Notes under the pieces: generated by a model
The model's database searches: none
What the model was told of the DNA's origin: nothing
Seen by the model: the letters and a program-made list of their open reading frames with translations, nothing else
In this document: positions 1-64,000 of the stretch, in pieces
How positions within the stretch are numbered: position 1 is the first letter of the stretch
Layout: the number at the start of each line of letters is the position of its first letter
Position numbers and translations under genes: made by a program
From: Allocoleopsis franciscana PCC 7113
Lineage (GTDB): Bacteria; Cyanobacteriota; Cyanobacteriia; Cyanobacteriales; Coleofasciculaceae
NCBI RefSeq assembly: GCF_000317515.1
Contig: NC_019738.1
Span: forward strand, 1,277,501 to 1,341,500
Direction: 5' to 3'
Length of the DNA stretch: 64,000 bases

Positions 1-1648
1 GCAACAGTTCCTTCACAACCTCTGGTTCAAGACTCGGATCTTGCTCTAACAGTAGGGCAACAATACCCGCAAGGAATGGGCACGCCATACTCGTACCAGC
101 ATTCACCACATAATTAGTATTCACCATTGACCCTCGCGAGGGTCTTGAATCAACCGAAAGCGCAGAAGTAATCATTGCTCCAGGTGCGGCTAAATCTGGC
201 TTCTGCTCCCCATTACGCAGCGGGCCTTCACTACTAAAGTCAGAAATGTCGTCCAAATTCAATCCAACTTGTCGCGGTATATTGTCAATATCGATGTATT
301 CCACTTTCGTAGTGTAAGAAGCAACTGTGATGGCACGCTTCGAGGCTCCTGGAGAACCAATCTTCATCGAATCCTGTGCGCTATTGCCCGTAAAAATCAC
401 TTGAGGAATGGGTTGTCCATCCAGTGTCCACACGTCCACCTGTGCATCTGTTGTTGAAGTATTACGTAACCGCAACTGCCAAACTCCTCCTTTGACAGCC
501 AGATTGCTGACACCACGAATCTGAACGAAGAAATTATGGTCGCCGTTGACTGGATCAGGGCCTGGTGTAGCAATTAGAACCCCTGCATCAGGCAGGGTGT
601 AATTTCGTGCCGGATTGTCGCCAGTGATAACGGGTTGAAACGGTGTCACGTATCCGCCGGGAGTCCGCACTGAAACTTCCAACGTACTGTTACCGGGATA
701 CCAGCCGTTTAACCAGGCGACTCCAACACCCCGGTTAGGGACGTTAAAGCGCATAGTTTGCGTCGTTCTTGGTCGTGCGATCGCTTGACCATGAATGTTA
801 TCATTGCCCTCATTACCAGCCGCACAGCAGACAATTCGTCCTGGCCCCGATTCGGCGTCAATGATTTGGGAAAGCGAGTCGCTACCGTCGTGGGCATCGG
901 CATGTCCACCGAGGCTAAGATTCACAACCGCTGGGCGTCCCAATTCACCAGCTACCCGGAAAATGTAGCGGATGCCATCGGCAATGTGGGCATCCTGAAG
1001 GTCGCTTTTAACAATCACATATTCTGCCCCAGGTGCTACCCCTGGATAAGTGGCATCAACACCGGCAGCAATTCCCGCAACGTGGGTTCCATGACCTACA
1101 ATATCGCGGGATGTGGTCAGTTGTCCTTCGGTCAATTCAATTCCATAGCCGCCCTCTGCCACCCCCGAACCCGGTAGTTCTTGGTCCCAAATGCGTAAAA
1201 TCCGTCCTTGGAAGGCGGGATGAGTGGGGTCAATGCCACTGTCCACAATACCAACAATTACGCCCTTGCCCGTTAGCCCCGTTTGGCTTTTAAACTGGGG
1301 CAGATTCACTTTACCAGGGGCAACATCCATCCGCAGTTGTAAGTAGCGTGATGGCTTGATGCGATGAACGGCGGGTTCTTCAGATAAGGGGTCTAAACTG
1401 TCCAGTGGTAAGATTGCCGTCCGCACACGACCTGTGGATTGGTTGACATAAATGTCATATTCTGATAGGTGTTCAAGATTAGCATCCTCGTCACAGTAGA
1501 TAAAAACAACGGTACGGGTTGGCTTCAGATTCTCTTGGGAGGAGATGATACCCAGCGATCGCTTGAGTGGAATTAAAGCTTCTGCACCTTCTGCTTGGTA
1601 GTCTTCTAGGGCAACAAGTAATCCAGCAGAAATTTTTTCAGGTTGCAT
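1..1648 (-). CDS. subtilisin-like serine protease (S8 family), 3' end outside window
   Basis: Endopeptidase of the subtilase family; about 549 codons are visible and the C-terminus lies beyond base 1. The start ATG is at 1648-1646 (MQPEKISAG). The catalytic triad is complete: Asp in GIVDSGID (about 1235-1256), His in VGHGTHVAG (about 1081-1101) and Ser in AGTSMACPF (about 85-105), with the oxyanion Asn in AAGNEGND (about 800-830). An insert of roughly 150 residues separates the Asn region from the Ser block, as in larger subtilases with an inserted domain. I see no signal peptide, so the protein may be intracellular or exported atypically. The family assignment is firm; substrate unknown. Confidence 0.93.
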   Translation of the reverse strand, partial: MQPEKISAGLLVALEDYQAEGAEALIPLKRSLGIISSQENLKPTRTVVFIYCDEDANLEHLSEYDIYVNQSTGRVRTAILPLDSLDPLSEEPAVHRIKPSRYLQLRMDVAPGKVNLPQFKSQTGLTGKGVIVGIVDSGIDPTHPAFQGRILRIWDQELPGSGVAEGGYGIELTEGQLTTSRDIVGHGTHVAGIAAGVDATYPGVAPGAEYVIVKSDLQDAHIADGIRYIFRVAGELGRPAVVNLSLGGHADAHDGSDSLSQIIDAESGPGRIVCCAAGNEGNDNIHGQAIARPRTTQTMRFNVPNRGVGVAWLNGWYPGNSTLEVSVRTPGGYVTPFQPVITGDNPARNYTLPDAGVLIATPGPDPVNGDHNFFVQIRGVSNLAVKGGVWQLRLRNTSTTDAQVDVWTLDGQPIPQVIFTGNSAQDSMKIGSPGASKRAITVASYTTKVEYIDIDNIPRQVGLNLDDISDFSSEGPLRNGEQKPDLAAPGAMITSALSVDSRPSRGSMVNTNYVVNAGTSMACPFLAGIVALLLEQDPSLEPEVVKELL

Positions 1649-2139
1649 ATCTGACCTCTTACTAATTCAGTGTGCAATTCAAAACACGAAACATCGAAGG
1701 GGGCGGGAATTTGCCAAGACAGCGAGTCTCTGTCAGGGGTTCAGAGCCTTTTTCCCCAGTGATGAAGGCGATCCGCTTTGCGGGTGCCGTAGGCCGATCG
1801 CGGAAGTAGATGACAGTTGATGTAGACCCATTCTGTGTTAACACAGCATGAATTTCCCGTACTGATGGTGGACAGCCCCCTTATAGTTGATAGCTTGCCA
1901 AGAAATGTTGTTTTGAAAGCTGCTCCACCATATTTTTGCCAACGATCAGGTTTGCTTATCACCTTAGGTGCTAAGAAGCTGTTTTAGTAACTACTCTTTA
2001 TTCTGGAAAATGTTTTGAGCGATTGAAGGTACCCTTAAGGGTACTCTTTGACAAACGGCTCAATGATTTTCTACCAGAAGTTCGACACAGAAAATGGCGA
2101 CTATCTTTAATCTGGTGATGGAATACTAGTGAATCATCT
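1649..2139. other. intergenic region between divergent protease and amylase genes
   Basis: A gap of about 490 bases between two divergently transcribed genes, so it must hold both promoters. I cannot assign -10 or -35 boxes confidently. Reading frames here have no family resemblance and are probably not genes. Confidence 0.5.
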
Positions 2140-3606
2140 ATGCAGATTCAAACGCCAGATTGGGTTAAACATGCAGTTTTCTACCAAATTTTTCCAGATC
2201 GCTTTGCCAGAAGCCAGCAACCTCGCAAGTGGCTTTTAAAAAATGCCTCTTGGGAAGACTGGAACGATATGCCGACGCTCCAAGGCTACAAGGGGGGAGA
2301 TTTATGGGGTGTGATGGAGCAACTGGACTACTTGCAGGATTTAGCCATTAACGCGATTTACTTCACCCCCATTTTTCAATCCGCGAGCAATCACCGCTAT
2401 CACACCCACGATTATTATCAGGTCGATCCCATGTTGGGGGGAAATCCTGCGTTTAAAGAATTGCTAGATGCCTGCCACCAACGCGAGATTAAGGTGGTTT
2501 TGGATGGGGTATTTAACCACTCTAGTCGTGGCTTTTTCTTTTTCCACGATGTTTTGGAAAATGGGCCTCATTCGCCTTGGGTGAATTGGTTCAAAATTCA
2601 CGATTGGCCAGTATCTGCGTATAACGGTGAATTCCCGGCTAACTATGAAGGTTGGGATGGAAATCGAGCCTTGCCAGTATTCAACCATGACAACCCAGAA
2701 GTGCGGGAATACATCATGGAAATTGCCGAATATTGGATTAAGTTCGGCATCGATGGATGGCGCTTGGATGTGCCATTTGAGATTAAAACGCCAGGGTTTT
2801 GGCAAGAATTTCGCGATCGCGTTAAAGCCATCAATCCTGAAGCCTATATTGTTGGGGAAGTCTGGGGAGATTCACGGGAATGGCTGGATGGTACCCAATT
2901 TGATGGGGTGATGAACTACCTGTTTACAGCACCCACCATTGCTTTTACCGCAGGCGATCGCGTGGACATTGAGCAAGTACAAGACCGTTCTTATCATCCC
3001 TACCCCCCGCTATTTGCCAAGGAATATGGTGAGAAAATCCAAGAATTGCTGCAACTATACCCCTGGGAGATTCAGCTAACCCAACTCAATTTGCTGGCTA
3101 GCCATGATACAGCGCGGCTGATTTCAATTGCTGGAGGTGATAAACCCAGTGTAGAGTTAGCCACCCTACTGCTGTTGACGTTTCCCGGTGCACCGAGTAT
3201 CTACTATGGTGATGAGGTAGGCTTACCCGGTCGTCTCGATCCAGACTCTCGTCGTGGCTTTCCGATGGAAACCCATTGGGAGCGTGAGGTTTTAGATTAC
3301 CATAAAAAACTGATTGCTCTGCGTCAATCCCACCCTGCTTTGCGTACAGGTACCTACCAGGTACTCTATGCTGAGGGAACGGTTTATGTCTTCGCTCGGA
3401 TTTTGGGAGCAGAAGAACTGATCGTTGCTGTTAATACCGGAACTGAACCGGCTAGTGCCAGTCTTCCAGTCGATGGTTTACAGTCCCAACCGAATAAGAT
3501 GCTCTACGGTAATGCTGAGGTATCTTGGACGAGTGAAGGCGAATCACCACAGTTAGCACTGAATCTTACCCCTCGCAGTGGCTGTATCTTGGCGTCAGCT
3601 AGCTGA
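2140..3606 (+). CDS. GH13 alpha-amylase family glycosidase (neopullulanase/cyclomaltodextrinase-like)
   Basis: Hydrolyses or rearranges alpha-1,4/1,6-glucans, probably in cytoplasmic glycogen or maltodextrin metabolism because no signal peptide is present. 488 residues. The N-terminus begins directly at the (beta/alpha)8 barrel (HAVFYQIFPDRFARS), so the N-terminal domain of classical neopullulanases is missing. The four GH13 regions are visible: DGVFNH near residue 121, GWRLDVPFE with nucleophile D210, VGEVWG with acid/base E240, and ASHDTAR with H322-D323. A C-terminal beta domain follows. Stands alone, with a hairpin just downstream. Exact specificity (pullulanase, maltogenic amylase or glucosidase) cannot be told. 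Confidence 0.93.
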   Translation: MQIQTPDWVKHAVFYQIFPDRFARSQQPRKWLLKNASWEDWNDMPTLQGYKGGDLWGVMEQLDYLQDLAINAIYFTPIFQSASNHRYHTHDYYQVDPMLGGNPAFKELLDACHQREIKVVLDGVFNHSSRGFFFFHDVLENGPHSPWVNWFKIHDWPVSAYNGEFPANYEGWDGNRALPVFNHDNPEVREYIMEIAEYWIKFGIDGWRLDVPFEIKTPGFWQEFRDRVKAINPEAYIVGEVWGDSREWLDGTQFDGVMNYLFTAPTIAFTAGDRVDIEQVQDRSYHPYPPLFAKEYGEKIQELLQLYPWEIQLTQLNLLASHDTARLISIAGGDKPSVELATLLLLTFPGAPSIYYGDEVGLPGRLDPDSRRGFPMETHWEREVLDYHKKLIALRQSHPALRTGTYQVLYAEGTVYVFARILGAEELIVAVNTGTEPASASLPVDGLQSQPNKMLYGNAEVSWTSEGESPQLALNLTPRSGCILASAS

Positions 3607-3627
3607 TTGACACATCAGCAAAAAGAG

Positions 3628-3660
3628 AAAGGAGGTACCAATCCATCAGGTGCCTCCTTT
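3628..3660 (+). terminator. hairpin downstream of the GH13 gene
   Basis: AAAGGAGGTACC and GGTGCCTCCTTT form a 12-bp stem with one G-T pair around a 9-base loop, 21 bases after the amylase stop. No strong T tract follows, so termination efficiency is uncertain. Confidence 0.55.
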
Positions 3661-3693
3661 GAATTAAATTCAGTACAACCAAGAGGTTGCTCA

Positions 3694-3777
3694 TCACTTC
3701 TGGTGAATGGCAGGTTGCAGCACAGAGTCGATAACATGAATTACGCCGTTATCGGCTTCGACTCTGTTGCAGTTTAA
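3694..3777 (-). pseudogene. remnant of a fasciclin (FAS1) domain C-terminus
   Basis: The minus strand encodes 27 residues ending in a stop and containing ADNGVIHVIDSVLQPAIHQ, the characteristic last motif of FAS1 domains. The codon just upstream (TAG at 3780-3778) is a stop, and no start is present. It matches the end of the intact neighbour at 3800-4213 (DNGVIHAIDSILMPA). It looks like the tail of a second, mostly deleted fasciclin copy. Confidence 0.75.
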
Positions 3778-3799
3778 CTAGAGGTAATTGAGACAACGA

Positions 3800-4213
3800 T
3801 TAGAACTCCATCATGGCTGGCATCAGGATTGAATCAATCGCGTGAATCACACCATTGTCGGTGAGAATATCAGGTTGCAATACAATCGCCTGATTGACCT
3901 TATAGCCGTTGCAGCTATCAATCACAAGGACTGAACCCTCAACCGTTGGGGCTTCATCGATCTCGACGAGGTTATCACTCCTCACATCCCCAGGGACAAC
4001 GTGATAAGCGAGAATTTTTTTGAGCGTCGGGATATCCTGTAATAATTGCTCTAATGTTCCCTCTGGCATTCGCTCAAACGCCGCATCAACAGGTGCAAAG
4101 ACAGTGAAGGGACCATCCCCCTTCAGGAGTTCTACCAAATCGGCAGCCTTAACCGCCTTGACTAGCGTGTTGAACGTACCGGCGTTGGCGGCAGTCTCGA
4201 CGATGTCAGCCAT
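3800..4213 (-). CDS. single-domain fasciclin (FAS1) protein
   Basis: 137 residues forming one FAS1 domain, an adhesion-type fold common in small cyanobacterial proteins. Visible: N-terminal AGTFNTLVKAVKAADL, the GPFTVFAPVDAAF motif near residue 34, the YHVVPGD block near residue 70 and C-terminal DNGVIHAIDSILMP. No signal peptide or anchor, unlike exported fasciclins, so location is unclear. Followed by a decayed second copy of the domain end. Function unproven; family firm. Confidence 0.92.
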   Translation of the reverse strand: MADIVETAANAGTFNTLVKAVKAADLVELLKGDGPFTVFAPVDAAFERMPEGTLEQLLQDIPTLKKILAYHVVPGDVRSDNLVEIDEAPTVEGSVLVIDSCNGYKVNQAIVLQPDILTDNGVIHAIDSILMPAMMEF

Positions 4214-4386
4214 AAGTTTTTTACTATGTAAAAGAGTGTCCTGTTTAAGAGTTACAGCAGTTTTGGCTCAATAGGCATCTTTCAAAGGTTGGACTTGGAA
4301 CTGAGTTAAAGGTTGTTCGGCGCTTGTGTAGCATGTGCGTAGGGCGTAGCGTCTTGCCAAGGTTCAACTCTTGTACCCAACTCTAA

Positions 4387-5367
4387 TCAATGAGGGGTCG
4401 TTATTCCCCGTTGCTGCAACTGCTGCATAAAAAACGCTTCTAAGGTGTAACGTTCGAGGTTCATGGTAATCAGTTTGGCATCCATCAGGCGAACAGTGGC
4501 GAGGAATTCTTGAGGATTACCTTGCAATTGACCGTACCAGGAATCCGCCTCAAAGGCTACATTCTTAACCCAGCGTTTCAGGATATCTAAATTACCGCCT
4601 TTGCCTTTGACGTGATAAAGTTCACTAGTGCCTAGTAGCTCATTGAGGGAACCACTACAAATTAATTCTCCCTGAGCCAAAATAGCAACGCGATCGCAAA
4701 TTTTCTCCACATCCGACAGAATATGACTATTAAAGAAAATCGTCTTACCTTGGGCTTTGAGTGAGAGAATAATCTCCCGCATCTGGTAACGTCCCATGGG
4801 GTCAAGTCCAGACATCGGTTCATCGAGAAACACCAGTTCTGGGTCATTAATCAGAGCTTGCGCCATCCCAACTCGCTGGAGCATTCCTTTAGAATACTGC
4901 CGCATCTGCTTTTTCCGGGCATCTAACTTAGACAATCCCACTAAATCCAACAGTAGAGGAATCCGCTGCTGTCGAATATCGGGTGGAATTTCAAATAGCT
5001 GTGCCGCAAACTGCAAAAACTCCCAGCCTGTCAGAGAGTCGTAGAAGTAGGCATTTTCTGGCAAATATCCAACTCGCTGCTTGACCGATATATTGCCGAT
5101 GGGGCTTCCGAGTAACCAGGCACGTCCTGATGTTGGACGTACAATCCCCAACAATGTCTTCAATAAGGTTGTCTTGCCTGCGCCATTGGGGCCAAGCAAA
5201 CCAAAGGTTTCTCCCTGATAAACCGTCAGGGTACAGTTTTTTAGGGATTCAATTTTTTGATTGAACCAGAACCCTGTGCGATAGACTTTTCTCAGTTCAG
5301 AAGTCTGAACAACGGGTATTTTGTCTACAACAATTTGTGGGGCTGGCAAGTCGGCAGTAGAATCCAT
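4387..5367 (-). CDS. ABC transporter ATP-binding protein (NatA/CcmA type)
   Basis: ATPase subunit of an ABC-2 type transporter. 326 residues. Walker A is GPNGAGKTT (G59-T67), the signature is YSKGMLQRVGMAQAL, Walker B is LVFLDEPMSGLDP, and the H-loop is FFNSHIL. An extra N-terminal 25 residues precede the nucleotide-binding domain, and a DUF4162-like C-terminal part follows. No permease gene is adjacent; the next gene on this strand is fasciclin, so the membrane partner is encoded elsewhere. Substrate unknown. Confidence 0.93.
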   Translation of the reverse strand: MDSTADLPAPQIVVDKIPVVQTSELRKVYRTGFWFNQKIESLKNCTLTVYQGETFGLLGPNGAGKTTLLKTLLGIVRPTSGRAWLLGSPIGNISVKQRVGYLPENAYFYDSLTGWEFLQFAAQLFEIPPDIRQQRIPLLLDLVGLSKLDARKKQMRQYSKGMLQRVGMAQALINDPELVFLDEPMSGLDPMGRYQMREIILSLKAQGKTIFFNSHILSDVEKICDRVAILAQGELICSGSLNELLGTSELYHVKGKGGNLDILKRWVKNVAFEADSWYGQLQGNPQEFLATVRLMDAKLITMNLERYTLEAFFMQQLQQRGITTPH

Positions 5368-5500
5368 CCTGGTGTCATCAATCGCGCATGTTTCTTAAGT
5401 CTGATGATTCCCTATTTTGCCGATTTTTGTGTCAATTCAGCAAATCCACTCCTAGGGAACGGTACTCTGCTTTTCCCCTGTTCCCCTCCTATGCTTATTT

Positions 5501-7882
5501 TCAGCGACGCATGGCAATCGATGAGCTCGCAGAGTGCTGAGCCAACTGATGAGCGACCTGAGGATCGTACAGCCGCAAGTAATTCCAATAGTTGCCAAAC
5601 ACCTGCTTCACATAATCTTTGGTTTCATCAAAGGGGATGGCTTCGACAAATTCATCGGGGTCCATCCACTGTTCTTGTTTTAGCCATCTCGACAAGTTTC
5701 CCTGACCGGCGTTGTAACTAGCAACAGCGAGTAAGGAATTATTTTTAAATGACCGATGGGTTTGGTCGAGGAACCAAGTACCCAGCTTGATGTTGTCGTT
5801 GGGGTTTTCTAGAGCATATTGGTCTAATTTCAGGTTTTTAGCAGCCCAAGCTCCCGTAGTGGGCATCATCTGCATTAAGCCAACGGCACCCGCCTTGGAA
5901 CGAATATCCGGTTCAAATCTAGACTCTTGCCGAATTAAAGCGGTCACGAGCAAGGGATTCAAATCGCGCTTTTGTGCCTGTTCTTCAATAACCTTGGCAA
6001 ATGGCAAGGGATATAAGGTGTGCCAGTAAGCGAGTTGTTGCTTGATTTCCTGGTACTGAGCTTGCTCTTCGGGGGTATCTCGATCCTCTAGTTTGGCAAT
6101 TTTGGAAATTCCTTCTAGATAATCCCCTACCCCGACGCGCAGGATGCCATCGGTAAACTGTTCGGCTACGGTTGGCTCTAGGCGGTTTTGAAATTCGGCC
6201 TCCCAAAGAGTCCAAGCGTCTTTGTCTTGACCCAACTGGTAGAGTTCTTTCAAGGCTGGAGAACCCACAGGCAGTTCGGGTCGTGTGACAGGCAACACCA
6301 CTTGCGGGTCGAACTTTCGCACAGTGCGGAAGTCTCCAACATTCCATCCTAGCTGCACAGCCGAGCGCCAAGCGTAGTAGGATTGTGGGTATTTGGCAAT
6401 CACCTGCTCAAAGGCAACTTTCGCTTCTTTCCCAAGTCCTAGCTTACTCGCCCATTTTCCCACCCAAAAACCCGCCTCACGAGCTGGCTCACTGTTGGGG
6501 TTGGATACCATAATCGGTTGTGCCCATTGCAAGGCGGCTCGGATGTCTCCATCCCTGGCCTTTACTTGAGCCATCTGCCAGCGATATTCTGCTGCTGCGT
6601 CGGAATTCCCTTGTTGGGTAAGTAACAATTCACGCGCTTGGTTGGCGGCGTGGGTAATGCCCAATTGGTCTAGAATGTCAGCGCGGGCTAGCAAAGCATC
6701 ACCGGCTCGCTCCGGGAATTGCTGAATGACTTGGTCAAGTTTAGGAATTGTCTCTTCATTGGGTTCAAGTTTGGCGAGTTGAATGACGGCACTCGCTGCT
6801 TCTTCGGCTTTGGGAAAGTCACGCACCAGTTTTTTGTAGGCACGTTTAGCCGATTGCGGCTTGTGGGCATACTGCATTGCCAAAGCGGATAGGTAGGCGT
6901 TGCGGGGGGTGTATTCGGCTTGGGCGTAAGCGGTACTGGCTTGAGTATATTTTCGGTCATTCCAGTAGCCGAGTGCGATCGCTTCCCAATCGTCTGGTTT
7001 AATCTTTTCACGGTCTCTCTTTCTAGGGGAGCGGCCATATTGACTGACCAGTCGATTTAATATTGGGGTAATTTCTGGTGAGTCAAAGGCATATCTCGCA
7101 ACCACTACCATCAGTTGGGGCTGATTGGGTTTTTCCTGAAGCCGTTGTCGGGCAATTTCCAGAATGCGGGGATGAGATGGAAATTTCTCCAGCGCTTGTT
7201 CCCAATATTGGGGGTCGTCGGGCGAGAAGGAATACCAGTGTCGTGCCATTTCCATCAGGGGATTGCTGGTATACTCCTCACTGGATTTTTCCCAATATTT
7301 GGAATTCCCAGAGGAGAGGGCATACAGGGCTTCAGCGGCGACGGGCTGATCCGGATAACGTTTGAGGATATCTTCCCAAGCTGACCGAGCTTTGGCTTTA
7401 TTGCCAATGAGTTCGTAAGCTTGTGCACGTTTTAGGGCAATATGTCCTGCTAATACAGGATAGTCCCACTCTAATCCGTCCAACCAGCGTAGTGCTTTTT
7501 CCCCTTGTTTTTGCTCAATTAAATCCGCTGCTAACAGATAACGCGCTCGAACGTGGTCAAGGGATTGGGTGCCAAGGGGGAAGCTGGTTTCCGTCTGCCG
7601 TTGCGCTAACGCTTCCAGTTGTGCTGCACGCTTTTGTGGAGGTAGGGATACCAGTTGCAGGACAGGAGTCTTGACCTGTTTTCCCCGCAGCAAGGGGCTT
7701 TGTTCCTGGAACGGCAGCCCGATTGTCCATTGGTGTATGTGCTTGTTATACTTCGTCCCTAACAGGGTTACTCCAATCATCAGCGCACAGAGTCCAGCAC
7801 CAGAAGCAAGTGCCAGTTGTTTTCTCCGTTGCGTGCGCCGTGAAGGATTGTAGCGGGAGAAAATCAGACGTGACTTTTGCAT
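5501..7882 (-). CDS. soluble lytic transglycosylase (Slt70-like, GH23)
   Basis: Cleaves the glycan strands of peptidoglycan to form 1,6-anhydromuropeptides in the periplasm. 793 residues: an N-terminal membrane anchor or uncleaved signal (QLALASGAGLCALMIGVTLLG, about residues 21-42), a long superhelical TPR-like alpha region (about 70-600) and a C-terminal lysozyme-like domain. The catalytic Glu is E653 in ALIRQESRFEP, followed by AVGLMQMMP and VASYNAGQGNLSRWL, all hallmarks of the family. Single gene with its own upstream gap. Confidence 0.95.
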   Translation of the reverse strand: MQKSRLIFSRYNPSRRTQRRKQLALASGAGLCALMIGVTLLGTKYNKHIHQWTIGLPFQEQSPLLRGKQVKTPVLQLVSLPPQKRAAQLEALAQRQTETSFPLGTQSLDHVRARYLLAADLIEQKQGEKALRWLDGLEWDYPVLAGHIALKRAQAYELIGNKAKARSAWEDILKRYPDQPVAAEALYALSSGNSKYWEKSSEEYTSNPLMEMARHWYSFSPDDPQYWEQALEKFPSHPRILEIARQRLQEKPNQPQLMVVVARYAFDSPEITPILNRLVSQYGRSPRKRDREKIKPDDWEAIALGYWNDRKYTQASTAYAQAEYTPRNAYLSALAMQYAHKPQSAKRAYKKLVRDFPKAEEAASAVIQLAKLEPNEETIPKLDQVIQQFPERAGDALLARADILDQLGITHAANQARELLLTQQGNSDAAAEYRWQMAQVKARDGDIRAALQWAQPIMVSNPNSEPAREAGFWVGKWASKLGLGKEAKVAFEQVIAKYPQSYYAWRSAVQLGWNVGDFRTVRKFDPQVVLPVTRPELPVGSPALKELYQLGQDKDAWTLWEAEFQNRLEPTVAEQFTDGILRVGVGDYLEGISKIAKLEDRDTPEEQAQYQEIKQQLAYWHTLYPLPFAKVIEEQAQKRDLNPLLVTALIRQESRFEPDIRSKAGAVGLMQMMPTTGAWAAKNLKLDQYALENPNDNIKLGTWFLDQTHRSFKNNSLLAVASYNAGQGNLSRWLKQEQWMDPDEFVEAIPFDETKDYVKQVFGNYWNYLRLYDPQVAHQLAQHSASSSIAMRR

Positions 7883-8613
7883 AGGACCTCTTATTGATGC
7901 ATACCCATCTCAAATCTGACCCACGATGGTGCGAGCGTTGTTATGTAGGATACCAGTTGGCAGGTAAAAACCCTACTCTTGTGTGGGAACAGGTTCATTG
8001 TACTCCTCTTGCCTTCTTTCCTCTGGTTCGGAGGTGGCGTCTGTTGTCCACCCCCCTGGGGAATAGCTCAAAATACTGAGCGTTGGGTTACAGCGTCGGT
8101 CAATAGGTTTCGTCTCATCCGAACAATGGGCTAAGAACAAAGGGCGACGGAAAAACCATGGGTCACTTCCCAGGATGTCTGAGACCTGAGTGTTCTCAGC
8201 ATCATATTTTTGTTTCCCATCAACTCAACAGAAAACCGAAATTATCCGGCTTGCCTAAAAATAATAACAGCTAATTCCTAATCATTAAATAAAGCTTTTA
8301 TTCTGCTGAGAAAGTTTCCAAACTCTATCCTTGAGGAGGTTACAGAGCGAGTCCGAAGATTGTTTGCAGTTTTATGGAAAAGATTTATAGGTCGATTCTG
8401 CCATTGCATCAATCTTAGGACAGATTGAGAATGCCGGAAAATGACTGGGGCGTAGAACCCAGAGAGCCGATTTTTTCATGATTCTTCACATTACCCTGCA
8501 CCAGATTCCAAAAGTACAATAGACCTCTGGCACAAAATAAAAACCCCTTCTCATCCCACTCTCCCCAGCGCCCTCGCCAACCTCATAGCCCCATTTAAAT
8601 GCACAACAGCTGA
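7883..8613. other. intergenic region upstream of the transglycosylase gene
   Basis: About 730 bases without a supportable gene. It holds the promoter of the minus-strand transglycosylase gene and the 3' side of the pentapeptide gene. No clear hairpin with T tract, tRNA or conserved reading frame was seen. It may contain decayed sequence. Confidence 0.4.
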
Positions 8614-9852
8614 TCAAATGGGTGGGGGAGTATCGGGTTTAGGTCGTCTTTTTTGTCCAAGTCGCCTAAAGACATATTCATGCTGGACTTTATCAAACTT
8701 CGTCTCATTTGTAATGCCCCAGTCTTCAATACAGGCTGCGACAAGACGAGCTCCGGTTAAATCAGCTCCATCTAAGTGCGCTTGCGTGAGCTTGGCTTTG
8801 GATAAATTGGCTGACTGTAAATTGGCTTCACTGAGATCGGCACCCACAAAACTAGCTTCGACTAAGTTGGCTCCCCGCAAATTAATGCCTCGTAGCAAGC
8901 AATGGTCGAAGTTTTGATTTTGTCCTTCTCCTGTAACCACCAACTGCCGTACTTGTTCATTTTGTAAATAAGTCCCTCCCACACAAGCCAGGGATAGCTT
9001 TTGAGCTTGGAACCAACAGGTACGAGTCAGATTCGCCCCTCTAAAATTGGTGCTTTCGAGGGTAGCTTGCGTGAAATCGGCATCCGTTAAATTGGCTTCT
9101 CGAAAACGAGTACCACCAATCGCGGCAAAGGTAATCGTGAGTTGGCGAAGGAATGTATATTTAGGGTCTCCCGCAAAGGCTTTCCAGCTCACAGAAGCCG
9201 ACAATCCAGCGGCAGCCATGGCTACAGCCACAGCCACAGCCGCCGCTACACTTCCCGCGACGGCGGTTGTTTCAGAAGACGTGATCGCCACACTCATACC
9301 CGCTGCCGTGGCAGCTGCGCCTGCGACAACCACAGCCGAACCCGCGCCAGCACCCGCTCCAGCCGCTGATGCCACCAGGGCGATCGCAAAAGCAAGAGCA
9401 GCGGCAACCAAGGCGGAGACAACAACAGTCCCCGCCCCCAAGGTTCCTAAAGCAGCTCCTGCTGTCACCCCTACTACGACTAGTATTGAGCTGGCGATCG
9501 CTAAACCTTGGCGGAGGGTAATAGTCATGAAAACCGCTAACGTCATTAAGACAATGACACCCGCCAGAAGTTGAATGGGTTCTGGATGAGTTAACGCGCC
9601 TGCTGTAATCACCCCTACCCAAGCGGAAGCCCCTCCGGATAGAGCCGATAGCAATAAGGACACGCCGAGTAAAATAATGGCCCAACCCGGTTCGCGTCCC
9701 GCTTGTGCCTGACTAAAGTTAGCCTCCACGAGCAGGGCGTTGGTAAAATCGGCTCCTCGGATATCAGCGTAGCTAAAGTTGGCACCGACCAGGTCTTTCC
9801 GTCCTTTGAAAGATCGGCCGCGCAGATTTTGACCGGAGAAGTCCAAAGTCAT
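8614..9852 (-). CDS. pentapeptide-repeat protein with a long Ala/Gly-rich membrane insert
   Basis: 412 residues. Pentapeptide repeats A(D/N)LxX open the protein (NFSYADIRGADFTNALLVEANFSQA, residues about 25-50 in part) and resume at about 245-390 (ANLTDADFTQATLESTNF; ANLVEASFVGADLSEANLQ). Between them lies a hydrophobic region (about 57-220) with several predicted membrane segments and runs of Ala, Gly and Val, including AAGAGAGAGSAVVVAGAAATAA. The quadrilateral beta-helix would therefore be split by a membrane domain. Function unknown. The Ala/Gly block is repetitive at DNA level and could vary in length between strains. Confidence 0.88.
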   Translation of the reverse strand: MTLDFSGQNLRGRSFKGRKDLVGANFSYADIRGADFTNALLVEANFSQAQAGREPGWAIILLGVSLLLSALSGGASAWVGVITAGALTHPEPIQLLAGVIVLMTLAVFMTITLRQGLAIASSILVVVGVTAGAALGTLGAGTVVVSALVAAALAFAIALVASAAGAGAGAGSAVVVAGAAATAAGMSVAITSSETTAVAGSVAAAVAVAVAMAAAGLSASVSWKAFAGDPKYTFLRQLTITFAAIGGTRFREANLTDADFTQATLESTNFRGANLTRTCWFQAQKLSLACVGGTYLQNEQVRQLVVTGEGQNQNFDHCLLRGINLRGANLVEASFVGADLSEANLQSANLSKAKLTQAHLDGADLTGARLVAACIEDWGITNETKFDKVQHEYVFRRLGQKRRPKPDTPPPI

Positions 9853-9925
9853 GTTGTAGATGCACGGTGCTATGGCACATTGGTTGATAAAGGCATACCA
9901 TAAAACTTGTGTTTAGGGAGAACTG

Positions 9926-10150
9926 ATGGAGCGCTCAAAAATTGTAGCCATTATTACAGGTGCGATTTCTGTACTGCTAGCGATCGCATATCTGATCTTG
10001 GTTCAGCTATTAGATTTTCGAGGCGAGATGATTCCAGCTCCAGTGGGTCAGCTAGCGCCAACCGTGGAAATGGCTTCTGACCACTCGCTTCATCGGCTTG
10101 CCTTTCATCCCCCAACTCTTTTACCACTAGGAGCGAAAGCGATCAAGTAA
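9926..10150 (+). CDS. small single-span membrane protein, unknown function
   Basis: 74 residues with one N-terminal transmembrane helix (IVAIITGAISVLLAIAYLILVQLLDF, about residues 6-31) and a short polar tail. A good ribosome site (AGGGAG) lies about 5 bases before the ATG. It ends 12 bases before the reductase-like gene, so the two are probably cotranscribed. No family function recognised. Confidence 0.7.
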   Translation: MERSKIVAIITGAISVLLAIAYLILVQLLDFRGEMIPAPVGQLAPTVEMASDHSLHRLAFHPPTLLPLGAKAIK

Positions 10151-10162
10151 ATTAATTACGGT

Positions 10163-11131
10163 ATGATTTCTACGACTCCTAAAGGCGATCGCCGTTATGC
10201 CATCCTGGGGACGGGGGCGTTAGGTGGGTACTACGGTGCTTGCCTGCAACGAGTAGGCTTAGAGGTTCACTTCCTGCTACATCGCGATTACCAACACGTT
10301 AGAGAGCAGGGTTTAGTGATTGAGTCAGCCGATGGGGACTTCACTCTCCCCGTCGTCAATGCTTATGATGATGTTGCCCAAATGCCAGCTTGTGATGTGG
10401 TGATTGTGGCACTTAAAACCACACAAAATCACTTACTATCTGACATGCTGCCGCCTGTCGTCAAAGACGACGGTGTTGTTTTAGTGCTGCAAAATGGCAT
10501 GGGGATAGAACAGGAAGTCGCCCAACTTGTTGGCTCAAAACGGGTGATGGGGGGTTTGTGTTTTCTCTGTTCCAATAAAGTGGAGCCAGGACATATCCAC
10601 CACCTGGATTACAAACAAATTACCTTGGGCGAATATCTTCCAGACTATCAACCCGGTGGCTTAACACAGCGGATGCGTCAGATTGCCGATGATTTTGAGC
10701 GTGCAAGTATCCCCATCACGTTGGCGGAAGACTTGCTGTTGGCTCGTTGGCAGAAATTGGTGTGGAATATTCCCTACAATGGGCTTTCTGTGGTACTGGA
10801 TGCAACAACGAATGAACTGATGGCAGATAATTCTACGCGATCGCTCGTTGAACAGCTCATGGGAGAAGTGCTTGCCGGTGCGTCGGCTACGGGTCGTAAG
10901 ATTAGCGATCGCTTTATTCAAACGATGCTCGATTATACAGAAAAAATGACCCCGTATCGTACCAGCATGAAAATTGACTATGACGAAAGGCGTCCCTTAG
11001 AAGTAGAGGCAATTGTGGGTAATCCCTTACGGGTTGCCACAGCCGCCGGTACTGATTTGCCGCTTATTTCGATGCTTTACCGTCAGCTCAAGTTTTTGGA
11101 TATGCAAAATCGTCGCTTCAATACCGATTAG
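10163..11131 (+). CDS. ketopantoate reductase family oxidoreductase (2-dehydropantoate 2-reductase-like)
   Basis: NADPH-dependent reductase family that includes PanE, which reduces 2-dehydropantoate to pantoate in pantothenate and CoA synthesis. 322 residues: N-terminal Rossmann fold with the GTGALGGYYG nucleotide motif near residue 16, the LQNGMG block near residue 112, and a C-terminal helical domain with WQKLVWNIPYNGLS (the Lys and Asn positions of ApbA/PanE). Probably cotranscribed with the small membrane protein 12 bases upstream. Paralogues of unknown substrate exist in cyanobacteria, so I do not assign panE. Confidence 0.88.
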   Translation: MISTTPKGDRRYAILGTGALGGYYGACLQRVGLEVHFLLHRDYQHVREQGLVIESADGDFTLPVVNAYDDVAQMPACDVVIVALKTTQNHLLSDMLPPVVKDDGVVLVLQNGMGIEQEVAQLVGSKRVMGGLCFLCSNKVEPGHIHHLDYKQITLGEYLPDYQPGGLTQRMRQIADDFERASIPITLAEDLLLARWQKLVWNIPYNGLSVVLDATTNELMADNSTRSLVEQLMGEVLAGASATGRKISDRFIQTMLDYTEKMTPYRTSMKIDYDERRPLEVEAIVGNPLRVATAAGTDLPLISMLYRQLKFLDMQNRRFNTD

Positions 11132-11276
11132 CTTCAAGTCTTGATTCAATCATTTTCTCGTTGAATAACTTATTTGATCTAGTGCAGCATGGCAGAAATA
11201 ACTGACCAGCTAAAATCTCCCCTGCTCCCCTGCTTGCACAGAGGTGGTCAGAAACTTTTGCCGTCATGCACTAGGC

Positions 11277-11756
11277 TCACTCCGCACAGGGTAGTGAAAA
11301 GTTTTTCCACTGGCTAGAGGTTGCAACAGTGGCTGTGAAAGCCACGTTTGGATAACATTTGTATTCGATAAAAAAGGGTACATAACTGATTTCTGTTTCG
11401 GGCGGAATGAAGACGGAGCGTGTTTGGGTTTCCTTCCAAGGAGAAACTCTTCCTGTTGCTGCTGTTGTATACCCTTTACCATCAACCACAAGTCTTATTT
11501 TTTGCGGTGGGACTACTTGGTTTGACGGTGAAGTTTGCTTTCCCCTAACCTTAACACTGACAAGAATATCCATATCCATACCGTAAGGGTTTGGCAAAGG
11601 AGAGAGGGGAGATAGTTGATTAGTCGAACGATCAAATACTTGAAGTGTAATATCTTCAATCGTTAGTCGATTTTGATTTTGCTCCAAAGCGTAACTTGTT
11701 GATGCAATGAAGCCTATGAGCAATAATCCAATTATAAAAATTCGTAAGAATTTCAT
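11277..11756 (-). CDS. putative exported protein, unknown function
   Basis: 159 residues with a clear signal peptide (MKFLRIFIIGLLLIGFIASTSYA, cleavage after Ala about residue 23). The mature part is beta-rich and contains a region resembling a small extracellular domain (PEKIRLVVDGKGYTTAATG-like segment) and four Cys-free strands, then a late Cys pair (YKCYPN and LPCAE). Convergent with the reductase gene and divergent from the cyclase-family gene. No family recognised. Confidence 0.72.
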   Translation of the reverse strand: MKFLRIFIIGLLLIGFIASTSYALEQNQNRLTIEDITLQVFDRSTNQLSPLSPLPNPYGMDMDILVSVKVRGKQTSPSNQVVPPQKIRLVVDGKGYTTAATGRVSPWKETQTRSVFIPPETEISYVPFFIEYKCYPNVAFTATVATSSQWKNFSLPCAE

Positions 11757-11797
11757 CGTTTTTCCTCATTCCTTTCCTCCCCAATCAAGGGAAGCTT

Positions 11798-12547
11798 ATG
11801 GACAGTCAATCACCCAGTAACCTACCTGCTAATAGTTTTTTACCCTTAACTATTACCATCAGGCGAATTGTTCATCTTTCTCATATTATCGACCCCAGCA
11901 TTCCTCTTTGGCCTGGTGACCCACCTGTAGAATTTGAAACTGTCGCTGAGTTGGAGCAACAGGGTTATAATCTGCGGCGTTTCTCAATGGGGGAACATAG
12001 CGGTACACACATGAATGCGCCTAATAGTTTTTATCCCCAAGGCATGAGCATTGACCAATACTCAGCCGAGTCATTGATTGCTCCCGCCGTGGTGATTGAT
12101 ATTCGCCAGCAGGCAGCAGCAAATCCTGATTATGTGCTTACAATATCTGATGTTCTGGCATGGGAGCAAGAATACGGTCAGATTCCTCTAAAAAGTGTGG
12201 TATTGCTGTTCACGGGATGGCAGTCCAAGTGGTCAGATAAGGGGGCATTTTTCAACCAAGATGCTTCTGGAGAAATGCATTTTCCGGGCTTTGGCAGTGA
12301 GGCAACTCAGTTTTTACTTTCACAACGCCAGATTGCTGGAGTAGGGATTGATACCCATGGAGTGGATTCCGGTCAGGATACAACTTTGGCTACCAATCAT
12401 TTCGTTTTAGAACAGCCTCGCATTGTGCTAGAGAATTTGACTAATTTAGACCAGTTACCTGCGATCGGTACAATATTAGTAATTGGTATTATTCGTCTCT
12501 TGGGTGGTACTGGCTCCCCTGTGGCGGTGTTGGCATTGGTGTCTTGA
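11798..12547 (+). CDS. cyclase family protein (kynurenine-formamidase-like metal hydrolase)
   Basis: 249 residues of the PF04199 cyclase superfamily, which includes kynurenine formamidase and isatin hydrolase. Visible: DPSIPLWPGDPPVEF near residue 33 and the metal-binding block EHSGTHMNAPNSF near residue 67, where the classical HxGTHxDxP motif has Asn instead of Asp. Later GVGIDTHGVDSGQD (near residue 187) and NHFVLEQPRIVLENL fit the family. The ribosome site is AGGGAAG before the ATG; the first 20 residues may be a longer N-terminus than usual. Substrate unknown; the Asn may be normal for a subgroup. Confidence 0.88.
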   Translation: MDSQSPSNLPANSFLPLTITIRRIVHLSHIIDPSIPLWPGDPPVEFETVAELEQQGYNLRRFSMGEHSGTHMNAPNSFYPQGMSIDQYSAESLIAPAVVIDIRQQAAANPDYVLTISDVLAWEQEYGQIPLKSVVLLFTGWQSKWSDKGAFFNQDASGEMHFPGFGSEATQFLLSQRQIAGVGIDTHGVDSGQDTTLATNHFVLEQPRIVLENLTNLDQLPAIGTILVIGIIRLLGGTGSPVAVLALVS

Positions 12548-12696
12548 TTTCATTTTTATGCTTCTGCAATAAGAGAGTACAAAGAAATATAAGCTCTGTT
12601 TTAACCAAGGTGGAGAGTATCCAAAAATTATCAGATGCTCCAATTTTTTCGTGTGAAATTTTTTCCTACTTGTAGAAAATTCGCTCAGACAATCCA

Positions 12697-13293
12697 ATGC
12701 TCAAAAACGTTTTTGTTCCCGATCGCCTTTTTACCGTCTCAAACATTCTATCTCCACAGGAGTGTGCGGAGTATATCACCTTAACGGAGAACATTGGCTA
12801 CAGCCCTGCGGGTCTTACCGTCGGTCAAGATGAATATATGATGGCTCCCAATGTTCGCAATAACGATCGCGTCATCCTGGATGACGAACAACGTGCAGCA
12901 GACTTATGGCATCGTATCGCTGAGTATGTTCCCACCCGAATCGATAACTGGACGGCAATCGGACTAAATGAACGTTTCCGATTCTACCGCTACGACCCCG
13001 GTCAACGATTTGCACCCCATGGAGATGGTTCTTATATGCGAAGAAACGGTGACCATAGCCGATTAACGTTTATGATTTACCTCAACGATGGCTTTGAAGG
13101 GGGCGACACTCGCTTCTATCTAAACCACAACTACTTTGAATTACTTGATCCAAATGTGATACCTGATATATCCGTAGTGCCTGAGACAGGTATGGCTTTG
13201 TGCTTCCGCCATGAACTGCGGCATGAGGGTGCTCGCGTGATTCGGGGTAGGAAATATGTCCTACGCTCAGATGTCATGTACACAGTGATCTAA
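12697..13293 (+). CDS. 2OG-Fe(II) oxygenase, prolyl 4-hydroxylase-like
   Basis: 198 residues. Iron(II)/2-oxoglutarate dioxygenases hydroxylate proteins or small molecules. The iron ligands are visible as H-x-D in FAPHGDGSY (about residue 107) and distal His in LRHEGARV (about residue 178), with the 2OG-binding Arg/Lys in GRKYVLRSDVMY. The RFYRYDPGQRF and FMIYLNDGFEGGDTRFY blocks are typical of P4Hc-type enzymes. Substrate unknown. Single gene downstream of the cyclase-family gene on the same strand. Confidence 0.9.
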   Translation: MLKNVFVPDRLFTVSNILSPQECAEYITLTENIGYSPAGLTVGQDEYMMAPNVRNNDRVILDDEQRAADLWHRIAEYVPTRIDNWTAIGLNERFRFYRYDPGQRFAPHGDGSYMRRNGDHSRLTFMIYLNDGFEGGDTRFYLNHNYFELLDPNVIPDISVVPETGMALCFRHELRHEGARVIRGRKYVLRSDVMYTVI

Positions 13294-13383
13294 TAAACTG
13301 TTCCAGTAGCATTGGAATAACTCAAAAACCTCAGCGTCCCTCAGCGTCCCCCTCTGCGCTCTCTGCGTTAAAAAAAGAAATTT

Positions 13384-14934
13384 TCACCAATCACTGGGTG
13401 TATTGGGTTCTTCTTGCTCTGTCGATTGGCTTTCTAAAGGTCTAATCACTCGCGCCATCGCTTCTTGCACAAATGCCTTGATAAACTCATCCTTACGGTT
13501 GAGCTGAAATTGTCGTTGCACCACTTCAGTAATCCCCCCATCCCCCCAATCTTGGTCGTTGCGGAAGTATTCAATAAAACTTTTCCCCGCAATTCGTGTC
13601 AGATAAGCACCGGTAACCCCCTGAATTGCCTTTCCAATCACTATCGTTGCCACATTCAATCGCAACGCCGTCGAAAGCAGCTCAATCGCACCTCTGACAA
13701 TCCCCAAACTCACCATGGTTTTGCCCAAAGACAGCGCCAGTTCCTTACCTCGCTCCATATTCAGTTCACAACCATAAATTTTGCCAATTTCCACAACCAT
13801 TTGGGCATTCACCGCAGCGGCGGCTAATAAATCCAATCCCGGTAAGGGGGTTACGGCAATTACCCCCGCGCTAATCCACTGGAAGCGTTCCACCACCTTT
13901 TCCGCTTGACGCCTGCGCTGGTTGTCGATTAAGCGTCGAGCTTCTTCCCCTAAGCGCTGAGATTGCAGCAGAATATTGTCAGCGACTAAGTCTTCTCCTT
14001 CTGAGCGCAGCACCGCCGCAAGGCGTCGGATTAACGGCATCACATCGGTTTCGGGTTGGAAGATTTCGCCATTTTCTAGACGAACCGCTTGGGGATTAGC
14101 AGCAATTGCCACCACATCCATCACAGCAATAAACCCTTTGACGCGCTGCCGCAACCGCGCCAGAATCGTTTCTTGATCGTCTTCCGAATAAAGGTCAGTT
14201 TTATTGAAGACCAGGATACTGCGCTTGCCAATCTCTGCCAAGCGGCGCAGCGGTTCATATTCCGACTGCCGTAAGTCATTATCGACCACAAACAGCAATA
14301 AATTGGCTTCGGTTGCCAGTTCCCGTGCTAATTGCTCTCGTTGGGTACCGACGACACCCGCCTCTAAAATTCCGGGTGTATCCGTAATCAAAATCTGACG
14401 TTCTAATCCCTTCAACTTGAGGCTATACGTCTCTCCTTCCCCCGTCGTCCCCATCGGTGCACCCACTTTCCCCACCATCCGCCCTATCAAGGCGTTTACC
14501 AGTGAGGTTTTACCCGCCGAACCTGTCCCAAATACCACCACTTGGATTTCTCCCCGCGATAGGATGGATTCAATTTCCCGCGATCGCGTGATTAACTCTT
14601 GCCGCGCCACCTCATCCTGAATCTGTGTGACCTGTTTTTGCACCGCCTTCAGGGTTTCTTCTGCCGCCTCCGTTTTCTCTTCTGGGACTCTTGGTGTTCT
14701 CCGACGTCGGCGTGATTTCCGTTTGGAGCGCCCAAATAGCCCCAAATAATAGATAAAGGCAAAAATTAACAGCCCAAGTAGGACAATCACCAAACCGAGC
14801 AAAATATTGGCGAGTAGAGGAGATGTCCAAGCAATTTGGGTATATAGGCTGCTAAGAGAATAAATCAGCCATAGTATTAGCACCAGAATTAGGCTAATAC
14901 CAATAATGAGCGTCAATAAGCGCGACAGAGGCAT
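13384..14934 (-). CDS. membrane-anchored Era/YcjF-like GTPase with DUF697 domain
   Basis: 516 residues. Two N-terminal transmembrane helices (about 7-29 and 38-65), a basic linker, then a TRAFAC GTPase: P-loop GTGSAGKTSLVNALIG near residue 137, G3 TDTPGIL, G4 NKTD. The C-terminal region (about 330-490) is DUF697-like, with helical hydrophobic stretches (AAAAVNAQMVVEIGKIYG). Such proteins are common in cyanobacteria and chloroplast lineages; role unproven, possibly membrane or stress related. Start chosen at the first ATG because it includes the first helix. Confidence 0.88.
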   Translation of the reverse strand: MPLSRLLTLIIGISLILVLILWLIYSLSSLYTQIAWTSPLLANILLGLVIVLLGLLIFAFIYYLGLFGRSKRKSRRRRRTPRVPEEKTEAAEETLKAVQKQVTQIQDEVARQELITRSREIESILSRGEIQVVVFGTGSAGKTSLVNALIGRMVGKVGAPMGTTGEGETYSLKLKGLERQILITDTPGILEAGVVGTQREQLARELATEANLLLFVVDNDLRQSEYEPLRRLAEIGKRSILVFNKTDLYSEDDQETILARLRQRVKGFIAVMDVVAIAANPQAVRLENGEIFQPETDVMPLIRRLAAVLRSEGEDLVADNILLQSQRLGEEARRLIDNQRRRQAEKVVERFQWISAGVIAVTPLPGLDLLAAAAVNAQMVVEIGKIYGCELNMERGKELALSLGKTMVSLGIVRGAIELLSTALRLNVATIVIGKAIQGVTGAYLTRIAGKSFIEYFRNDQDWGDGGITEVVQRQFQLNRKDEFIKAFVQEAMARVIRPLESQSTEQEEPNTPSDW

Positions 14935-15096
14935 GAATCAGTTCGGCTGTTTGTTCATATTCTAAAACGCAGCCGTCAGAGCGACCCTCTCTACTGAGAC
15001 GGGGAATTGACGCAGATGACTTTGAGTTCAAGCTTTTTAAAGCCGAAGATTAGCTATACTCTGTAGTTGGCAGTTGGCGAAAACGGAGGAAATATC

Positions 15097-15618
15097 ATGA
15101 GCTTGTTCGACCAAATCCTCGGCGCGATCGACAATCCCTCTCAGCAAGCGAGTCCTAATCAGCTAGGGGAGATTCTCAGTACCGTGCAGCAGTTAAGTAA
15201 TAATGCTAATACTGACCCCTCAACGATTCAATCGGTCTTATCCGTTGTGGGAAGCTATGCTCGCTCTGCTCTGCAACAAAAGCGAGCCAATGAGGGGGAG
15301 CAGCAAACTCAAGCCTTTGTTAATCAATTTGGCGGTACTCAGCCTAGCAATCAAGCCGTCCAATTGCTTTTTGGTGCGCCTCAAATCCAGCAAATCGTTC
15401 AAGAAGTTGAACGGCGGACGGGGCTAAGTTCAGGCACGATTCAAGCCATGTTACCCATATTGGTTCCCATCGTGTTAAAGTTCCTGCAAACGGGTAGCAG
15501 TACTACACCATCCCAAGGGTCAAATCCCGTTCTGAATACGTTCTTAGATGCTGATGGCGATGGTGATGTGGATATCGCGGATGCCTTAGGGATGGCAGGA
15601 CGCTATTTCGGACAGTGA
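15097..15618 (+). CDS. DUF937 protein with a C-terminal Asp-rich calcium-loop-like motif
   Basis: 173 residues from the ATG at 15097, chosen over the upstream TTG at 15067 because GGAGG sits 6 bases before it. The body (SLFDQILGAIDNPSQQA, then Gln-rich helices) matches DUF937. The C-terminus has DADGDGDVDIADALG (about 150-165), an Asp-rich loop like dockerin/EF-hand calcium sites. Function unknown. Followed by short tandem repeats. Confidence 0.85.
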   Translation: MSLFDQILGAIDNPSQQASPNQLGEILSTVQQLSNNANTDPSTIQSVLSVVGSYARSALQQKRANEGEQQTQAFVNQFGGTQPSNQAVQLLFGAPQIQQIVQEVERRTGLSSGTIQAMLPILVPIVLKFLQTGSSTTPSQGSNPVLNTFLDADGDGDVDIADALGMAGRYFGQ

Positions 15619-15627
15619 GGAGACTGG

Positions 15628-15660
15628 GTTGAAGGTTGAAAAGTTAGAAGGTTGAAGGTT
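15628..15660. repeat. short tandem heptamer-like repeats
   Basis: Degenerate GGTTGAA/GGTTGAAGGTT units directly after the DUF937 stop, typical of short tandemly repeated sequences in cyanobacterial genomes. Confidence 0.5.
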
Positions 15661-15727
15661 CAATGAGTCTTCTAATTTGCTCACTCGCCAACTTTCTAAC
15701 TGACCTCTTCTGCCCCAGCCTTTATGA

Positions 15728-16765
15728 TCAGCCGCGAGTCGCTTGAGCGAGCAACTTAACCAATTGCACCAGTTGTGGTTTGTCAAACGCTTTAACCAGA
15801 ACCTTGGCAGCCGCTTTGGGTTCTAGTGGCAAAGTAATTTGTTTGGCGGTGGTAGTCGTCGCTTTTGTTGCCGCCGATGGTTTCTCCTTCTCCTTACCGG
15901 GAGTAGCCGCAGCTACCGTGGCGAGTTTTTGCAATTGGGGACTAGGAATTAATTCATTGGCTTTCCCTTGTTGTAATTTATCGCTAGCTTGCTTGAGTTC
16001 CTTAATCACGATTGGGGCTAGCGATGGATAGGAATTCTTGGGATTCGCCATGGCTTTATAGGAGACTTGGATCAATGATTGCCAAGGTTTAATCCCCGCC
16101 CCTAGTTGTAATAATCGCTTGCACATCGCCTGAAGTTGTTGACGACTGGCTGGTGTATCCTGTTGTTTAAATAGCTGCAACATCTGCTTCAAAATTTCTG
16201 TTACTTGAGGCACAAAGTTGGGAGGAAGCGACCCTGGCTTTTTAGTCTCTGGGGGCGATGCTTCACCACCACCCTGCAATAAGCTGTTGAGGTAATTTTG
16301 CAATTTGGCAAACTCTGGTTCTGCCGCTTGCATCTTTTTCTCAGCATCCTCTTCCCGCAAGCCAAACGGTCCTTGTAGCTGTTCGATTAAGTCTTTGAGA
16401 GTGTCGTATCCCTTTAAAAATAAAGCCTCTAGCTTTGGGTCAATCTTGATAGTATTCTCTTTGAGAATTTTGAACGAATCCTCTAATCGGTGGGCTGTTT
16501 TTTGAATACTGGCAAAGCCTAGCATTGCCGCCCCCCCCTTGACTGAGTGGGCAGCACGAAACATTTCATTCACCCGCTCCGGATCTTGCACCACCGTGCG
16601 TAGATCTAATAGCCCTTTTTCCAGGGTGTCGAGGTGTTCTTTTGCTTCTTCAATGAAATAACCTAAAATCCTTTGCTGGTTACCGGCATCCACGGCAGTG
16701 TTTCCTAGATTAGAACAGTTATGTGTACTCAGGTCTGGAAGGACTACCTCGGTCGATGTTGGCAC
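15728..16765 (-). CDS. histidine phosphotransfer (Hpt) domain protein
   Basis: 345 residues. An Hpt domain occupies about residues 25-135; the phosphoacceptor is H73 in RAAHSVKGGAAMLG. Such modules relay phosphate between hybrid kinases and response regulators or form the N-terminus of CheA-type proteins; no kinase domain follows here. The rest is a helical region and an Ala/Lys/Thr-rich linker (about 280-315), ending in a short conserved-looking helix. A partner kinase could be any hybrid kinase in the cell. No motility operon is adjacent. Confidence 0.87.
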   Translation of the reverse strand: MPTSTEVVLPDLSTHNCSNLGNTAVDAGNQQRILGYFIEEAKEHLDTLEKGLLDLRTVVQDPERVNEMFRAAHSVKGGAAMLGFASIQKTAHRLEDSFKILKENTIKIDPKLEALFLKGYDTLKDLIEQLQGPFGLREEDAEKKMQAAEPEFAKLQNYLNSLLQGGGEASPPETKKPGSLPPNFVPQVTEILKQMLQLFKQQDTPASRQQLQAMCKRLLQLGAGIKPWQSLIQVSYKAMANPKNSYPSLAPIVIKELKQASDKLQQGKANELIPSPQLQKLATVAAATPGKEKEKPSAATKATTTTAKQITLPLEPKAAAKVLVKAFDKPQLVQLVKLLAQATRG

Positions 16766-17177
16766 CGGGCAGTATTAAGTGTAGGCTTTGCCAAATCTAC
16801 CAGTCAGACTCTATTTTTTAGAGTACCTCCAAACCGGCTAATGATTGTTCCTAGCAACCAGAGTTTTGCTCCCTAATGCGGGATTTTTTACCACAAATAT
16901 TTTTTAAAGTCAATGATTCCACTGGGAGCAAGCATGGCGAAGCGCATGAGCTTAAGCTTTCGTGGCTCTGGGAAATCTCTAGGACACCAGCACCAAGCAT
17001 ACTGATAAAAAACCCCCAGCAGGAAGCTGAGGGGAAACTCGAAGGAGCTTTTATGTCTTTCTATATTCGGTGAAATTCTCGCTATATCCGCACAAATTAA
17101 TTAAACAGAGAAGACTCTGACAAAACTTGGGTCTATTTCTGCACAAAAGCTGATTGAAAATGAGAAACACATAAAAT
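16766..17177. other. intergenic region between Hpt and hydrolase genes
   Basis: About 410 bases. It contains the promoter of the Hpt gene at its left end and one clear minus-strand terminator at 17007-17034, lying 140 bases beyond the hydrolase stop. Small reading frames here look spurious. Confidence 0.5.
17007..17034 (-). terminator. rho-independent terminator on minus strand
   Basis: Read on the minus strand: CCCCTCAGC, TTCCT loop, GCTGGGGG, then a run of six T. The stem has one bulge. It lies about 140 bases past the hydrolase stop codon at 17178, so it may end that transcript with a long 3' tail or end a small RNA. Confidence 0.8.
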
Positions 17178-18020
17178 CTATCCTCCCAAAAACTCGCGCA
17201 TATAGTGATTGACTAACTCTGGCTTTTCCTGCTGCACCCAGTGGCTACAGTTGGGAATATAGCGGATTTGAAAATCTCTAACGAATTCTTGCGTTCCATA
17301 AGTCAACTCCTTACCCAAGGCCGTGTCATCTTCACCCCAAATCATTAACGTTGGCACATCGAGTAAAGCCCAATCTTGGGGTCGGGCACTGGTAAAAACA
17401 TTGCGGTAATAGTTAATCATCGCCGTCAGTGCACCGCGCTTTGCCGCTGCATTTTTATAGGCTTCTATATCTGCTGGAGTGAAGGCGCTTTTATCAATCG
17501 CCATATCCACGAATGCATTGCCAAGCGCTTCGTAGTCGAAGGCTTGTAACCATAGTTCTGGTAGGATTGGGATTTGGAAGAAGAAGACATACCAACTCCG
17601 CATCAACTGCTGAGGAGTCCGCAAGCCTTCCGCAATTTTGGCGGGATGGGGAATGTTCAGCACAATCAGCCGTTCTACCATTTCTGGGTGAGCATAGGCA
17701 AAGTTCCAGGCGATCGCACCACCCCAGTCATGAGCCACTAGCACACAGCGCTCATATCCTAATCCTGTAATCACACCCTCAACATCTTTAACCAGTTCAC
17801 TCATCACATAAGCCGATTGCTCTGGCGGCTTGTCACTATCGTTGTAACCGCGCAGATCGATCGCAACCACCTTATAATCCTTCGCAAATTCTGGGATTTG
17901 GTGACGCCACGAGTACCAAAACTCTGGAAATCCATGCAGCATGAGCATCAGCGGCCCTTCACCTTGGGTGACATAATGCAGCCTCACGCCATTGCTGACA
18001 ATATAGTCGTGTTGCCACAT
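17178..18020 (-). CDS. alpha/beta hydrolase, epoxide-hydrolase-like
   Basis: 280 residues, alpha/beta hydrolase fold. The HGFPEFWYSWRHQIP oxyanion-side motif and the nucleophile elbow VAHDWGGAIAW, with Asp rather than Ser as nucleophile (about residue 95), are those of epoxide hydrolases and haloalkane dehalogenases. The acid (WGEDDTALG) and base (CSHWVQQEKPE) positions are present. Cytoplasmic, no signal peptide. Substrate unknown; epoxide hydrolase is the better fit than dehalogenase. Confidence 0.9.
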   Translation of the reverse strand: MWQHDYIVSNGVRLHYVTQGEGPLMLMLHGFPEFWYSWRHQIPEFAKDYKVVAIDLRGYNDSDKPPEQSAYVMSELVKDVEGVITGLGYERCVLVAHDWGGAIAWNFAYAHPEMVERLIVLNIPHPAKIAEGLRTPQQLMRSWYVFFFQIPILPELWLQAFDYEALGNAFVDMAIDKSAFTPADIEAYKNAAAKRGALTAMINYYRNVFTSARPQDWALLDVPTLMIWGEDDTALGKELTYGTQEFVRDFQIRYIPNCSHWVQQEKPELVNHYMREFLGG

Positions 18021-18331
18021 TTCTTGGATTACAGCTATTACTCTCTCCTCAACTTTTTCGGTAATCCTATCAACTTTATTTATTCTTGTTGAAAACGCGG
18101 CTGGCCGGTGAGGACTGTGTCAAACAGGGGGATCGCTTCATGGATGGTCATTTGTCTAAAATTAGGCTTTTTTACTCTCTTCTTTTAGAGATACGGGTCG
18201 ATTGTTTTTTCTCTCTCCTCAGTGCAGCAACCGACGTTTAGGGTTTATGGCTAAAGATTGATTCAACTAATTTTTGCAAAGCCTAAGCTTATGAGCATTA
18301 GAAACGGCTTAAAACAAAAGGAGATTAACTC
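18021..18331. other. intergenic promoter region
   Basis: About 310 bases between divergent hydrolase and WGxxGxxG genes. AAGGAG precedes the ATG at 18332. Nothing else recognisable. Confidence 0.4.
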
Positions 18332-18634
18332 ATGAAGCTTTCTAATCTATCTAAAGTTGTTAGTGCTGGTGCGATCGCCGCAAGTTTAGCCATTGTCCCT
18401 TTAACAGCCCCGGCACAAGCCCAAACCCAAGATACTGCTCCGGGTACGACCTATAATCAGCGCACTGGAGATGTGGATACTGCCTATACTGACAATGATT
18501 TTGATTGGGGCTGGTTAGGTCTACTTGGTTTGGCTGGATTAGCCGGTTTACTTCCTAAAAAGCGTCACGAAACTGTTCATTACACCACCCAAGACCCTGA
18601 TGTAGTGGCTCGTTCTCGCTCTGATTTTCGGTAA
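18332..18634 (+). CDS. WGxxGxxG family exported protein, copy 1
   Basis: 100 residues. A signal peptide (about 1-30, ending APAQAQ) is followed by a polar stretch, then the family motif DFDWGWLGLLGLAGLAGLLP and a KKRHE basic block at about residues 66-80, with about 25 more residues. The motif resembles a sorting or membrane-insertion signal of the tryptophan-glycine type. Strong ribosome site AAGGAG. Followed 31 bases later by a close paralogue. Function unknown. Confidence 0.88.
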   Translation: MKLSNLSKVVSAGAIAASLAIVPLTAPAQAQTQDTAPGTTYNQRTGDVDTAYTDNDFDWGWLGLLGLAGLAGLLPKKRHETVHYTTQDPDVVARSRSDFR

Positions 18635-18665
18635 TCCAGTTATTTAAAGAGAAGGGAATACAATC

Positions 18666-18974
18666 ATGAAGACTTCTAGTTTTTCTAAATTTATTAGTGC
18701 GGGTATCCTTGGTGCAAGTTTAGCGGTTTTGCCGTTGGCTGTTCCCGCACAAGCTCAAACCCAAAATACCGCCCCGGATTCAACCTATAATCAGCGAACG
18801 ACTGATGTGGATGCTACTGAGACTAACGACGACTTTGACTGGGGTTGGTTAGGTCTGTTGGGTTTAGGTGGATTAGCCGGTTTACTTCCTAAAAAGCGTC
18901 ACGAAACCGTTCATACTCATCCGATCAATGACCCTGATTTAGGAGTCCGTCCGGGTTCTGACTATCGGCGGTAA
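18666..18974 (+). CDS. WGxxGxxG family exported protein, copy 2
   Basis: 102 residues, a tandem paralogue of the preceding gene: signal peptide ending in PAQAQ, TYNQRT motif, then DFDWGWLGLLGLGGLAGLLP and KKRHETVH. The central polar part and C-terminal tail differ, the rest is nearly identical, indicating recent duplication. AGAAGGGA precedes the ATG. The pair is probably one transcript, ended by the inverted repeat at 19121-19167. Confidence 0.88.
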   Translation: MKTSSFSKFISAGILGASLAVLPLAVPAQAQTQNTAPDSTYNQRTTDVDATETNDDFDWGWLGLLGLGGLAGLLPKKRHETVHTHPINDPDLGVRPGSDYRR

Positions 18975-19120
18975 TCTCATTAGGCTTCAGGTATGGGGCT
19001 AGCGCTACGAACTAAATTGTAGTTGTTTTCTCAAACTCTAACGGGTTTACTACTCTTTCTGGATGCGGGTGTAGTCGTTACCCAGCTTGAGAAAAAGTAA
19101 ACAGCTACCTGCCCCATAAC

Positions 19121-19167
19121 GCAAAAGTACCTCTTACACTATTCGTAGATAAGGGAGGTACTTTTGC
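19121..19167. terminator. bidirectional inverted repeat between convergent genes
   Basis: GCAAAAGTACCTC and GAGGTACTTTTGC are perfect 13-base inverted arms around a 21-base loop. It sits between the end of the WGxxGxxG pair (+) and the end of trpF (-), 9 bases from the trpF stop, so it can serve both directions. A/T stretches within the arms give T-rich 3' sides. Confidence 0.75.
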
Positions 19168-19176
19168 TTGTTGCGT

Positions 19177-19821
19177 TTATCGGTAATCAAGACTTCCCAA
19201 TCGCTCAAATAGCAAGGCGACTTGAGCTAAATCTTTATCTCCTGGCGATCGCTCCACGCCACTTGATAAGTCAATCCCACTCGGTTGCAACTCCCTCAAG
19301 GCATCTAAAATGTTATCCGGCGTCAAGCCACCGGCGAGTAACCAAGGAATGCTAGGGCAAAATTCTCGCAGAATTGCCCAATCTAAGGTTTTCCCCGTAC
19401 CCCCCAGTAATTGAGGATGGTAAGCATCCAGCAGGAGTGTATCGACACAAGGGGTGTAAGTCACCGCCCGCTCTAAACATTCTGGAGTCTTCACCCTCAG
19501 GGCTTTGAGAATTTCCATTTCAGGCAGAGCATAGCGTAACTTTTCGCAAAATTCTGGGGATTCATCACCATGTAGTTGCACGGAAGTCAAACCGGCGTCG
19601 GCAGCAATTTGACAGATTTCTTCCCAATCTGCATTAGCAAATACACCAATACAATCTATCGGTAACGGTAACGACTCCACGACTGCCCGAATTTGACTGG
19701 GCGTCACATAACGAGGGGAGGCTTGTACGCAGATAAAGCCGAGGGCTGTTGCTCCTAGTTGCGCGATCGCTTGACCTTGCTCCGGTTTGGTAATACCACA
19801 AATTTTGACCCGCATGGACAT
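19177..19821 (-). CDS. trpF: phosphoribosylanthranilate isomerase
   Basis: Third step of tryptophan synthesis: N-(5-phosphoribosyl)anthranilate to CdRP. 214 residues, normal length. Diagnostic motifs: [14 protein letters not shown] with the catalytic Cys at residue 8, VQLHGDE near residue 80, [20 protein letters not shown] with the catalytic Asp, and LAGGLTPDN, then [16 protein letters not shown] near the end. Alone rather than in a trp operon, as usual in cyanobacteria. Confidence 0.96.
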
Positions 19822-19973
19822 CCTTCATTAATCTTTGCTTATTTGGGAATTTTGTTGAGTTTTATATCAAAAATGGGGGTAAAAGTGTTAATTCTTAAAA
19901 CAAGTTGTGAAATTGTTACCAAAGCTTTTTATGATTTTTTTGTTCGTATCGAATTGATCAAGCAAGGAAATCA

Positions 19974-20252
19974 ATGTTTATTAACTCACTTTTAATGACT
20001 GTCCAAGCGACTGTTCCATCCACACCCCAATGGAGTCCTAGCGTAGGGCTAGTCATGATTTTGTGCAACCTGTTTGCCTTCGCCATTGGTCGCTTCGCGA
20101 TTCAGAAAAAAGGTGTGGGTCCCGATTTACCCGGTTCCAAGCCTGCTATTTTGAACAAATTTGGTCTTCCTGAACTGTTGGCAACCGCCAGCTTTGGTCA
20201 CATTCTGGGGGCTGGTGTGATCTTGGGACTGAGCAACGCAGGCGCTCTTTAG
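19974..20252 (+). CDS. psaK: photosystem I subunit PsaK, copy 1
   Basis: Small thylakoid membrane subunit at the edge of photosystem I, involved in binding chlorophyll and in energy transfer from antennae. 92 residues with two transmembrane helices (about 26-44 and 70-88). GLPELLATASFGHILGAGVILGL is the PsaK C-terminal signature. AAGGAAATCA precedes the ATG. Followed 145 bases later by a second psaK. Confidence 0.95.
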   Translation: MFINSLLMTVQATVPSTPQWSPSVGLVMILCNLFAFAIGRFAIQKKGVGPDLPGSKPAILNKFGLPELLATASFGHILGAGVILGLSNAGAL

Positions 20253-20397
20253 AAGTATATTTTTGTGAATCAACTTGTCTCAACCATCCTTTTCGTAAAC
20301 CGCAATCATTCCCAAGGGAGACGGGAGAATGGCTGTTCCTCGGTAGCCTTCTGGTATTGGACTTGTATTTAGGTTAATCACGAAAGGAGAGGACATC

Positions 20398-20676
20398 TTG
20401 ATTCATTCGATTTTATTGGCAGCAGTACAGGAAACCGTCCCCGCCACACCTGCGGCGAGTGGGAATCAGTTCTTGGTGATGGGTATATGCATCATCCTTG
20501 GCCTGCTCATTGCCCGTATTGGTATTCAGAACAAGGGCAAAGGATCTTCCCTACCCTTACTAGAGCCAGTTTTGGGTAAAAATTTTGGTCTCCCAGAATT
20601 AATCGCGGGTATCAGCTTCGGTCATATCTTGGGAGTGGGTTCCATTTTAGGGCTGACCAATACCGGCCTGTTCTAA
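20398..20676 (+). CDS. psaK: photosystem I subunit PsaK, copy 2 (TTG start)
   Basis: 92 residues, two helices, with GLPELIAGISFGHILGVGSILGLTNTGLF at the end. The start codon is TTG at 20398, supported by AGGAGAGG 5 bases upstream and by length matching copy 1; no ATG fits. Sequence is diverged from copy 1 (roughly half identical by eye) in the loop and first helix. In Synechocystis, PsaK2 is light-stress induced and aids state transitions; whether this copy is equivalent is inference. Confidence 0.93.
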   Translation: MIHSILLAAVQETVPATPAASGNQFLVMGICIILGLLIARIGIQNKGKGSSLPLLEPVLGKNFGLPELIAGISFGHILGVGSILGLTNTGLF

Positions 20677-20717
20677 AAAACGCTTCCCGTTGAGGACAAT
20701 AAAAGAGTCTCAAACAG

Positions 20718-20760
20718 ACGCCCAATACTTGGACAGCTTGCTGCTCAACTTGGGCGTTTT
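20718..20760 (+). terminator. terminator after second psaK
   Basis: ACGCCCAA and TTGGGCGT arms around a long loop containing a small inner hairpin, followed by TTTT and AATTTT. Located 42 bases after the psaK stop. Confidence 0.75.
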
Positions 20761-20939
20761 AATTTTGGTCGTATCCTGGTAATTAGAGGCACGATAACGA
20801 TTGGGGAGAGTGGGGTTGGAGCGCAGACGAAGATGGGAGAAATTCTCATGGGTTTCTTTGATCCATAACGGGTGCGTCAGCGCTGGTGAACCGTTCACCT
20901 CTAAAATCGGGTCAAACGTCGAAGGAAGGGGAAAATCTG

Positions 20940-22139
20940 ATGCAGGCAAAATGGCGAATTGGCTCTTTATTCGGAATCCCGCTATTTTTAGATCCGTCGT
21001 GGTTTTTGATTTTAGGGTTGGTAACTCTACTCAATGCCTTGGATTTCTCTCGCCGCTTTGAGTTGGTTTTGGCTTGGAGTGCTGGGTTGGCAATGGCGCT
21101 ATTGTTGTTTGCCTCTGTTTTGTTGCATGAACTCGGTCATAGTTTAGTGGCGCGATCGCAGGGTATTAAAGTTAACTCGATTACCCTGTTTATCTTTGGT
21201 GGGGTAGCCTCGATTGATCGGGAATCCAAAACCCCTGGGCAAGCTTTTCAAGTGGCGATCGCTGGCCCCGGTGTGAGTTTAGGGCTGTCTGCACTGCTTT
21301 ATGGGGTGGCTCAGGTCGTGCCCAGTAATAGCATAGGACAGGTTTTAGCCCTGGATCTGGCGAACATTAATTTAATTTTAGGGATATTTAATTTAATTCC
21401 GGGATTGCCCCTCGATGGGGGACAAGTGTTGAAAGCCGCGATTTGGAAGGTGACGGGGAGTCGCTTTCAGGGGGTGCGTTGGGCGGCTCAAACGGGTAAA
21501 TTTTTGGGGGGATTGGCGATCGCGATCGGGTTGTACTGGATACTGATGGAGGGTCAGGTTGGAGCGATTTGGCTAGCGTTGATTGGTGGGTTTGTATTTC
21601 GCAATGCCACAGCTTATGAGCGATTAACCACTCTCCAAGAAGCCTTACTTCAGATTACGGCATCAGAGACCATGACCCACGAGTTTCGTGTGGTGGATGC
21701 CAATCAAACCCTGCGCTCCTTTGCCGAGGATTATATCCTGACAGACCTTCAATCGATGATGCCCTACTACGGGGCGGCTAATGGACGTTATCGCGGTTTG
21801 GTGGCGATTGATGATTTACAGGTGATTGAGCGCAGTCAATGGGAAACTCAGACTCTGGACAGGATTGTACATCCCTTATCGGAAATTGCCACCGTGGAGG
21901 AGAAGACTCCATTAGCTGAGGTGATTCAACGCCTGGAAACCGAACCGCGAAATCACTTGACGGTTCTCTCTCCTGCGGGTGCCGTTTCGGGTGTAATTGA
22001 TCGGGGTGATATTGTTCGCGCTGTTGCCAAAAAGCTGAATATGTTGATCAGTGAGGCGGATATCAAGCAGATTAAAGCGGAAAATAGCTATCCTCCAGGG
22101 TTACAACTCCCAGCGATCGCACAGGCAATTAATAATTAA
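20940..22139 (+). CDS. site-2 protease family (M50) intramembrane metalloprotease with CBS domains
   Basis: 399 residues from the ATG at 20940, chosen over an upstream GTG because AAGGGGAAA precedes it and MQAKWRIGSLFGIPLFLD is the conserved start. Multi-span zinc protease: HELGH with H63, E64 and H67, and the third ligand Asp in NLIPGLPLDGGQVL. The cytoplasmic tail (about 230-380) has a CBS-pair region, including the ETMTHEF and IDRGDIVRAVAKK blocks. Substrate unknown; related cyanobacterial S2Ps process membrane factors. Firm family call. Confidence 0.93.
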   Translation: MQAKWRIGSLFGIPLFLDPSWFLILGLVTLLNALDFSRRFELVLAWSAGLAMALLLFASVLLHELGHSLVARSQGIKVNSITLFIFGGVASIDRESKTPGQAFQVAIAGPGVSLGLSALLYGVAQVVPSNSIGQVLALDLANINLILGIFNLIPGLPLDGGQVLKAAIWKVTGSRFQGVRWAAQTGKFLGGLAIAIGLYWILMEGQVGAIWLALIGGFVFRNATAYERLTTLQEALLQITASETMTHEFRVVDANQTLRSFAEDYILTDLQSMMPYYGAANGRYRGLVAIDDLQVIERSQWETQTLDRIVHPLSEIATVEEKTPLAEVIQRLETEPRNHLTVLSPAGAVSGVIDRGDIVRAVAKKLNMLISEADIKQIKAENSYPPGLQLPAIAQAINN

Positions 22140-22165
22140 GATAATCGGCATCAAACATTGCATTG

Positions 22166-22193
22166 CTTGGACGGGCAGGATTCCCATCCCAAG
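22166..22193. repeat. dispersed palindrome, copy A
   Basis: CTTGGacGGGCAGGATTCCCATCCCAAG-type imperfect palindrome. Close relatives at 36119-36145 and 42458-42486. Confidence 0.6.
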
Positions 22194-22202
22194 TGTTCAC
22201 GA

Positions 22203-22982
22203 CTATTTAGCGTCGAAAGGTAAAGGAGGCAGCGCCAGAATCTGTTGCCATTCCAGTTCCGATAAAGGCTGCGTCACGAACTCAATACCAAAACAACGAC
22301 AGGCAGACTCCGTTAGCGCTTCTATGACAGTGGGAATTAGGCTGTCTCCCTCCGGCTGAATGGGCAGTTGGAGGAGCGGTGGTACGGGTTGACCAAAAAC
22401 TTGGGTAAATAACTCACAATGGCTTGACAAAACAATAGAACCATGCTGCAAAATGGCTTTTCCCCGTTGCAATTGGGCACTCCCAATCAGCTTATAACCT
22501 TCAGCCGAAAGTAAATCGGCACCTGTAGCCGTGCCAAAACAGTTGGGATTGTGAATATAGTCTCGTCCGGCTGCACCATAGTGGAGTTTTATACCCAGCG
22601 ATCGCCACCCTTCAATCAAAAACTCACAAATCCTTTGATAGATGTCCTGGCGTTTCCCTGTCAATCCGGAGGTAACCACCATATAAGTTAAATCCCCGTG
22701 ATGCAACACCGCTCGTCCCCCAGTGGGACGGCGCACCAAAGGCACTGCTTGTCCTTCCCAAGTTAGCTGCTGCCAGGATGCAGGCCATCGGCGTTGATGA
22801 TAGCCTAAGGAAATCGTCGGTGAAGCCCAAGTGTAAAACCGCAACACGGGAGGCTGCTTTCCCGCTTGGTGCTGCTCCAATAGCCAACGATCAATTGCCA
22901 TCTGAACCTGTCCCGACGCCTGCAATAAGGGAATCAAACGCCAAGATGAGTGAGGATTTGAAATTGAGTCGTTTGCAGCCAT
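22203..22982 (-). CDS. lipoate/octanoate protein ligase family (LipM/LplA-like)
   Basis: 259 residues of the biotin/lipoate A/B protein ligase family, which attach lipoyl or octanoyl groups to the E2 and GcvH domains. Visible: the SLGYHQRRW region near residue 58, the RRPTGGRAVLHHGDLTY block near 86-105, NPNCFGTATGADLL near 150 with a Cys at the position of the LipM nucleophile, and GYKLIGSAQLQRGKAILQHGSI with the conserved Lys. The Cys favours an octanoyltransferase of LipM type over an ATP-dependent ligase, but this is inference. Confidence 0.87.
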   Translation of the reverse strand: MAANDSISNPHSSWRLIPLLQASGQVQMAIDRWLLEQHQAGKQPPVLRFYTWASPTISLGYHQRRWPASWQQLTWEGQAVPLVRRPTGGRAVLHHGDLTYMVVTSGLTGKRQDIYQRICEFLIEGWRSLGIKLHYGAAGRDYIHNPNCFGTATGADLLSAEGYKLIGSAQLQRGKAILQHGSIVLSSHCELFTQVFGQPVPPLLQLPIQPEGDSLIPTVIEALTESACRCFGIEFVTQPLSELEWQQILALPPLPFDAK

Positions 22983-23061
22983 CCAATCTTATAAAGTTCT
23001 CCCCGCACTGCCCGGATCGGACAGTGGGGACTTCGCGGCACAAATAATTTGAATTTTGAAT

Positions 23062-23568
23062 TTAGGAGGCGGCACCGAACTCAGCCTGTAAGGCATCGTC
23101 GTTGTCATCGGCAATAGTGGCTACAACCGTAATGGCGCGAGAAATTTCCCCAGGCGATAGCTCAGCAACCGTTCGGGAAGATAACACGACCACTTGACTA
23201 TTGACAATTGCAAAATGGGCTTCAAATGTATCAGACCAGTTCATTTCTAGCAGCTTACGCATCAACTGTGGCTCATTGTTGGCGGGAAGCGGAAGCACCG
23301 AAGACCAAACCGTGAATGTGTCATCATCGCTGGAACCCGTCAGTTGCACAAACACTTCAACGCTACCGTACTTAAATTTCCACATGTAGCCGTCTTGGTT
23401 ATGGCTCACCATCGCTGTGTTTTCTTGATCGAGGCTGGAAATCACGGTTTCGATAATTTCCACATGATTGACAGTAACACTATCCTCAACTAACTCAGTG
23501 GCAACGATCTCTTCGGTTGACAAGGTTTCGGTAGAGAGGGTTTCGGGGTTTGGGTCTTGGGTTGTCAT
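23062..23568 (-). CDS. YbjN-domain protein
   Basis: 168 residues. Acidic, Thr/Glu-rich N-terminus (about 1-40), then a YbjN / type III secretion chaperone-like fold: QDGYMWKFKYGSVEVFVQL, FTVWSSVLPLP, LLEMNWSDTFEAHFAI and VVVLSSRTVAELSPGEISRAITVVATIADDND. Such proteins are soluble, and their function in cyanobacteria is unknown. Standing alone on its strand, divergent from the giant kinase gene. Confidence 0.87.
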   Translation of the reverse strand: MTTQDPNPETLSTETLSTEEIVATELVEDSVTVNHVEIIETVISSLDQENTAMVSHNQDGYMWKFKYGSVEVFVQLTGSSDDDTFTVWSSVLPLPANNEPQLMRKLLEMNWSDTFEAHFAIVNSQVVVLSSRTVAELSPGEISRAITVVATIADDNDDALQAEFGAAS

Positions 23569-23844
23569 AGGCTTGAGTGGTTTCCTCCGATTGGGATTTG
23601 CTCAAAACCCAGTATCCCCCGTGAGTGAACTTCTTGGTAGATGAAAGTTTGCCTGACTCTTAGAAAAGATTAAGGCATCGCCATTGAGTCAGCGAGCAGT
23701 ATCCGTTTAGATGACGACTCAGAGTACAACGTCATCTGCCTTTAGACTTATGTTAGTTTTGCCAGAAGAAGCGATCAGCTACCGCTTCGCTAACCATGGG
23801 GCTTTAGGCGATCGCACTCCCACCCGCATCCTCCCTATGCTCCT

Positions 23845-26800
23845 ATGCCCATTCCTACTATTTCTCCCTTAGTGAAAAAAGTCTTGAGAAAACTGCCCCT
23901 GCGACTGGTTCTCACCTTACCGTTTGTGCTGCAAACCGTAGGCGCAGTAACTCTAGTGGGCTATCTCTCCTACCGCAGTGGACAGCAGGCGGTTGCAGAT
24001 TTGGCTAATCAATTGATGCAAGCAAAGGGCGATCGGATTGTTCAAAGTCTAGAGCAATATCTTAAAACCCCAAAGGATTTGGTGAGGGAAAATCAAGCGG
24101 CAATGAAGCTGGGGATTTTAGACTGGCAAAATACGTCCCTCATAGAAACCTATTTTGTTGAGCAACTGAAGATTCACACGGATGTCAGTAGTCTCGTGAT
24201 CGGGACAGAACGCAAAGATTTTCTTTCCGTTACTCGTCCTCATCCTGATCGGTTCACCATTCGCCAACGCAACCCTGAAACGGGGGCGTTGGAAAACTAT
24301 GCAGCGGATTTACAGGGCAATCGCCTGTACTTGCAAGATACTCTACCCAATTATGAACCCCATGCTGACCCCCCAACCCGTCCGTGGTATAAGGTGGCAA
24401 AAGACTCTAAAGAGGGACATTGGCAGTTAGTCGTGTCTCTGGTGCGAGGCAAAGAGCAGCCCTTGCTCCTCCTGGCTTACTTTTTACCATTTGTAGACCC
24501 TCTAGGTCAGTTCCAGGGCGTACTCAGTGGTAGCGTCTTTCTTGACCAGACTGGGGAGTTTTTACACCGTCTTCAGATTGGCAAGACTGGACAAGCTTTC
24601 ATTATGGATGAAAAGGGACTGCTGATTACGACCTCTACCACTGAAGAACCCTTTCACCTGAATCGTTCCATTGAGCCAAAAGAAACGTTACCACCAGAAG
24701 TTTTGCGGTTAGCGGCTAAAGACAGCCAAAATCCGGTTACGCGAACAGCCGCAGCTTGGAGCGTGAAACCTGATGCTCATCCTATGGGATTTCGCCTGCA
24801 AAACAAATCATATTTTGGGCGTGTTATCCCATTCCAGTTAGATAACCAAATCCGTTGGACGATTGTGGTGGTTGTCCCAGAGTCGGATTTCATGGCTCAA
24901 ATTCAGGCAAATATTTACCGCACACTGATGCTATGCGGATTGGCGCTACTGGGGGCAATTAGTAGTGGGATTTGGACCTCAAAGCGAATTTCGCGATCGC
25001 TTTTTCGCCTTACCCAAGCTACCGAAACCGTAGCTGTTGGCACCCTTGATACACCGCTTCCAGTTACCCGCATTGCTGAAGTGGAGAGTTTGACGGCATC
25101 CTTTCGCCAGATGGTGATGGCACTTCAAGAAGCCAACCAACTTCGCCAAAACTATGCCCAAGATTTAGAACGACAGGTTGCTTTAAAAACGGCTGCCCTC
25201 ACCGAAGCTCAACACATTGCGAAGGTTGGCAGTTGGGAGTTTGATCTGGCGAAACAGGAGGTGATTTGGTCACAGGAACTGTATCGCATTTATGAAGCCG
25301 AAGAGCAAGCGCCGGTACCCAGACCGGATCTAACCATTCAGCAGATTCATCCCGATGATCAGGAACGATTCCAACGGGAGGTGGTTGAAGCGATGATTGC
25401 TCCTGGATTCTTCGATACTGATTTAAGGATCATTACCCAGAAAGGCAACATTCGCTATATCCATGCCAAGGGACAACCCATTTACAATGCCCAAAAAGAG
25501 GTGGTGAAGTGGGTAGGTACGGTTGCCGATATTAGCGATCGCAAAGTAACTGAACTGGCACTGCAAGCACAAGAGCAACAGTTATCCAGCATTGCCGCCA
25601 ATATTCCCGGTGGCATTTATCGAGCAGTTTATTCCGCAGACGGCAACCTGTTGAGCTTGTATTTAAGTGATAGCTACCGCCAACTTTTAGGATATGACCC
25701 CAATGAATTGCTCCAAGATCCAGGGGGTTTAAATAATGCCTTAAATCTGATCCACCCAGATGATCGTCCCAAATTTTTCCAGGCATTACAACTAGCCGGA
25801 CAAACATTAGAACCGGTTCAGCTGGAGTATCGGTTAATGACTGCATCAGGAGAAGGGAAATGGATTATCGATCACGCCCGATTTCAAAAGGGGGAGCAGG
25901 GTGAACTGATTGTAGATGGGGTGGATATTGACATTAGCGATCGCAAACTTGCAGAAGTTGCACTACAGCAGAGTGAGGAGCGTTTTCAGGAAATTGCATC
26001 CACGATTAACCAATTTTTCTTTGTTCGTTGTGCCAAATCTCAACAATTTCTGTATGTTAGTCCCGCTTACGAAAAGATTTTTGGAAGCACCTGTGAGAGC
26101 TTATATAAAAACTCTGACTCTTGGTTAGAGGCGATACATCCCGACGAGCGCCAACAGATTATTGCATCTCTTTCACAACAGTTTCAAGGCCACTCGGTCA
26201 GGCGAGAGTACCGCATTATTCGTCCCGATGGTGCAATTCGCTGGATTTATGCACAAATCTTGATAGTTCGGGATGAAGCCGGTCATCCACTCCGCTACAT
26301 AGGCTTTGCTGATGACATCACAGAGCGCAAACAAGCTGAGGAAAACTTACAACGGTATGAACGGATTGTTTCCGCAACAGCCGATGGTATTGCATTGCTA
26401 GATCGGAACTATATTTATCAGGTGGTCAATCAGACTTATCTGATTTGGCATAATAAACAGTACGAAGAGATTGTAGGACATTCAGTCGCCGATCTTTTAG
26501 GCGAAGATTTATATCAAAATCTGGTTAAAGAGTGTTTAGATCGAACGGTAGCTGGAGAGACTGTTCGTTATCAAGCCTGGTTTGAGTTTAAGGCTGAGCC
26601 GACAAAACAACGCTTCTTGAATGTTACTTACTCGCCTTATTATGAGACAGACAATACCATATCAGGAGTAGTTGTCGGACTGCGGGATCTCACACAACAG
26701 AAACAAGCTGAAGACGCATTGCGCCAAAGCGAAGAACGCCTGAAATATCTGCTCACCGCTAGTCCCGCCGTCATTTTTAGCTGCAAGCCTGAGGGAGATT

Positions 26801-29721
26801 ATCGGGCTACATTTATGAGCCAGAATGTCCGCGCTATTCTGGGCTACGACGCACAAGAATTTCTCAACAGTTCCCAGTTTTGGGAGATGCGCGTCCACTC
26901 GGACGATTTGGAGGGCATTGTCGCCAGTTTACCGCAATTGTTCGAGCAGGGGTCTTGCACCTACGAATACCGCTTCTTACATGCGGATGGAACTTACCAT
27001 TGGTTATACACTCAACTGAGGTTGGTCAAGGATGAAGTGGGCAACCCCTTTGAGTGCATTGGTTATTTGATTGATATTAATGATAAAAAGCGTGCAGAAC
27101 TTTCCTTGCAAGCCTCTCAATCTCGATTTGCAGGCATTCTCGAAATTGCTAACGATGCCATTATTACCGTAGACGCCTTGCAACAAATCACTCTGTTTAA
27201 CCAGGGAGCGGAAAAGATATTTGGCTACAGAGCGGATGAAGTTTTAGGGCAACCCCTCGATTTGCTCTTGCCTAGTCGTGTGAGAGACATACATCATCAG
27301 CACGTTACTGCCTTTAGCGAATCGGTTGGTACAGCAAGACGCATGGCAGAGCGGGGCGAGATTTTTGCCCGCCGCAAAGACGGGAGTGAGTTTCCGGCTG
27401 AAGCCTCAATTTCTAAGCTGGAAATCAACGGCGAAATCATCTCTACTGCTATTTTGCGTGATATTAGCGATCGCAAACATGCCGAAGCAGCCCTTAAACA
27501 TAGTGAGGAACGCTACCTTGCCATTATTGAAGATCAGACAGAACTGATTACTCGATTTCAACCGGATGGTACACTCACTTTCGTGAATCAAGCCTTCTGC
27601 CGCTATTATGCTAAGTCACGATCAGAGATTCTGAATAAACGTTATCAACCGTTTATTTTCCCACAAGACCTGGAAAAAATCAGGCAATTCCTAGACTCCC
27701 TCAACGTGGAAAAACCTCTAGGAACCATTGAACATCGGGTTATTGTTGCTGGGGAAATTCGCTGGATGCAATGGATTAACCGGGCAATATTTGATGAGCA
27801 AGGTAACTTTGTTGAGTTCCAGTCAGTAGGACGAGATATTACAGAACAAAGAAAAGCTCAGGAAGCCCTCAAAAACAGTGAACGTAAATTTAAGGGAGCC
27901 TTTGATACCATCGCCGTAGGGATGTGTCTGGTCTCGATTGCGGGTGGATTTTTAGAAGTTAATACAGCTTTATGTCAAATGTTGGGCTATTCTGAGTCGC
28001 AACTTTTATCTATAAGGTGGCAAGATATTGTCTATCAAGAAGACCAATTTCAAGAGCTAGAATGCGTAGAGCGAATGTATGCTGGTGAACAAGACGGTTA
28101 TCAACTTGAACAACAATTTGTTTGTCAAGATGGAACAGTGATATGGGGACTATCCAGTGTTTCCTTGATGCGCGGTATTCACCAAGAACCTATGTATCTA
28201 ATTGCCCAAGTTACTGATATTACAGAGCGCAAACAAGCCGAAATCGCCCTGCAAGCTGCCAAGGAAGCCGCAGAATCGGCAAATCGAGCAAAAAGCAAGT
28301 TCTTGGCGAATATGAGCCACGAACTCCGTACCCCTCTCAATGGCATTTTGGGCTACGCGCAAATTCTGCAACGGAATAAAGACACGACTCCTCAACAAAA
28401 GAAAGGTGTGGACATTATCCAACAGTGCGGCGAACACCTGCTCACACTGATTAACGACATTTTAGACCTCTCTAAAATTGAAGCAGAGAAACTTGGACTC
28501 TACCCAGACGATTTTAATTTTTCCGCCTTCCTCAAAGGGGTTTTTGAAATCTTTTGCCTCAAAGCCGCACAAAAATCAATTGACTTTAGATATGTAACGT
28601 CTAACAAACTCCCTACGGTAGTTCATGCTGACGAAAAGCGACTGCGCCAAATCTTAATTAACCTTTTAAGCAATGCTGTCAAATTTACTGATGCTGGTAG
28701 TATTACGTTCAAGGTAGAGGTAATTGGAAGTAATAAACAAGACCAATTATCAATTAATAATCCAAAATCCAAAATTCAAAATCAATTGATTCGCTTCCAA
28801 GTTGAAGATACTGGCATCGGTATGACGAGTGAGCAATTGGAAAAAATATTCTTGCCTTTCGAGCAGGTTGGGAATAGTTCCCGTTATGCAGAAGGAACGG
28901 GTTTGGGGCTATCGATTACTGAGAAACTTGTCTGTTTAATGGGAAGCCAAATTTTTGTTGAAAGTACTCCTGGGGTTGGGAGCAAATTTTGGTTTGACTT
29001 AGACTTGCCTGTTGTCTCAAACCCAATAGAGTCAACACTCATCAAATCAACCCATACTATCATTGGCTATCAGGGCAAGAAACGGAAAATTCTTATTGTT
29101 GATGACCGTTGGGAGAATTGCGCCGTCCTCGTCAATCTCCTAGAACCCCTCGGATTTGAACTCACAAAGGCAGCGAATGGACAAGAGGGTTTAGAAAAAG
29201 CCATTGAGGTGCAACCGGATTTAATTTTTGTTGACTTAGTCATGCCTGTAATGGATGGTTACGAAATGACCCGGCAACTACGTCAATTCCCAGCGTTTCA
29301 AACTACAAAGATTATTGCCATCTCTGCCAATGCCTTTGAAGCTGACCAACTTTATACCCTGGAATCTGGCTGCAACGATTTTCTCTCCAAGCCGCTTCAA
29401 ACTGAAGAATTGTTACACAAAATCAAGAGTTACTTAGACTTAACCTGGATTTCTGACCCGAAAAAGACTGGGGATGGGGAAACACTATCTATAAATATCG
29501 TAGATGCGACATTACCCCCAATGGTGATACCACCTCCTGAAGAACTGCTTGCCCTGTCACAAGCTGCTATGATTGGTGCTATTTCTGAAGTTGAGCAGGA
29601 AATTATCCGACTCCAGCAATTAAACCCTGAATATACTGCTTTTGTGACCAGAGTATTGCAACTTGCCGAAGAATTTGAATATGAAGAAATTGTAAACTTA
29701 GTTGACTGCTATTTAATATAG
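23845..29721 (+). CDS. hybrid sensor histidine kinase with Cache, HAMP, eight PAS, HisKA, HATPase and REC domains
   Basis: 1958 residues. An N-terminal transmembrane helix (about 18-42), a double-Cache extracellular sensor (about 45-335) and a second helix (about 352-372) are followed by HAMP (about 375-430). Eight PAS domains start near residues 454, 579, 711, 836, 965, 1092, 1220 and 1346. HisKA carries H1492 in [16 protein letters not shown], the HATPase region is about 1592-1720 ([18 protein letters not shown]), and the receiver has D1797 in [12 protein letters not shown] roughly 80-residue tail ends the protein. PAS motif [12 protein letters not shown] suggests redox or oxygen-type sensing, unproven. 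Partner regulator not adjacent. Confidence 0.95.
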
Positions 29722-29761
29722 CGTTTCTCTATTTGGTGAGGTACAACGTAGTTGGCTTTAA

Positions 29762-29790
29762 GGCAGAAGGCAGAGGGCAAAGGGCAGAAG
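29762..29790. repeat. short tandem repeats (GGCAGAA/GGCAAAG type)
   Basis: Degenerate purine-rich heptamer units of a kind common between cyanobacterial genes. Confidence 0.5.
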
Positions 29791-29924
29791 TTGAGTGTAA
29801 TCCACTTATTTGAGAACCGCTATAAAAGAATCAAGATGAGTGTGAAAATTCCGGTAAACCTCGCAGCTCTCTCATGAAACCCTAACTCATGAGAAAAGGA
29901 GGTCTACCGTACTCACCAGATTGT

Positions 29925-30824
29925 TTACGCAGTTACCTTCTTCTTCTGATGCTGCGTGCGATTCAAGCCGCTCAAGAACATCGGCACAAACTTCTCCATA
30001 AACGCCTGTGGATCGCGATTCCAAGCTCGCTGTGCTGCTGTAATTCGAGTCATCTGTAGCTCTGGAGCTATCAAGGTTTGGGGTAGGCGTTCCATTAAGT
30101 ATTGGGGACGCTCCCAAACTGGCATGGTGTTAGCAATTTCCAGGAGATGGTTCATCCGCCGCAGTTCGGCACCTGCCATAATATCCATGCCCGATTCAAA
30201 AGCGGCCTGTTCAATGGCAATATACTTGCGCTTTGCTTGTTCCACCTTTTCTCTGTGTTCTGGGCTTTTCTTGGCGATTTGGGCTAACCAACGGTTTCCC
30301 CAGCGCACATGACCGGCTTCTTCTGGGAAAATCTGCTCGATGGTTTCCCTGATTTTGATGTTTTCCTCAGTTTGCGGTGCTTCTTTCAACGCCTGAATGT
30401 GACCCGAAAAATACTCACAACCCCGCTTTTCGGTGACATTAATGGCTGCCAACGCTGCAATGATAGCGTCTTCCTTTTGATTTTCTTGCTGATATTTATC
30501 TTGGTCTAGGAGTCGCTCAAATTCGCCAATATATGACACTCCAGGCGGTGTGCCGATGTCTGCGCCCAACTCCACCAGCAGATCGGTTAACCACACAGCA
30601 TGACGCGCTTCGTCACACACATGATGAGACAAGTCGCGCACCAATTGCACCGGCTTACCATCGAGTTTTTCAATGACATCAGTGAGGTCTATGCAGCTAT
30701 GTTGCTCGTTGAATCGGTAGCGGTTGAGGGTGATCAGGTGAATTTCGCGATCGCGCACCACGTTTCTCATGATGTCACGCGCACTCATCGAATTGTTGAA
30801 TTTGCGGGGATAAGCAACTGTCAT
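29925..30824 (-). CDS. ferritin-like diiron-type protein
   Basis: 299 residues, mostly helical. Two ExxH iron-binding motifs are seen: DEARHAVW near residue 91 and EEAGHVRW near residue 171, plus a Glu-rich IDLTDVIEKLD region, as expected of a four-helix diiron protein. The N-terminus RDIMRNVVRDREIHLITLNRYRFNEQ recalls the cyanobacterial ferritin-like family. Substrate unknown; an oxygenase, tRNA-modifying MiaE-like or iron-handling role are all possible. Distinct tail after about residue 240. Confidence 0.75.
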   Translation of the reverse strand: MTVAYPRKFNNSMSARDIMRNVVRDREIHLITLNRYRFNEQHSCIDLTDVIEKLDGKPVQLVRDLSHHVCDEARHAVWLTDLLVELGADIGTPPGVSYIGEFERLLDQDKYQQENQKEDAIIAALAAINVTEKRGCEYFSGHIQALKEAPQTEENIKIRETIEQIFPEEAGHVRWGNRWLAQIAKKSPEHREKVEQAKRKYIAIEQAAFESGMDIMAGAELRRMNHLLEIANTMPVWERPQYLMERLPQTLIAPELQMTRITAAQRAWNRDPQAFMEKFVPMFLSGLNRTQHQKKKVTA

Positions 30825-31228
30825 CGGTTTATATGTTCTTTTGTAAAGCTATTTATCTAATCGTAACGTAATTTTTCGGAGATGGAGCCGTTTAGATTCA
30901 GCCCTAGGTAAGGTTTTTAACCCAATTTGATGCGCTAAAATAAGAGTGCTGAACCCTACAATTCTTACTCATTTTTAGCGCAAGGATTCAAGACCTGTTT
31001 TTTCTAAGAAAAAGGCTATTTTAGGGCTACTTAAGCGTCCTGCTCATCAATTCATTGCTGAGTCAGCTTTACAATCTGTTACTTAACACCCATGAATAAT
31101 TGTGAACGATGAACACAAAAAAACCACCCCTAAAGGTGGTTCATTGGGTCGTTTTTACCGACCGCTACCCAACTTCAAACTCAAGGATATGAAAGTTGGG
31201 CTTTGAGGGAATCAGCTAAAGCCTGAAA
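30825..31228. other. intergenic region between ferritin-like gene and glnA
   Basis: About 400 bases. Contains the promoter of the ferritin-like gene at its left end and the glnA terminator at 31115-31141. Nothing else supportable. Confidence 0.5.
31115..31141 (-). terminator. glnA terminator
   Basis: On the minus strand AACCACC, TTTAGG loop, GGTGGTT, then TTTTTT. Strong stem and T run, 88 bases past the glnA stop. Confidence 0.85.
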
Positions 31229-32650
31229 CTAGACATCGTAGTAAAGAGAAAACTCATAAGGATGAGGACGCAGCCGCATCGGGTTGACCTCATTATCGAG
31301 TTTGTAGCTGATCCAATTTTCAATGAAGTCTTCGGTGAACACACCAGTGCTGGTCAAGAACCCATGGTCTTTCTCCAAACTCTCTAACGCATCTTCCAAA
31401 GAACCTGGTGTGGAAGGAATCTTGCTCAATTCCTCAGGGCTGAGGTCGTAGATATCCACATCCAGGGGTTCGCCTGGGTCGATTTCATTCTTAATCCCAT
31501 CAATGCCAGCGCAAACCATCGCAGCAAAGGCGAGATAGGGATTGCAAGTCGCATCAGGGCAACGGAACTCTAAGCGCTTCGCCTTGGGATTTGTACCGGA
31601 CAAGGGAATCCGAATCGAAGCCGAACGGTTACCTTGAGAGTAAGCCAAGTTCACCGGCGCTTCAAACCCAGGCACCAAACGCTTGTAAGAGTTGGTCGTC
31701 GGGTTCGTTAAAGCCAACAGGGCTGGGGCGTGCTTGAGAATACCACCGATGTAATTCAACGCCATCTTGCTCAGGTTGGCGTAGCCATCACCCCAGAATA
31801 GGGGTTGCCCATCTTTCCAAATGGACTGGTGGGTGTGCATCCCGGAACCGTTATCGTTAAACAGCGGTTTGGGCATGAAGGTAACGGTTTTGCCATACTT
31901 CTTGGCAACGTTTTTGATGACATACTTATAAGTCATCAAATAATCAGCCGCTTCAACGAGGGTGGCAAAACGGAAACCTAACTCGTTTTGTCCGCCTGTC
32001 GCCACTTCATGGTGATGCTTTTCAATGGGTACGCCGCACTCTGCCATCGTCAGCAGCATTTCGGTACGCATATCTTGCATCGTATCCGTTGGGGCGACGG
32101 GGAAATAACCTTCCTTATAACGGGGCTTATATCCCAGGTTGCCACCCATTTCTTCCCGACCTGAATTCCAGCGTCCTTCGATGCTGTCTACGTAGTAGAA
32201 GGCTTTGCTCTCGGTTTGGTCAAAGCGCACATCATCAAAAACGAAGAATTCAGCTTCTGGGCCAATGAATACCGTATCTCCAAGCCCTGTTGACGAGAGG
32301 AAATCAATCGCTTTCTGAGCGATGGTGCGAGGGTCGCGGCTGTACCATTCCCCAGTGCGCGGCTCTTTAATGCTACAAATCATGCTCAGGGTTTTTTCTT
32401 GCATGAAGGGGTCGATCCAAGCTGTTTTTGGATCGGGCACCATGCACATGTCGGATTCGTTGATCGCTTTCCAACCCCGAATACTGGAACCGTCGAAGGG
32501 AACGCCGTCTGTGAAAGAACTCTCGTCGATTTGATTGTAGTAGAACGAGCAGTGCTGCCAGATCCCTGGCATGTCAATGAATTTCAGGTCAATGATCTTG
32601 ATGTCTTGGTCTTGAATCAGCTTTAAGACATCTTGTGGGGTTTCTGGCAT
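31229..32650 (-). CDS. glnA: glutamine synthetase type I
   Basis: Makes glutamine from glutamate, ammonium and ATP, the entry of nitrogen into cell metabolism. 473 residues, standard GSI length. Visible: beta-grasp [16 protein letters not shown] near residue 13, the catalytic [12 protein letters not shown] block near residue 210, [18 protein letters not shown] near residue 262, [23 protein letters not shown] near residue 316, RSASIRIPL and the C-terminal [17 protein letters not shown] in cyanobacteria is regulated by NtcA and by small inactivating factors rather than adenylylation (established knowledge). Driven by the promoter at 33107-33148. Confidence 0.98.
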
Positions 32651-33046
32651 GAAAGACTCCTGTTGTGAGTTGGATTTTCGTTTAAAAAGGGCACAAATAA
32701 TTTAACGATATTGCTGGTTGGGGATTCGTTAGTCAAGTACTGTGTCACTCAAAATAGGGTTGATCAGGGAACGGTTGTTGGCGGCTTGACTTTTGAGACG
32801 ATTCCTCTACGGTTATCCAAGGAATAGAAAGTTATCCATCCATTCGTTGGTTGGTTTGACCTAACTGGATGTCCGGCTCTCTATTCGATTAGATAACGGA
32901 TGGTTGAGACTATTTCGGGTTTCTTCACTTCTCGAATTCAGAATTACTGAATGCACCCTAATTAACCGGGGGATAGCCCTGTTAATTTTGCATTTATATA
33001 GCATCCTTGTTTCCCTCCCCTAGCTTTTGACAGGGGGTGGTTGGAG

Positions 33047-33067
33047 CATTCATCATTCATCATTCAT
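33047..33067. repeat. three exact tandem CATTCAT heptamers
   Basis: Three consecutive perfect copies inside the glnA leader. Confidence 0.7.
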
Positions 33068-33106
33068 CGTTCCCCCTTGACTCTCTCTCTCCAATGCACC
33101 TGACTC

Positions 33107-33148
33107 ATCCTAGGGAGAGAGTGTAGGAGCTTTTGTATCCTACACTAC
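33107..33148 (-). promoter_or_regulatory. NtcA-activated promoter of glnA
   Basis: On the minus strand GTAgtgtaggaTAC (33148-33135) matches the NtcA consensus GTAN8TAC. It is followed by exactly 22 bases and the -10 element TAGGAT (33112-33107), matching TAN3T. That is the canonical NtcA class II arrangement, and it reads toward glnA. No such -10 spacing is present in the other direction. Confidence 0.8.
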
Positions 33149-33273
33149 AGAATCTCTAGTGCGAGTTCTGCGTGTTCCCAGAAAAGTTAAAAAATGTAGC
33201 AAAATTAACCAAAAATCGTAGAATTCATTAGGCTAAAAATAATGCTGTATCAAAAGCTACATTTTTAGGACGT

Positions 33274-33594
33274 ATGAACTTTTACTTTAATACTCAAAAT
33301 TTTGAACAGGAAGAGGAACTCCGATACCAACCCGGACAGCGGGTAGAGTTAAAAGCTCGCCCTGGAATGGTGGATGTGATTGCTGAATATGACCCCATGA
33401 TGGTACCACCCATCTGGTTAGCCAACGATCCAAAACCCCGATATCCCCATGAATTAAATGTGCTGGCTAAACCTGTTATAGGCAGTGCTTGGTTAAGAGC
33501 CTCTCGACGTAGTCAGCAAAAGCCCCTAGCAAAAGCCCCTCGCTGTCACTTAACCCCTACCGGTCGGGTGCGTTGTGCCAGCGCTCACGGCTAG
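33274..33594 (+). CDS. small protein, unknown function
   Basis: 106 residues, no signal peptide or membrane segment. N-terminal EQEEELRYQPGQRVELKARPGMVDVIAEYDP is beta-like, and the C-terminus is basic (SRRSQQKPLAKAPRCH). AGGA lies near the ATG. No family recognised. Divergent from glnA, so it could share the NtcA region, but the box spacing favours glnA only. Confidence 0.55.
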   Translation: MNFYFNTQNFEQEEELRYQPGQRVELKARPGMVDVIAEYDPMMVPPIWLANDPKPRYPHELNVLAKPVIGSAWLRASRRSQQKPLAKAPRCHLTPTGRVRCASAHG

Positions 33595-33752
33595 GACAAG
33601 CCCTACTTCCTAAAAAGTTGCTTTGTATTTGATGCATTTGCGGGTCAAGCCTGTGTGATGATTAATAAATGCAGGACTTACGCGATTGAAAAGGGTGTGT
33701 AAGTCCTATAAATCTATAAATATAAGCAGATTGTTGTTGGGAGAATAATTTA

Positions 33753-34262
33753 ATGCGGGATGCAGTCACAAGCCTAATTAGGAGGTATGACGGCACAGGT
33801 CGTTACCTGGATCGGAATGCGATTGATTCACTCAAGTCCTATTTTGAAACCGGTACGGGACGGATTGCGGCAGCAGCGGTGATTAATGGCAATGCGGCAG
33901 CCATTGTCAAACAGGCCGGCTCACAGTTATTTGATGAATTGCCCGAACTGATCCGTCCTGGTGGAAATGCCTATACGACTCGTCGCTATGCGGCTTGTCT
34001 CCGAGACATGGACTATTACTTGCGCTATGCCAGTTATGCCTTAGTGGCGGGTGACATGAATGTGTTAGATGAGCGGGTACTGCAAGGGTTGCGGGAAACC
34101 TACAACTCTTTGGGAGTGCCCATTGCTCCCACCGTTCGTGGTGTTCAGATCATGAAAGACATTGTTAAGGACATGGCAGCGGAAGCTGGGGTGCAAAATA
34201 CTGGGTTTATCGATCAGCCGTTTGACCACCTGACTCGCGAGTTGAGCGAACAGGACCTCTAG
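33753..34262 (+). CDS. apcF: allophycocyanin beta-18-type subunit ApcF
   Basis: Phycobilisome core subunit. In known cyanobacteria ApcF pairs with the ApcE chromophore domain in the terminal emitter that passes energy to photosystem II. 169 residues, matching ApcF and longer than ApcB. MRDAVTSLIRRYDGTGRYLDRNAIDSLKSYF and CLRDMDYYLRYASYAL (chromophore Cys about residue 81) fit the ApcF subfamily, as does the C-terminus DHLTRELSEQDL. Single gene, own terminator. Confidence 0.93.
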   Translation: MRDAVTSLIRRYDGTGRYLDRNAIDSLKSYFETGTGRIAAAAVINGNAAAIVKQAGSQLFDELPELIRPGGNAYTTRRYAACLRDMDYYLRYASYALVAGDMNVLDERVLQGLRETYNSLGVPIAPTVRGVQIMKDIVKDMAAEAGVQNTGFIDQPFDHLTRELSEQDL

Positions 34263-34296
34263 GCTTTACATAACAAAAACACGGACAAAACAAGAC

Positions 34297-34341
34297 AAGC
34301 GATCGCGACTTGAAGCAATCAAGAGCGATCGCTTAATTTTT
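34297..34341 (+). terminator. apcF terminator built from two HIP1 octamers
   Basis: AAGCGATCGC and GCGATCGCTT form a perfect 10-bp stem, each arm containing GCGATCGC, with an inner CTTGA/TCAAG stem and a following AATTTTT. Located 34 bases after the apcF stop. Confidence 0.85.
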
Positions 34342-34435
34342 GGGGATTTTATACTTCAGGTAAAGGCTGAGTTAACCCCTTTGTGCATAAGTTCTCCCCA
34401 CTCAGAGATAGATGAAATCGATGAGATGAAAGCGG

Positions 34436-34675
34436 TTAAGCGAGGACGGAGAAGATGCGATCGCTTCTTATGACCGGGCGATTGAGCTCAATTCTAAAAT
34501 TGAAAAAGTTTGGTTTAATCGGGGAATTGCCCTGGCAAATTTGAAACGGTATCAGGATGCGATCGCATCTTTTAACGAAGCTTTGCGAATTAACCCCAAT
34601 AATGCTAAAGCGAGAGAGAATCGCGATCTATTGCAGCAACAGGTTGGACAACACTCAGAATCTGAGGTCGTTTAA
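34436..34675 (+). pseudogene. TPR protein C-terminal remnant
   Basis: About 79 codons in one open frame, without a start and preceded by a stop, encode TPR units: GEDAIASYDRAIELN, then VWFNRGIALANLKRYQDAIASFNEALRINPNNAKARENR and a polar tail to TAA. The unit spacing matches cyanobacterial TPR proteins. The N-terminal part is missing, so this is likely a truncated gene copy. Confidence 0.7.
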
Positions 34676-34732
34676 TAGTTTTCGCTGCTGACAGCTTTAG
34701 CTAACCTCATAGCAATTCATTAAGTTGTCAAC

Positions 34733-36055
34733 CTATTTAATTTTCAACCAATCTTTAATTTCTTGAACCAGCCAATCGCGTTCTAATTCCGCTAGAGGTG
34801 GAGCAATGGCACCAAACTTGTATTCTTGCACACCTGCTTGAAGCACAACTGTTGCCAGGGGATTACCATTAATGGTTATTGATTCATCACTTTTGCGAAC
34901 ACGATGAATGGCTGACGTTTTTCCCTGGATTTGTCGATAGCATATACCCAATAATTTCCACTTCATTACAAAGGAATCACGGTAGAGGCGGATGTCAACT
35001 TCCCCGAAAGCTGGCAATAACACCATACCCAGTGGTAATAAACCAGCTATCCAAAATAGCAATACAATTGGATTGAAACTCAACAATCCTATCGGGAAAG
35101 TTCCACCGTACCACACGAGTACCCAAAATAGTAAGAAAGTGTCTGACGCTTTAATTCCTCGCCCTGGAATTTTTAGATCAAGCTGAGAGGGAGATTTTTT
35201 ACATGAGATGCGGCTCCCGTAGGGTTGGTGGACGGGGAGAAAAGAATTAGGAATACGGCGACTGTTGAGAGCTTCTAAGGCTTGGTGAGCTGTAGTAAAT
35301 CGTTGCTCAACATCGGGTTCTGTTAGCCCTTCAATCCAGCGCACAAAATCAAGTTTGAGGCTTACTTTATCGCTAAACTGAATCCGCATATTTCGCTGTG
35401 GGAGATCGGCAGGCGGAGTTCCTGTGAGGAGATGAATTAAGGTTGCTCCCAAGGCATAAAGATCAGAGGCAGGAACAGATCGACCTCCGAACTGTTCCAT
35501 TGGGGCATAGCCATAAGTGCCAACGACTGTAAATGTCGCTCCCTCAACGGCGGCTCGGTCTTGTACGGCTCCAAAATCCACCAAATAAATCTTTTCATCC
35601 TCTCCCAAAATTAAGTTGCTGGGTTTGATGTCGCGGTGAAGGACAGCGGGACTAAGTTGGTGCAGATAAATCAAAATTTGCAATACATCCGTGGCAATTT
35701 TACGCACCTCTTGCTCAGAAAATTTTCGCCCCTGAGTCAACAATTCTTTGAGGGAAGAACCGGGAATATAATTTTGGACTAACCCAAACCAAAGAATGCG
35801 GTCATCGATCGAAAAATAATCGCGGTACTTGGGAATTTGAGGATGGTTAAGTTGCTTTAAAACATGGGCTTCTCGCTCAAACAGTTTGAGGTTATCCCAC
35901 TGTACCTGGTCACCAAATGCCAGGAGCTTGACAATGACTGGCTCAGGGGGTTGTTGCGCTAAATCGCCGGCTAACCAAGTCTGACGACCGGCATTCTGTC
36001 CTAATTGCTGTTTGAGTTGATAGCGATCGCGCAGTACCTGTCCTACTTGTAGCAT
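34733..36055 (-). CDS. Ser/Thr protein kinase with C-terminal membrane domain
   Basis: 440 residues from the ATG at 36055; a further 29 codons upstream lack resemblance to the family, so that start is preferred. Kinase domain about 1-265: Gly loop LGQNAGRQTW (degenerate), Lys in VIVKLL, catalytic HRDIKPSNLIL, DFGAVQD metal site and a proline-rich APMEQFGG activation end. Then a linker and two or three membrane helices (about 310-370), ending in a PH-like basic-hydrophobic tail. The reduced glycine loop is common in cyanobacterial kinases. Substrate unknown. Confidence 0.9.
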   Translation of the reverse strand: MLQVGQVLRDRYQLKQQLGQNAGRQTWLAGDLAQQPPEPVIVKLLAFGDQVQWDNLKLFEREAHVLKQLNHPQIPKYRDYFSIDDRILWFGLVQNYIPGSSLKELLTQGRKFSEQEVRKIATDVLQILIYLHQLSPAVLHRDIKPSNLILGEDEKIYLVDFGAVQDRAAVEGATFTVVGTYGYAPMEQFGGRSVPASDLYALGATLIHLLTGTPPADLPQRNMRIQFSDKVSLKLDFVRWIEGLTEPDVEQRFTTAHQALEALNSRRIPNSFLPVHQPYGSRISCKKSPSQLDLKIPGRGIKASDTFLLFWVLVWYGGTFPIGLLSFNPIVLLFWIAGLLPLGMVLLPAFGEVDIRLYRDSFVMKWKLLGICYRQIQGKTSAIHRVRKSDESITINGNPLATVVLQAGVQEYKFGAIAPPLAELERDWLVQEIKDWLKIK

Positions 36056-36118
36056 CTTGGAGCTACTCCAGCGAAAAGTTAAAAGGATAAGCTGTTGTGC
36101 CTGTAACTTGCATGACTC

Positions 36119-36145
36119 GGACAGGCAGGATGCCCATCCCACAAG
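36119..36145. repeat. dispersed palindrome, copy B
   Basis: GGACAGGCAGGATGCCCATCCCACAAG-type element, reverse complement similar to copy C at 42458-42486. Located upstream of the kinase gene. Confidence 0.6.
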
Positions 36146-36236
36146 AACTCTCTACTCTTGAAATCTGCAATTGAGATGATTGTTATCTTAACACTGGAAG
36201 TATAGACGTTCCTGAATGCAGCTACATCATTGGTGT

Positions 36237-36662
36237 TCAGTTTTGCGGGTGTCTTAGGCGATCGCGTTTTTTGGTTTGATCAATGGGTATTGTATCTATT
36301 GGTGATTTTGTAGAAATAGCATCTTGACATTTTGCCCTAATTCTTGTCAGGAATGGGAGAATAGAATCGGCGTATTGTTGTTGATGTTTGCCGTGGTCAA
36401 ATTCAACGGCATTCCATACCTGTTGTAGCTGTTCTTGAGTCAAGCATTTTTGGAGTTGACAGGCAACGGCATTTTTCCACTGTTCAATCTGGCGATAGCT
36501 GATAAATTGTCCTCCTTTGTCGAGGCGGTGGACAAATACGACATAGAGCCAGGATTCGATTTTTACGATTAGTGAAGATGGGATTTTCAATAATTTGGCA
36601 ATTTGATGTTTGGTGATGCGGAATTTTTGGGCGGGGTTGATGCGACGAAATAAGGTTGTCAT
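36237..36662 (-). CDS. unknown protein, possibly helix-turn-helix
   Basis: 141 residues, basic. KFRITKHQIAKLLKIPSSLIVKIE near residue 13 looks like a helix-turn-helix. The rest (YRQIEQWKNAVACQLQKCLTQEQLQQVW) is helical. C-terminus Lys/Arg rich. Follows the 166-residue gene on the same strand after 176 bases. No family recognised. Confidence 0.6.
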   Translation of the reverse strand: MTTLFRRINPAQKFRITKHQIAKLLKIPSSLIVKIESWLYVVFVHRLDKGGQFISYRQIEQWKNAVACQLQKCLTQEQLQQVWNAVEFDHGKHQQQYADSILPFLTRIRAKCQDAISTKSPIDTIPIDQTKKRDRLRHPQN

Positions 36663-36783
36663 AGTTGTTTAATTCTGTGTTTAATATAGCCCTTCTCGAT
36701 GGGATGAGATACAGTCTGACCTCTCTCCAAACTCCTCACTAAAGCTCCGGTCTCCTACAAGGAGAGAGGCTTTGATTCTTGCT

Positions 36784-36806
36784 CCCTCCCCTTAGTAAGG
36801 GGAGGG
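36784..36806. repeat. perfect 11-bp palindrome CCCTCCCCTTA/TAAGGGGAGGG
   Basis: Two perfect 11-base arms separated by one G, followed by GGGGAGGGG-like sequence. Resembles dispersed palindromic repeats of cyanobacterial genomes. Confidence 0.6.
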
Positions 36807-36838
36807 CTGGGGAGGGGTCTAGCTTTTGGGCAAAAGGC

Positions 36839-37333
36839 TTAATCTTCTTGTTGGTAAGTTGCTTGTTGCAGTTGTTCGCTGGGAACATCAAAGAGAACTT
36901 CAAATTTAACAGTAGGGATGAAGCGGTTGAGAAAGCGTCGATGATCTTCTGCGTCTTGACGATTGAAAAACCGGGCTACTGTATACCGTCGAGCATTGGG
37001 TAGGTGTCGGATAATTGCCCAAGGACGGGAGTAATCTTCAATTTGTGAATTACGTTCTTGGGGAGTTTTTAGGACTTCTCCCCTGATGTTGGTTAAGGTG
37101 CGCTCAATCAGTTGCCAAAGCTGTTGCCGTTCTGGGCTGGTATTGTTGGGTATCAATGTCCAATCGCTGATGGGTGCTGGTGCGAATGTGAGAATGTAAT
37201 CGTCCTGACCCTCTCGGCATAGTTTCCAGGATAAACGTCGGGTCTGTTTTTGGCATTTGTATCCCTGTTGGCGCATGGTTGCACAGATTCTGTCGCCCTC
37301 TGTTTGAAGGCGAAGCCAGTCGGAGTGTTTCAT
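36839..37333 (-). CDS. unknown 164-residue protein, probable third gene of an interrupted operon
   Basis: 164 residues from the ATG at 37333 (a TTG at 37339 also exists). Basic and polar; contains WKLCREGQDDYILTF, the IRHLPNARRYTVARFFNRQDAEDHRRFLNRF block, and an acidic end. No family recognised. Upstream, the insertion sequence begins 49 bases away at 37382. Removing it puts the TOPRIM-like gene's stop only 22 bases upstream, so it was probably cotranscribed with the AAA/TOPRIM pair. Confidence 0.6.
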   Translation of the reverse strand: MKHSDWLRLQTEGDRICATMRQQGYKCQKQTRRLSWKLCREGQDDYILTFAPAPISDWTLIPNNTSPERQQLWQLIERTLTNIRGEVLKTPQERNSQIEDYSRPWAIIRHLPNARRYTVARFFNRQDAEDHRRFLNRFIPTVKFEVLFDVPSEQLQQATYQQED

Positions 37334-37381
37334 TGTCAAAATCTGGGTAGTGTCTTCAAAAAGGGCGATCGCTTATTCGAT

Positions 37382-37410
37382 CCCACATTCCGCCCTTTGA
37401 CTGTCACAAG
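37382..37410. repeat. left terminal inverted repeat of the insertion sequence
   Basis: 29 bases, perfectly complementary to the right end at 39134-39162. Confidence 0.9.
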
Positions 37411-37537
37411 TAGATAATTTAGTGGAGGCAATCGAGGCAAACGCAACGTAAGTGGAGTTAAAGATAGCCTAGCCAGCTTTTTGGCCGAAACAGGATAATT
37501 GAACGGGAGTGGAAGGGCTAAGTCTTGGGGAGGGGGT

Positions 37538-38884
37538 GTGAAAGCAGCAGAAATGCAGGTAATGAACCTCGACCACTTGGGTCTGGTGGCAGGTATTATT
37601 GACGAAATCGGGCTGGTGGAACAAATAGACCTGCGGTTGGGGCAAGACAGCCGAGAAAAAGTCAGTGCAGGTCTTGTGGTCAAAGCAATGATTCTCAACG
37701 GACTGGGCTTTGTGTCAGCCCCACTGTACTTATTTAGTCGATTTTTTGAAGGGAAAGCTACAGAACACCTGATTGGAACCGGAGTCAAGCCAGAACATCT
37801 CAATGATGACCGCCTGGGACGAGTGCTTGATGAACTGTTCCTGGCAGGACTAACCCGTTGCTTCGTCAGCATTGCCATGAAAGCTATCGCCAAGTTTGGA
37901 GTGAGTATTGAGACAGCGCACTTAGACTCGACCTCATTTCATCTGCATGGCGAGTATGAAACAGCCAATGACGAAGTGGTAGTCACTCAAAAGACAGAAG
38001 ATGGCACAAGAGTAGAAATTGAGGTAGCGCCGAAAGCGATTCACCTAACGTATGGATATTCTCGTGACCATAGAAGTGACCTCAAACAATTCGTGATGAA
38101 TCTGATATGTGGTGGAGAGGGTGGTATACCGTTATTTTTAGAGATGGCAGATGGCAATCAAGACGACAAGACAAAGTTTGCCCATCTGTTTGAGGAGTTT
38201 CAGAAACAGTGGACTTTTGAGGGAATACACATAGCAGATAGTGCTTTGTACACTGCCGACAACCTCAAGCGGATGAAGCAGTTGAAATATCACACCCTAG
38301 AAGCAGTAGAAATCATTGAGCAAGACCATTACTCCCAACCGGGAAGACCAGCAAAGCAAACTCGACCCACTCACAAAACCTATCACATTCAAGCCACATT
38401 GGTAGTCAATGAAACTGTCCTAGAACAACAAAGACAGCAAGCGGGACGATTCATTCTCGCCACCAATGTCCTAGACAAGGAACAATTGAATAATGATGCA
38501 GTCCTGAGTGAGTACAAAGAGCAGCAGAGTACGGAACGGGGCTTTAGCTTTCTCAAAGACCCTCTGTTTTTTGCTGATAGTGTTTTCCTGAAAGACCCAG
38601 GTCGCATTGCTGCTGTAGGGATGGTTATGGGATTGTGTCTGTTGGTCTACAACTTGGGACAGGCAGCTTTACGTCAAGCCTTAGTTCAAGCTGATGAAAG
38701 CCTCCCTAATCAATTAAAAAAGCCGACTCAGCGTCCCACCCTCCGCTGGATATTTCAGTGTTTCCAAGCGGTGCATTTGTTAGTGATTGATGGGGTTGAG
38801 CAAATTGCCAATCTTACCGATGAACGCTTAAAGATTTTGCGCTTTTTCTCTCAAGCTTGCCGGGACTACTATCTATTGTGCTGA
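37538..38884 (+). CDS. IS1634 family transposase
   Basis: About 448 residues from the GTG at 37538, chosen because GGGAGGGG lies just before; an ATG at 37553 and a TTG at 37499 are alternatives. DNA-cleaving DDE transposase: NLDHLGLVAGIIDEIGLVEQID N-terminal DUF4277-like region, first Asp in HLDSTSFHLHGEY, second Asp in HIADSALYTADN and Glu in STERGFSFLKDPLFF. Complete and apparently intact, so the element may be active. Confidence 0.9.
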   Translation: MKAAEMQVMNLDHLGLVAGIIDEIGLVEQIDLRLGQDSREKVSAGLVVKAMILNGLGFVSAPLYLFSRFFEGKATEHLIGTGVKPEHLNDDRLGRVLDELFLAGLTRCFVSIAMKAIAKFGVSIETAHLDSTSFHLHGEYETANDEVVVTQKTEDGTRVEIEVAPKAIHLTYGYSRDHRSDLKQFVMNLICGGEGGIPLFLEMADGNQDDKTKFAHLFEEFQKQWTFEGIHIADSALYTADNLKRMKQLKYHTLEAVEIIEQDHYSQPGRPAKQTRPTHKTYHIQATLVVNETVLEQQRQQAGRFILATNVLDKEQLNNDAVLSEYKEQQSTERGFSFLKDPLFFADSVFLKDPGRIAAVGMVMGLCLLVYNLGQAALRQALVQADESLPNQLKKPTQRPTLRWIFQCFQAVHLLVIDGVEQIANLTDERLKILRFFSQACRDYYLLC

Positions 38885-39112
38885 GTTCTTCAAGTCATTG
38901 AAATACTTCAACAATTATTTCAGCAAAGTGATGCGTAGACGAGCTTTTAGTTAACGCATCAGGCTTTTCCTGATAGGAAACAGTTCACTTTATGTTGCCA
39001 GTTACTTGACTTTTATTGCTACTTGCTGCTTTTTGAGAACAAGCACCCGAAAAAAGTTAGCATCTCTCATCTCTAGAACGTTTCACTCGATTGAACTGGC
39101 CTGTGTTAGCCT

Positions 39113-39820
39113 TCAGTTCCACACAATTATCCGCTTGTGACAGTCAAAGGGCGGAATGTGGGTAACAATGTTTCTACTCTGAATTTCTTCTATAAAGGTT
39201 TTAAAGCTGGGGTTTTCTTTGTACAACTCCAATAAATTTCTTCGCTTACAATATTTCATTGAAATACTTCGATAATATTCAGGATTCTTATTATTAGTAT
39301 CAATCGTAAAACCTTCCTTTCTTTGAAGGGCTTGGTTTAAGGTAGACAAACAACTTTTAAATTTTGACTTTTTGTTATCCGTGTAATAGAGCGGAAGTAG
39401 CCAACACTCCATAGAATGTACAGCTATGGCAAAGATGATTTTATCTTCATACCTAGTGTAAAAATTCTCACCAATCAAGCCTTTGAATTTTTCGACCACC
39501 TTCTTAATCAACTGTTCAGGAGTAAATTCTCCATTTTCATCTCGATGAGGTACATTATAATGCTCTTCTGAAACGTCAGTATCTATGTGAATAATAATAT
39601 ACTCATTGAATTGAAATGCCTCTTTAAAATCCGTTGATTGGCAATACTCAAAAACTTGACTCCAACCACCAAAATTACTAGACCTATTAGCATCAGTGGC
39701 ATCCCTTAATGGTTGAAGCCAATTGATATCTATATCAGGATTAAAATACCCAGCTAAAATATTCTCAATAACAATTTGGTCAGTTAGCCCTTCAGCGATG
39801 CCTGCAAAAGTATTCTTCAT
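39113..39820 (-). CDS. TOPRIM-like partner protein, C-terminus replaced by insertion sequence
   Basis: 235 residues from the ATG at 39820, which begins one base after the AAA gene's stop; the nine upstream codons that overlap that gene are not needed. Features: GIAEGLTDQIVIENIL near the start recalls the TOPRIM Glu motif, and EYIIIHIDTDV near residue 80 recalls its DxD motif. AIAVHSMECWLLPLYY resembles DUF4276/RloB proteins. Only about 219 codons are original; after IVT the frame enters the insertion sequence's right inverted repeat and ends there. TOPRIM partners of AAA ATPases include nucleases of anti-phage systems (established); here it is inference. Confidence 0.7.
   Translation of the reverse strand: MKNTFAGIAEGLTDQIVIENILAGYFNPDIDINWLQPLRDATDANRSSNFGGWSQVFEYCQSTDFKEAFQFNEYIIIHIDTDVSEEHYNVPHRDENGEFTPEQLIKKVVEKFKGLIGENFYTRYEDKIIFAIAVHSMECWLLPLYYTDNKKSKFKSCLSTLNQALQRKEGFTIDTNNKNPEYYRSISMKYCKRRNLLELYKENPSFKTFIEEIQSRNIVTHIPPFDCHKRIIVWN
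39134..39162. repeat. right terminal inverted repeat of the insertion sequence
   Basis: 29 bases, perfectly complementary to the left end at 37382-37410. It codes the last residues of the truncated TOPRIM-like gene on the minus strand. Confidence 0.9.
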
Positions 39821-39821
39821 A

Positions 39822-40931
39822 CTAGAAACCTTTTGGAAGCCCCCCAATATAGCCTTTCATAAAAGCTTCTGATAATTTTATAGGTTTTTGCCCTTCCAAA
39901 GGTTCAGGTTTCAAAATCCGTTTAGCTTTAGTATGTCCTAGTTTATTTCGGTAAATCACAAAAAGTCTTTGCTCATCATCATCTAAATTTAATCCATCCA
40001 GAACTGCTGGATTGTGGGTTGTAAATATAGCTTGTTTATCGTACTTTTCTGCCATTTTTACTAACTCCTTAATTAACTGACTACATAGCTTTGGATTGAG
40101 GGAAGCATCAATGTTATCAATAGCAAAAAACTTAGGTGTATCATCGCTGATAAAAAGAGCGAAGTAGAACATTAAAAATAGAAAACCTTCATTAGAACTT
40201 CTTTGGTCAAAGTAAGGTATATCTGAATCTAAATACTTATCTTTTATTTGGACATTTTTTTCTATTTCGGCTAAACCACGAGGCATCTCGAAATCTTGAA
40301 ACCAATCTATAAGCTTAAGCTTTTCTTTGATTTCATAAATTCTATCTTGATTTTTATCTAGGCTTAAAATTTTCAAAAGTTTAAATAAACCTTCTCCTTT
40401 AATGCCTAACGGTTGGATTTGTCCTTCTTTTTCAAAGGTGCGTAATGAAAGGTTTTCAGGGGAATATATCAGAAATTTTTTTAAATATAGATTAAGCTGT
40501 TCTTTTTGAGTATTCTCGTTTATATATTCTTCCAGATATTTTTGAATATATTCTTGCGTTTTTTTTCCAATTAAATGCTTGAAATGGATATAATTTTTTT
40601 CAAACCAATTGGAATAGGGTTGATTATCATTCTGTAATGAGAAATTGAGACTTGTCTGAGAGTTAGCTTCCAACGATATTTTTATCTCTTGTGTTATATT
40701 GCTATGCTCAAAAGCAGAACGCATAAACTGAGGTTCTGTAACTCTAATTCCTCGTGAAGCCAAAAATTCATTATCTAGCTTGTCATTAGCTGCTGCTGAA
40801 GCTAAAGCGGTCGCTTCTAATATATTGCTTTTTCCACAACCATTCTCACCAATAAATACTGTTACCCGTCCCAATCTCAGCTTAAGTTGCTGAATTGATT
40901 TGTAGTTCTCTATTTTGATTTCTCTAATCAT
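39822..40931 (-). CDS. AAA family ATPase (OLD/RecF-like, AAA_21 type), defence-like
   Basis: 369 residues. Walker A is GENGCGKSN (G28-S35) in an EIKIENYKSIQQLKLRLG start typical of RecF/SMC-like ATPases. Near the end FFAIDNIDASLNPKL is the Walker B region, with Asn where Glu usually follows Asp, and TTHNPAVLDGLN is the H-loop. The middle is long and AT-rich, as in other accessory genes. ATPases of this class act with TOPRIM-type partners in several anti-phage systems (OLD, PARIS, Gabija). Stop and the partner's start are one base apart. Role inferred. Confidence 0.85.
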   Translation of the reverse strand: MIREIKIENYKSIQQLKLRLGRVTVFIGENGCGKSNILEATALASAAANDKLDNEFLASRGIRVTEPQFMRSAFEHSNITQEIKISLEANSQTSLNFSLQNDNQPYSNWFEKNYIHFKHLIGKKTQEYIQKYLEEYINENTQKEQLNLYLKKFLIYSPENLSLRTFEKEGQIQPLGIKGEGLFKLLKILSLDKNQDRIYEIKEKLKLIDWFQDFEMPRGLAEIEKNVQIKDKYLDSDIPYFDQRSSNEGFLFLMFYFALFISDDTPKFFAIDNIDASLNPKLCSQLIKELVKMAEKYDKQAIFTTHNPAVLDGLNLDDDEQRLFVIYRNKLGHTKAKRILKPEPLEGQKPIKLSEAFMKGYIGGLPKGF

Positions 40932-41029
40932 ACTTGATACATAATATTTTCAGTGTTGACGAGGATAGCGTGAAGCGAAGCTATAGCGAGGAACGAGCGT
41001 CAGCGCTGCTCCTTTCAGCAGAGCGCACT

Positions 41030-41587
41030 TCAACCCAACGTCAACCAGCCAAAAACCTGCTCCGCAGTAAGTTCTAACTCAATTTTATTTAGAATTGGCA
41101 ATGGTGTAGCTCCTGTTAACAATTCCACTCGCTGATTGGGAAAGATGACGAGGATGCTGACTTCTTCTGGATCGATTAACCATCCTAGCTCAGTGCCGTG
41201 ACGCGAACAATGAAGCAGCTTGCCAAGGACTTTGGTTTGTCTTTGATCTGGAGAAAGAATTTCTATTGCCCAATCGGGATGTGTTTCAAAGCGGTTCGCA
41301 ATTTGACCGGATGAATCTAAGGGGATTCGTTCCCACCGAAACACGGCAATATCGGGGACGGTTGAATCACCCCCAAAAGTGCAGCGTAGTTCTGGGAATG
41401 CTAAAGCAATTTTTTGGGGTTTACCAACTTTATTGATTGCCTCGCACAATTCAAACTGAATTAGACTGTGTTTACCTTGAGGCATTGGCTTCTGAATGAT
41501 TTCCCCATTGATAAATTCTGATGCTGGTTTGGTTTCTGGGAGTTTGAGGAACTCCTCTAAGCTCAGGGTTTGAGCAGCAGTAGTCAT
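41030..41587 (-). CDS. Uma2 family endonuclease (DUF820)
   Basis: 185 residues of the PD-(D/E)XK-like Uma2 family, numerous in cyanobacteria and of unproven biology. Visible: MTTAAQTLSLEEFLKLPET start, EFINGEIIQKPMP, LIQFELCEAIN, SVPDIAVFRWE-like segment (VPDIAVFRWERIP, near residue 110), then HPDWAIEILSPDQRQTK and GTELGWLIDPEE near the end. Motif order matches the family. Confidence 0.9.
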   Translation of the reverse strand: MTTAAQTLSLEEFLKLPETKPASEFINGEIIQKPMPQGKHSLIQFELCEAINKVGKPQKIALAFPELRCTFGGDSTVPDIAVFRWERIPLDSSGQIANRFETHPDWAIEILSPDQRQTKVLGKLLHCSRHGTELGWLIDPEEVSILVIFPNQRVELLTGATPLPILNKIELELTAEQVFGWLTLG

Positions 41588-41760
41588 AGTGTGCCTCGCG
41601 CTTAGGGTTAGCGGCGATCGCTACCTTTCTTTAGACTATATCCCCACAGATTGAACTTAAACCAATCCCAGGCAGAGCCAATACATCTTGACAACTTCCT
41701 CTCAAAATGAGAGCATCAAAGAACAATTTATATATTTATTGCATATGAAAGTAAAGACAA

Positions 41761-42060
41761 ATGCACTTAATTGCGATTCGCCACCTCCGAGCTGATGCTG
41801 CCCAGTACCCGGATGTCACAAAGCAAATCGAGGCATGGTACGCAACCGTCAACAAAGCAGAATGGCAGAACTTGGAGGACGTTCGTAAGATTTACCGAGA
41901 TGCTGAAGCCGTTGGAAACTTCACCGTCTTCAATATCAAAGGCAATGACTATCGCCTGATTGTCGGTATCGACTACGAAAGCCAAACGGTTTACTACAAA
42001 TACTTCTTAACTCATGCCGAATACGACAAAGGCAAGTGGAAAAATGACCCTTACTTTTGA
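41761..42060 (+). CDS. higB: HigB-family type II toxin
   Basis: 99 residues, RelE-like mRNA interferase of the HigB_toxin type: MHLIAIRHLRADAAQYPDVTKQIEAWY, then WQNLEDVRKIYRDAEAVGNFTVFNIKGNDYRLIVGIDY and YYKYFLTHAEYDKGKW near the end. In this family the toxin cuts mRNA on the ribosome (established). Toxin precedes antitoxin, and the genes overlap by 17 bases, suggesting translational coupling. Starts at the ATG at 41761. Confidence 0.92.
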   Translation: MHLIAIRHLRADAAQYPDVTKQIEAWYATVNKAEWQNLEDVRKIYRDAEAVGNFTVFNIKGNDYRLIVGIDYESQTVYYKYFLTHAEYDKGKWKNDPYF

Positions 42061-42442
42061 CCAAGATGCTTATGGCAATCTACTCGCTGAAGTCGCTCCG
42101 AAAGTGATTGAGACAGAGGAGGAGTATGATCGCGCCTTGGCAGTGGCAGAGCGGCTAACTTTTAAGAAAAATCGTACTCCAGAGGAGCGGACGTTACACA
42201 AATTGCTAGTGATGCTAATTGAATCGTATGAGGCACAGAACTATCCGATGGATCAATCTGCACCTCATGAGATTCTCCAACACATCTTGGAAGCCAGTGG
42301 CACTCGTCAAGCTGACTTGGTGGGTGTTATTGGATCGAGCGGTGTGGTGTCCGAAGTTGTGAATGGTAAGCGATCGATTAGTAAGGCACAAGCTAAGGCG
42401 CTTGGCGATTATTTCAAGGTGTCGCCGACGCTATTTATCTAA
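42044..42442 (+). CDS. higA: HigA-family antitoxin
   Basis: 132 residues from the ATG at 42044, chosen because the upstream ATG would lie deep inside the toxin gene and MTLTFDQDAYGNLLAEV is a normal start. C-terminal helix-turn-helix: SGTRQADLVGVIGSSGVVSEVVNGKRSISKAQAKALGDYFKVSP (XRE-like). Binds and neutralises the toxin and represses the operon. Ends before the palindrome at 42458. Confidence 0.9.
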   Translation: MTLTFDQDAYGNLLAEVAPKVIETEEEYDRALAVAERLTFKKNRTPEERTLHKLLVMLIESYEAQNYPMDQSAPHEILQHILEASGTRQADLVGVIGSSGVVSEVVNGKRSISKAQAKALGDYFKVSPTLFI

Positions 42443-42457
42443 TCATCTGTTAAAACT

Positions 42458-42486
42458 CTTGTGGGATGGGCATCTTGCCCGTCCCA
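42458..42486. repeat. dispersed palindrome, copy C
   Basis: CTTGTGGGATGGGCATCTTGCCCGTCCCA: TGGGATGGGCA and TGCCCGTCCCA form an 11-bp stem with one G-T pair. Related to the elements at 22166-22193 and 36119-36145. May act as the higA terminator. Confidence 0.65.
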
Positions 42487-42531
42487 ACTAGAGCAAGTTA
42501 AATCTGAAATCGCTGATTGCCACTGTCAACT

Positions 42532-44154
42532 TCAACAAGGTTGCCGCATCCCCCTTCCCTCCACATAATCCGCATAAATCATCTGCGAAACCTTGGGCGG
42601 CGTATCCCCAACATGAAACGCACGTGCACGATCTTCAATTACCCGATCCGAATTCGTCACTCGCTCAAATTGCCGCTTGTGTTCCGCCCAAGATTCCACA
42701 ACCATCGTCTCCACAAACCGACCGGGGTCAGATAAATCTTGGTACAATCCCCATTGAATCGCCCCATCTCGACGACGAATTAAACTCAGTGCCTGCATCG
42801 CCTTGGTAAATTCCTCAGCATTATCGGCATCAATGCGATACTCCAGTGTAACCATGACCGGCCCATCATTCGGGCAAGGCTCAAAAGCCTGAATCGGCTG
42901 ATTCCAGTGTAGCGAGGCAGATAAGTCGAATTTCTCCACACACCGCAGACGATAGCGAGTCGTCAGTCCCACACACACCATCAATCCTATAGCAGCGGCA
43001 GTGAGGGCAGTGGAGATTCCAGTCCGTTGTGCGATCGCACCCCATAATAAACTCCCCAGTGCCATGCATCCCTGGAACACCAACATCTGAGTGGCGATTG
43101 CTCTGGCACGTACCCAAGTGGGAACAGCGGTTTGAGCCGACACACTCAAACTCACCATCACAGATAGGGATGCAATCCCCACCACAAACATTACCCCACA
43201 GATCAGGTAGACGTTGCGGACAGAGGCTAACACCAGCATCATCGCACCCATCAGCAGCGATGCCCCGGCAACCAAATGGTCAATCGAAGTCTTTTGCCGC
43301 ACCTTGGGGATAATAAACGCTCCCGTTAACCCACCAATCCCCCAGAAGCCTAGTATTATACCATACCCTAAGGCATCCAGACCTAATTCTCTGCGTCCTA
43401 ACAGGGGTAATAAGGCAAACAATGCACTGGCAAACAGAATGTAAGCGGCTGTACGAATGTACACCGTCTGAAGCAGGGGAGCGAAACGCGCATAACGAAT
43501 CCCGGCTTGGATAGCTCCCACAAACCGTTCGGCGGGTAAGGCACTGGTTTGGGTTGTTCTTTGCCAACGATAAAGCACCAGCATTACCGCCACAAATGAA
43601 GCCGCATTTAACAGAAAAACAACACCCGTGCTTGTCGCCGCAATCACTATCCCCGCCACAGCCGGGCCAATGGAACGTGATAAGTTAATCACAATCCCAC
43701 TTAAGGTGACGGCGGAGGAAAGTTCCTCTTTCGCCACCAATTCCGGGACAATCGCTTGCCAGACGGGCATATTCATCGCACTGCCGACACTGAGGGCAAA
43801 GGTGAGTACTAGCAATATCCAGGGGGTAGTGATACCTGTAACCGTTAATACTCCAAGCAATGCGGCTACAACCAGCATCCAACCTTGGGTAAACAACAGC
43901 ATCTTGCGCCGATCTACCACATCTGCGATCGCACCGGCGGGTAACGCCAGTAGAAAAAACGGCAAGCTTGATGCCGCCTGCATCAGTGCCACTAAAAAAG
44001 GTGAAGGCGAGAGAGAAGTCATCAGCCATGCAGCCCCCACATCATGCATCCAAGTGCCAATGCTGGACACCGCAGATGCCATCCAAAGGGCACGAAAAAC
44101 AGGCTGACGAAGGGGACTCCAAGTAGATGTAGGCGTGATTGTTGATGCGTTCAT
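42532..44154 (-). CDS. MFS exporter fused to a C-terminal monooxygenase-like domain
   Basis: 540 residues. Twelve-helix major facilitator (about 20-400) of the MFS_3/enterobactin-exporter type: SSIGTWMHDVGAAWLMTS, RADRRKMLLF-like DVVDRRKML, GGLTGAFI. A soluble domain follows (about 430-530): VMVTLEYRIDADNAEEFTKAMQALSLIRRRDGAIQWGLYQDLSDPGRFVETMVVESWAEHKRQ, an ABM/dimeric alpha-beta barrel-like unit. The fusion recurs in the family and could let the pump act on its substrate. Substrate unknown. Confidence 0.92.
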   Translation of the reverse strand: MNASTITPTSTWSPLRQPVFRALWMASAVSSIGTWMHDVGAAWLMTSLSPSPFLVALMQAASSLPFFLLALPAGAIADVVDRRKMLLFTQGWMLVVAALLGVLTVTGITTPWILLVLTFALSVGSAMNMPVWQAIVPELVAKEELSSAVTLSGIVINLSRSIGPAVAGIVIAATSTGVVFLLNAASFVAVMLVLYRWQRTTQTSALPAERFVGAIQAGIRYARFAPLLQTVYIRTAAYILFASALFALLPLLGRRELGLDALGYGIILGFWGIGGLTGAFIIPKVRQKTSIDHLVAGASLLMGAMMLVLASVRNVYLICGVMFVVGIASLSVMVSLSVSAQTAVPTWVRARAIATQMLVFQGCMALGSLLWGAIAQRTGISTALTAAAIGLMVCVGLTTRYRLRCVEKFDLSASLHWNQPIQAFEPCPNDGPVMVTLEYRIDADNAEEFTKAMQALSLIRRRDGAIQWGLYQDLSDPGRFVETMVVESWAEHKRQFERVTNSDRVIEDRARAFHVGDTPPKVSQMIYADYVEGRGMRQPC

Positions 44155-44227
44155 GAAACCTTGGGAGTGAAGGACGTGAACAACTGCGGCACTCCTATGG
44201 AGGGGCGATCGCTAACGAAGGTTTCAA

Positions 44228-44359
44228 TTAGAATAACTGCTTATCTGGCTCCTTGTTGAGAGGCGACTGAGTCGTTTGAGGTAGCGCAGTAACTCGAATG
44301 GAAAGGATTTTCTCTTCTTCGCTGAGTTGCTCAATGAGAGGGACAATATCCTGAAGCAT
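44228..44359 (-). CDS. small 43-residue reading frame
   Basis: 43 residues from ATG at 44359 to TAA: MLQDIVPLIEQLSEEEKILSIRVTALP and a Lys/Gln/Leu end. The opening resembles short cyanobacterial antitoxin-like peptides (IxxLIEQLSxxEK). Weak ribosome site, no partner toxin visible. Low confidence. Confidence 0.4.
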   Translation of the reverse strand: MLQDIVPLIEQLSEEEKILSIRVTALPQTTQSPLNKEPDKQLF

Positions 44360-44460
44360 CTCTACTGACGAAGTTTGAACTCTTCAGAGTCCAGAGGAGA
44401 ACGCTGAGAAACCAATATTTTTTTAATCATTCCGACGCAAATGGAAAAGAGATGATCAGC

Positions 44461-44847
44461 TCAGGAAATCTTCTTACGTTCAATGGAATCTCTAGTAGTT
44501 TTGTAGGCTTCAAGAAATGTTCGGAAGGATTCCTGAGAAATTTTATCTTGAATTAGGTTAGCTGTCGCTGTTTCGATAATTCGGTCTAAATCATCTTGAA
44601 TTAAATTCTTATCTCGCTGCTGATCTTGCAATAGTTCAACCACTGACTTAACATAGTGTGCTGATATTTCTCTCTGCTGCTGTTCGGCGATTTTTAGCTG
44701 CTTCTCACTGTCTTCCTGGGCGAGTTGGATTTCACGTTCAATTGATTCTCTGGCTGTTTGATAAGCTTCGTTAAACGTTCGGAATGATTCTTGGGCAATT
44801 TTTTCTTCAACTAAATCGTTAGCCGTTTGTCTGAAAATTTTATAGAG
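44461..44847 (-). pseudogene. in-frame C-terminal extension of the TAXI gene after a stop codon
   Basis: 128 sense codons in the same frame as the TAXI gene begin directly after its TAA (44850-44848). They encode LYKIFRQTANDLVEEKIAQ, two repeats of an ESFRTFxEAY motif, a QLAQEDSEKQLKIAEQQQRE coiled segment and a polar tail. A single CAA-to-TAA change would convert Gln to stop, so a longer ancestral protein is likely. An internal GTG (44643) could alternatively start a 60-residue peptide. Confidence 0.65.
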
Positions 44848-46050
44848 TTATTTGAGCCTCATTTCAGGGTTTCTGTCATCATCCTTCATTAGCTCGATCG
44901 CTGATTTGATGTACAGGTCGGCAGCATCTTTTTTTCCCTGCTCAATCCATGATTTTAGCTGCCAAATCCAAGACCCTAATAGCAAGGCAATAGTCAGAAT
45001 CAGTCCTACATAGTCAGCATTTTCTTGGATAAAGGAGGGTTTGTCACGCTCGTAGAACGCGATTGCGCCTAGATGTGTGGGTATGCCTGTGCCACCTGTA
45101 GTGCTAGGGGAACTAATACCAGCCACTAAGGGTTTAACCTCATCAAATTCCTTAGGGATAGCATCAGCGATTTCTTGACGATGCTCATCTAGAATGGCGG
45201 TGATTTCTTGAATGATGCTCTTATCTACTTTCTCGTTGGCTAACAGCACTCTCTGCACAGCTACAGTCGGTAAGGCATTTACAGGTACAGAGGGGAGACT
45301 GCCTTTGTAGGCTCCTTGAGGAATAATTGTGGGTTCAAAGGCGGGATACTTAATTCTCATTGCCGCTGCTTGTTCAATAGACAGCAATCGTCCTTGATGT
45401 TTTTGTACGAGTTCAAGGATAGAAGTATTACCCAGAGCACGGACGCGAAACACGGCATCTACTCGATTTTGACGAAATGCCTGATCAGCGTCCTCGTCAT
45501 TCGCACCAATAAATTGGAAATCTTCTTCCTTGAGACCGTAATGCTTCGCTACATGTATAAATGAGCGAAATTGTCCACCAGTTTGAGGCAGGCCAATACG
45601 CTTACCCTTAAGGTCACTAAAGTGGTTAATTTCAGGCTTTTGCTTGACAACTAGCTGAAAAATATCCCGGTATAGAACAGCTACAGCGCGTGCTGAAGAC
45701 CCTGCGGGAACATCAGCTTGAGCCGTCGCAAGCTGAGCTTTTCCCGCTTCTAAGAGCTTGATGTTTTCTGTGGTTCCCCCTGTTTCCTTTACATCAATTG
45801 TAATCTTGGGATTATTCGCTTCAACGACCTTCTCAATGGCTTGACTGAGAATATAGCTTTCTCCATCCCTGTTACCAGCCACGAGAGTGAGGTGATGTAC
45901 TTGGTTGCGGTAGACGAGATGCCAGGTAACGGCTGCAACTAAGCCGATAGTTAAGCCTCCAAGGCTAAGAAAAACGAGAATAGTCAGAGGATCGAGATGA
46001 TGAAAGAAATTAGGACGATTAGGTTTACGCAACTTTTTAGACGAATTCAT
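44848..46050 (-). CDS. TAXI-family TRAP-type solute-binding protein, membrane anchored
   Basis: 400 residues. Periplasmic substrate binding in the TRAP-TAXI family: N-terminal transmembrane helix (about 22-46), TLVAGNRDGESYILSQAIEKVV, KETGGTTENIKLLEAGKAQLATAQADVPAG (classic TAXI block near 88-118), DLKGKRIGLPQTGGQ near 148, then ITAILDEHRQEIADAIP. A second helix (about 344-366) and a cytoplasmic tail are unusual; so are the lack of adjacent TRAP permease genes. Orphan proteins may signal rather than transport. Followed in frame by an extension beyond the stop. Confidence 0.85.
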   Translation of the reverse strand: MNSSKKLRKPNRPNFFHHLDPLTILVFLSLGGLTIGLVAAVTWHLVYRNQVHHLTLVAGNRDGESYILSQAIEKVVEANNPKITIDVKETGGTTENIKLLEAGKAQLATAQADVPAGSSARAVAVLYRDIFQLVVKQKPEINHFSDLKGKRIGLPQTGGQFRSFIHVAKHYGLKEEDFQFIGANDEDADQAFRQNRVDAVFRVRALGNTSILELVQKHQGRLLSIEQAAAMRIKYPAFEPTIIPQGAYKGSLPSVPVNALPTVAVQRVLLANEKVDKSIIQEITAILDEHRQEIADAIPKEFDEVKPLVAGISSPSTTGGTGIPTHLGAIAFYERDKPSFIQENADYVGLILTIALLLGSWIWQLKSWIEQGKKDAADLYIKSAIELMKDDDRNPEMRLK

Positions 46051-46221
46051 CGATCGCTCAATAAGCTATTAATATAGGGTGACATTATAGCGATTCTCAA
46101 TGAATTCCGAAACTTGGGTAGAACCCGAAGTCAGGAGGAAGAAGGAGTTAGAAGCAGAAATTCTGTGTTCTAATTCTCATCTTACAGAAAAAAATCATTA
46201 CAATTTTCCTAAGTCAAGGAT

Positions 46222-47346
46222 TCAAAGATTTCCCCGCACGGCTTGTTCCCGCTCAATAGCTTCAAACAAAGATTTGAAGTTCCCCTCACCAAAGCCTTCC
46301 GAGCCATGACGTTCAATTATCTCAAAAAATAGAGTCGGTCGGTCTTGAACGGGTTGGGTAAAAATTTGTAGGAGATATCCGTCTTCATCCCGATCCACCA
46401 AGATTCCCAGTTCAGCTAACTTATGAATTGGCTCATCAATTTTTCCTAGCCGTGCTTCCAAGTCGTCGTAATAACTTCTCGGTATGCGAATAAATTCGAT
46501 TCCCGCCGTCTGCATCTGAGAAACGGTTTCGATAATGTTATTAGTTCTGCAAGCAATGTGCTGCACTCCTGGGCCTTGGTTATATTCTAGGTATTCTTCA
46601 ATTTGCGATTTCCGTTTGCTTTTAGCGGGTTCGTTAATAGGTATTTTGATTTTGCCAGTCTGATCTTGCATCACGATGGATATCAAAGCCGAGTACTCAG
46701 TCGAAATGGTCTGATCGTCAAAATGTTTCAAGAGATTGAAATCCATCGTCTCCGCAAAAAATTGCACCCATCGATCCATTTCTCCTAACTCAACGTTGCC
46801 AACAACATGGTCAATGTTAAGCAGTCCGACTCCGTTGTTATGGCGTATCCCTGAAGACAGATTATCGCTGGATGGCTTATTACTATATCTAGGTACAAAA
46901 CCAGGAGCAAATATACCTCGATAATCGCTTCGTTCGACAAATTTGATTAATGTATCTCCAAAACCTTGAATCGCCGCGTAGCAAAATAGTCCGTATCCGT
47001 CCTCTTCTTCTGTCGGCGCGATCGCACTGACGGCCCCCCTAGCTGTCGTCTCTTTATAAGCACTGACGGCGTCTGGAACTTCCAATGCGATAATGGCAAC
47101 TCCATCGCCGTGCTTCAGCGCACTTTGGCAAATTGGGTGATTGGGACTCAATCCCGTGCTTAAAACAAATCGAATGTCTCCTTGTTCTACCACATAAGAA
47201 GCGACGTCCCGGCTACCGGTTTCTAACCCTCGATATGCTGTAATGGTAAAACCCAAAAACTGGGAATAAAACAGCGCTGCCTGTCTAGCGTTTCCCACAT
47301 AGAATTCTATGTGATCAAATCGCTTTATAGGGCAAAAATTATTCAT
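46222..47346 (-). CDS. hppD: 4-hydroxyphenylpyruvate dioxygenase
   Basis: Iron(II) enzyme that turns 4-hydroxyphenylpyruvate into homogentisate for tocopherol, and for plastoquinone in plants. 374 residues, typical length. Two vicinal-oxygen-chelate halves. Iron ligands appear as His in LNIDHVVGNVE, His in PGVQHIACRTN and Glu in TLFFEIIERHG near the C-terminus. The RDPILFFEI-like end and GFGEGNFKSLFEAIEREQ are family typical. Own promoter region, no operon partner. Confidence 0.96.
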   Translation of the reverse strand: MNNFCPIKRFDHIEFYVGNARQAALFYSQFLGFTITAYRGLETGSRDVASYVVEQGDIRFVLSTGLSPNHPICQSALKHGDGVAIIALEVPDAVSAYKETTARGAVSAIAPTEEEDGYGLFCYAAIQGFGDTLIKFVERSDYRGIFAPGFVPRYSNKPSSDNLSSGIRHNNGVGLLNIDHVVGNVELGEMDRWVQFFAETMDFNLLKHFDDQTISTEYSALISIVMQDQTGKIKIPINEPAKSKRKSQIEEYLEYNQGPGVQHIACRTNNIIETVSQMQTAGIEFIRIPRSYYDDLEARLGKIDEPIHKLAELGILVDRDEDGYLLQIFTQPVQDRPTLFFEIIERHGSEGFGEGNFKSLFEAIEREQAVRGNL

Positions 47347-47468
47347 GGTAACTATTCATGATATAAAATGACGATAGCAGAAGAATAATAATTGCAACCC
47401 CTAAAAAAATATACCTTGATATAGATGTTTTAATTTGACACCTTGTTTTATAATTTTTATTTTTGGAG

Positions 47469-48953
47469 CTAAGATTTTCTGCCTTTGAGCAAATACGTGG
47501 TCATCTCGCCTTTGCCTTTGACTGGAATGATACCTCGCTCTTCAAAAATAAATTGGTCTCGTAATCGTTCATAGGTTTGTGCCGTAACTTGGATAGTACC
47601 AGGAATGCCGAGAGATTCCATCCGACTCGCAGTATTGACGGTATCACCCCACAGATCGTAACTGAATTTTTTGAGTCCAATCACGCCCGCGACAACTGAA
47701 CCCGAATTGATCCCAATTCGCATTTTAAAGGATTCACCCGTTTCAGCATTGACCTGAGTCAGGGATTGTTGCATATCAAGAGCCATTTGGGCGATCGCAC
47801 TGGTATGATCCGGTCGGGGCATGGGGAGACCGGCGACTACCATATAGGCATCACCAATGGTTTTAATTTTCTCTAAATCATGTTTCTCCGCAAGTTTATC
47901 AAACCCTGAGAAAATCACATTCAAAACCTCAACTAACTCTTTTGCCGAGCGTCGGTTTGAAAACTCAGTAAAACCAACGAGGTCAGCAAATAAAACACTC
48001 ACTTCTTCAAAACTATCAGCAATCGTGCTTGGCTCCAGTTTCAATCGTTCGGCAATGGGTTTCGGTAAAATATTGAGTAGCAAATTTTCTGTTTGTTCCT
48101 GTTGGTAGTGCAGTGCTTCTTGCGCTACCTTGCGCTCAGTAATATCCGATTGAATCCCGACAAAATGCGTGAGGTTGCCCTCTGCATCATAGATGGGTGA
48201 AACACTTAACTCATTCCAGAACAGTGTCCCATTTTTACGATAATTGGATAATATAACCTTGCAGCCCTTCCCTTCTCGGATTGCCTCGCGGAGTTCATTG
48301 AGGGCCGGTTGATCGGTGTCTTTTCCTTGCAGAAAACGACAGTTTCGTCCCACTACTTCTTCAGCCTGGTAGCCCGTTAGTCGCTCAAAGGCCGGATTGA
48401 CGTAAGTAATGGGCATGTCAGGCTTTCTGGCATCAGCGATGACAATACCATCACTACTTGCGGCGATCGCTTGGTTTGAGAGTCGCAGTTCCTCTTCTTT
48501 TTGCTGACGTTCCCTAATCTCCGCTTGCAGTCTTTTATTTTGCTCAACCAGGCTACAATTTAGGTTCCGGATCGTTAAGTGAGTCGTAATCCGCGCTTTC
48601 AAGACTTCTTCCTGAATCGGCTTAGTGATATAGTCTACTGCCCCGACATTAAAACCTTTGACTTTATCTTCTGTATCAGAAAGCGCTGTCATAAAAATGA
48701 CTGGAATGTCTTGGCTTGCCTCATTCGCTTTTAGACGACGGCAGATTTCAAACCCATCAATTCCCGGCATCATCACATCTAAAAGAATGAGATCGGGATG
48801 TGATTCTTCGACAATCTGAAGAGCAATTTTGCCATTCTGCGCCACTAAGACGGTAAAATCAGAATCACTCAAAAAAAAGAACAGCAAATCCAATGTATCT
48901 GGGTTGTCGTCAACAATTAAAATGACGCCTTTTTCGTCACTGCCAAGGCTCAT
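47469..48953 (-). CDS. REC-LOV-class III adenylate cyclase (blue-light type)
   Basis: 494 residues in three modules. Receiver about 10-125 with phosphoacceptor D59 in LILLDVMMPG. LOV domain about 160-285: the signature GRNCRFLQG has the photoactive Cys C205, followed by NYRKNGTLFWN and FVGIQSDIT, all canonical flavin contacts. Cyclase about 310-490: FADLVGF and GDAYMV metal Asp, LEKIKTIGDAY Lys for adenine, DLWGDTVNTASRM Asp/Arg and GIPGTIQVT. The set strongly predicts blue-light-controlled cAMP production. It resembles mPAC of Microcoleus (established). The receiver adds phosphorylation input. Confidence 0.93.
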   Translation of the reverse strand: MSLGSDEKGVILIVDDNPDTLDLLFFFLSDSDFTVLVAQNGKIALQIVEESHPDLILLDVMMPGIDGFEICRRLKANEASQDIPVIFMTALSDTEDKVKGFNVGAVDYITKPIQEEVLKARITTHLTIRNLNCSLVEQNKRLQAEIRERQQKEEELRLSNQAIAASSDGIVIADARKPDMPITYVNPAFERLTGYQAEEVVGRNCRFLQGKDTDQPALNELREAIREGKGCKVILSNYRKNGTLFWNELSVSPIYDAEGNLTHFVGIQSDITERKVAQEALHYQQEQTENLLLNILPKPIAERLKLEPSTIADSFEEVSVLFADLVGFTEFSNRRSAKELVEVLNVIFSGFDKLAEKHDLEKIKTIGDAYMVVAGLPMPRPDHTSAIAQMALDMQQSLTQVNAETGESFKMRIGINSGSVVAGVIGLKKFSYDLWGDTVNTASRMESLGIPGTIQVTAQTYERLRDQFIFEERGIIPVKGKGEMTTYLLKGRKS

Positions 48954-49261
48954 TTATCAGTTCCTCTATAATCTTTGGACAACCTAACAGATTCTTCTTT
49001 CCTGAGACGCTGACACTCGCAACAGCGTACTCCAGAACCAAAGGCATAAATCTTGTATCCAACTGCACTGCTAAAGCTACAGGTTCAAGAAAAGCTCCCT
49101 GATAGGATCTATGATAGCTAGCTCCATCTGACGCGAGGTAAGTCCCCACCCCCAATTTATGGCTGCCAGTTTTGTCCAAATTACTTTCAGCCAACCGCTG
49201 ACGCTGGCGTTTCCACTTGAGACAAGTCTGCCAATCGACTGATAATGAATCAATTGACAAC

Positions 49262-49290
49262 AAAAAAGACAGAAGATTTTTGTTCTTCTG
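49262..49290 (-). terminator. tRNA-Arg terminator
   Basis: Minus strand: CAGAAGA, ACAAAAA loop, TCTTCTG, then TC and TTTTTT, just after the tRNA. Confidence 0.8.
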
Positions 49291-49300
49291 CCTTCTGGGA

Positions 49301-49374
49301 CGGGCTAGGAGGGATTCGAACCCCCGACACCGTGGTCCGTAGCCACGTGCTCTAGTCCACTGAGCTACAAGCCC
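49301..49374 (-). tRNA. tRNA-Arg (anticodon ACG)
   Basis: 74 nt on the minus strand. The anticodon stem CGTGG/CCACG encloses CTACGGA with anticodon ACG at 49340-49338. The TCGGGGGTTCGAATCCC T arm and GTAGCTCAG D arm are canonical. The acceptor stem has one T-T mismatch; the CCA end is not encoded (discriminator G). Confidence 0.95.
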
Positions 49375-49434
49375 TTGATGGAGTCACTTGTTTAAGTCAC
49401 CCACCGATTAATAATCGTAACACACCTAACTCAA

Positions 49435-49947
49435 ATGCAGCAAGAAAATTTTTCAACTCAACCCCTGACTCATTTAGATTCTCACGGTCAAGCCCAAATG
49501 GTGGATGTTTCCGGCAAGGTAGCCACCCGGCGTCAGGCGATCGCCGCCGCCCAAGTTAGGATGCAAACCGCTACGTTTGAAGCGATTGAAGCGGGTAATG
49601 CTCCTAAAGGGGATGTCCTCGGAACCGCAAGACTGGCGGGCATTATGGCAGCTAAACAAACCGCCCAATTGATTCCCCTGTGCCATCCCTTACCCCTGCA
49701 TAAAGTAGAAGTGCAACTCACTCCCGATCCCCAACTACCCGGATATCAGATTCAGGCGTCCGTCACCACCAAAGCCGAAACGGGTGTGGAAATGGAAGCG
49801 CTGACAGCCGTTTCCGTTGCAGCCCTCACTCTGTATGACATGGCAAAAGCTTTGGAAAAGTCCATCCAGATTGAATCGATTCGCCTATTGCAGAAGACAG
49901 GCGGCAAGTCAGGGGATTACCTCCTTGAGGAGGATGTTGTCAGTTAG
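49435..49947 (+). CDS. moaC: cyclic pyranopterin monophosphate synthase
   Basis: Makes cyclic pyranopterin monophosphate in molybdenum cofactor synthesis, together with MoaA. 170 residues, typical. Motifs: [81 protein letters not shown], all conserved. ATG at 49435. moaA is not adjacent. Confidence 0.97.
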
Positions 49948-50010
49948 AGGCGTAGAATTAAGCTAGTGGCTAGAAATGACCACTAAACCCTGACCACTGA
50001 CAGCTATACT

Positions 50011-50283
50011 ATGCCTCCTCGTTGGCCTCGCAAACCCGATCGCAATGACCCAGACTATCGCCGCTTAGATGACCGGATGAACTTTGCCGTGCATGTGGCT
50101 CTTTTTGCGGCTTTTAACTCTGGGATTTGGTTTTTTAGAACCCTGTATCATACCAACTGGAGTTGGGCGGCATGGGTGACTGGAACTTGGGCATTGATTT
50201 TGCTAGCCCATGCAATTTATATCTTTGCGATCGCCAATTATTCCCTCGTACCGTCCAAAGATAGTCCCACAAAATCTTCCTAA
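50011..50283 (+). CDS. 2TM domain protein
   Basis: 90 residues with two transmembrane helices (about 24-46 and 57-78) and a basic, Pro-rich start (MPPRWPRKPDRNDPDYRRLDDRMNFAVHVALFAAFNSG). Matches the 2TM domain pattern common in cyanobacteria. Function unknown. Follows moaC by 63 bases and may be cotranscribed with it. Confidence 0.8.
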   Translation: MPPRWPRKPDRNDPDYRRLDDRMNFAVHVALFAAFNSGIWFFRTLYHTNWSWAAWVTGTWALILLAHAIYIFAIANYSLVPSKDSPTKSS

Positions 50284-50360
50284 AGTTCAACCGACCTCAT
50301 TCAATGCCCCCTTAGTATTGATCACACAGGCATCGACATCCGTAGAATTGGTTAATTCCT

Positions 50361-50669
50361 ATGCGTCAAACCAACACAACAGAATCCATCGAAGCCCTCG
50401 CGGCTGAGATTGGGGAAAACATTTACATCGATATTGCCAAGTGGCACCTTTACTTGAGGGATGCCCATCTGCATACCACTTTGGCAGAACGAGTCTATCC
50501 CTTACTCACCAATAACACCCTAGAAGAAAGGGAAGTCCTCCGCATTCTAGAAGATATTTCTGTTCAGTTGGGGGGCGGGAAGCGGCAAGTTCCGTTAATT
50601 GACCTACTCCCTACAAGCTGTCAGGTTAACTTAATGGATCTACTCGAAGAGTATCAGCGTAACCTCTGA
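50361..50669 (+). CDS. DUF3181 family protein
   Basis: 102 residues, helical: TESIEALAAEIGENIYIDIAKWHLYLRDAHLHTTLAERVYPLL and EREVLRILEDISVQLGGGKRQVPLIDLLP. Matches the cyanobacterial DUF3181 family. Function unknown; soluble, no signal. Same strand as the 2TM gene. Confidence 0.88.
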   Translation: MRQTNTTESIEALAAEIGENIYIDIAKWHLYLRDAHLHTTLAERVYPLLTNNTLEEREVLRILEDISVQLGGGKRQVPLIDLLPTSCQVNLMDLLEEYQRNL

Positions 50670-50741
50670 CCTCCAATTTTGAGTTTTATTTCATCCTTTT
50701 TCGTTCAAAAGTTTTTAACTAGTCGATTAAGGAAAATCAGC

Positions 50742-51179
50742 CTAAGCCTCTAACTCTTTGAGTACTTTTTCCCCCCACCAAGCATTCTCCCAGGGGGGCA
50801 TATTTTTGGGGCAAGCCACTAAGGCTGTTTGAGATTCCAGCAAATACTGTTCTAAACTAGCGAGCTCATCGGCTAACTGATTGTCATCTAATATTTCCTC
50901 TCTAATGAACAGTTGGGCAAGCTCATCGGCTAAGTGTTCGTCATCCAACCAACTTTCATCTCCTGTTTCACTCTCAGAAGACCAATTGGGAAATACTCTA
51001 AAATCGGTTTGAGAGAATAAAGATTTTTTGGTGTTGAACGTTTTTTCGTCTAAGGTTTCAGGAGAAATTTGTGAGTTATAAAAATTGCTGGAATCAAAAG
51101 CTGCCATGTCTGTAACCGGGATTGCTTGACTGTTTAAATCTACAATTTTTAGCCCTATATCTGCCCTGGAATAGGTCAT
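50742..51179 (-). CDS. acidic unknown protein
   Basis: 145 residues, Asp/Glu rich. Repeated DDExLADELAxL motifs (about residues 80-110: DDEHLADELAQLF and DDNQLADELASLEQYL) form a helical acidic stretch; the end WENAWWGEKVLKELEA has two Trp. No family recognised. Convergent with the DUF3181 gene; next to murJ on the same strand with about 130 bases between. Confidence 0.6.
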   Translation of the reverse strand: MTYSRADIGLKIVDLNSQAIPVTDMAAFDSSNFYNSQISPETLDEKTFNTKKSLFSQTDFRVFPNWSSESETGDESWLDDEHLADELAQLFIREEILDDNQLADELASLEQYLLESQTALVACPKNMPPWENAWWGEKVLKELEA

Positions 51180-51313
51180 AAAAATAGGTGATATTTAAAA
51201 CCTAAACAAGTGATTTCCAAGACAAGCTAGGGCGAACCCGATCAACATTAGAGGTGATTTGAATCACCAGTAGTAGACAGGAAGTTCAGCTCCATGCCCA
51301 CTGGATGAATCAT

Positions 51314-52912
51314 TCACCTCCCCAACTTCCGGCGTAGACGAGAGGCAAACATATCCACCTCTGGTAAATTGAGCCGTGTGGCAATCAGAGCAAAGACACC
51401 TAAGCCCACAATTCCAGATAAACTCAATTGCACCAGTCCAACCAACAATCCTTGAGCAGTCCAAACTTGCTGAATACCCCAATTGACTCCCCAACTGGCA
51501 AACCCTGCCACAACGCTGCCAGCAATTAAACCCAGGATCGGTAAGCTCCATTCTCCCAACGGTAAGCCCCGGAGTTTGCGATTTAATAGCCAGAGCAGCG
51601 CGATTGTTGAGGTGAAATTCACGCCTACAGTAGCCAAAATCAAACCGGGCGCACCGAAACGCTGCACGAGAACGTAATCCAGCACGGCGTTGAGCAAGAT
51701 ATTGATGATACTAATGCGAAACGGCGTCTCACCATCGCCCAAAGCATAAAACACCCGCACCAAGACATCCCGTGCCAAGTAGACAAACATCCCAATCCCG
51801 TAGGCTACCAGCAAGGAAGCAACGAGCTCTGAAGCTTGGCTCTGGAAGGCTCCACGTTGATAAACCACTTGTACGATGGGAACCGCCAACGTCATCATCA
51901 AGGCACCCAAAGGCAACATGGTAATGGCGGTAAGGAGTAATCCCTGACGAATGCGCTGCTTGAGTTCAGGCCAATTTTCGGGAGCGGCAAGCCGGGAGAA
52001 GGTTGGCAGCAACGGCACTAAAATCATATTGGAAATAATTCCCAGTGGCGTTTGCACTAATAACCCTGCATAGCTGATTGCCGCCGCAGCGCCGGGGATG
52101 GCAGAGGCAAAAAACAAATCGGTGTATAGGTTAATCTGCAACATTCCGGAGGAAAGAGTGGCTGGCCCCATGATTTTGAGCACATCAGTCACGCCTGGTT
52201 GCTTCCAATTCAACCGCAGGCGTAACGTCCCTAAACCCGCCCGCCACTGAGCCACCACTTGCACTAACCACTGTAAGATGGCTCCACTGACTGTACCCCA
52301 TGCCAAAACCATGCCGCCCAACATGACGTATTTGGGGGCGGTAATTTGACTGCCCAGTTGTAAGGCTAAAATCCCAATTCCGCCAATCACCGTGATGCTG
52401 GAAAATAAAGGACTCACCGAAGGAAGCCAGTACATGTCAGCGGCGTTGAGGGTGCCGAAGCCAATCCCGATGAGTCCGGCAAGGACAGCCATCGGAGCCA
52501 TGATTTGCAATTGTTGGATGGCGATCGCCCGGACTTGGGGTGTTAACCCAGGCCCGATCAAGTCGATGAAGACGCCGGAAAATAGAACCAGAACCAGGAC
52601 AACGAGCAGTAAAATCGCTCCCACGAAGGTTGTGATGGTTTCGACAATGGGAGCGGCTTCCGAGCGATCGCGCTTAGCCAAGACACTCACAATCGCGCTG
52701 TGAAATGGGCCATTGATCCCACCCAGTAAAATCAACAAAAAGCCCGGAATCACGTAGGCGTAGCTGTAAGCATCAACCGCTGGCCCGACCCCAAAAGCCG
52801 CCGCGATCGCTTGCTGACGCACCAATCCAAAAACTTTACTAATCAGGGTGGCAACCGCCACGATGCCGGCAATTCCGGATAGGGAACGAGCGGTCTTCTG
52901 GGTTTTCGACAC
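51314..52912 (-). CDS. murJ: lipid II flippase MurJ
   Basis: Flips the peptidoglycan precursor lipid II across the plasma membrane. 532 residues with about 14 helices. The start SGIAGIVAVATLISKVFGLVRQQAIAAAFGVGPAVDAYSYAY is the MviN signature; GPFHSAIVSVLAKRDRS and AFYALGDGETPFRISIINILLNAVLDYVL follow. Basic C-terminus. Firm assignment. Confidence 0.95.
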   Translation of the reverse strand: MSKTQKTARSLSGIAGIVAVATLISKVFGLVRQQAIAAAFGVGPAVDAYSYAYVIPGFLLILLGGINGPFHSAIVSVLAKRDRSEAAPIVETITTFVGAILLLVVLVLVLFSGVFIDLIGPGLTPQVRAIAIQQLQIMAPMAVLAGLIGIGFGTLNAADMYWLPSVSPLFSSITVIGGIGILALQLGSQITAPKYVMLGGMVLAWGTVSGAILQWLVQVVAQWRAGLGTLRLRLNWKQPGVTDVLKIMGPATLSSGMLQINLYTDLFFASAIPGAAAAISYAGLLVQTPLGIISNMILVPLLPTFSRLAAPENWPELKQRIRQGLLLTAITMLPLGALMMTLAVPIVQVVYQRGAFQSQASELVASLLVAYGIGMFVYLARDVLVRVFYALGDGETPFRISIINILLNAVLDYVLVQRFGAPGLILATVGVNFTSTIALLWLLNRKLRGLPLGEWSLPILGLIAGSVVAGFASWGVNWGIQQVWTAQGLLVGLVQLSLSGIVGLGVFALIATRLNLPEVDMFASRLRRKLGR

Positions 52913-53112
52913 AAATAATTATTAATTACTTCAGGAATCATAATATTCAATTCTGAATTTTATCCAACAATCTGGAGTCTTTTTTCCTGGGGCGGATGGG
53001 CGCATCACACTTCCATGCAGGCACGACTCAACGAAAATGTAATACAGTCCAAAACTCAAACGGCTAACTAAGATCAGTAGCAAGCGGTAGCCCTAGTTAA
53101 AAACGCAATCAG

Positions 53113-56100
53113 ATGACTCGCTTAAACCTGGACGACTTCGCCAAGCAAATACAAGATTGGTGCCAACGCCTAGCCCAACTGCAACAACTGACAGGTGAAT
53201 CACCTTCAACGCCACAACAGCAGGAAATTATCCTAACAGCCGTTGAAGGACTCAGTACCGCCTTTGAAGAACTGCAAGTCGCTAACGAGGAACTGTATCA
53301 GCAGCATGAGAAGTTATTAATGACTCAACAGGCTTTAATCGCAGAACGTCAGCGCTACCAGCAATTGTTTGAGTTTGCACCTGATGCTTACCTAGTAACC
53401 GATGTCAATGGGGTGATTCAAGAAGCCAACCGTGCTGCCGCCACACGACTCAACCATTCGCAACAGTTCTTGGTCGGCAAGCCGTTAGCTTGTTACGTTG
53501 TTAAGGAAGAGCGTCGAGCCTTTCGGAATCAACTCAATCAGCTGCGTCAGGTGGAGGGGGTGCAGGAATGGGAGGTGAGCTTGCGATCGCCCGATCAAAC
53601 GCCCCTGATTACTGCCCTGAGGGTAGGGACAATCCAGTCTCCGGAAGGTCAGCCAATGGGTTTCCGTTGGCTGATGCGCGATATTACAGAACACAAGCGG
53701 ATAGAGTTAGAGCTACGGCAAGCTCATGAACGCTTGCATCTGGCTGCCAACGCTTTGGATGGTATTATCTACGACTGGAACGTTGAAAATGGCACCGTTG
53801 ACAGGACACAAGGTCTGGTTGAGGTTTTAGGCTATCGTCCGGAAGAAGCGCAACCGACCCTTGATTGGTGGACTCAGTTTATCCATCCCGATGATCGACA
53901 GCCTGTTCGTCAGGTGATTTCCAACGCCCTCGCCAACAGCAGTGCTTTTGACACCGAATATCGGATTCGCGACAAAAACTATCAGTACCTGCATATTTGG
54001 GATAGAGGACAGATTATCAGAAATGCCAGTGGGCGGGCTGTGCGTGTCGTTGGTAGTACCTTGAACATTAGCGGTCGCAAACAAGCCGAGGAACAAGCCC
54101 AACAAAGTGCGGCTGAAATTCGTCAAATCTTTAACATGTTACCCAGTTTGGTCTGGAAGTTTTGCCCTACCCGATTCCAGTTTGTCTATATCAGTGATAT
54201 GATGGCTGAACTCAGTGGCATTTCCAGAGAGGCATTCTTGGAGAATCCTCAAATTTGGGATGACCGAGTTGACTTAGGAAATGAGTCGCAAGAGGCGCTC
54301 AGAATCTCTTGGGAAGCCATTCGTAAAGGCGAATCCTACCGAGTTATTTATCGGTTTCACACCCTTCACCGAGGAGTTCGATGGTTTGAAGTGATCGGGC
54401 GAGCGGTTGATGAGGAGGGCGTACTGTATTACTACGGCAGCACCACAGATATCACCGAGTGCAAGCAAGCAGAAGAATCCTTGCACAGGCTGAACCAAGA
54501 ATTAGAAAATCGAGTCAAAGAGCGCACATCTGAGCTAGAACAGCTCAATCACCAACTCCTTGCAGAGATTGCTGAACGCATGAGCGTTGAGGCAGCACTC
54601 CATCAACGGGAACAGGAATATCGAGCCTTGGTGGAACATGCACCTGATATTATTGAGCGGTTTGACCCACAAGGGCGTCATCTTTATGTCAACCCCGCCA
54701 TTGAAAGCGTTACAGGTAAACCACCGAATGAGTTTATTGGCAAAACCAATCGAGAACTCGGTATCTCAGAACCCAATTTAGCAATTTGGGAGCAGGCGTT
54801 AAGTAGGGTTTTTCAGACGGGAGAGGAACAACAATTTGAGTTTAGCTTAGTCACCGCCCAAGGACTGAAGTATTACCAAACCCGCTTAGTCCCTGAAATG
54901 GAGACGGATGGTAATTTGATTTCTGTATTGGGAATGACGCGGGACATCACCGATCATAAGCTGGCGATTGAGGCACTGCGGGAGAGTGAAGATGGGTTCC
55001 GTCAGTTGACCGAAAATATCAATGAAGTCTTTTGGATGGTTACCCCCGATTTCAGCGAAAGATTATACATTAGCCCTGCCTATGAGCAGATATGGGGTCG
55101 CTCATGCCAGAGTTTGTACGACCAGTCTAATTCTTGGAGTGAGGCTGTCCATTCTGAAGATCGAGAGTTCCTGATAGGCAAGCAGGAGCAAGAGTCTCGT
55201 GGTGAGGTTACTGATGTGGAGTATCGGATTGTGCGACCGGATGGGTCAATGCGTTGGATACGCGATCGCGCCTTTCCCATCTATGATGCACAAGGTCAAG
55301 TTTACCGCATCGCTGGAATTGCCGAGGATATTACCTGCCGCAAACAGGCGGAACTAGAAAGTTATAAGGTACTGCAACGAGAGAGGGAACTGAGTATGCT
55401 CAAGTCCAGCTTTGTTGCTATGACTTCCCATGAGTTCCGCACTCCTCTAACGGCGATTTCCTCTTCTACTGACTTGTTAGAGCGTTACCGGAACCGCTTG
55501 TCAGAAGAGAAACAACAAGCTCATCTCCATCGCATTAAATCCGCTGTTCTACGAATGACTCAGATGTTGAATGATATCCTGCTGATGAGTGAAGCGGAAG
55601 CCGGGAAACTGCAATTCAACCCTGCACCGTTGAATTTAGTACAATTTTGTCGTCATTTAGTAGAAGATGTCCAACCCACTGCCAAAGAACAGCAGGTGAT
55701 TCATTTTACCTATCGCAGCGACGGCACTATTGCCGGACAAGATAGCGATGAAATCAAGCAGAAAAGATTCGATTTTCTCTCTGGTTTGGCTTTATGGGAT
55801 GAGAAACTGTTACGGCAGATTCTGGGCAATTTGCTCTCGAATGCCCTGAAGTATTCTCCAGAAGGCGGTACTGTCCAGTTTGACCTCACGGCTAAAAATG
55901 ACCGAGTAATCTTTCAAATTCAAGACCAAGGAATTGGCATTCCCCCCGCCGATCAATCCCGCTTGTTTGAAGCCTTTCATCGTGCGAATAATGTCGGTAC
56001 GATTCAGGGAACGGGATTAGGATTGGCAATTGTTAAACAATGCCTGGATTTACATCGAGGTGAGATTACGTTTACCAGTGAAGTCGGCAAAGGTACGAGG

Positions 56101-56127
56101 TTTATCATCACCTTGCCCTTATCCTAA
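53113..56127 (+). CDS. PAS-rich sensor histidine kinase
   Basis: 1004 residues, no membrane helix, so cytoplasmic. Five PAS domains begin near residues 83, 200, 338, 510 and 630, with a coiled coil (EELQVANEELYQQHEKLL) before the first. HisKA: H773 in FVAMTSHEFRTPLTAIS. HATPase about 870-1000: QDQGIGIPPADQSRLF and GTGLGLAIVKQCLD. No receiver; ends with HATPase. Signals unknown. Single gene, separated from murJ by a promoter region. Confidence 0.93.
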   Translation: MTRLNLDDFAKQIQDWCQRLAQLQQLTGESPSTPQQQEIILTAVEGLSTAFEELQVANEELYQQHEKLLMTQQALIAERQRYQQLFEFAPDAYLVTDVNGVIQEANRAAATRLNHSQQFLVGKPLACYVVKEERRAFRNQLNQLRQVEGVQEWEVSLRSPDQTPLITALRVGTIQSPEGQPMGFRWLMRDITEHKRIELELRQAHERLHLAANALDGIIYDWNVENGTVDRTQGLVEVLGYRPEEAQPTLDWWTQFIHPDDRQPVRQVISNALANSSAFDTEYRIRDKNYQYLHIWDRGQIIRNASGRAVRVVGSTLNISGRKQAEEQAQQSAAEIRQIFNMLPSLVWKFCPTRFQFVYISDMMAELSGISREAFLENPQIWDDRVDLGNESQEALRISWEAIRKGESYRVIYRFHTLHRGVRWFEVIGRAVDEEGVLYYYGSTTDITECKQAEESLHRLNQELENRVKERTSELEQLNHQLLAEIAERMSVEAALHQREQEYRALVEHAPDIIERFDPQGRHLYVNPAIESVTGKPPNEFIGKTNRELGISEPNLAIWEQALSRVFQTGEEQQFEFSLVTAQGLKYYQTRLVPEMETDGNLISVLGMTRDITDHKLAIEALRESEDGFRQLTENINEVFWMVTPDFSERLYISPAYEQIWGRSCQSLYDQSNSWSEAVHSEDREFLIGKQEQESRGEVTDVEYRIVRPDGSMRWIRDRAFPIYDAQGQVYRIAGIAEDITCRKQAELESYKVLQRERELSMLKSSFVAMTSHEFRTPLTAISSSTDLLERYRNRLSEEKQQAHLHRIKSAVLRMTQMLNDILLMSEAEAGKLQFNPAPLNLVQFCRHLVEDVQPTAKEQQVIHFTYRSDGTIAGQDSDEIKQKRFDFLSGLALWDEKLLRQILGNLLSNALKYSPEGGTVQFDLTAKNDRVIFQIQDQGIGIPPADQSRLFEAFHRANNVGTIQGTGLGLAIVKQCLDLHRGEITFTSEVGKGTRFIITLPLS

Positions 56128-56159
56128 TTATTATTATTATTTGCAGCGTGCAGGTCTGC

Positions 56160-56543
56160 TTAATCCGTTACCTTCCATTCTTCAAGAGTTGCAATCCCAA
56201 CCCTGAGGTAAGAGTGACTCAAAAACTCTCTCATCTCTTCCTTCCATCCAGCTTGCAAAGCACTCAGAAACCGTTCTCGGCGTTTTCCGGGAATAGCCGC
56301 TGTGACGAATGCTTTTTGTTCTGCCTCAGTTGCAGTCGGGTGGGTTTCCTTCAATTGCTCAAGCAGTTTCTGAATTTCCATTGCTGCTTCGGCGAGAGTT
56401 TGTTTTTGCCAGGATAGTGCCTTGTGCAGTTCTTCCCGCAACAGTTTGCTGAGAACTTGGGTATCCGTTTCTCTCAGCATTTCGGAAGTTTGAAGGTGGC
56501 TAATAGAATTTCTATATATAGATTTGTCGGGTTTTACTCTCAT
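56160..56543 (-). CDS. stand-alone domain common at the end of cyanobacterial pentapeptide or TIR/effector proteins
   Basis: 127 residues from the ATG at 56543, which has AAAGGA 9 bases upstream; ten more codons upstream are less likely. Central EIQKLLEQLKETHPTATEAEQKAFVTAAI, then RRERFLSALQAGWKEEMREFLSHSYLRVGIATLEEWK. This block is known from my memory of effector-associated tails in cyanobacterial pentapeptide and signalling proteins. Here it is encoded alone. Function unknown. Confidence 0.65.
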   Translation of the reverse strand: MRVKPDKSIYRNSISHLQTSEMLRETDTQVLSKLLREELHKALSWQKQTLAEAAMEIQKLLEQLKETHPTATEAEQKAFVTAAIPGKRRERFLSALQAGWKEEMREFLSHSYLRVGIATLEEWKVTD

Positions 56544-56573
56544 GGCAAAAGTTCCTTTAGACTGCCATTGCAA

Positions 56574-57172
56574 ATTACAATAAAACGTTGGCAGAGGAAT
56601 ATCGTGGAGGTTCTCTACAGGTTATATCCTCTGTTGCTGTCTTCGCTTCGACTTTAGATGATTAGATGAAACCCTGATGGAGGCTGTCGTAGGCTTGTTC
56701 TATTGGCACACTCAGACTTCTCGATTAACCCCAGCCGTTTATGGGCAAATTCTAGCGCTTTCAACCTTTTTTTGTGCCTGTATTTGAGTCATTTAAATGA
56801 CCCGTATAGGTTGAGGTATTTTCAGCTTGTTTTACAGGACAAATCATAAAGTGGCTGAACTGAAGCCTTATGTTTTGTAACTCCCTGCTCATCGGCTGTA
56901 GTCTGTGGTTTATGGCAGATCAAGAGCAAGTTAGCACTCTATTTAAGAGTATCACGATTGTTGTCTTACTAGATAAAGTTGTAATACACAATACATATAA
57001 CAAAAGGCAGATGGCAGATGGGATGCAGATTGACGGCTGAAGGTTTCAGGATTTGGCGAGAGTCAAGAGTTGCCTTGGCGACGGCTATAACGGAGAGTCG
57101 CTCTTTCATAACAATACGCTTTGCGCGATCGCTCTTTCCCAACCGCACCAGCTTCGGTGGTAAATTATCCTT
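56574..57172. other. intergenic region before sfsA
   Basis: About 600 bases with degenerate GGCAGATGGCAGATGG repeats near 57004-57030. No supportable gene. Holds the sfsA promoter. Confidence 0.4.
57004..57030. repeat. short tandem repeats (GGCAGAT type)
   Basis: Degenerate heptamer repeats upstream of sfsA. Confidence 0.4.
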
Positions 57173-57994
57173 ATGCAAAATTGGATTTACCGTTACCCGC
57201 CCCTAGAAACCGGAGTCTTACTCAAGCGCTACAAACGCTTTTTTGCCGATATTCAACTTACCTCAGGGGAAGTGATAACGGCTCATTGCCCTAATACTGG
57301 CCCCATGACGGGTGTCTCCACTCCTGGTAGTTTAGTTAAAGTCTCCCGCAGCGATAGCCCTAAACGGAAGTTACCCTACACCTGGGAGATGATTCAGGTT
57401 GATGACAATGAACCCACTTGGGTTGGCGTTAACACGGCACTCCCCAATCGAGTGATTAAGTTAGCTTTGGAACAACGGCTATTTCCAGAGTTAGCCGACA
57501 GCTACAATGAAATTTGCTGCGAGGTTCCTTATGGTAAAGAACTGAAAAGTCGGGTGGATTTTTTACTCCAAAGTACTTTCATCCCCTTGAGTGCAGCCAG
57601 CGAGGAACTCGCCTCGTGCGATCGCATTGAACCGCCCATCTATTTAGAAGTCAAGAGTGTCACCTTATCTCAAGGAAATGTGGCATTATTTCCCGATACT
57701 GTCACCACTCGCGGACAAAAGCATCTGCGAGAATTAATGGCACTTGTACCCCAATCAAGGGCAGTAATGCTCTATTTTATTAATCGGGGTGACTGCCTTT
57801 CCTTTGCTCCTGCTGATAGTTATGACCCCGTTTATGGTCAACTGTTGCGAGAAGCCGTACTTCAGGGGGTTGAAGTGTTACCCTGCCGTTTTGCAATTAC
57901 CCCGGAAGGAATTCGCTATTTGGGTTTGGCTGAATTTCTCCCCATGCAACCGCCAGTGAATGCGAAAGCTGATGTTCCTCTTACGACTGCTTAG
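57173..57994 (+). CDS. sfsA: DNA/RNA nuclease SfsA
   Basis: 273 residues. SfsA family, first seen as a sugar fermentation stimulator and related to PD-(D/E)XK nucleases. Visible: YPPLETGVLLKRYKRFFADIQL, TAHCPNTGPMTGVSTPGS, WVGVNTALPNRVI, and the nuclease-like EVKSVTLSQGNVALFPDTVTTRGQKHLREL block near residue 160. Typical length. ATG start at 57173. Confidence 0.95.
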   Translation: MQNWIYRYPPLETGVLLKRYKRFFADIQLTSGEVITAHCPNTGPMTGVSTPGSLVKVSRSDSPKRKLPYTWEMIQVDDNEPTWVGVNTALPNRVIKLALEQRLFPELADSYNEICCEVPYGKELKSRVDFLLQSTFIPLSAASEELASCDRIEPPIYLEVKSVTLSQGNVALFPDTVTTRGQKHLRELMALVPQSRAVMLYFINRGDCLSFAPADSYDPVYGQLLREAVLQGVEVLPCRFAITPEGIRYLGLAEFLPMQPPVNAKADVPLTTA

Positions 57995-58103
57995 ACTATA
58001 AATTTGAGTGCGTATGCTCTACCCGATTCCTAACCCGCTATTTCATCACTGAGTCAGCCGTTTAGAATGACAATCATCACACGGGCTAGAAGATGAGGTT
58101 AAC

Positions 58104-59030
58104 GTGCAGCTAAAGCAGGTGATCATTGCGTATAAAGCTAAAGACTCCCACAGCCGCAGTTGGGCAGAAAAATGTGCTCGACAATTGGAAAAACGCCAAT
58201 GTCATATTTTAATGGGGCCTAGTGGTGCACAGGATAATCCTTACCCTGTGTTTTTAGCCTCTGCCATGAGCCAGATCGATTTAGCTGTGGTATTGGGCGG
58301 CGACGGTACAGCCCTCGCTGCCGCGAGACACCTTGCCCCAGAAGGAGTGCCAATTTTAGCTGTGAATGTGGGTGGGCACTTAGGGTTTCTCACTGAACCG
58401 TTTGAGGAATTTAAAGACACGGAGAAAATTTGGGACCGATTAAGTGAAGATCGCTACGCCATTCAGCGGCGGATGATGGTTCAAGCGGCTGTATTTGAAG
58501 GCCATCGTACCAACATGGAACCCATGAGCGATCGCTTTTTAGCCCTGAATGAAATGTGCGTTAAACCTGCCTCAGCGGATCGGATGATTACCTCTGTTCT
58601 GGAAATGGAAATTGATGGAGAAGTTATCGATCAGTACCAAGGTGACGGACTGATTGTCGCTACACCCACTGGATCAACTTGCTACACCCTTTCTGCCAAT
58701 GGGCCAATTTTACACGATGGTATGGAAGCGCTCACCGTGACGCCGATTTGCCCCTTGAGTCTTTCCAGTCGTCCTATTGTTTTGCCTTCTGGTTCCGTGG
58801 TTAGCATTTGGCCTTTAGGGGATTACGAACTTAATACCAAACTGTGGACGGATGGTGTTCTAGGCACTTCCATTTGGCCTGGGCAACGGGTGGATGTTCG
58901 CATGGCGGATTGCTACGCGAAGTTCATTATTTTGCGAGAGAACTATTCCTATTACCAGATATTACGAGAAAAGCTGCAATGGGCGGGTGCCAGAATTTCT
59001 TATAGTAACAATCATCGTAATGGGAAATAG
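58104..59030 (+). CDS. nadK: NAD(+) kinase
   Basis: Phosphorylates NAD to NADP. 308 residues. GTG start at 58104. Motifs: LAVVLGGDGTALAAARHLAPEGVPILAVNVGGHLGFLTE (GGDG active site), LNEMCVKPAS, QYQGDGLIVATPTGSTCYTLSANGPIL. The stop codon lies in the first unit of a TAATGGG repeat array (59032-59052). Confidence 0.96.
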   Translation: MQLKQVIIAYKAKDSHSRSWAEKCARQLEKRQCHILMGPSGAQDNPYPVFLASAMSQIDLAVVLGGDGTALAAARHLAPEGVPILAVNVGGHLGFLTEPFEEFKDTEKIWDRLSEDRYAIQRRMMVQAAVFEGHRTNMEPMSDRFLALNEMCVKPASADRMITSVLEMEIDGEVIDQYQGDGLIVATPTGSTCYTLSANGPILHDGMEALTVTPICPLSLSSRPIVLPSGSVVSIWPLGDYELNTKLWTDGVLGTSIWPGQRVDVRMADCYAKFIILRENYSYYQILREKLQWAGARISYSNNHRNGK

Positions 59031-59031
59031 G

Positions 59032-59052
59032 TAATGGGTAATGGGTAATGGA
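59032..59052. repeat. three TAATGGG heptamers
   Basis: TAATGGG TAATGGG TAATGGA directly after nadK; an imperfect unit overlaps the gene end. Confidence 0.7.
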
Positions 59053-59098
59053 AAAAGCAAGCCTCAAAAGTTATTCCTTTTCCATCCATTACGCAACT

Positions 59099-60031
59099 CT
59101 ACGATGCTGCGCCTCTGATATCCCCATAATTATTGATGGCAAATTCAAGTTGTAGGAGCAAGCGTTCTTTCTGGGTTGGAAGAGTGCCTTTGTGAAAACA
59201 AGTCGCATCTTCTACAAATCCTAAACCCGCAGGGCCGCAAATCGTCACCAAATTCTCAGCGCCATAACAATTGATAATATCTTCATCCGGTTTACTAGCG
59301 CAGCGTACACCTAAAAGCTGATGGGACAACTTCTTGTTTTTGTGAGTCCCGCGAATCAATATATGAGGACCGCTGGAGAGGTCAACATCGGTTAAGTAAA
59401 AGAAGAATTTGATGAATCGATAGTCGTCTAGATCGTAATGAAATACCTGAGCCGCTTTGAGTTGCTCCATGGGTGTTCCCTCAACCGGAAAACTCCACCA
59501 AAGTTCACTGGCTATATGTAGGGGAGGCGCTCCTAAATATTTAGCTGCGATCGCTAATATGGCTGGATCGTTTTCTAGCTTTCTTACCGCTGCACATCCC
59601 TGAGCATTGAAATAGCTACCTAAGCGAATTTTTCTCCCCAGTGAGGTTTCGGCTTGTTCTTTTTCGCGATAATAAAAGCTCGCGGCTGAGTTTCTATCTG
59701 CATAGCAGGGTGCCGATTGTGCATAGTCCAGTATTTCTTGAATTACCGCTTGGGGAAGATTAATACCTGGAGCATAGCTATCGCTTCTTATCCCTGAAAC
59801 GAGGGTATCTACATGGATGTTGTCTAGAATAGAAGGGGTTTCCTGGCTGATTTCGCAAGACGGATGGAGGAACTTATAAAAAGAGCTAACCCAGTTACGA
59901 ATGACCTCAAGCCGAGCCAGTTTCCGCATCAGAAACAATTTAGGATTGTAAGTCAGACACTGGTAACTTTTCTGGCAGTAGTCAAATAATTTGCCCCATA
60001 AATTTTGAGACGTTTGAGTTAGAGCTGTCAT
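59099..60031 (-). CDS. phytanoyl-CoA dioxygenase-like 2OG-Fe(II) protein
   Basis: 310 residues. A divergent N-terminus of about 85 residues with a membrane-like hydrophobic patch precedes a dioxygenase-like core. HxD ligand candidates: FHYDLDDYRFIKFFFYL near residue 196; distal His in DATCFHKGTLP near residue 280. The Ser/Gly GPHILIRGTHKN block fits the phytanoyl-CoA dioxygenase superfamily. Substrate unknown; the call rests on motifs only. Confidence 0.75.
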   Translation of the reverse strand: MTALTQTSQNLWGKLFDYCQKSYQCLTYNPKLFLMRKLARLEVIRNWVSSFYKFLHPSCEISQETPSILDNIHVDTLVSGIRSDSYAPGINLPQAVIQEILDYAQSAPCYADRNSAASFYYREKEQAETSLGRKIRLGSYFNAQGCAAVRKLENDPAILAIAAKYLGAPPLHIASELWWSFPVEGTPMEQLKAAQVFHYDLDDYRFIKFFFYLTDVDLSSGPHILIRGTHKNKKLSHQLLGVRCASKPDEDIINCYGAENLVTICGPAGLGFVEDATCFHKGTLPTQKERLLLQLEFAINNYGDIRGAAS

Positions 60032-60816
60032 AATCCTAAATACTCCTGTTAGGGTAAGAGTTGACTATGGCTAGATAACATGCAGCTACATTCTTTCCAG
60101 CCATGAATTTCATGGATGGTTTAAAGTCGTACTTGATGAATTAAGCGCAAATAATCGTTGAGAAGAAAGAGTCAGGACTTACGCCATTGGACTATTAGCC
60201 ATACACTACCGACAGAGCTGATTTTTTGTATATTGCCTTTCACCCTTTTCTGGAAAGCTTAATCTAATCCAACCTCCGACTGCCAAGACACACCATGAGG
60301 TTTTAGAGATTCTTGACCAAGAGTTAATTTTTTAGAAGATAGTAACATGCTCGGAGAAACGACTTGACATCAGAACCACAGCACCAAGTTGAACTAGAGG
60401 GTGGAAGATGAGAAGGCTTAGTTCGTTGGTAGATACCTGAAACGAGTGTTCATGAAAGGAGAAATCTTAGATTGAGTTCCAAAATCATTTGAAGCATTTG
60501 CCTCTCTTCGACGCCACCCTTGTGCCAATTGTTTCGGAACTACTCCCAAATTCAATCATTCATTACCAGGTTGTTGCATTACGTCGTTTTTTTGAACCCT
60601 TCTATGCATATTAACTGAACTTAAGGGTATCCGCATACCCCCCCAATAGGTGATATTACCTGGGGCAAGTTTGCAAATTTTAAGGCTTTCATTAGATGAC
60701 ATCAGGGATTTGGCTATTTAGCCTCTCCGCCAAAGTCAACACAAGATAAGATTTTCTAATCTAAAATTAAATTACTCTGAGCAAGGTAAACTTTATGAAT
60801 TTAAGGTTGGATTAAG
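60032..60816. other. long intergenic region before the ABC exporter
   Basis: About 785 bases between divergent genes. Only the palindrome GGGTATCCGCATACCC at 60625-60640 stands out. No supportable gene or RNA was seen. Confidence 0.45.
60625..60640. promoter_or_regulatory. palindrome GGGTAT-CCGC-ATACCC
   Basis: Perfect 6-base arms around CCGC, about 180 bases before the exporter start; a possible operator, otherwise unassigned. Confidence 0.3.
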
Positions 60817-62682
60817 GTGTCACGTTTGCAAAAACAAGCAGATGGCAGAAAGAAGCAAGCTGCTTTAGGTAGGACTCAGGCGAGATCGCACCGCGACAAA
60901 TCTAAGAGCAACCGAGTGTCCTCCTCTCCTCCCCTATGGCGTCTAATTCATTACGGACACAACTACCGGACTCAAATCTGGCAGGCAATTGCGTGTTCAA
61001 TTCTGAATAAAATCTTTGACTTAGCACCCCCTGTCTTAATTGGTGCGGCAGTGGATGTGGTGGTGAAGCAACAGGATTCTCTGATTGCTCAATGGGGGGT
61101 AAAAGATATTTTTGGGCAACTCCTGATCTTGAGTTTCCTGAGCTTCATCATTTGGGGATTGGAATCCATTTTTGAATATGCTTATGCTCGACTGTGGCGT
61201 AATCTCGCCCAGGCTATACAGCATGACTTGCGCTTAGATGCTTATGGGCATTTACAATCCCTGGAACTCGCTTATTTTGAGGACAGAAGTACTGGCAGGT
61301 TGATGTCAATCTTGAGTGATGACATCAATCAATTAGAGCGGTTTCTGGATGTGGGAGCCAATGATATTATCCAGGTCATCACAACAGCCATTGTGATTGG
61401 TGGAGCTTTCTATATCCTGGCTCCCAATGTGGCTTGGATGACGATTGTGCCAATACCTTTTATCCTTTGGGGTTCGATCGCCTTTCAGCGTCGGCTGGCT
61501 CCTCGTTACGCAGATGTCAGAGAAAAGGTGAGTCTGATTAATGGGCAATTAGCCAATAATTTAACCGGCATCACCACGATTAAAAGCTTTACCGCCGAAG
61601 AGTATGAATTAGGACGAATTGAAGCCCAAAGTGACGCTTATCGTGTCAGTAACAAGCGGGCGATCGCACTTTCTGCCGCCTTTATTCCCCTGATTCGGAT
61701 GCTCATCTTGTTGGGCTTTACAGGGATTCTGCTCTACGGCGGCATGGATGTTGTGGCCGGTTCTCTGGAGGTGGGAACTTATAGTGTGTTGGTCTTCCTC
61801 ACTCAGCGGTTGCTTTGGCCGTTGACCCGATTAGGCGAAACCCTCGATCAATATCAACGGGCGATGGCGTCCACCACCCGTGTGATGAATCTCCTGGATA
61901 CTCCCATCGAAATCCATTCTGGGGACACGCCCTTGCAGGTAGAGCAGGTGCGGGGTGAGGTGTTGCTCAAAGAGGTAACCTTTGCTTACCATGACCGTGC
62001 GCCAGTGATTCACAATTTGTCCCTCCACATCGGAGCCGGTAAAACCATCGCCATTGTGGGTTCAACGGGTTCTGGTAAAAGCACTTTGGTTAAGTTATTA
62101 TTGAGGCTATATGAAGTACAAAGGGGCACTATAACCCTTGACGGCATCGACCTACGACAGCTACGGCTGAAAGATTTGCGTCGGGCAATTGGCTTAGTGA
62201 GCCAAGATGTGTTTTTATTTCATGGTACGGTTTGGGAGAATATCGCCTATGGCACCTTCGATGCGACTCACGCCGAAGTAATGGCAGCCGCAGAGATTGC
62301 CGAAGCCCATGAATTTATCAGCCAACTGCCCCAAGGGTATGACACGATTGTTGGGGAACGGGGACAGAAACTGTCGGGAGGGCAACAGCAGCGGATTGCG
62401 ATCGCCCGTGCCATATTGAAGAATCCCCCCATTCTGATCTTGGATGAAGCCACATCGGCGGTGGATAATGAGACAGAAGCCGCGATTCAACGCTCCTTAG
62501 AGAAGATTACGAAAAATCGGACAACCATTGCGATCGCCCATCGCCTCTCCACCGTCCGCAATGCCGATTGCATCTACGTCATGGAACACGGCAAATTAGT
62601 CGAACAAGGGCGACATGAACAATTACTGGAGCAACAAGGGATTTATTCCAGTCTCTGGCGGGTACAGTCAGGTATAAAATAA
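60817..62682 (+). CDS. ABC exporter (fused permease and ATPase, MsbA-like)
   Basis: 621 residues, GTG start at 60817. Basic N-terminus, six transmembrane helices (about 50-330), then an ATPase domain: Walker [10 protein letters not shown] near residue 415, Q-loop [21 protein letters not shown], signature [16 protein letters not shown] near 518, Walker [14 protein letters not shown]-loop IAHRLSTV. Half-transporter working as a homodimer or heterodimer; lipid or drug export are possibilities. No partner gene adjacent. Confidence 0.95.
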
Positions 62683-62802
62683 AGGCTGAGGGAGAAACAA
62701 TTCATCCTCCATCCGTCAAAAGGAGTTCTAGCCTCTCACCCAGCTATCAGTCTTCAGTCTAAAGTTCAACAAGTATTCAACACTTATATTTCAGTACTTC
62801 TG

Positions 62803-63234
62803 ATGATCATGTTTGGTGCACGTGAGCCGGAGAGGGCAGAAGATCAGTGGAAACACCAGCTCACTCGGTTCGCTAAAGAGAATCAGCGAGAACTAGCCGC
62901 ATTAGCTTGGGGGTTGTTTCTCGAACGTGGAGAAAGCGAAGATACTCTGGGGATTGACCTTAAACCCACCCCCCATTTCGTCTATTGTCCCAAAAAGGCG
63001 CTCGAAGAACTCAATGAAAGAGTAGAGAACCACATTCAGGAAATATTAGGAATTGTCGATGCTCATAAGCCGGAGCAAGAGGTTCTCATTATCGGGATTG
63101 GCAATGACCAAATCAAGCTCATTCAGTTTCAACCGGAACCTGCACCGCCTGCTTGTTTTGAGCAAGTGGGTCAGGATGTTGATACATTACTAGGGCAACT
63201 AGAGCAACGTTTAGGTCAGAGGTTGAAGTCCTAA
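62803..63234 (+). CDS. conserved cyanobacterial protein, candidate carboxysome assembly factor CcmS
   Basis: 143 residues. ELAALAWGLFLERGESEDTLGIDLKPTPHFVYCPKKALEELN, ENHIQEILGIVDAHKPE, LIIGIGNDQIKLIQFQPEPAPPACFEQVGQDVDTLL. From memory this matches the family later named CcmS, reported to help carboxysome assembly. I cannot confirm without a search. No carboxysome genes are nearby. Start ATG at 62803 or 62809. Confidence 0.6.
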   Translation: MIMFGAREPERAEDQWKHQLTRFAKENQRELAALAWGLFLERGESEDTLGIDLKPTPHFVYCPKKALEELNERVENHIQEILGIVDAHKPEQEVLIIGIGNDQIKLIQFQPEPAPPACFEQVGQDVDTLLGQLEQRLGQRLKS

Positions 63235-63327
63235 GTATATTTACTGACATCCTGCACCATCACAGATGTATTAGAGGAGAACCTCAACGAATTGAAGCTC
63301 CAGCCCAAAAGCTTTCAGTGAAAGGAG

Positions 63328-63543
63328 ATGGCTAAAAAGAAAAAGACCGAGAGAATCTGGAGATACAGACGCACTCCGAATGGGTGGGAAGTCTGTCTTG
63401 ACGGTAAAAGTAAAGGCGTAGTTGTTAAAGATGGCCCTGAGGATTGTCCCTGGAGTTGGCGCTCTTCTGGCAAGAGTGGAGGGCCTCACTATACCAGGAA
63501 CGCAGCAGCAGCAGCTCTTTTGCAAGCGTACACAGAAAAGTAA
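63328..63543 (+). CDS. small basic protein, unknown
   Basis: 71 residues, Lys/Arg rich at the start (MAKKKKTERIWRYRRTPNGWEV) with Trp-rich middle (DCPWSWRSSGKSGG) and a helical end. AAAGGAG lies immediately adjacent to ATG with no spacing, unusually tight. No family recognised. Confidence 0.5.
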   Translation: MAKKKKTERIWRYRRTPNGWEVCLDGKSKGVVVKDGPEDCPWSWRSSGKSGGPHYTRNAAAAALLQAYTEK

Positions 63544-63625
63544 AAACAAGCCCCTGACACGACCCCAGGGAATTTGTGGTGGTGGAGGTGCGATCGCTCA
63601 ACCAGCCTGCACTGATTTCCCGTCC

Positions 63626-64000
63626 CTAAGCTTCAAACCTCCATTCTTGTGTGCCAATCCTGATCACATTTCCCGGTGTCAGCCAGAAGGGTTGGTTGGG
63701 GGCGAGGCGTTGTCCGCCAACAAAGGTGCCATTAGAACTCCCCAGATCAATGAGTTGATATCGGACGGTTCCCTGAGCGTCAGCCTGTTTAACGATTTGG
63801 GCATGATTGCGCGAACACAAGACATCTTCAAGAATCAGGGTGTTCGTCGGTTCGCGTCCAATTGTAAAGGGTAGGGTTGATAAAATACTAATCGCACCCG
63901 TTGAGCGGTGTACCAAACGAGCGATGGCACCTTCCTCAATGTCTTGAGCCAGTACAGTCGGAGCCAGCGTTGGTCTATCTTGAACAGGAGGCAAATTCGC
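63626..64000 (-). CDS. FHA domain protein, 5' end outside window
   Basis: About 124 codons visible; the frame is still open at 64000 and the TTG at 63994 need not be the start. Phosphothreonine-peptide binding: FTIGREPTNTLILEDVLCSRNHAQI and LIDLGSSNGTFVGGQRL are the FHA signature. C-terminal end WRFEA. Role unknown, likely phosphorylation-dependent signalling. Confidence 0.88.
   Translation of the reverse strand, partial: ANLPPVQDRPTLAPTVLAQDIEEGAIARLVHRSTGAISILSTLPFTIGREPTNTLILEDVLCSRNHAQIVKQADAQGTVRYQLIDLGSSNGTFVGGQRLAPNQPFWLTPGNVIRIGTQEWRFEA

Follow-up and report, generated by a model that had tools for sequence, protein, structure and literature searches.

The DNA analyzed in this work is a 64,000-nt stretch of the Allocoleopsis franciscana PCC 7113 genome (contig NC_019738.1, positions 1,277,501 to 1,341,500), referred to below as the window and numbered from its first base. 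It contains an ATPase gene, a gene for a partner protein that follows one base further on, an insertion element of 1,781 base pairs (bp), and a third gene of 164 codons (Table 1); these sequence features, listed in the original prediction, were all confirmed. A single base separates the stop codon of the ATPase gene (39824-39822) from the partner ATG (39820-39818), and the two genes are probably translationally coupled. The host part of the partner gene comprises 219 codons (39820-39164) and contains the AEGLTD, HIDTDV, and HSMECWLL motifs; the present open reading frame (ORF) runs on for 16 element-derived residues and encodes 235 amino acids.

Table 1. Features of the locus, in window coordinates.
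Feature	Position	Strand	Basis
ATPase gene, AAA/ABC-type, 369 aa, PDC-M31A-like	39822..40931	(-)	PADLOC PDC-M31A; Pfam AAA_21/AAA_15; Walker A, signature, and Walker B motifs
Partner gene, TOPRIM-like, PDC-M31B-like	39113..39820	(-)	PDC-M31B profile; AlphaFold2 model; VIA-align
IS1634-family element	37382..39162	(+)	Transposase 37499-38884; inverted ends 37382-37426 / 39118-39162
About 8 bases at the module/chromosome junction	37374..37381		G001 colinearity stops at ~37373
Acquired module (element, partner, and ATPase)	37374..40952		Lies between conserved flanks; right end approximate
Third gene, 164 aa, resident chromosomal, large paralogous family	36839..37333	(-)	Paralogs; G001 ortholog
141-aa gene, recurrent downstream neighbor of the third gene	36237..36662	(-)	13 places in own genome

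The inverted ends of the element are 45 nt long and 91% complementary, and its transposase belongs to the IS1634 family (NCBIfam NF033559, 311.6 bits versus a cut-off of 100). The 7.97-Mb genome has five complete copies of the element and a partial one. A 6-bp target duplication flanks three of the four other full copies and is absent at the window copy, which makes an adjacent deletion or recombination likely there. The remaining full copy without a target duplication (L081, G000:C1:3527350-3529550) suggests that deletions or recombination occur at copies of this element. Close to the module, at 41761-42442, there are two small genes on the (+) strand that we take to resemble a HigB/HigA-type pair.

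The ATPase was best matched by the PADLOC profile PDC-M31A (E = 1.2e-78; next best profile, 2e-30) and was also recognized by Pfam AAA_21 and AAA_15. Its motifs are a Walker A (GENGCGKS), a signature (SSNEG), a Walker B ending in D272-N273, and H306. A comparison of 22 ATPase sequences shows conservation of the Walker A, of a signature resembling SxNEG, and of D272, which is followed by Asn in every sequence. In ABC-type ATPases, the position following the Walker B Asp is usually occupied by the catalytic Glu. Since position 273 carries Asn instead, a cycle of ATP hydrolysis is doubtful, and the sequence points more to ATP being bound and sensed than to its rapid hydrolysis.

The best PADLOC profile for the partner was PDC-M31B (E = 7.2e-14). 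Residues E10, G11, T13, D14, D80, D82, and W140 are invariant in all 14 diverse partner sequences that were aligned. In the AlphaFold2 model (pLDDT 84.6, pTM 0.84), secondary structure elements follow the order beta-alpha-beta-alpha-beta-alpha-beta, which we take to be the TOPRIM topology. The model also shows the TOPRIM residue pattern, with a conserved Glu (E10) following strand 1 and a DxD (D80/D82) where strand 3 ends. When 997 chains were re-aligned to the model with VIA-align, the top four rows were TOPRIM regions of OLD and GajA: OLD from Burkholderia (Z 7.0, rmsd 4.6, 161 aligned; a Z of ~7 is by itself not decisive), OLD from Thermus (Z 6.3, rmsd 4.0, 135 aligned), and GajA (Z 5.8 and 5.7). 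A Foldseek search with the model gave no match at E <= 1e-3, a search of the partner profile against sequences of solved structures gave weak, unrelated matches, and NCBIfam and PHROGs yielded no useful family. Because the motifs and the top structural rows agree, a TOPRIM-like fold is likely for the modeled protein.

Besides the window, we found 21 intact adjacent pairs (22 loci with the window), in which the ATPase gene lies directly upstream of the partner gene. Eight are cyanobacterial loci, two are on plasmids (a Pseudanabaena plasmid and a 10-kb mobilizable plasmid of Acinetobacter lwoffii), and eleven are on viral contigs, where several adjoin phage portal, terminase, baseplate, or endolysin genes. 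The PDC-M31A and PDC-M31B profiles also matched relatives from plasmids, prophages, and cyanobacteria. The pair is rare in cyanobacteria; strong matches occur in 7 of 386 genomes, a count that includes the window's own genome. Two relatives (G012 and G016) are decayed; at the G016 locus (L035 / L090), an internal deletion joins ATPase residues 1-43 to the partner. Small genes lie downstream of the pair at L087 and L088; we take those at L087 to resemble a toxin-antitoxin pair that includes a PIN-type protein. The originally predicted pairing of an AAA ATPase with a TOPRIM-like protein, known from anti-phage systems, is thus supported by the PDC-M31A/B profiles, the model, the structural rows, and the relatives.

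Among known systems, PDC-M31 is the closest: both window proteins match its A and B profiles best, and the genes are adjacent and in the same order. The window locus differs by the element-derived C terminus of its partner, and PDC-M31 itself is a computational candidate. PARIS likewise has separate adjacent genes for an ATPase (AriA) and a TOPRIM-type protein (AriB), and the window ATPase matches AriA at E = 5.7e-29; however, it scores far better with PDC-M31A, and the partner has no match to the AriB profile at E <= 1. AbiL (AbiLi/AbiLii) and RloA/RloB-type pairs combine an AAA protein with an OLD_TOPRIM-related partner, and the window ATPase matches AbiLi (E = 1.8e-24), whereas its partner matches no AbiLii or RloB profile in PADLOC or Pfam. 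The OLD nuclease and GajA of Gabija provide the closest solved folds for the partner and have a similar set of acidic motifs. The partner also weakly resembles Pfam DUF4276 (E = 4.4e-4), the annotation given to the Pseudanabaena plasmid homolog, but its 21.0 bits are under the gathering cut-off of 30.2.

The original prediction placed the third gene in one operon with the pair, as a possible new defence component. We found it beside none of the tested relatives of the pair. In six genomes that have both families (G005, G012, G016, G020, G051, and G231), they are never adjacent. Another genome of the same genus (G001, contig C12) is colinear with window positions 34746-37373 and 41001-44295 at 93 to 95% identity and contains the third gene (93% identical) and the 36237-36662 gene, without the module; the slot that the module occupies is defined from this one genome. 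In place of the module, the G001 flanks enclose a DUF4265 gene and small genes of the RHH type. The GC content of the ATPase and partner genes is 0.32-0.33, compared to 0.47 for the third gene and ~0.45 for the surroundings; dN/dS of the third gene is 0.19. A three-gene defence operon of ATPase, TOPRIM partner, and 164-residue protein, later split by the element, would account for the shared strand of the genes and for the short distance that results when the element's flanks are joined. Such an operon is nevertheless very improbable given the absence of the third gene from the tested relatives and its separation from the pair in the six genomes, its presence together with RHH-type genes and without the module in G001, the large GC difference, its 34 paralogous places, and its own recurrent neighbor, the 36237-36662 gene. 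The module does not include the third gene, which is a resident gene of a separate repeated cassette (a small DNA-binding gene, a third-gene homolog, and sometimes a homolog of the 36237-36662 gene) and stands next to the pair by chance. The window copy of this gene has lost the RHH-type genes that are still present at this site in G001.

The flank join underlying the operon idea was recomputed by script. The arithmetic proved right (227 residues, a TGA at 37358-37356, and 22 bases from there to the third gene's ATG at 37333), but the joined sequence is not native. As far as 37373, the sequence is chromosomal flank of the third gene, and this flank is also found in the module-free G001; the TGA was therefore never the partner's stop. 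The reconstructed tail ends in ...NRISDRPF, unlike the partners of intact relatives, which end in ...RNI(V/Q)IEEDD or similar. This difference and the absence of the third gene beside relatives of the pair are two of the outcomes that the original prediction named as refuting it. Excision of the element as a way of restoring the original tail was rejected, since the window copy lacks a target duplication and the flank on its left comes from the other side of the junction. The junction bases at 37374-37381 have no counterpart in G001 and may either be left over from the partner tail or derive from elsewhere.

The original prediction also considered the system probably inactive. We found no support for this: the replacement affects only the last few partner residues, which are variable and unstructured. 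The lost residues form a short last stretch, which varies among relatives and is coil at the end of the model, and every invariant residue of the partner is retained. A defence remnant made nonfunctional by the element is an alternative to which we assign a low probability. The element does interrupt the partner gene at its 3′ end, with a possible effect on mRNA stability, and degraded copies of the pair occur elsewhere (the internal deletion in G016 and a disrupted copy in G012); however, the loss is confined to this variable tail, all invariant residues are kept, and the ORF is open to 235 amino acids. The dN/dS value of 0.13 for both ATPase and partner indicates purifying selection and reflects long-term history rather than the state since the insertion.

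We favor, with a probability of roughly 0.75, the interpretation that an acquired two-gene module of the PDC-M31 type, a defence candidate, occupies a slot in the chromosome next to a resident gene unrelated to it. Of the two module genes, the first would encode an ABC-type ATPase and the second a TOPRIM nuclease-like effector, with the same division of ATPase and TOPRIM-type protein between adjacent genes as in class 4 OLD (PARIS; PMC12796447). Related AAA:TOPRIM_OLD pairs act as antitoxin:toxin in neutralization assays, and AbiL, with AbiLii as its TOPRIM effector, works by abortive infection (PMC10440598). By analogy with these pairs, AbiL, and PARIS, the most likely mechanism would be one in which the ATPase keeps the TOPRIM effector restrained until a trigger from a phage appears. 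The ATPase would bind ATP and hold the TOPRIM protein in check; the trigger would alter the complex and release the effector, whose putative E10/D80/D82 metal site would then cut nucleic acid, aborting the infection. In this interpretation, the IS1634-family element inserted at or close to the partner's 3′ end, so that 16 other residues stand in place of the last few, and the predicted fold and the catalytic residues are unaffected. A literature search for PDC-M31 returned no paper naming it or testing a member for defence, and a search for DUF4276 with defence or AAA ATPase returned nothing. Two other PADLOC PDC candidates were inactive in the model tested (PMC12409345).

The pair may also serve as a toxin-antitoxin or mobile-element maintenance module, with a TOPRIM toxin and an ATPase antitoxin, rather than as a dedicated phage defence system. 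Its presence on small mobilizable plasmids and in prophages and the antitoxin:toxin behavior of published AAA:TOPRIM_OLD pairs are consistent with this possibility. However, the two functions overlap, and both the location of the pair at prophage cargo sites and its profile similarity to AriA, AbiLi, and HEC-01 favor defence; we regard this alternative as rather unlikely.

The third gene belongs to a family that was found in 36 of 194 genomes, in part of the phylum, with ~34 matching places in its own genome and 25 in G001 (25 to 34 per genome in the genus). Small XRE, RHH, or other HTH genes recurrently adjoin its copies (own-genome loci L009-L028 and L136-L139; L073), the neighbors being taken from genome stretches. 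The HTH_3 profile was matched by 19 of the 79 small ORFs within 1.5 kb of own-genome copies versus 0 of 50 farther away (Fisher p 5e-5; the ORFs are not independent, several coming from each locus). Third-gene copies in other cyanobacteria likewise have RHH or HTH-like genes next to them (L094, L096, and L098). The family of the 36237-36662 gene, whose product has no Pfam match, occupies 13 places in the window's own genome, 7 of which lie 27 to 183 bp downstream of a third-gene paralog.

An AlphaFold2 model of the third protein, built from seven sequences (pLDDT 76.5), has two domains: an N-terminal alpha-beta4-alpha domain and a C-terminal beta-beta-alpha-beta domain with a VARFFNRQDAEDH motif. 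Foldseek found nothing for this model at E <= 1e-3, and NCBIfam and PHROGs gave no useful family. VIA-align produced KA1-like and RnlA-type rows with Z <8, which may reflect merely a common arrangement. We tentatively suggest that the family forms an undescribed, heavily duplicated cyanobacterial cassette and possibly a new family of toxin-antitoxin-like or self-regulating modules. Such a cassette might consist of a small XRE, RHH, or other HTH gene, mostly divergent, a third-gene homolog, and sometimes a gene of the 36237-36662 type; its toxin-antitoxin-like or self-regulating function is a guess.

The kind of pair present in the window is already known, being listed by PADLOC as a candidate phage-defence system. 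Our results add a cyanobacterial, plasmid, and prophage distribution to PDC-M31, give it a conserved catalytic set that includes the unusual Walker B Asn, and remove a false third component from the candidate system. The neighboring third-gene family has dozens of copies per genome and is recurrently paired with small DNA-binding genes.
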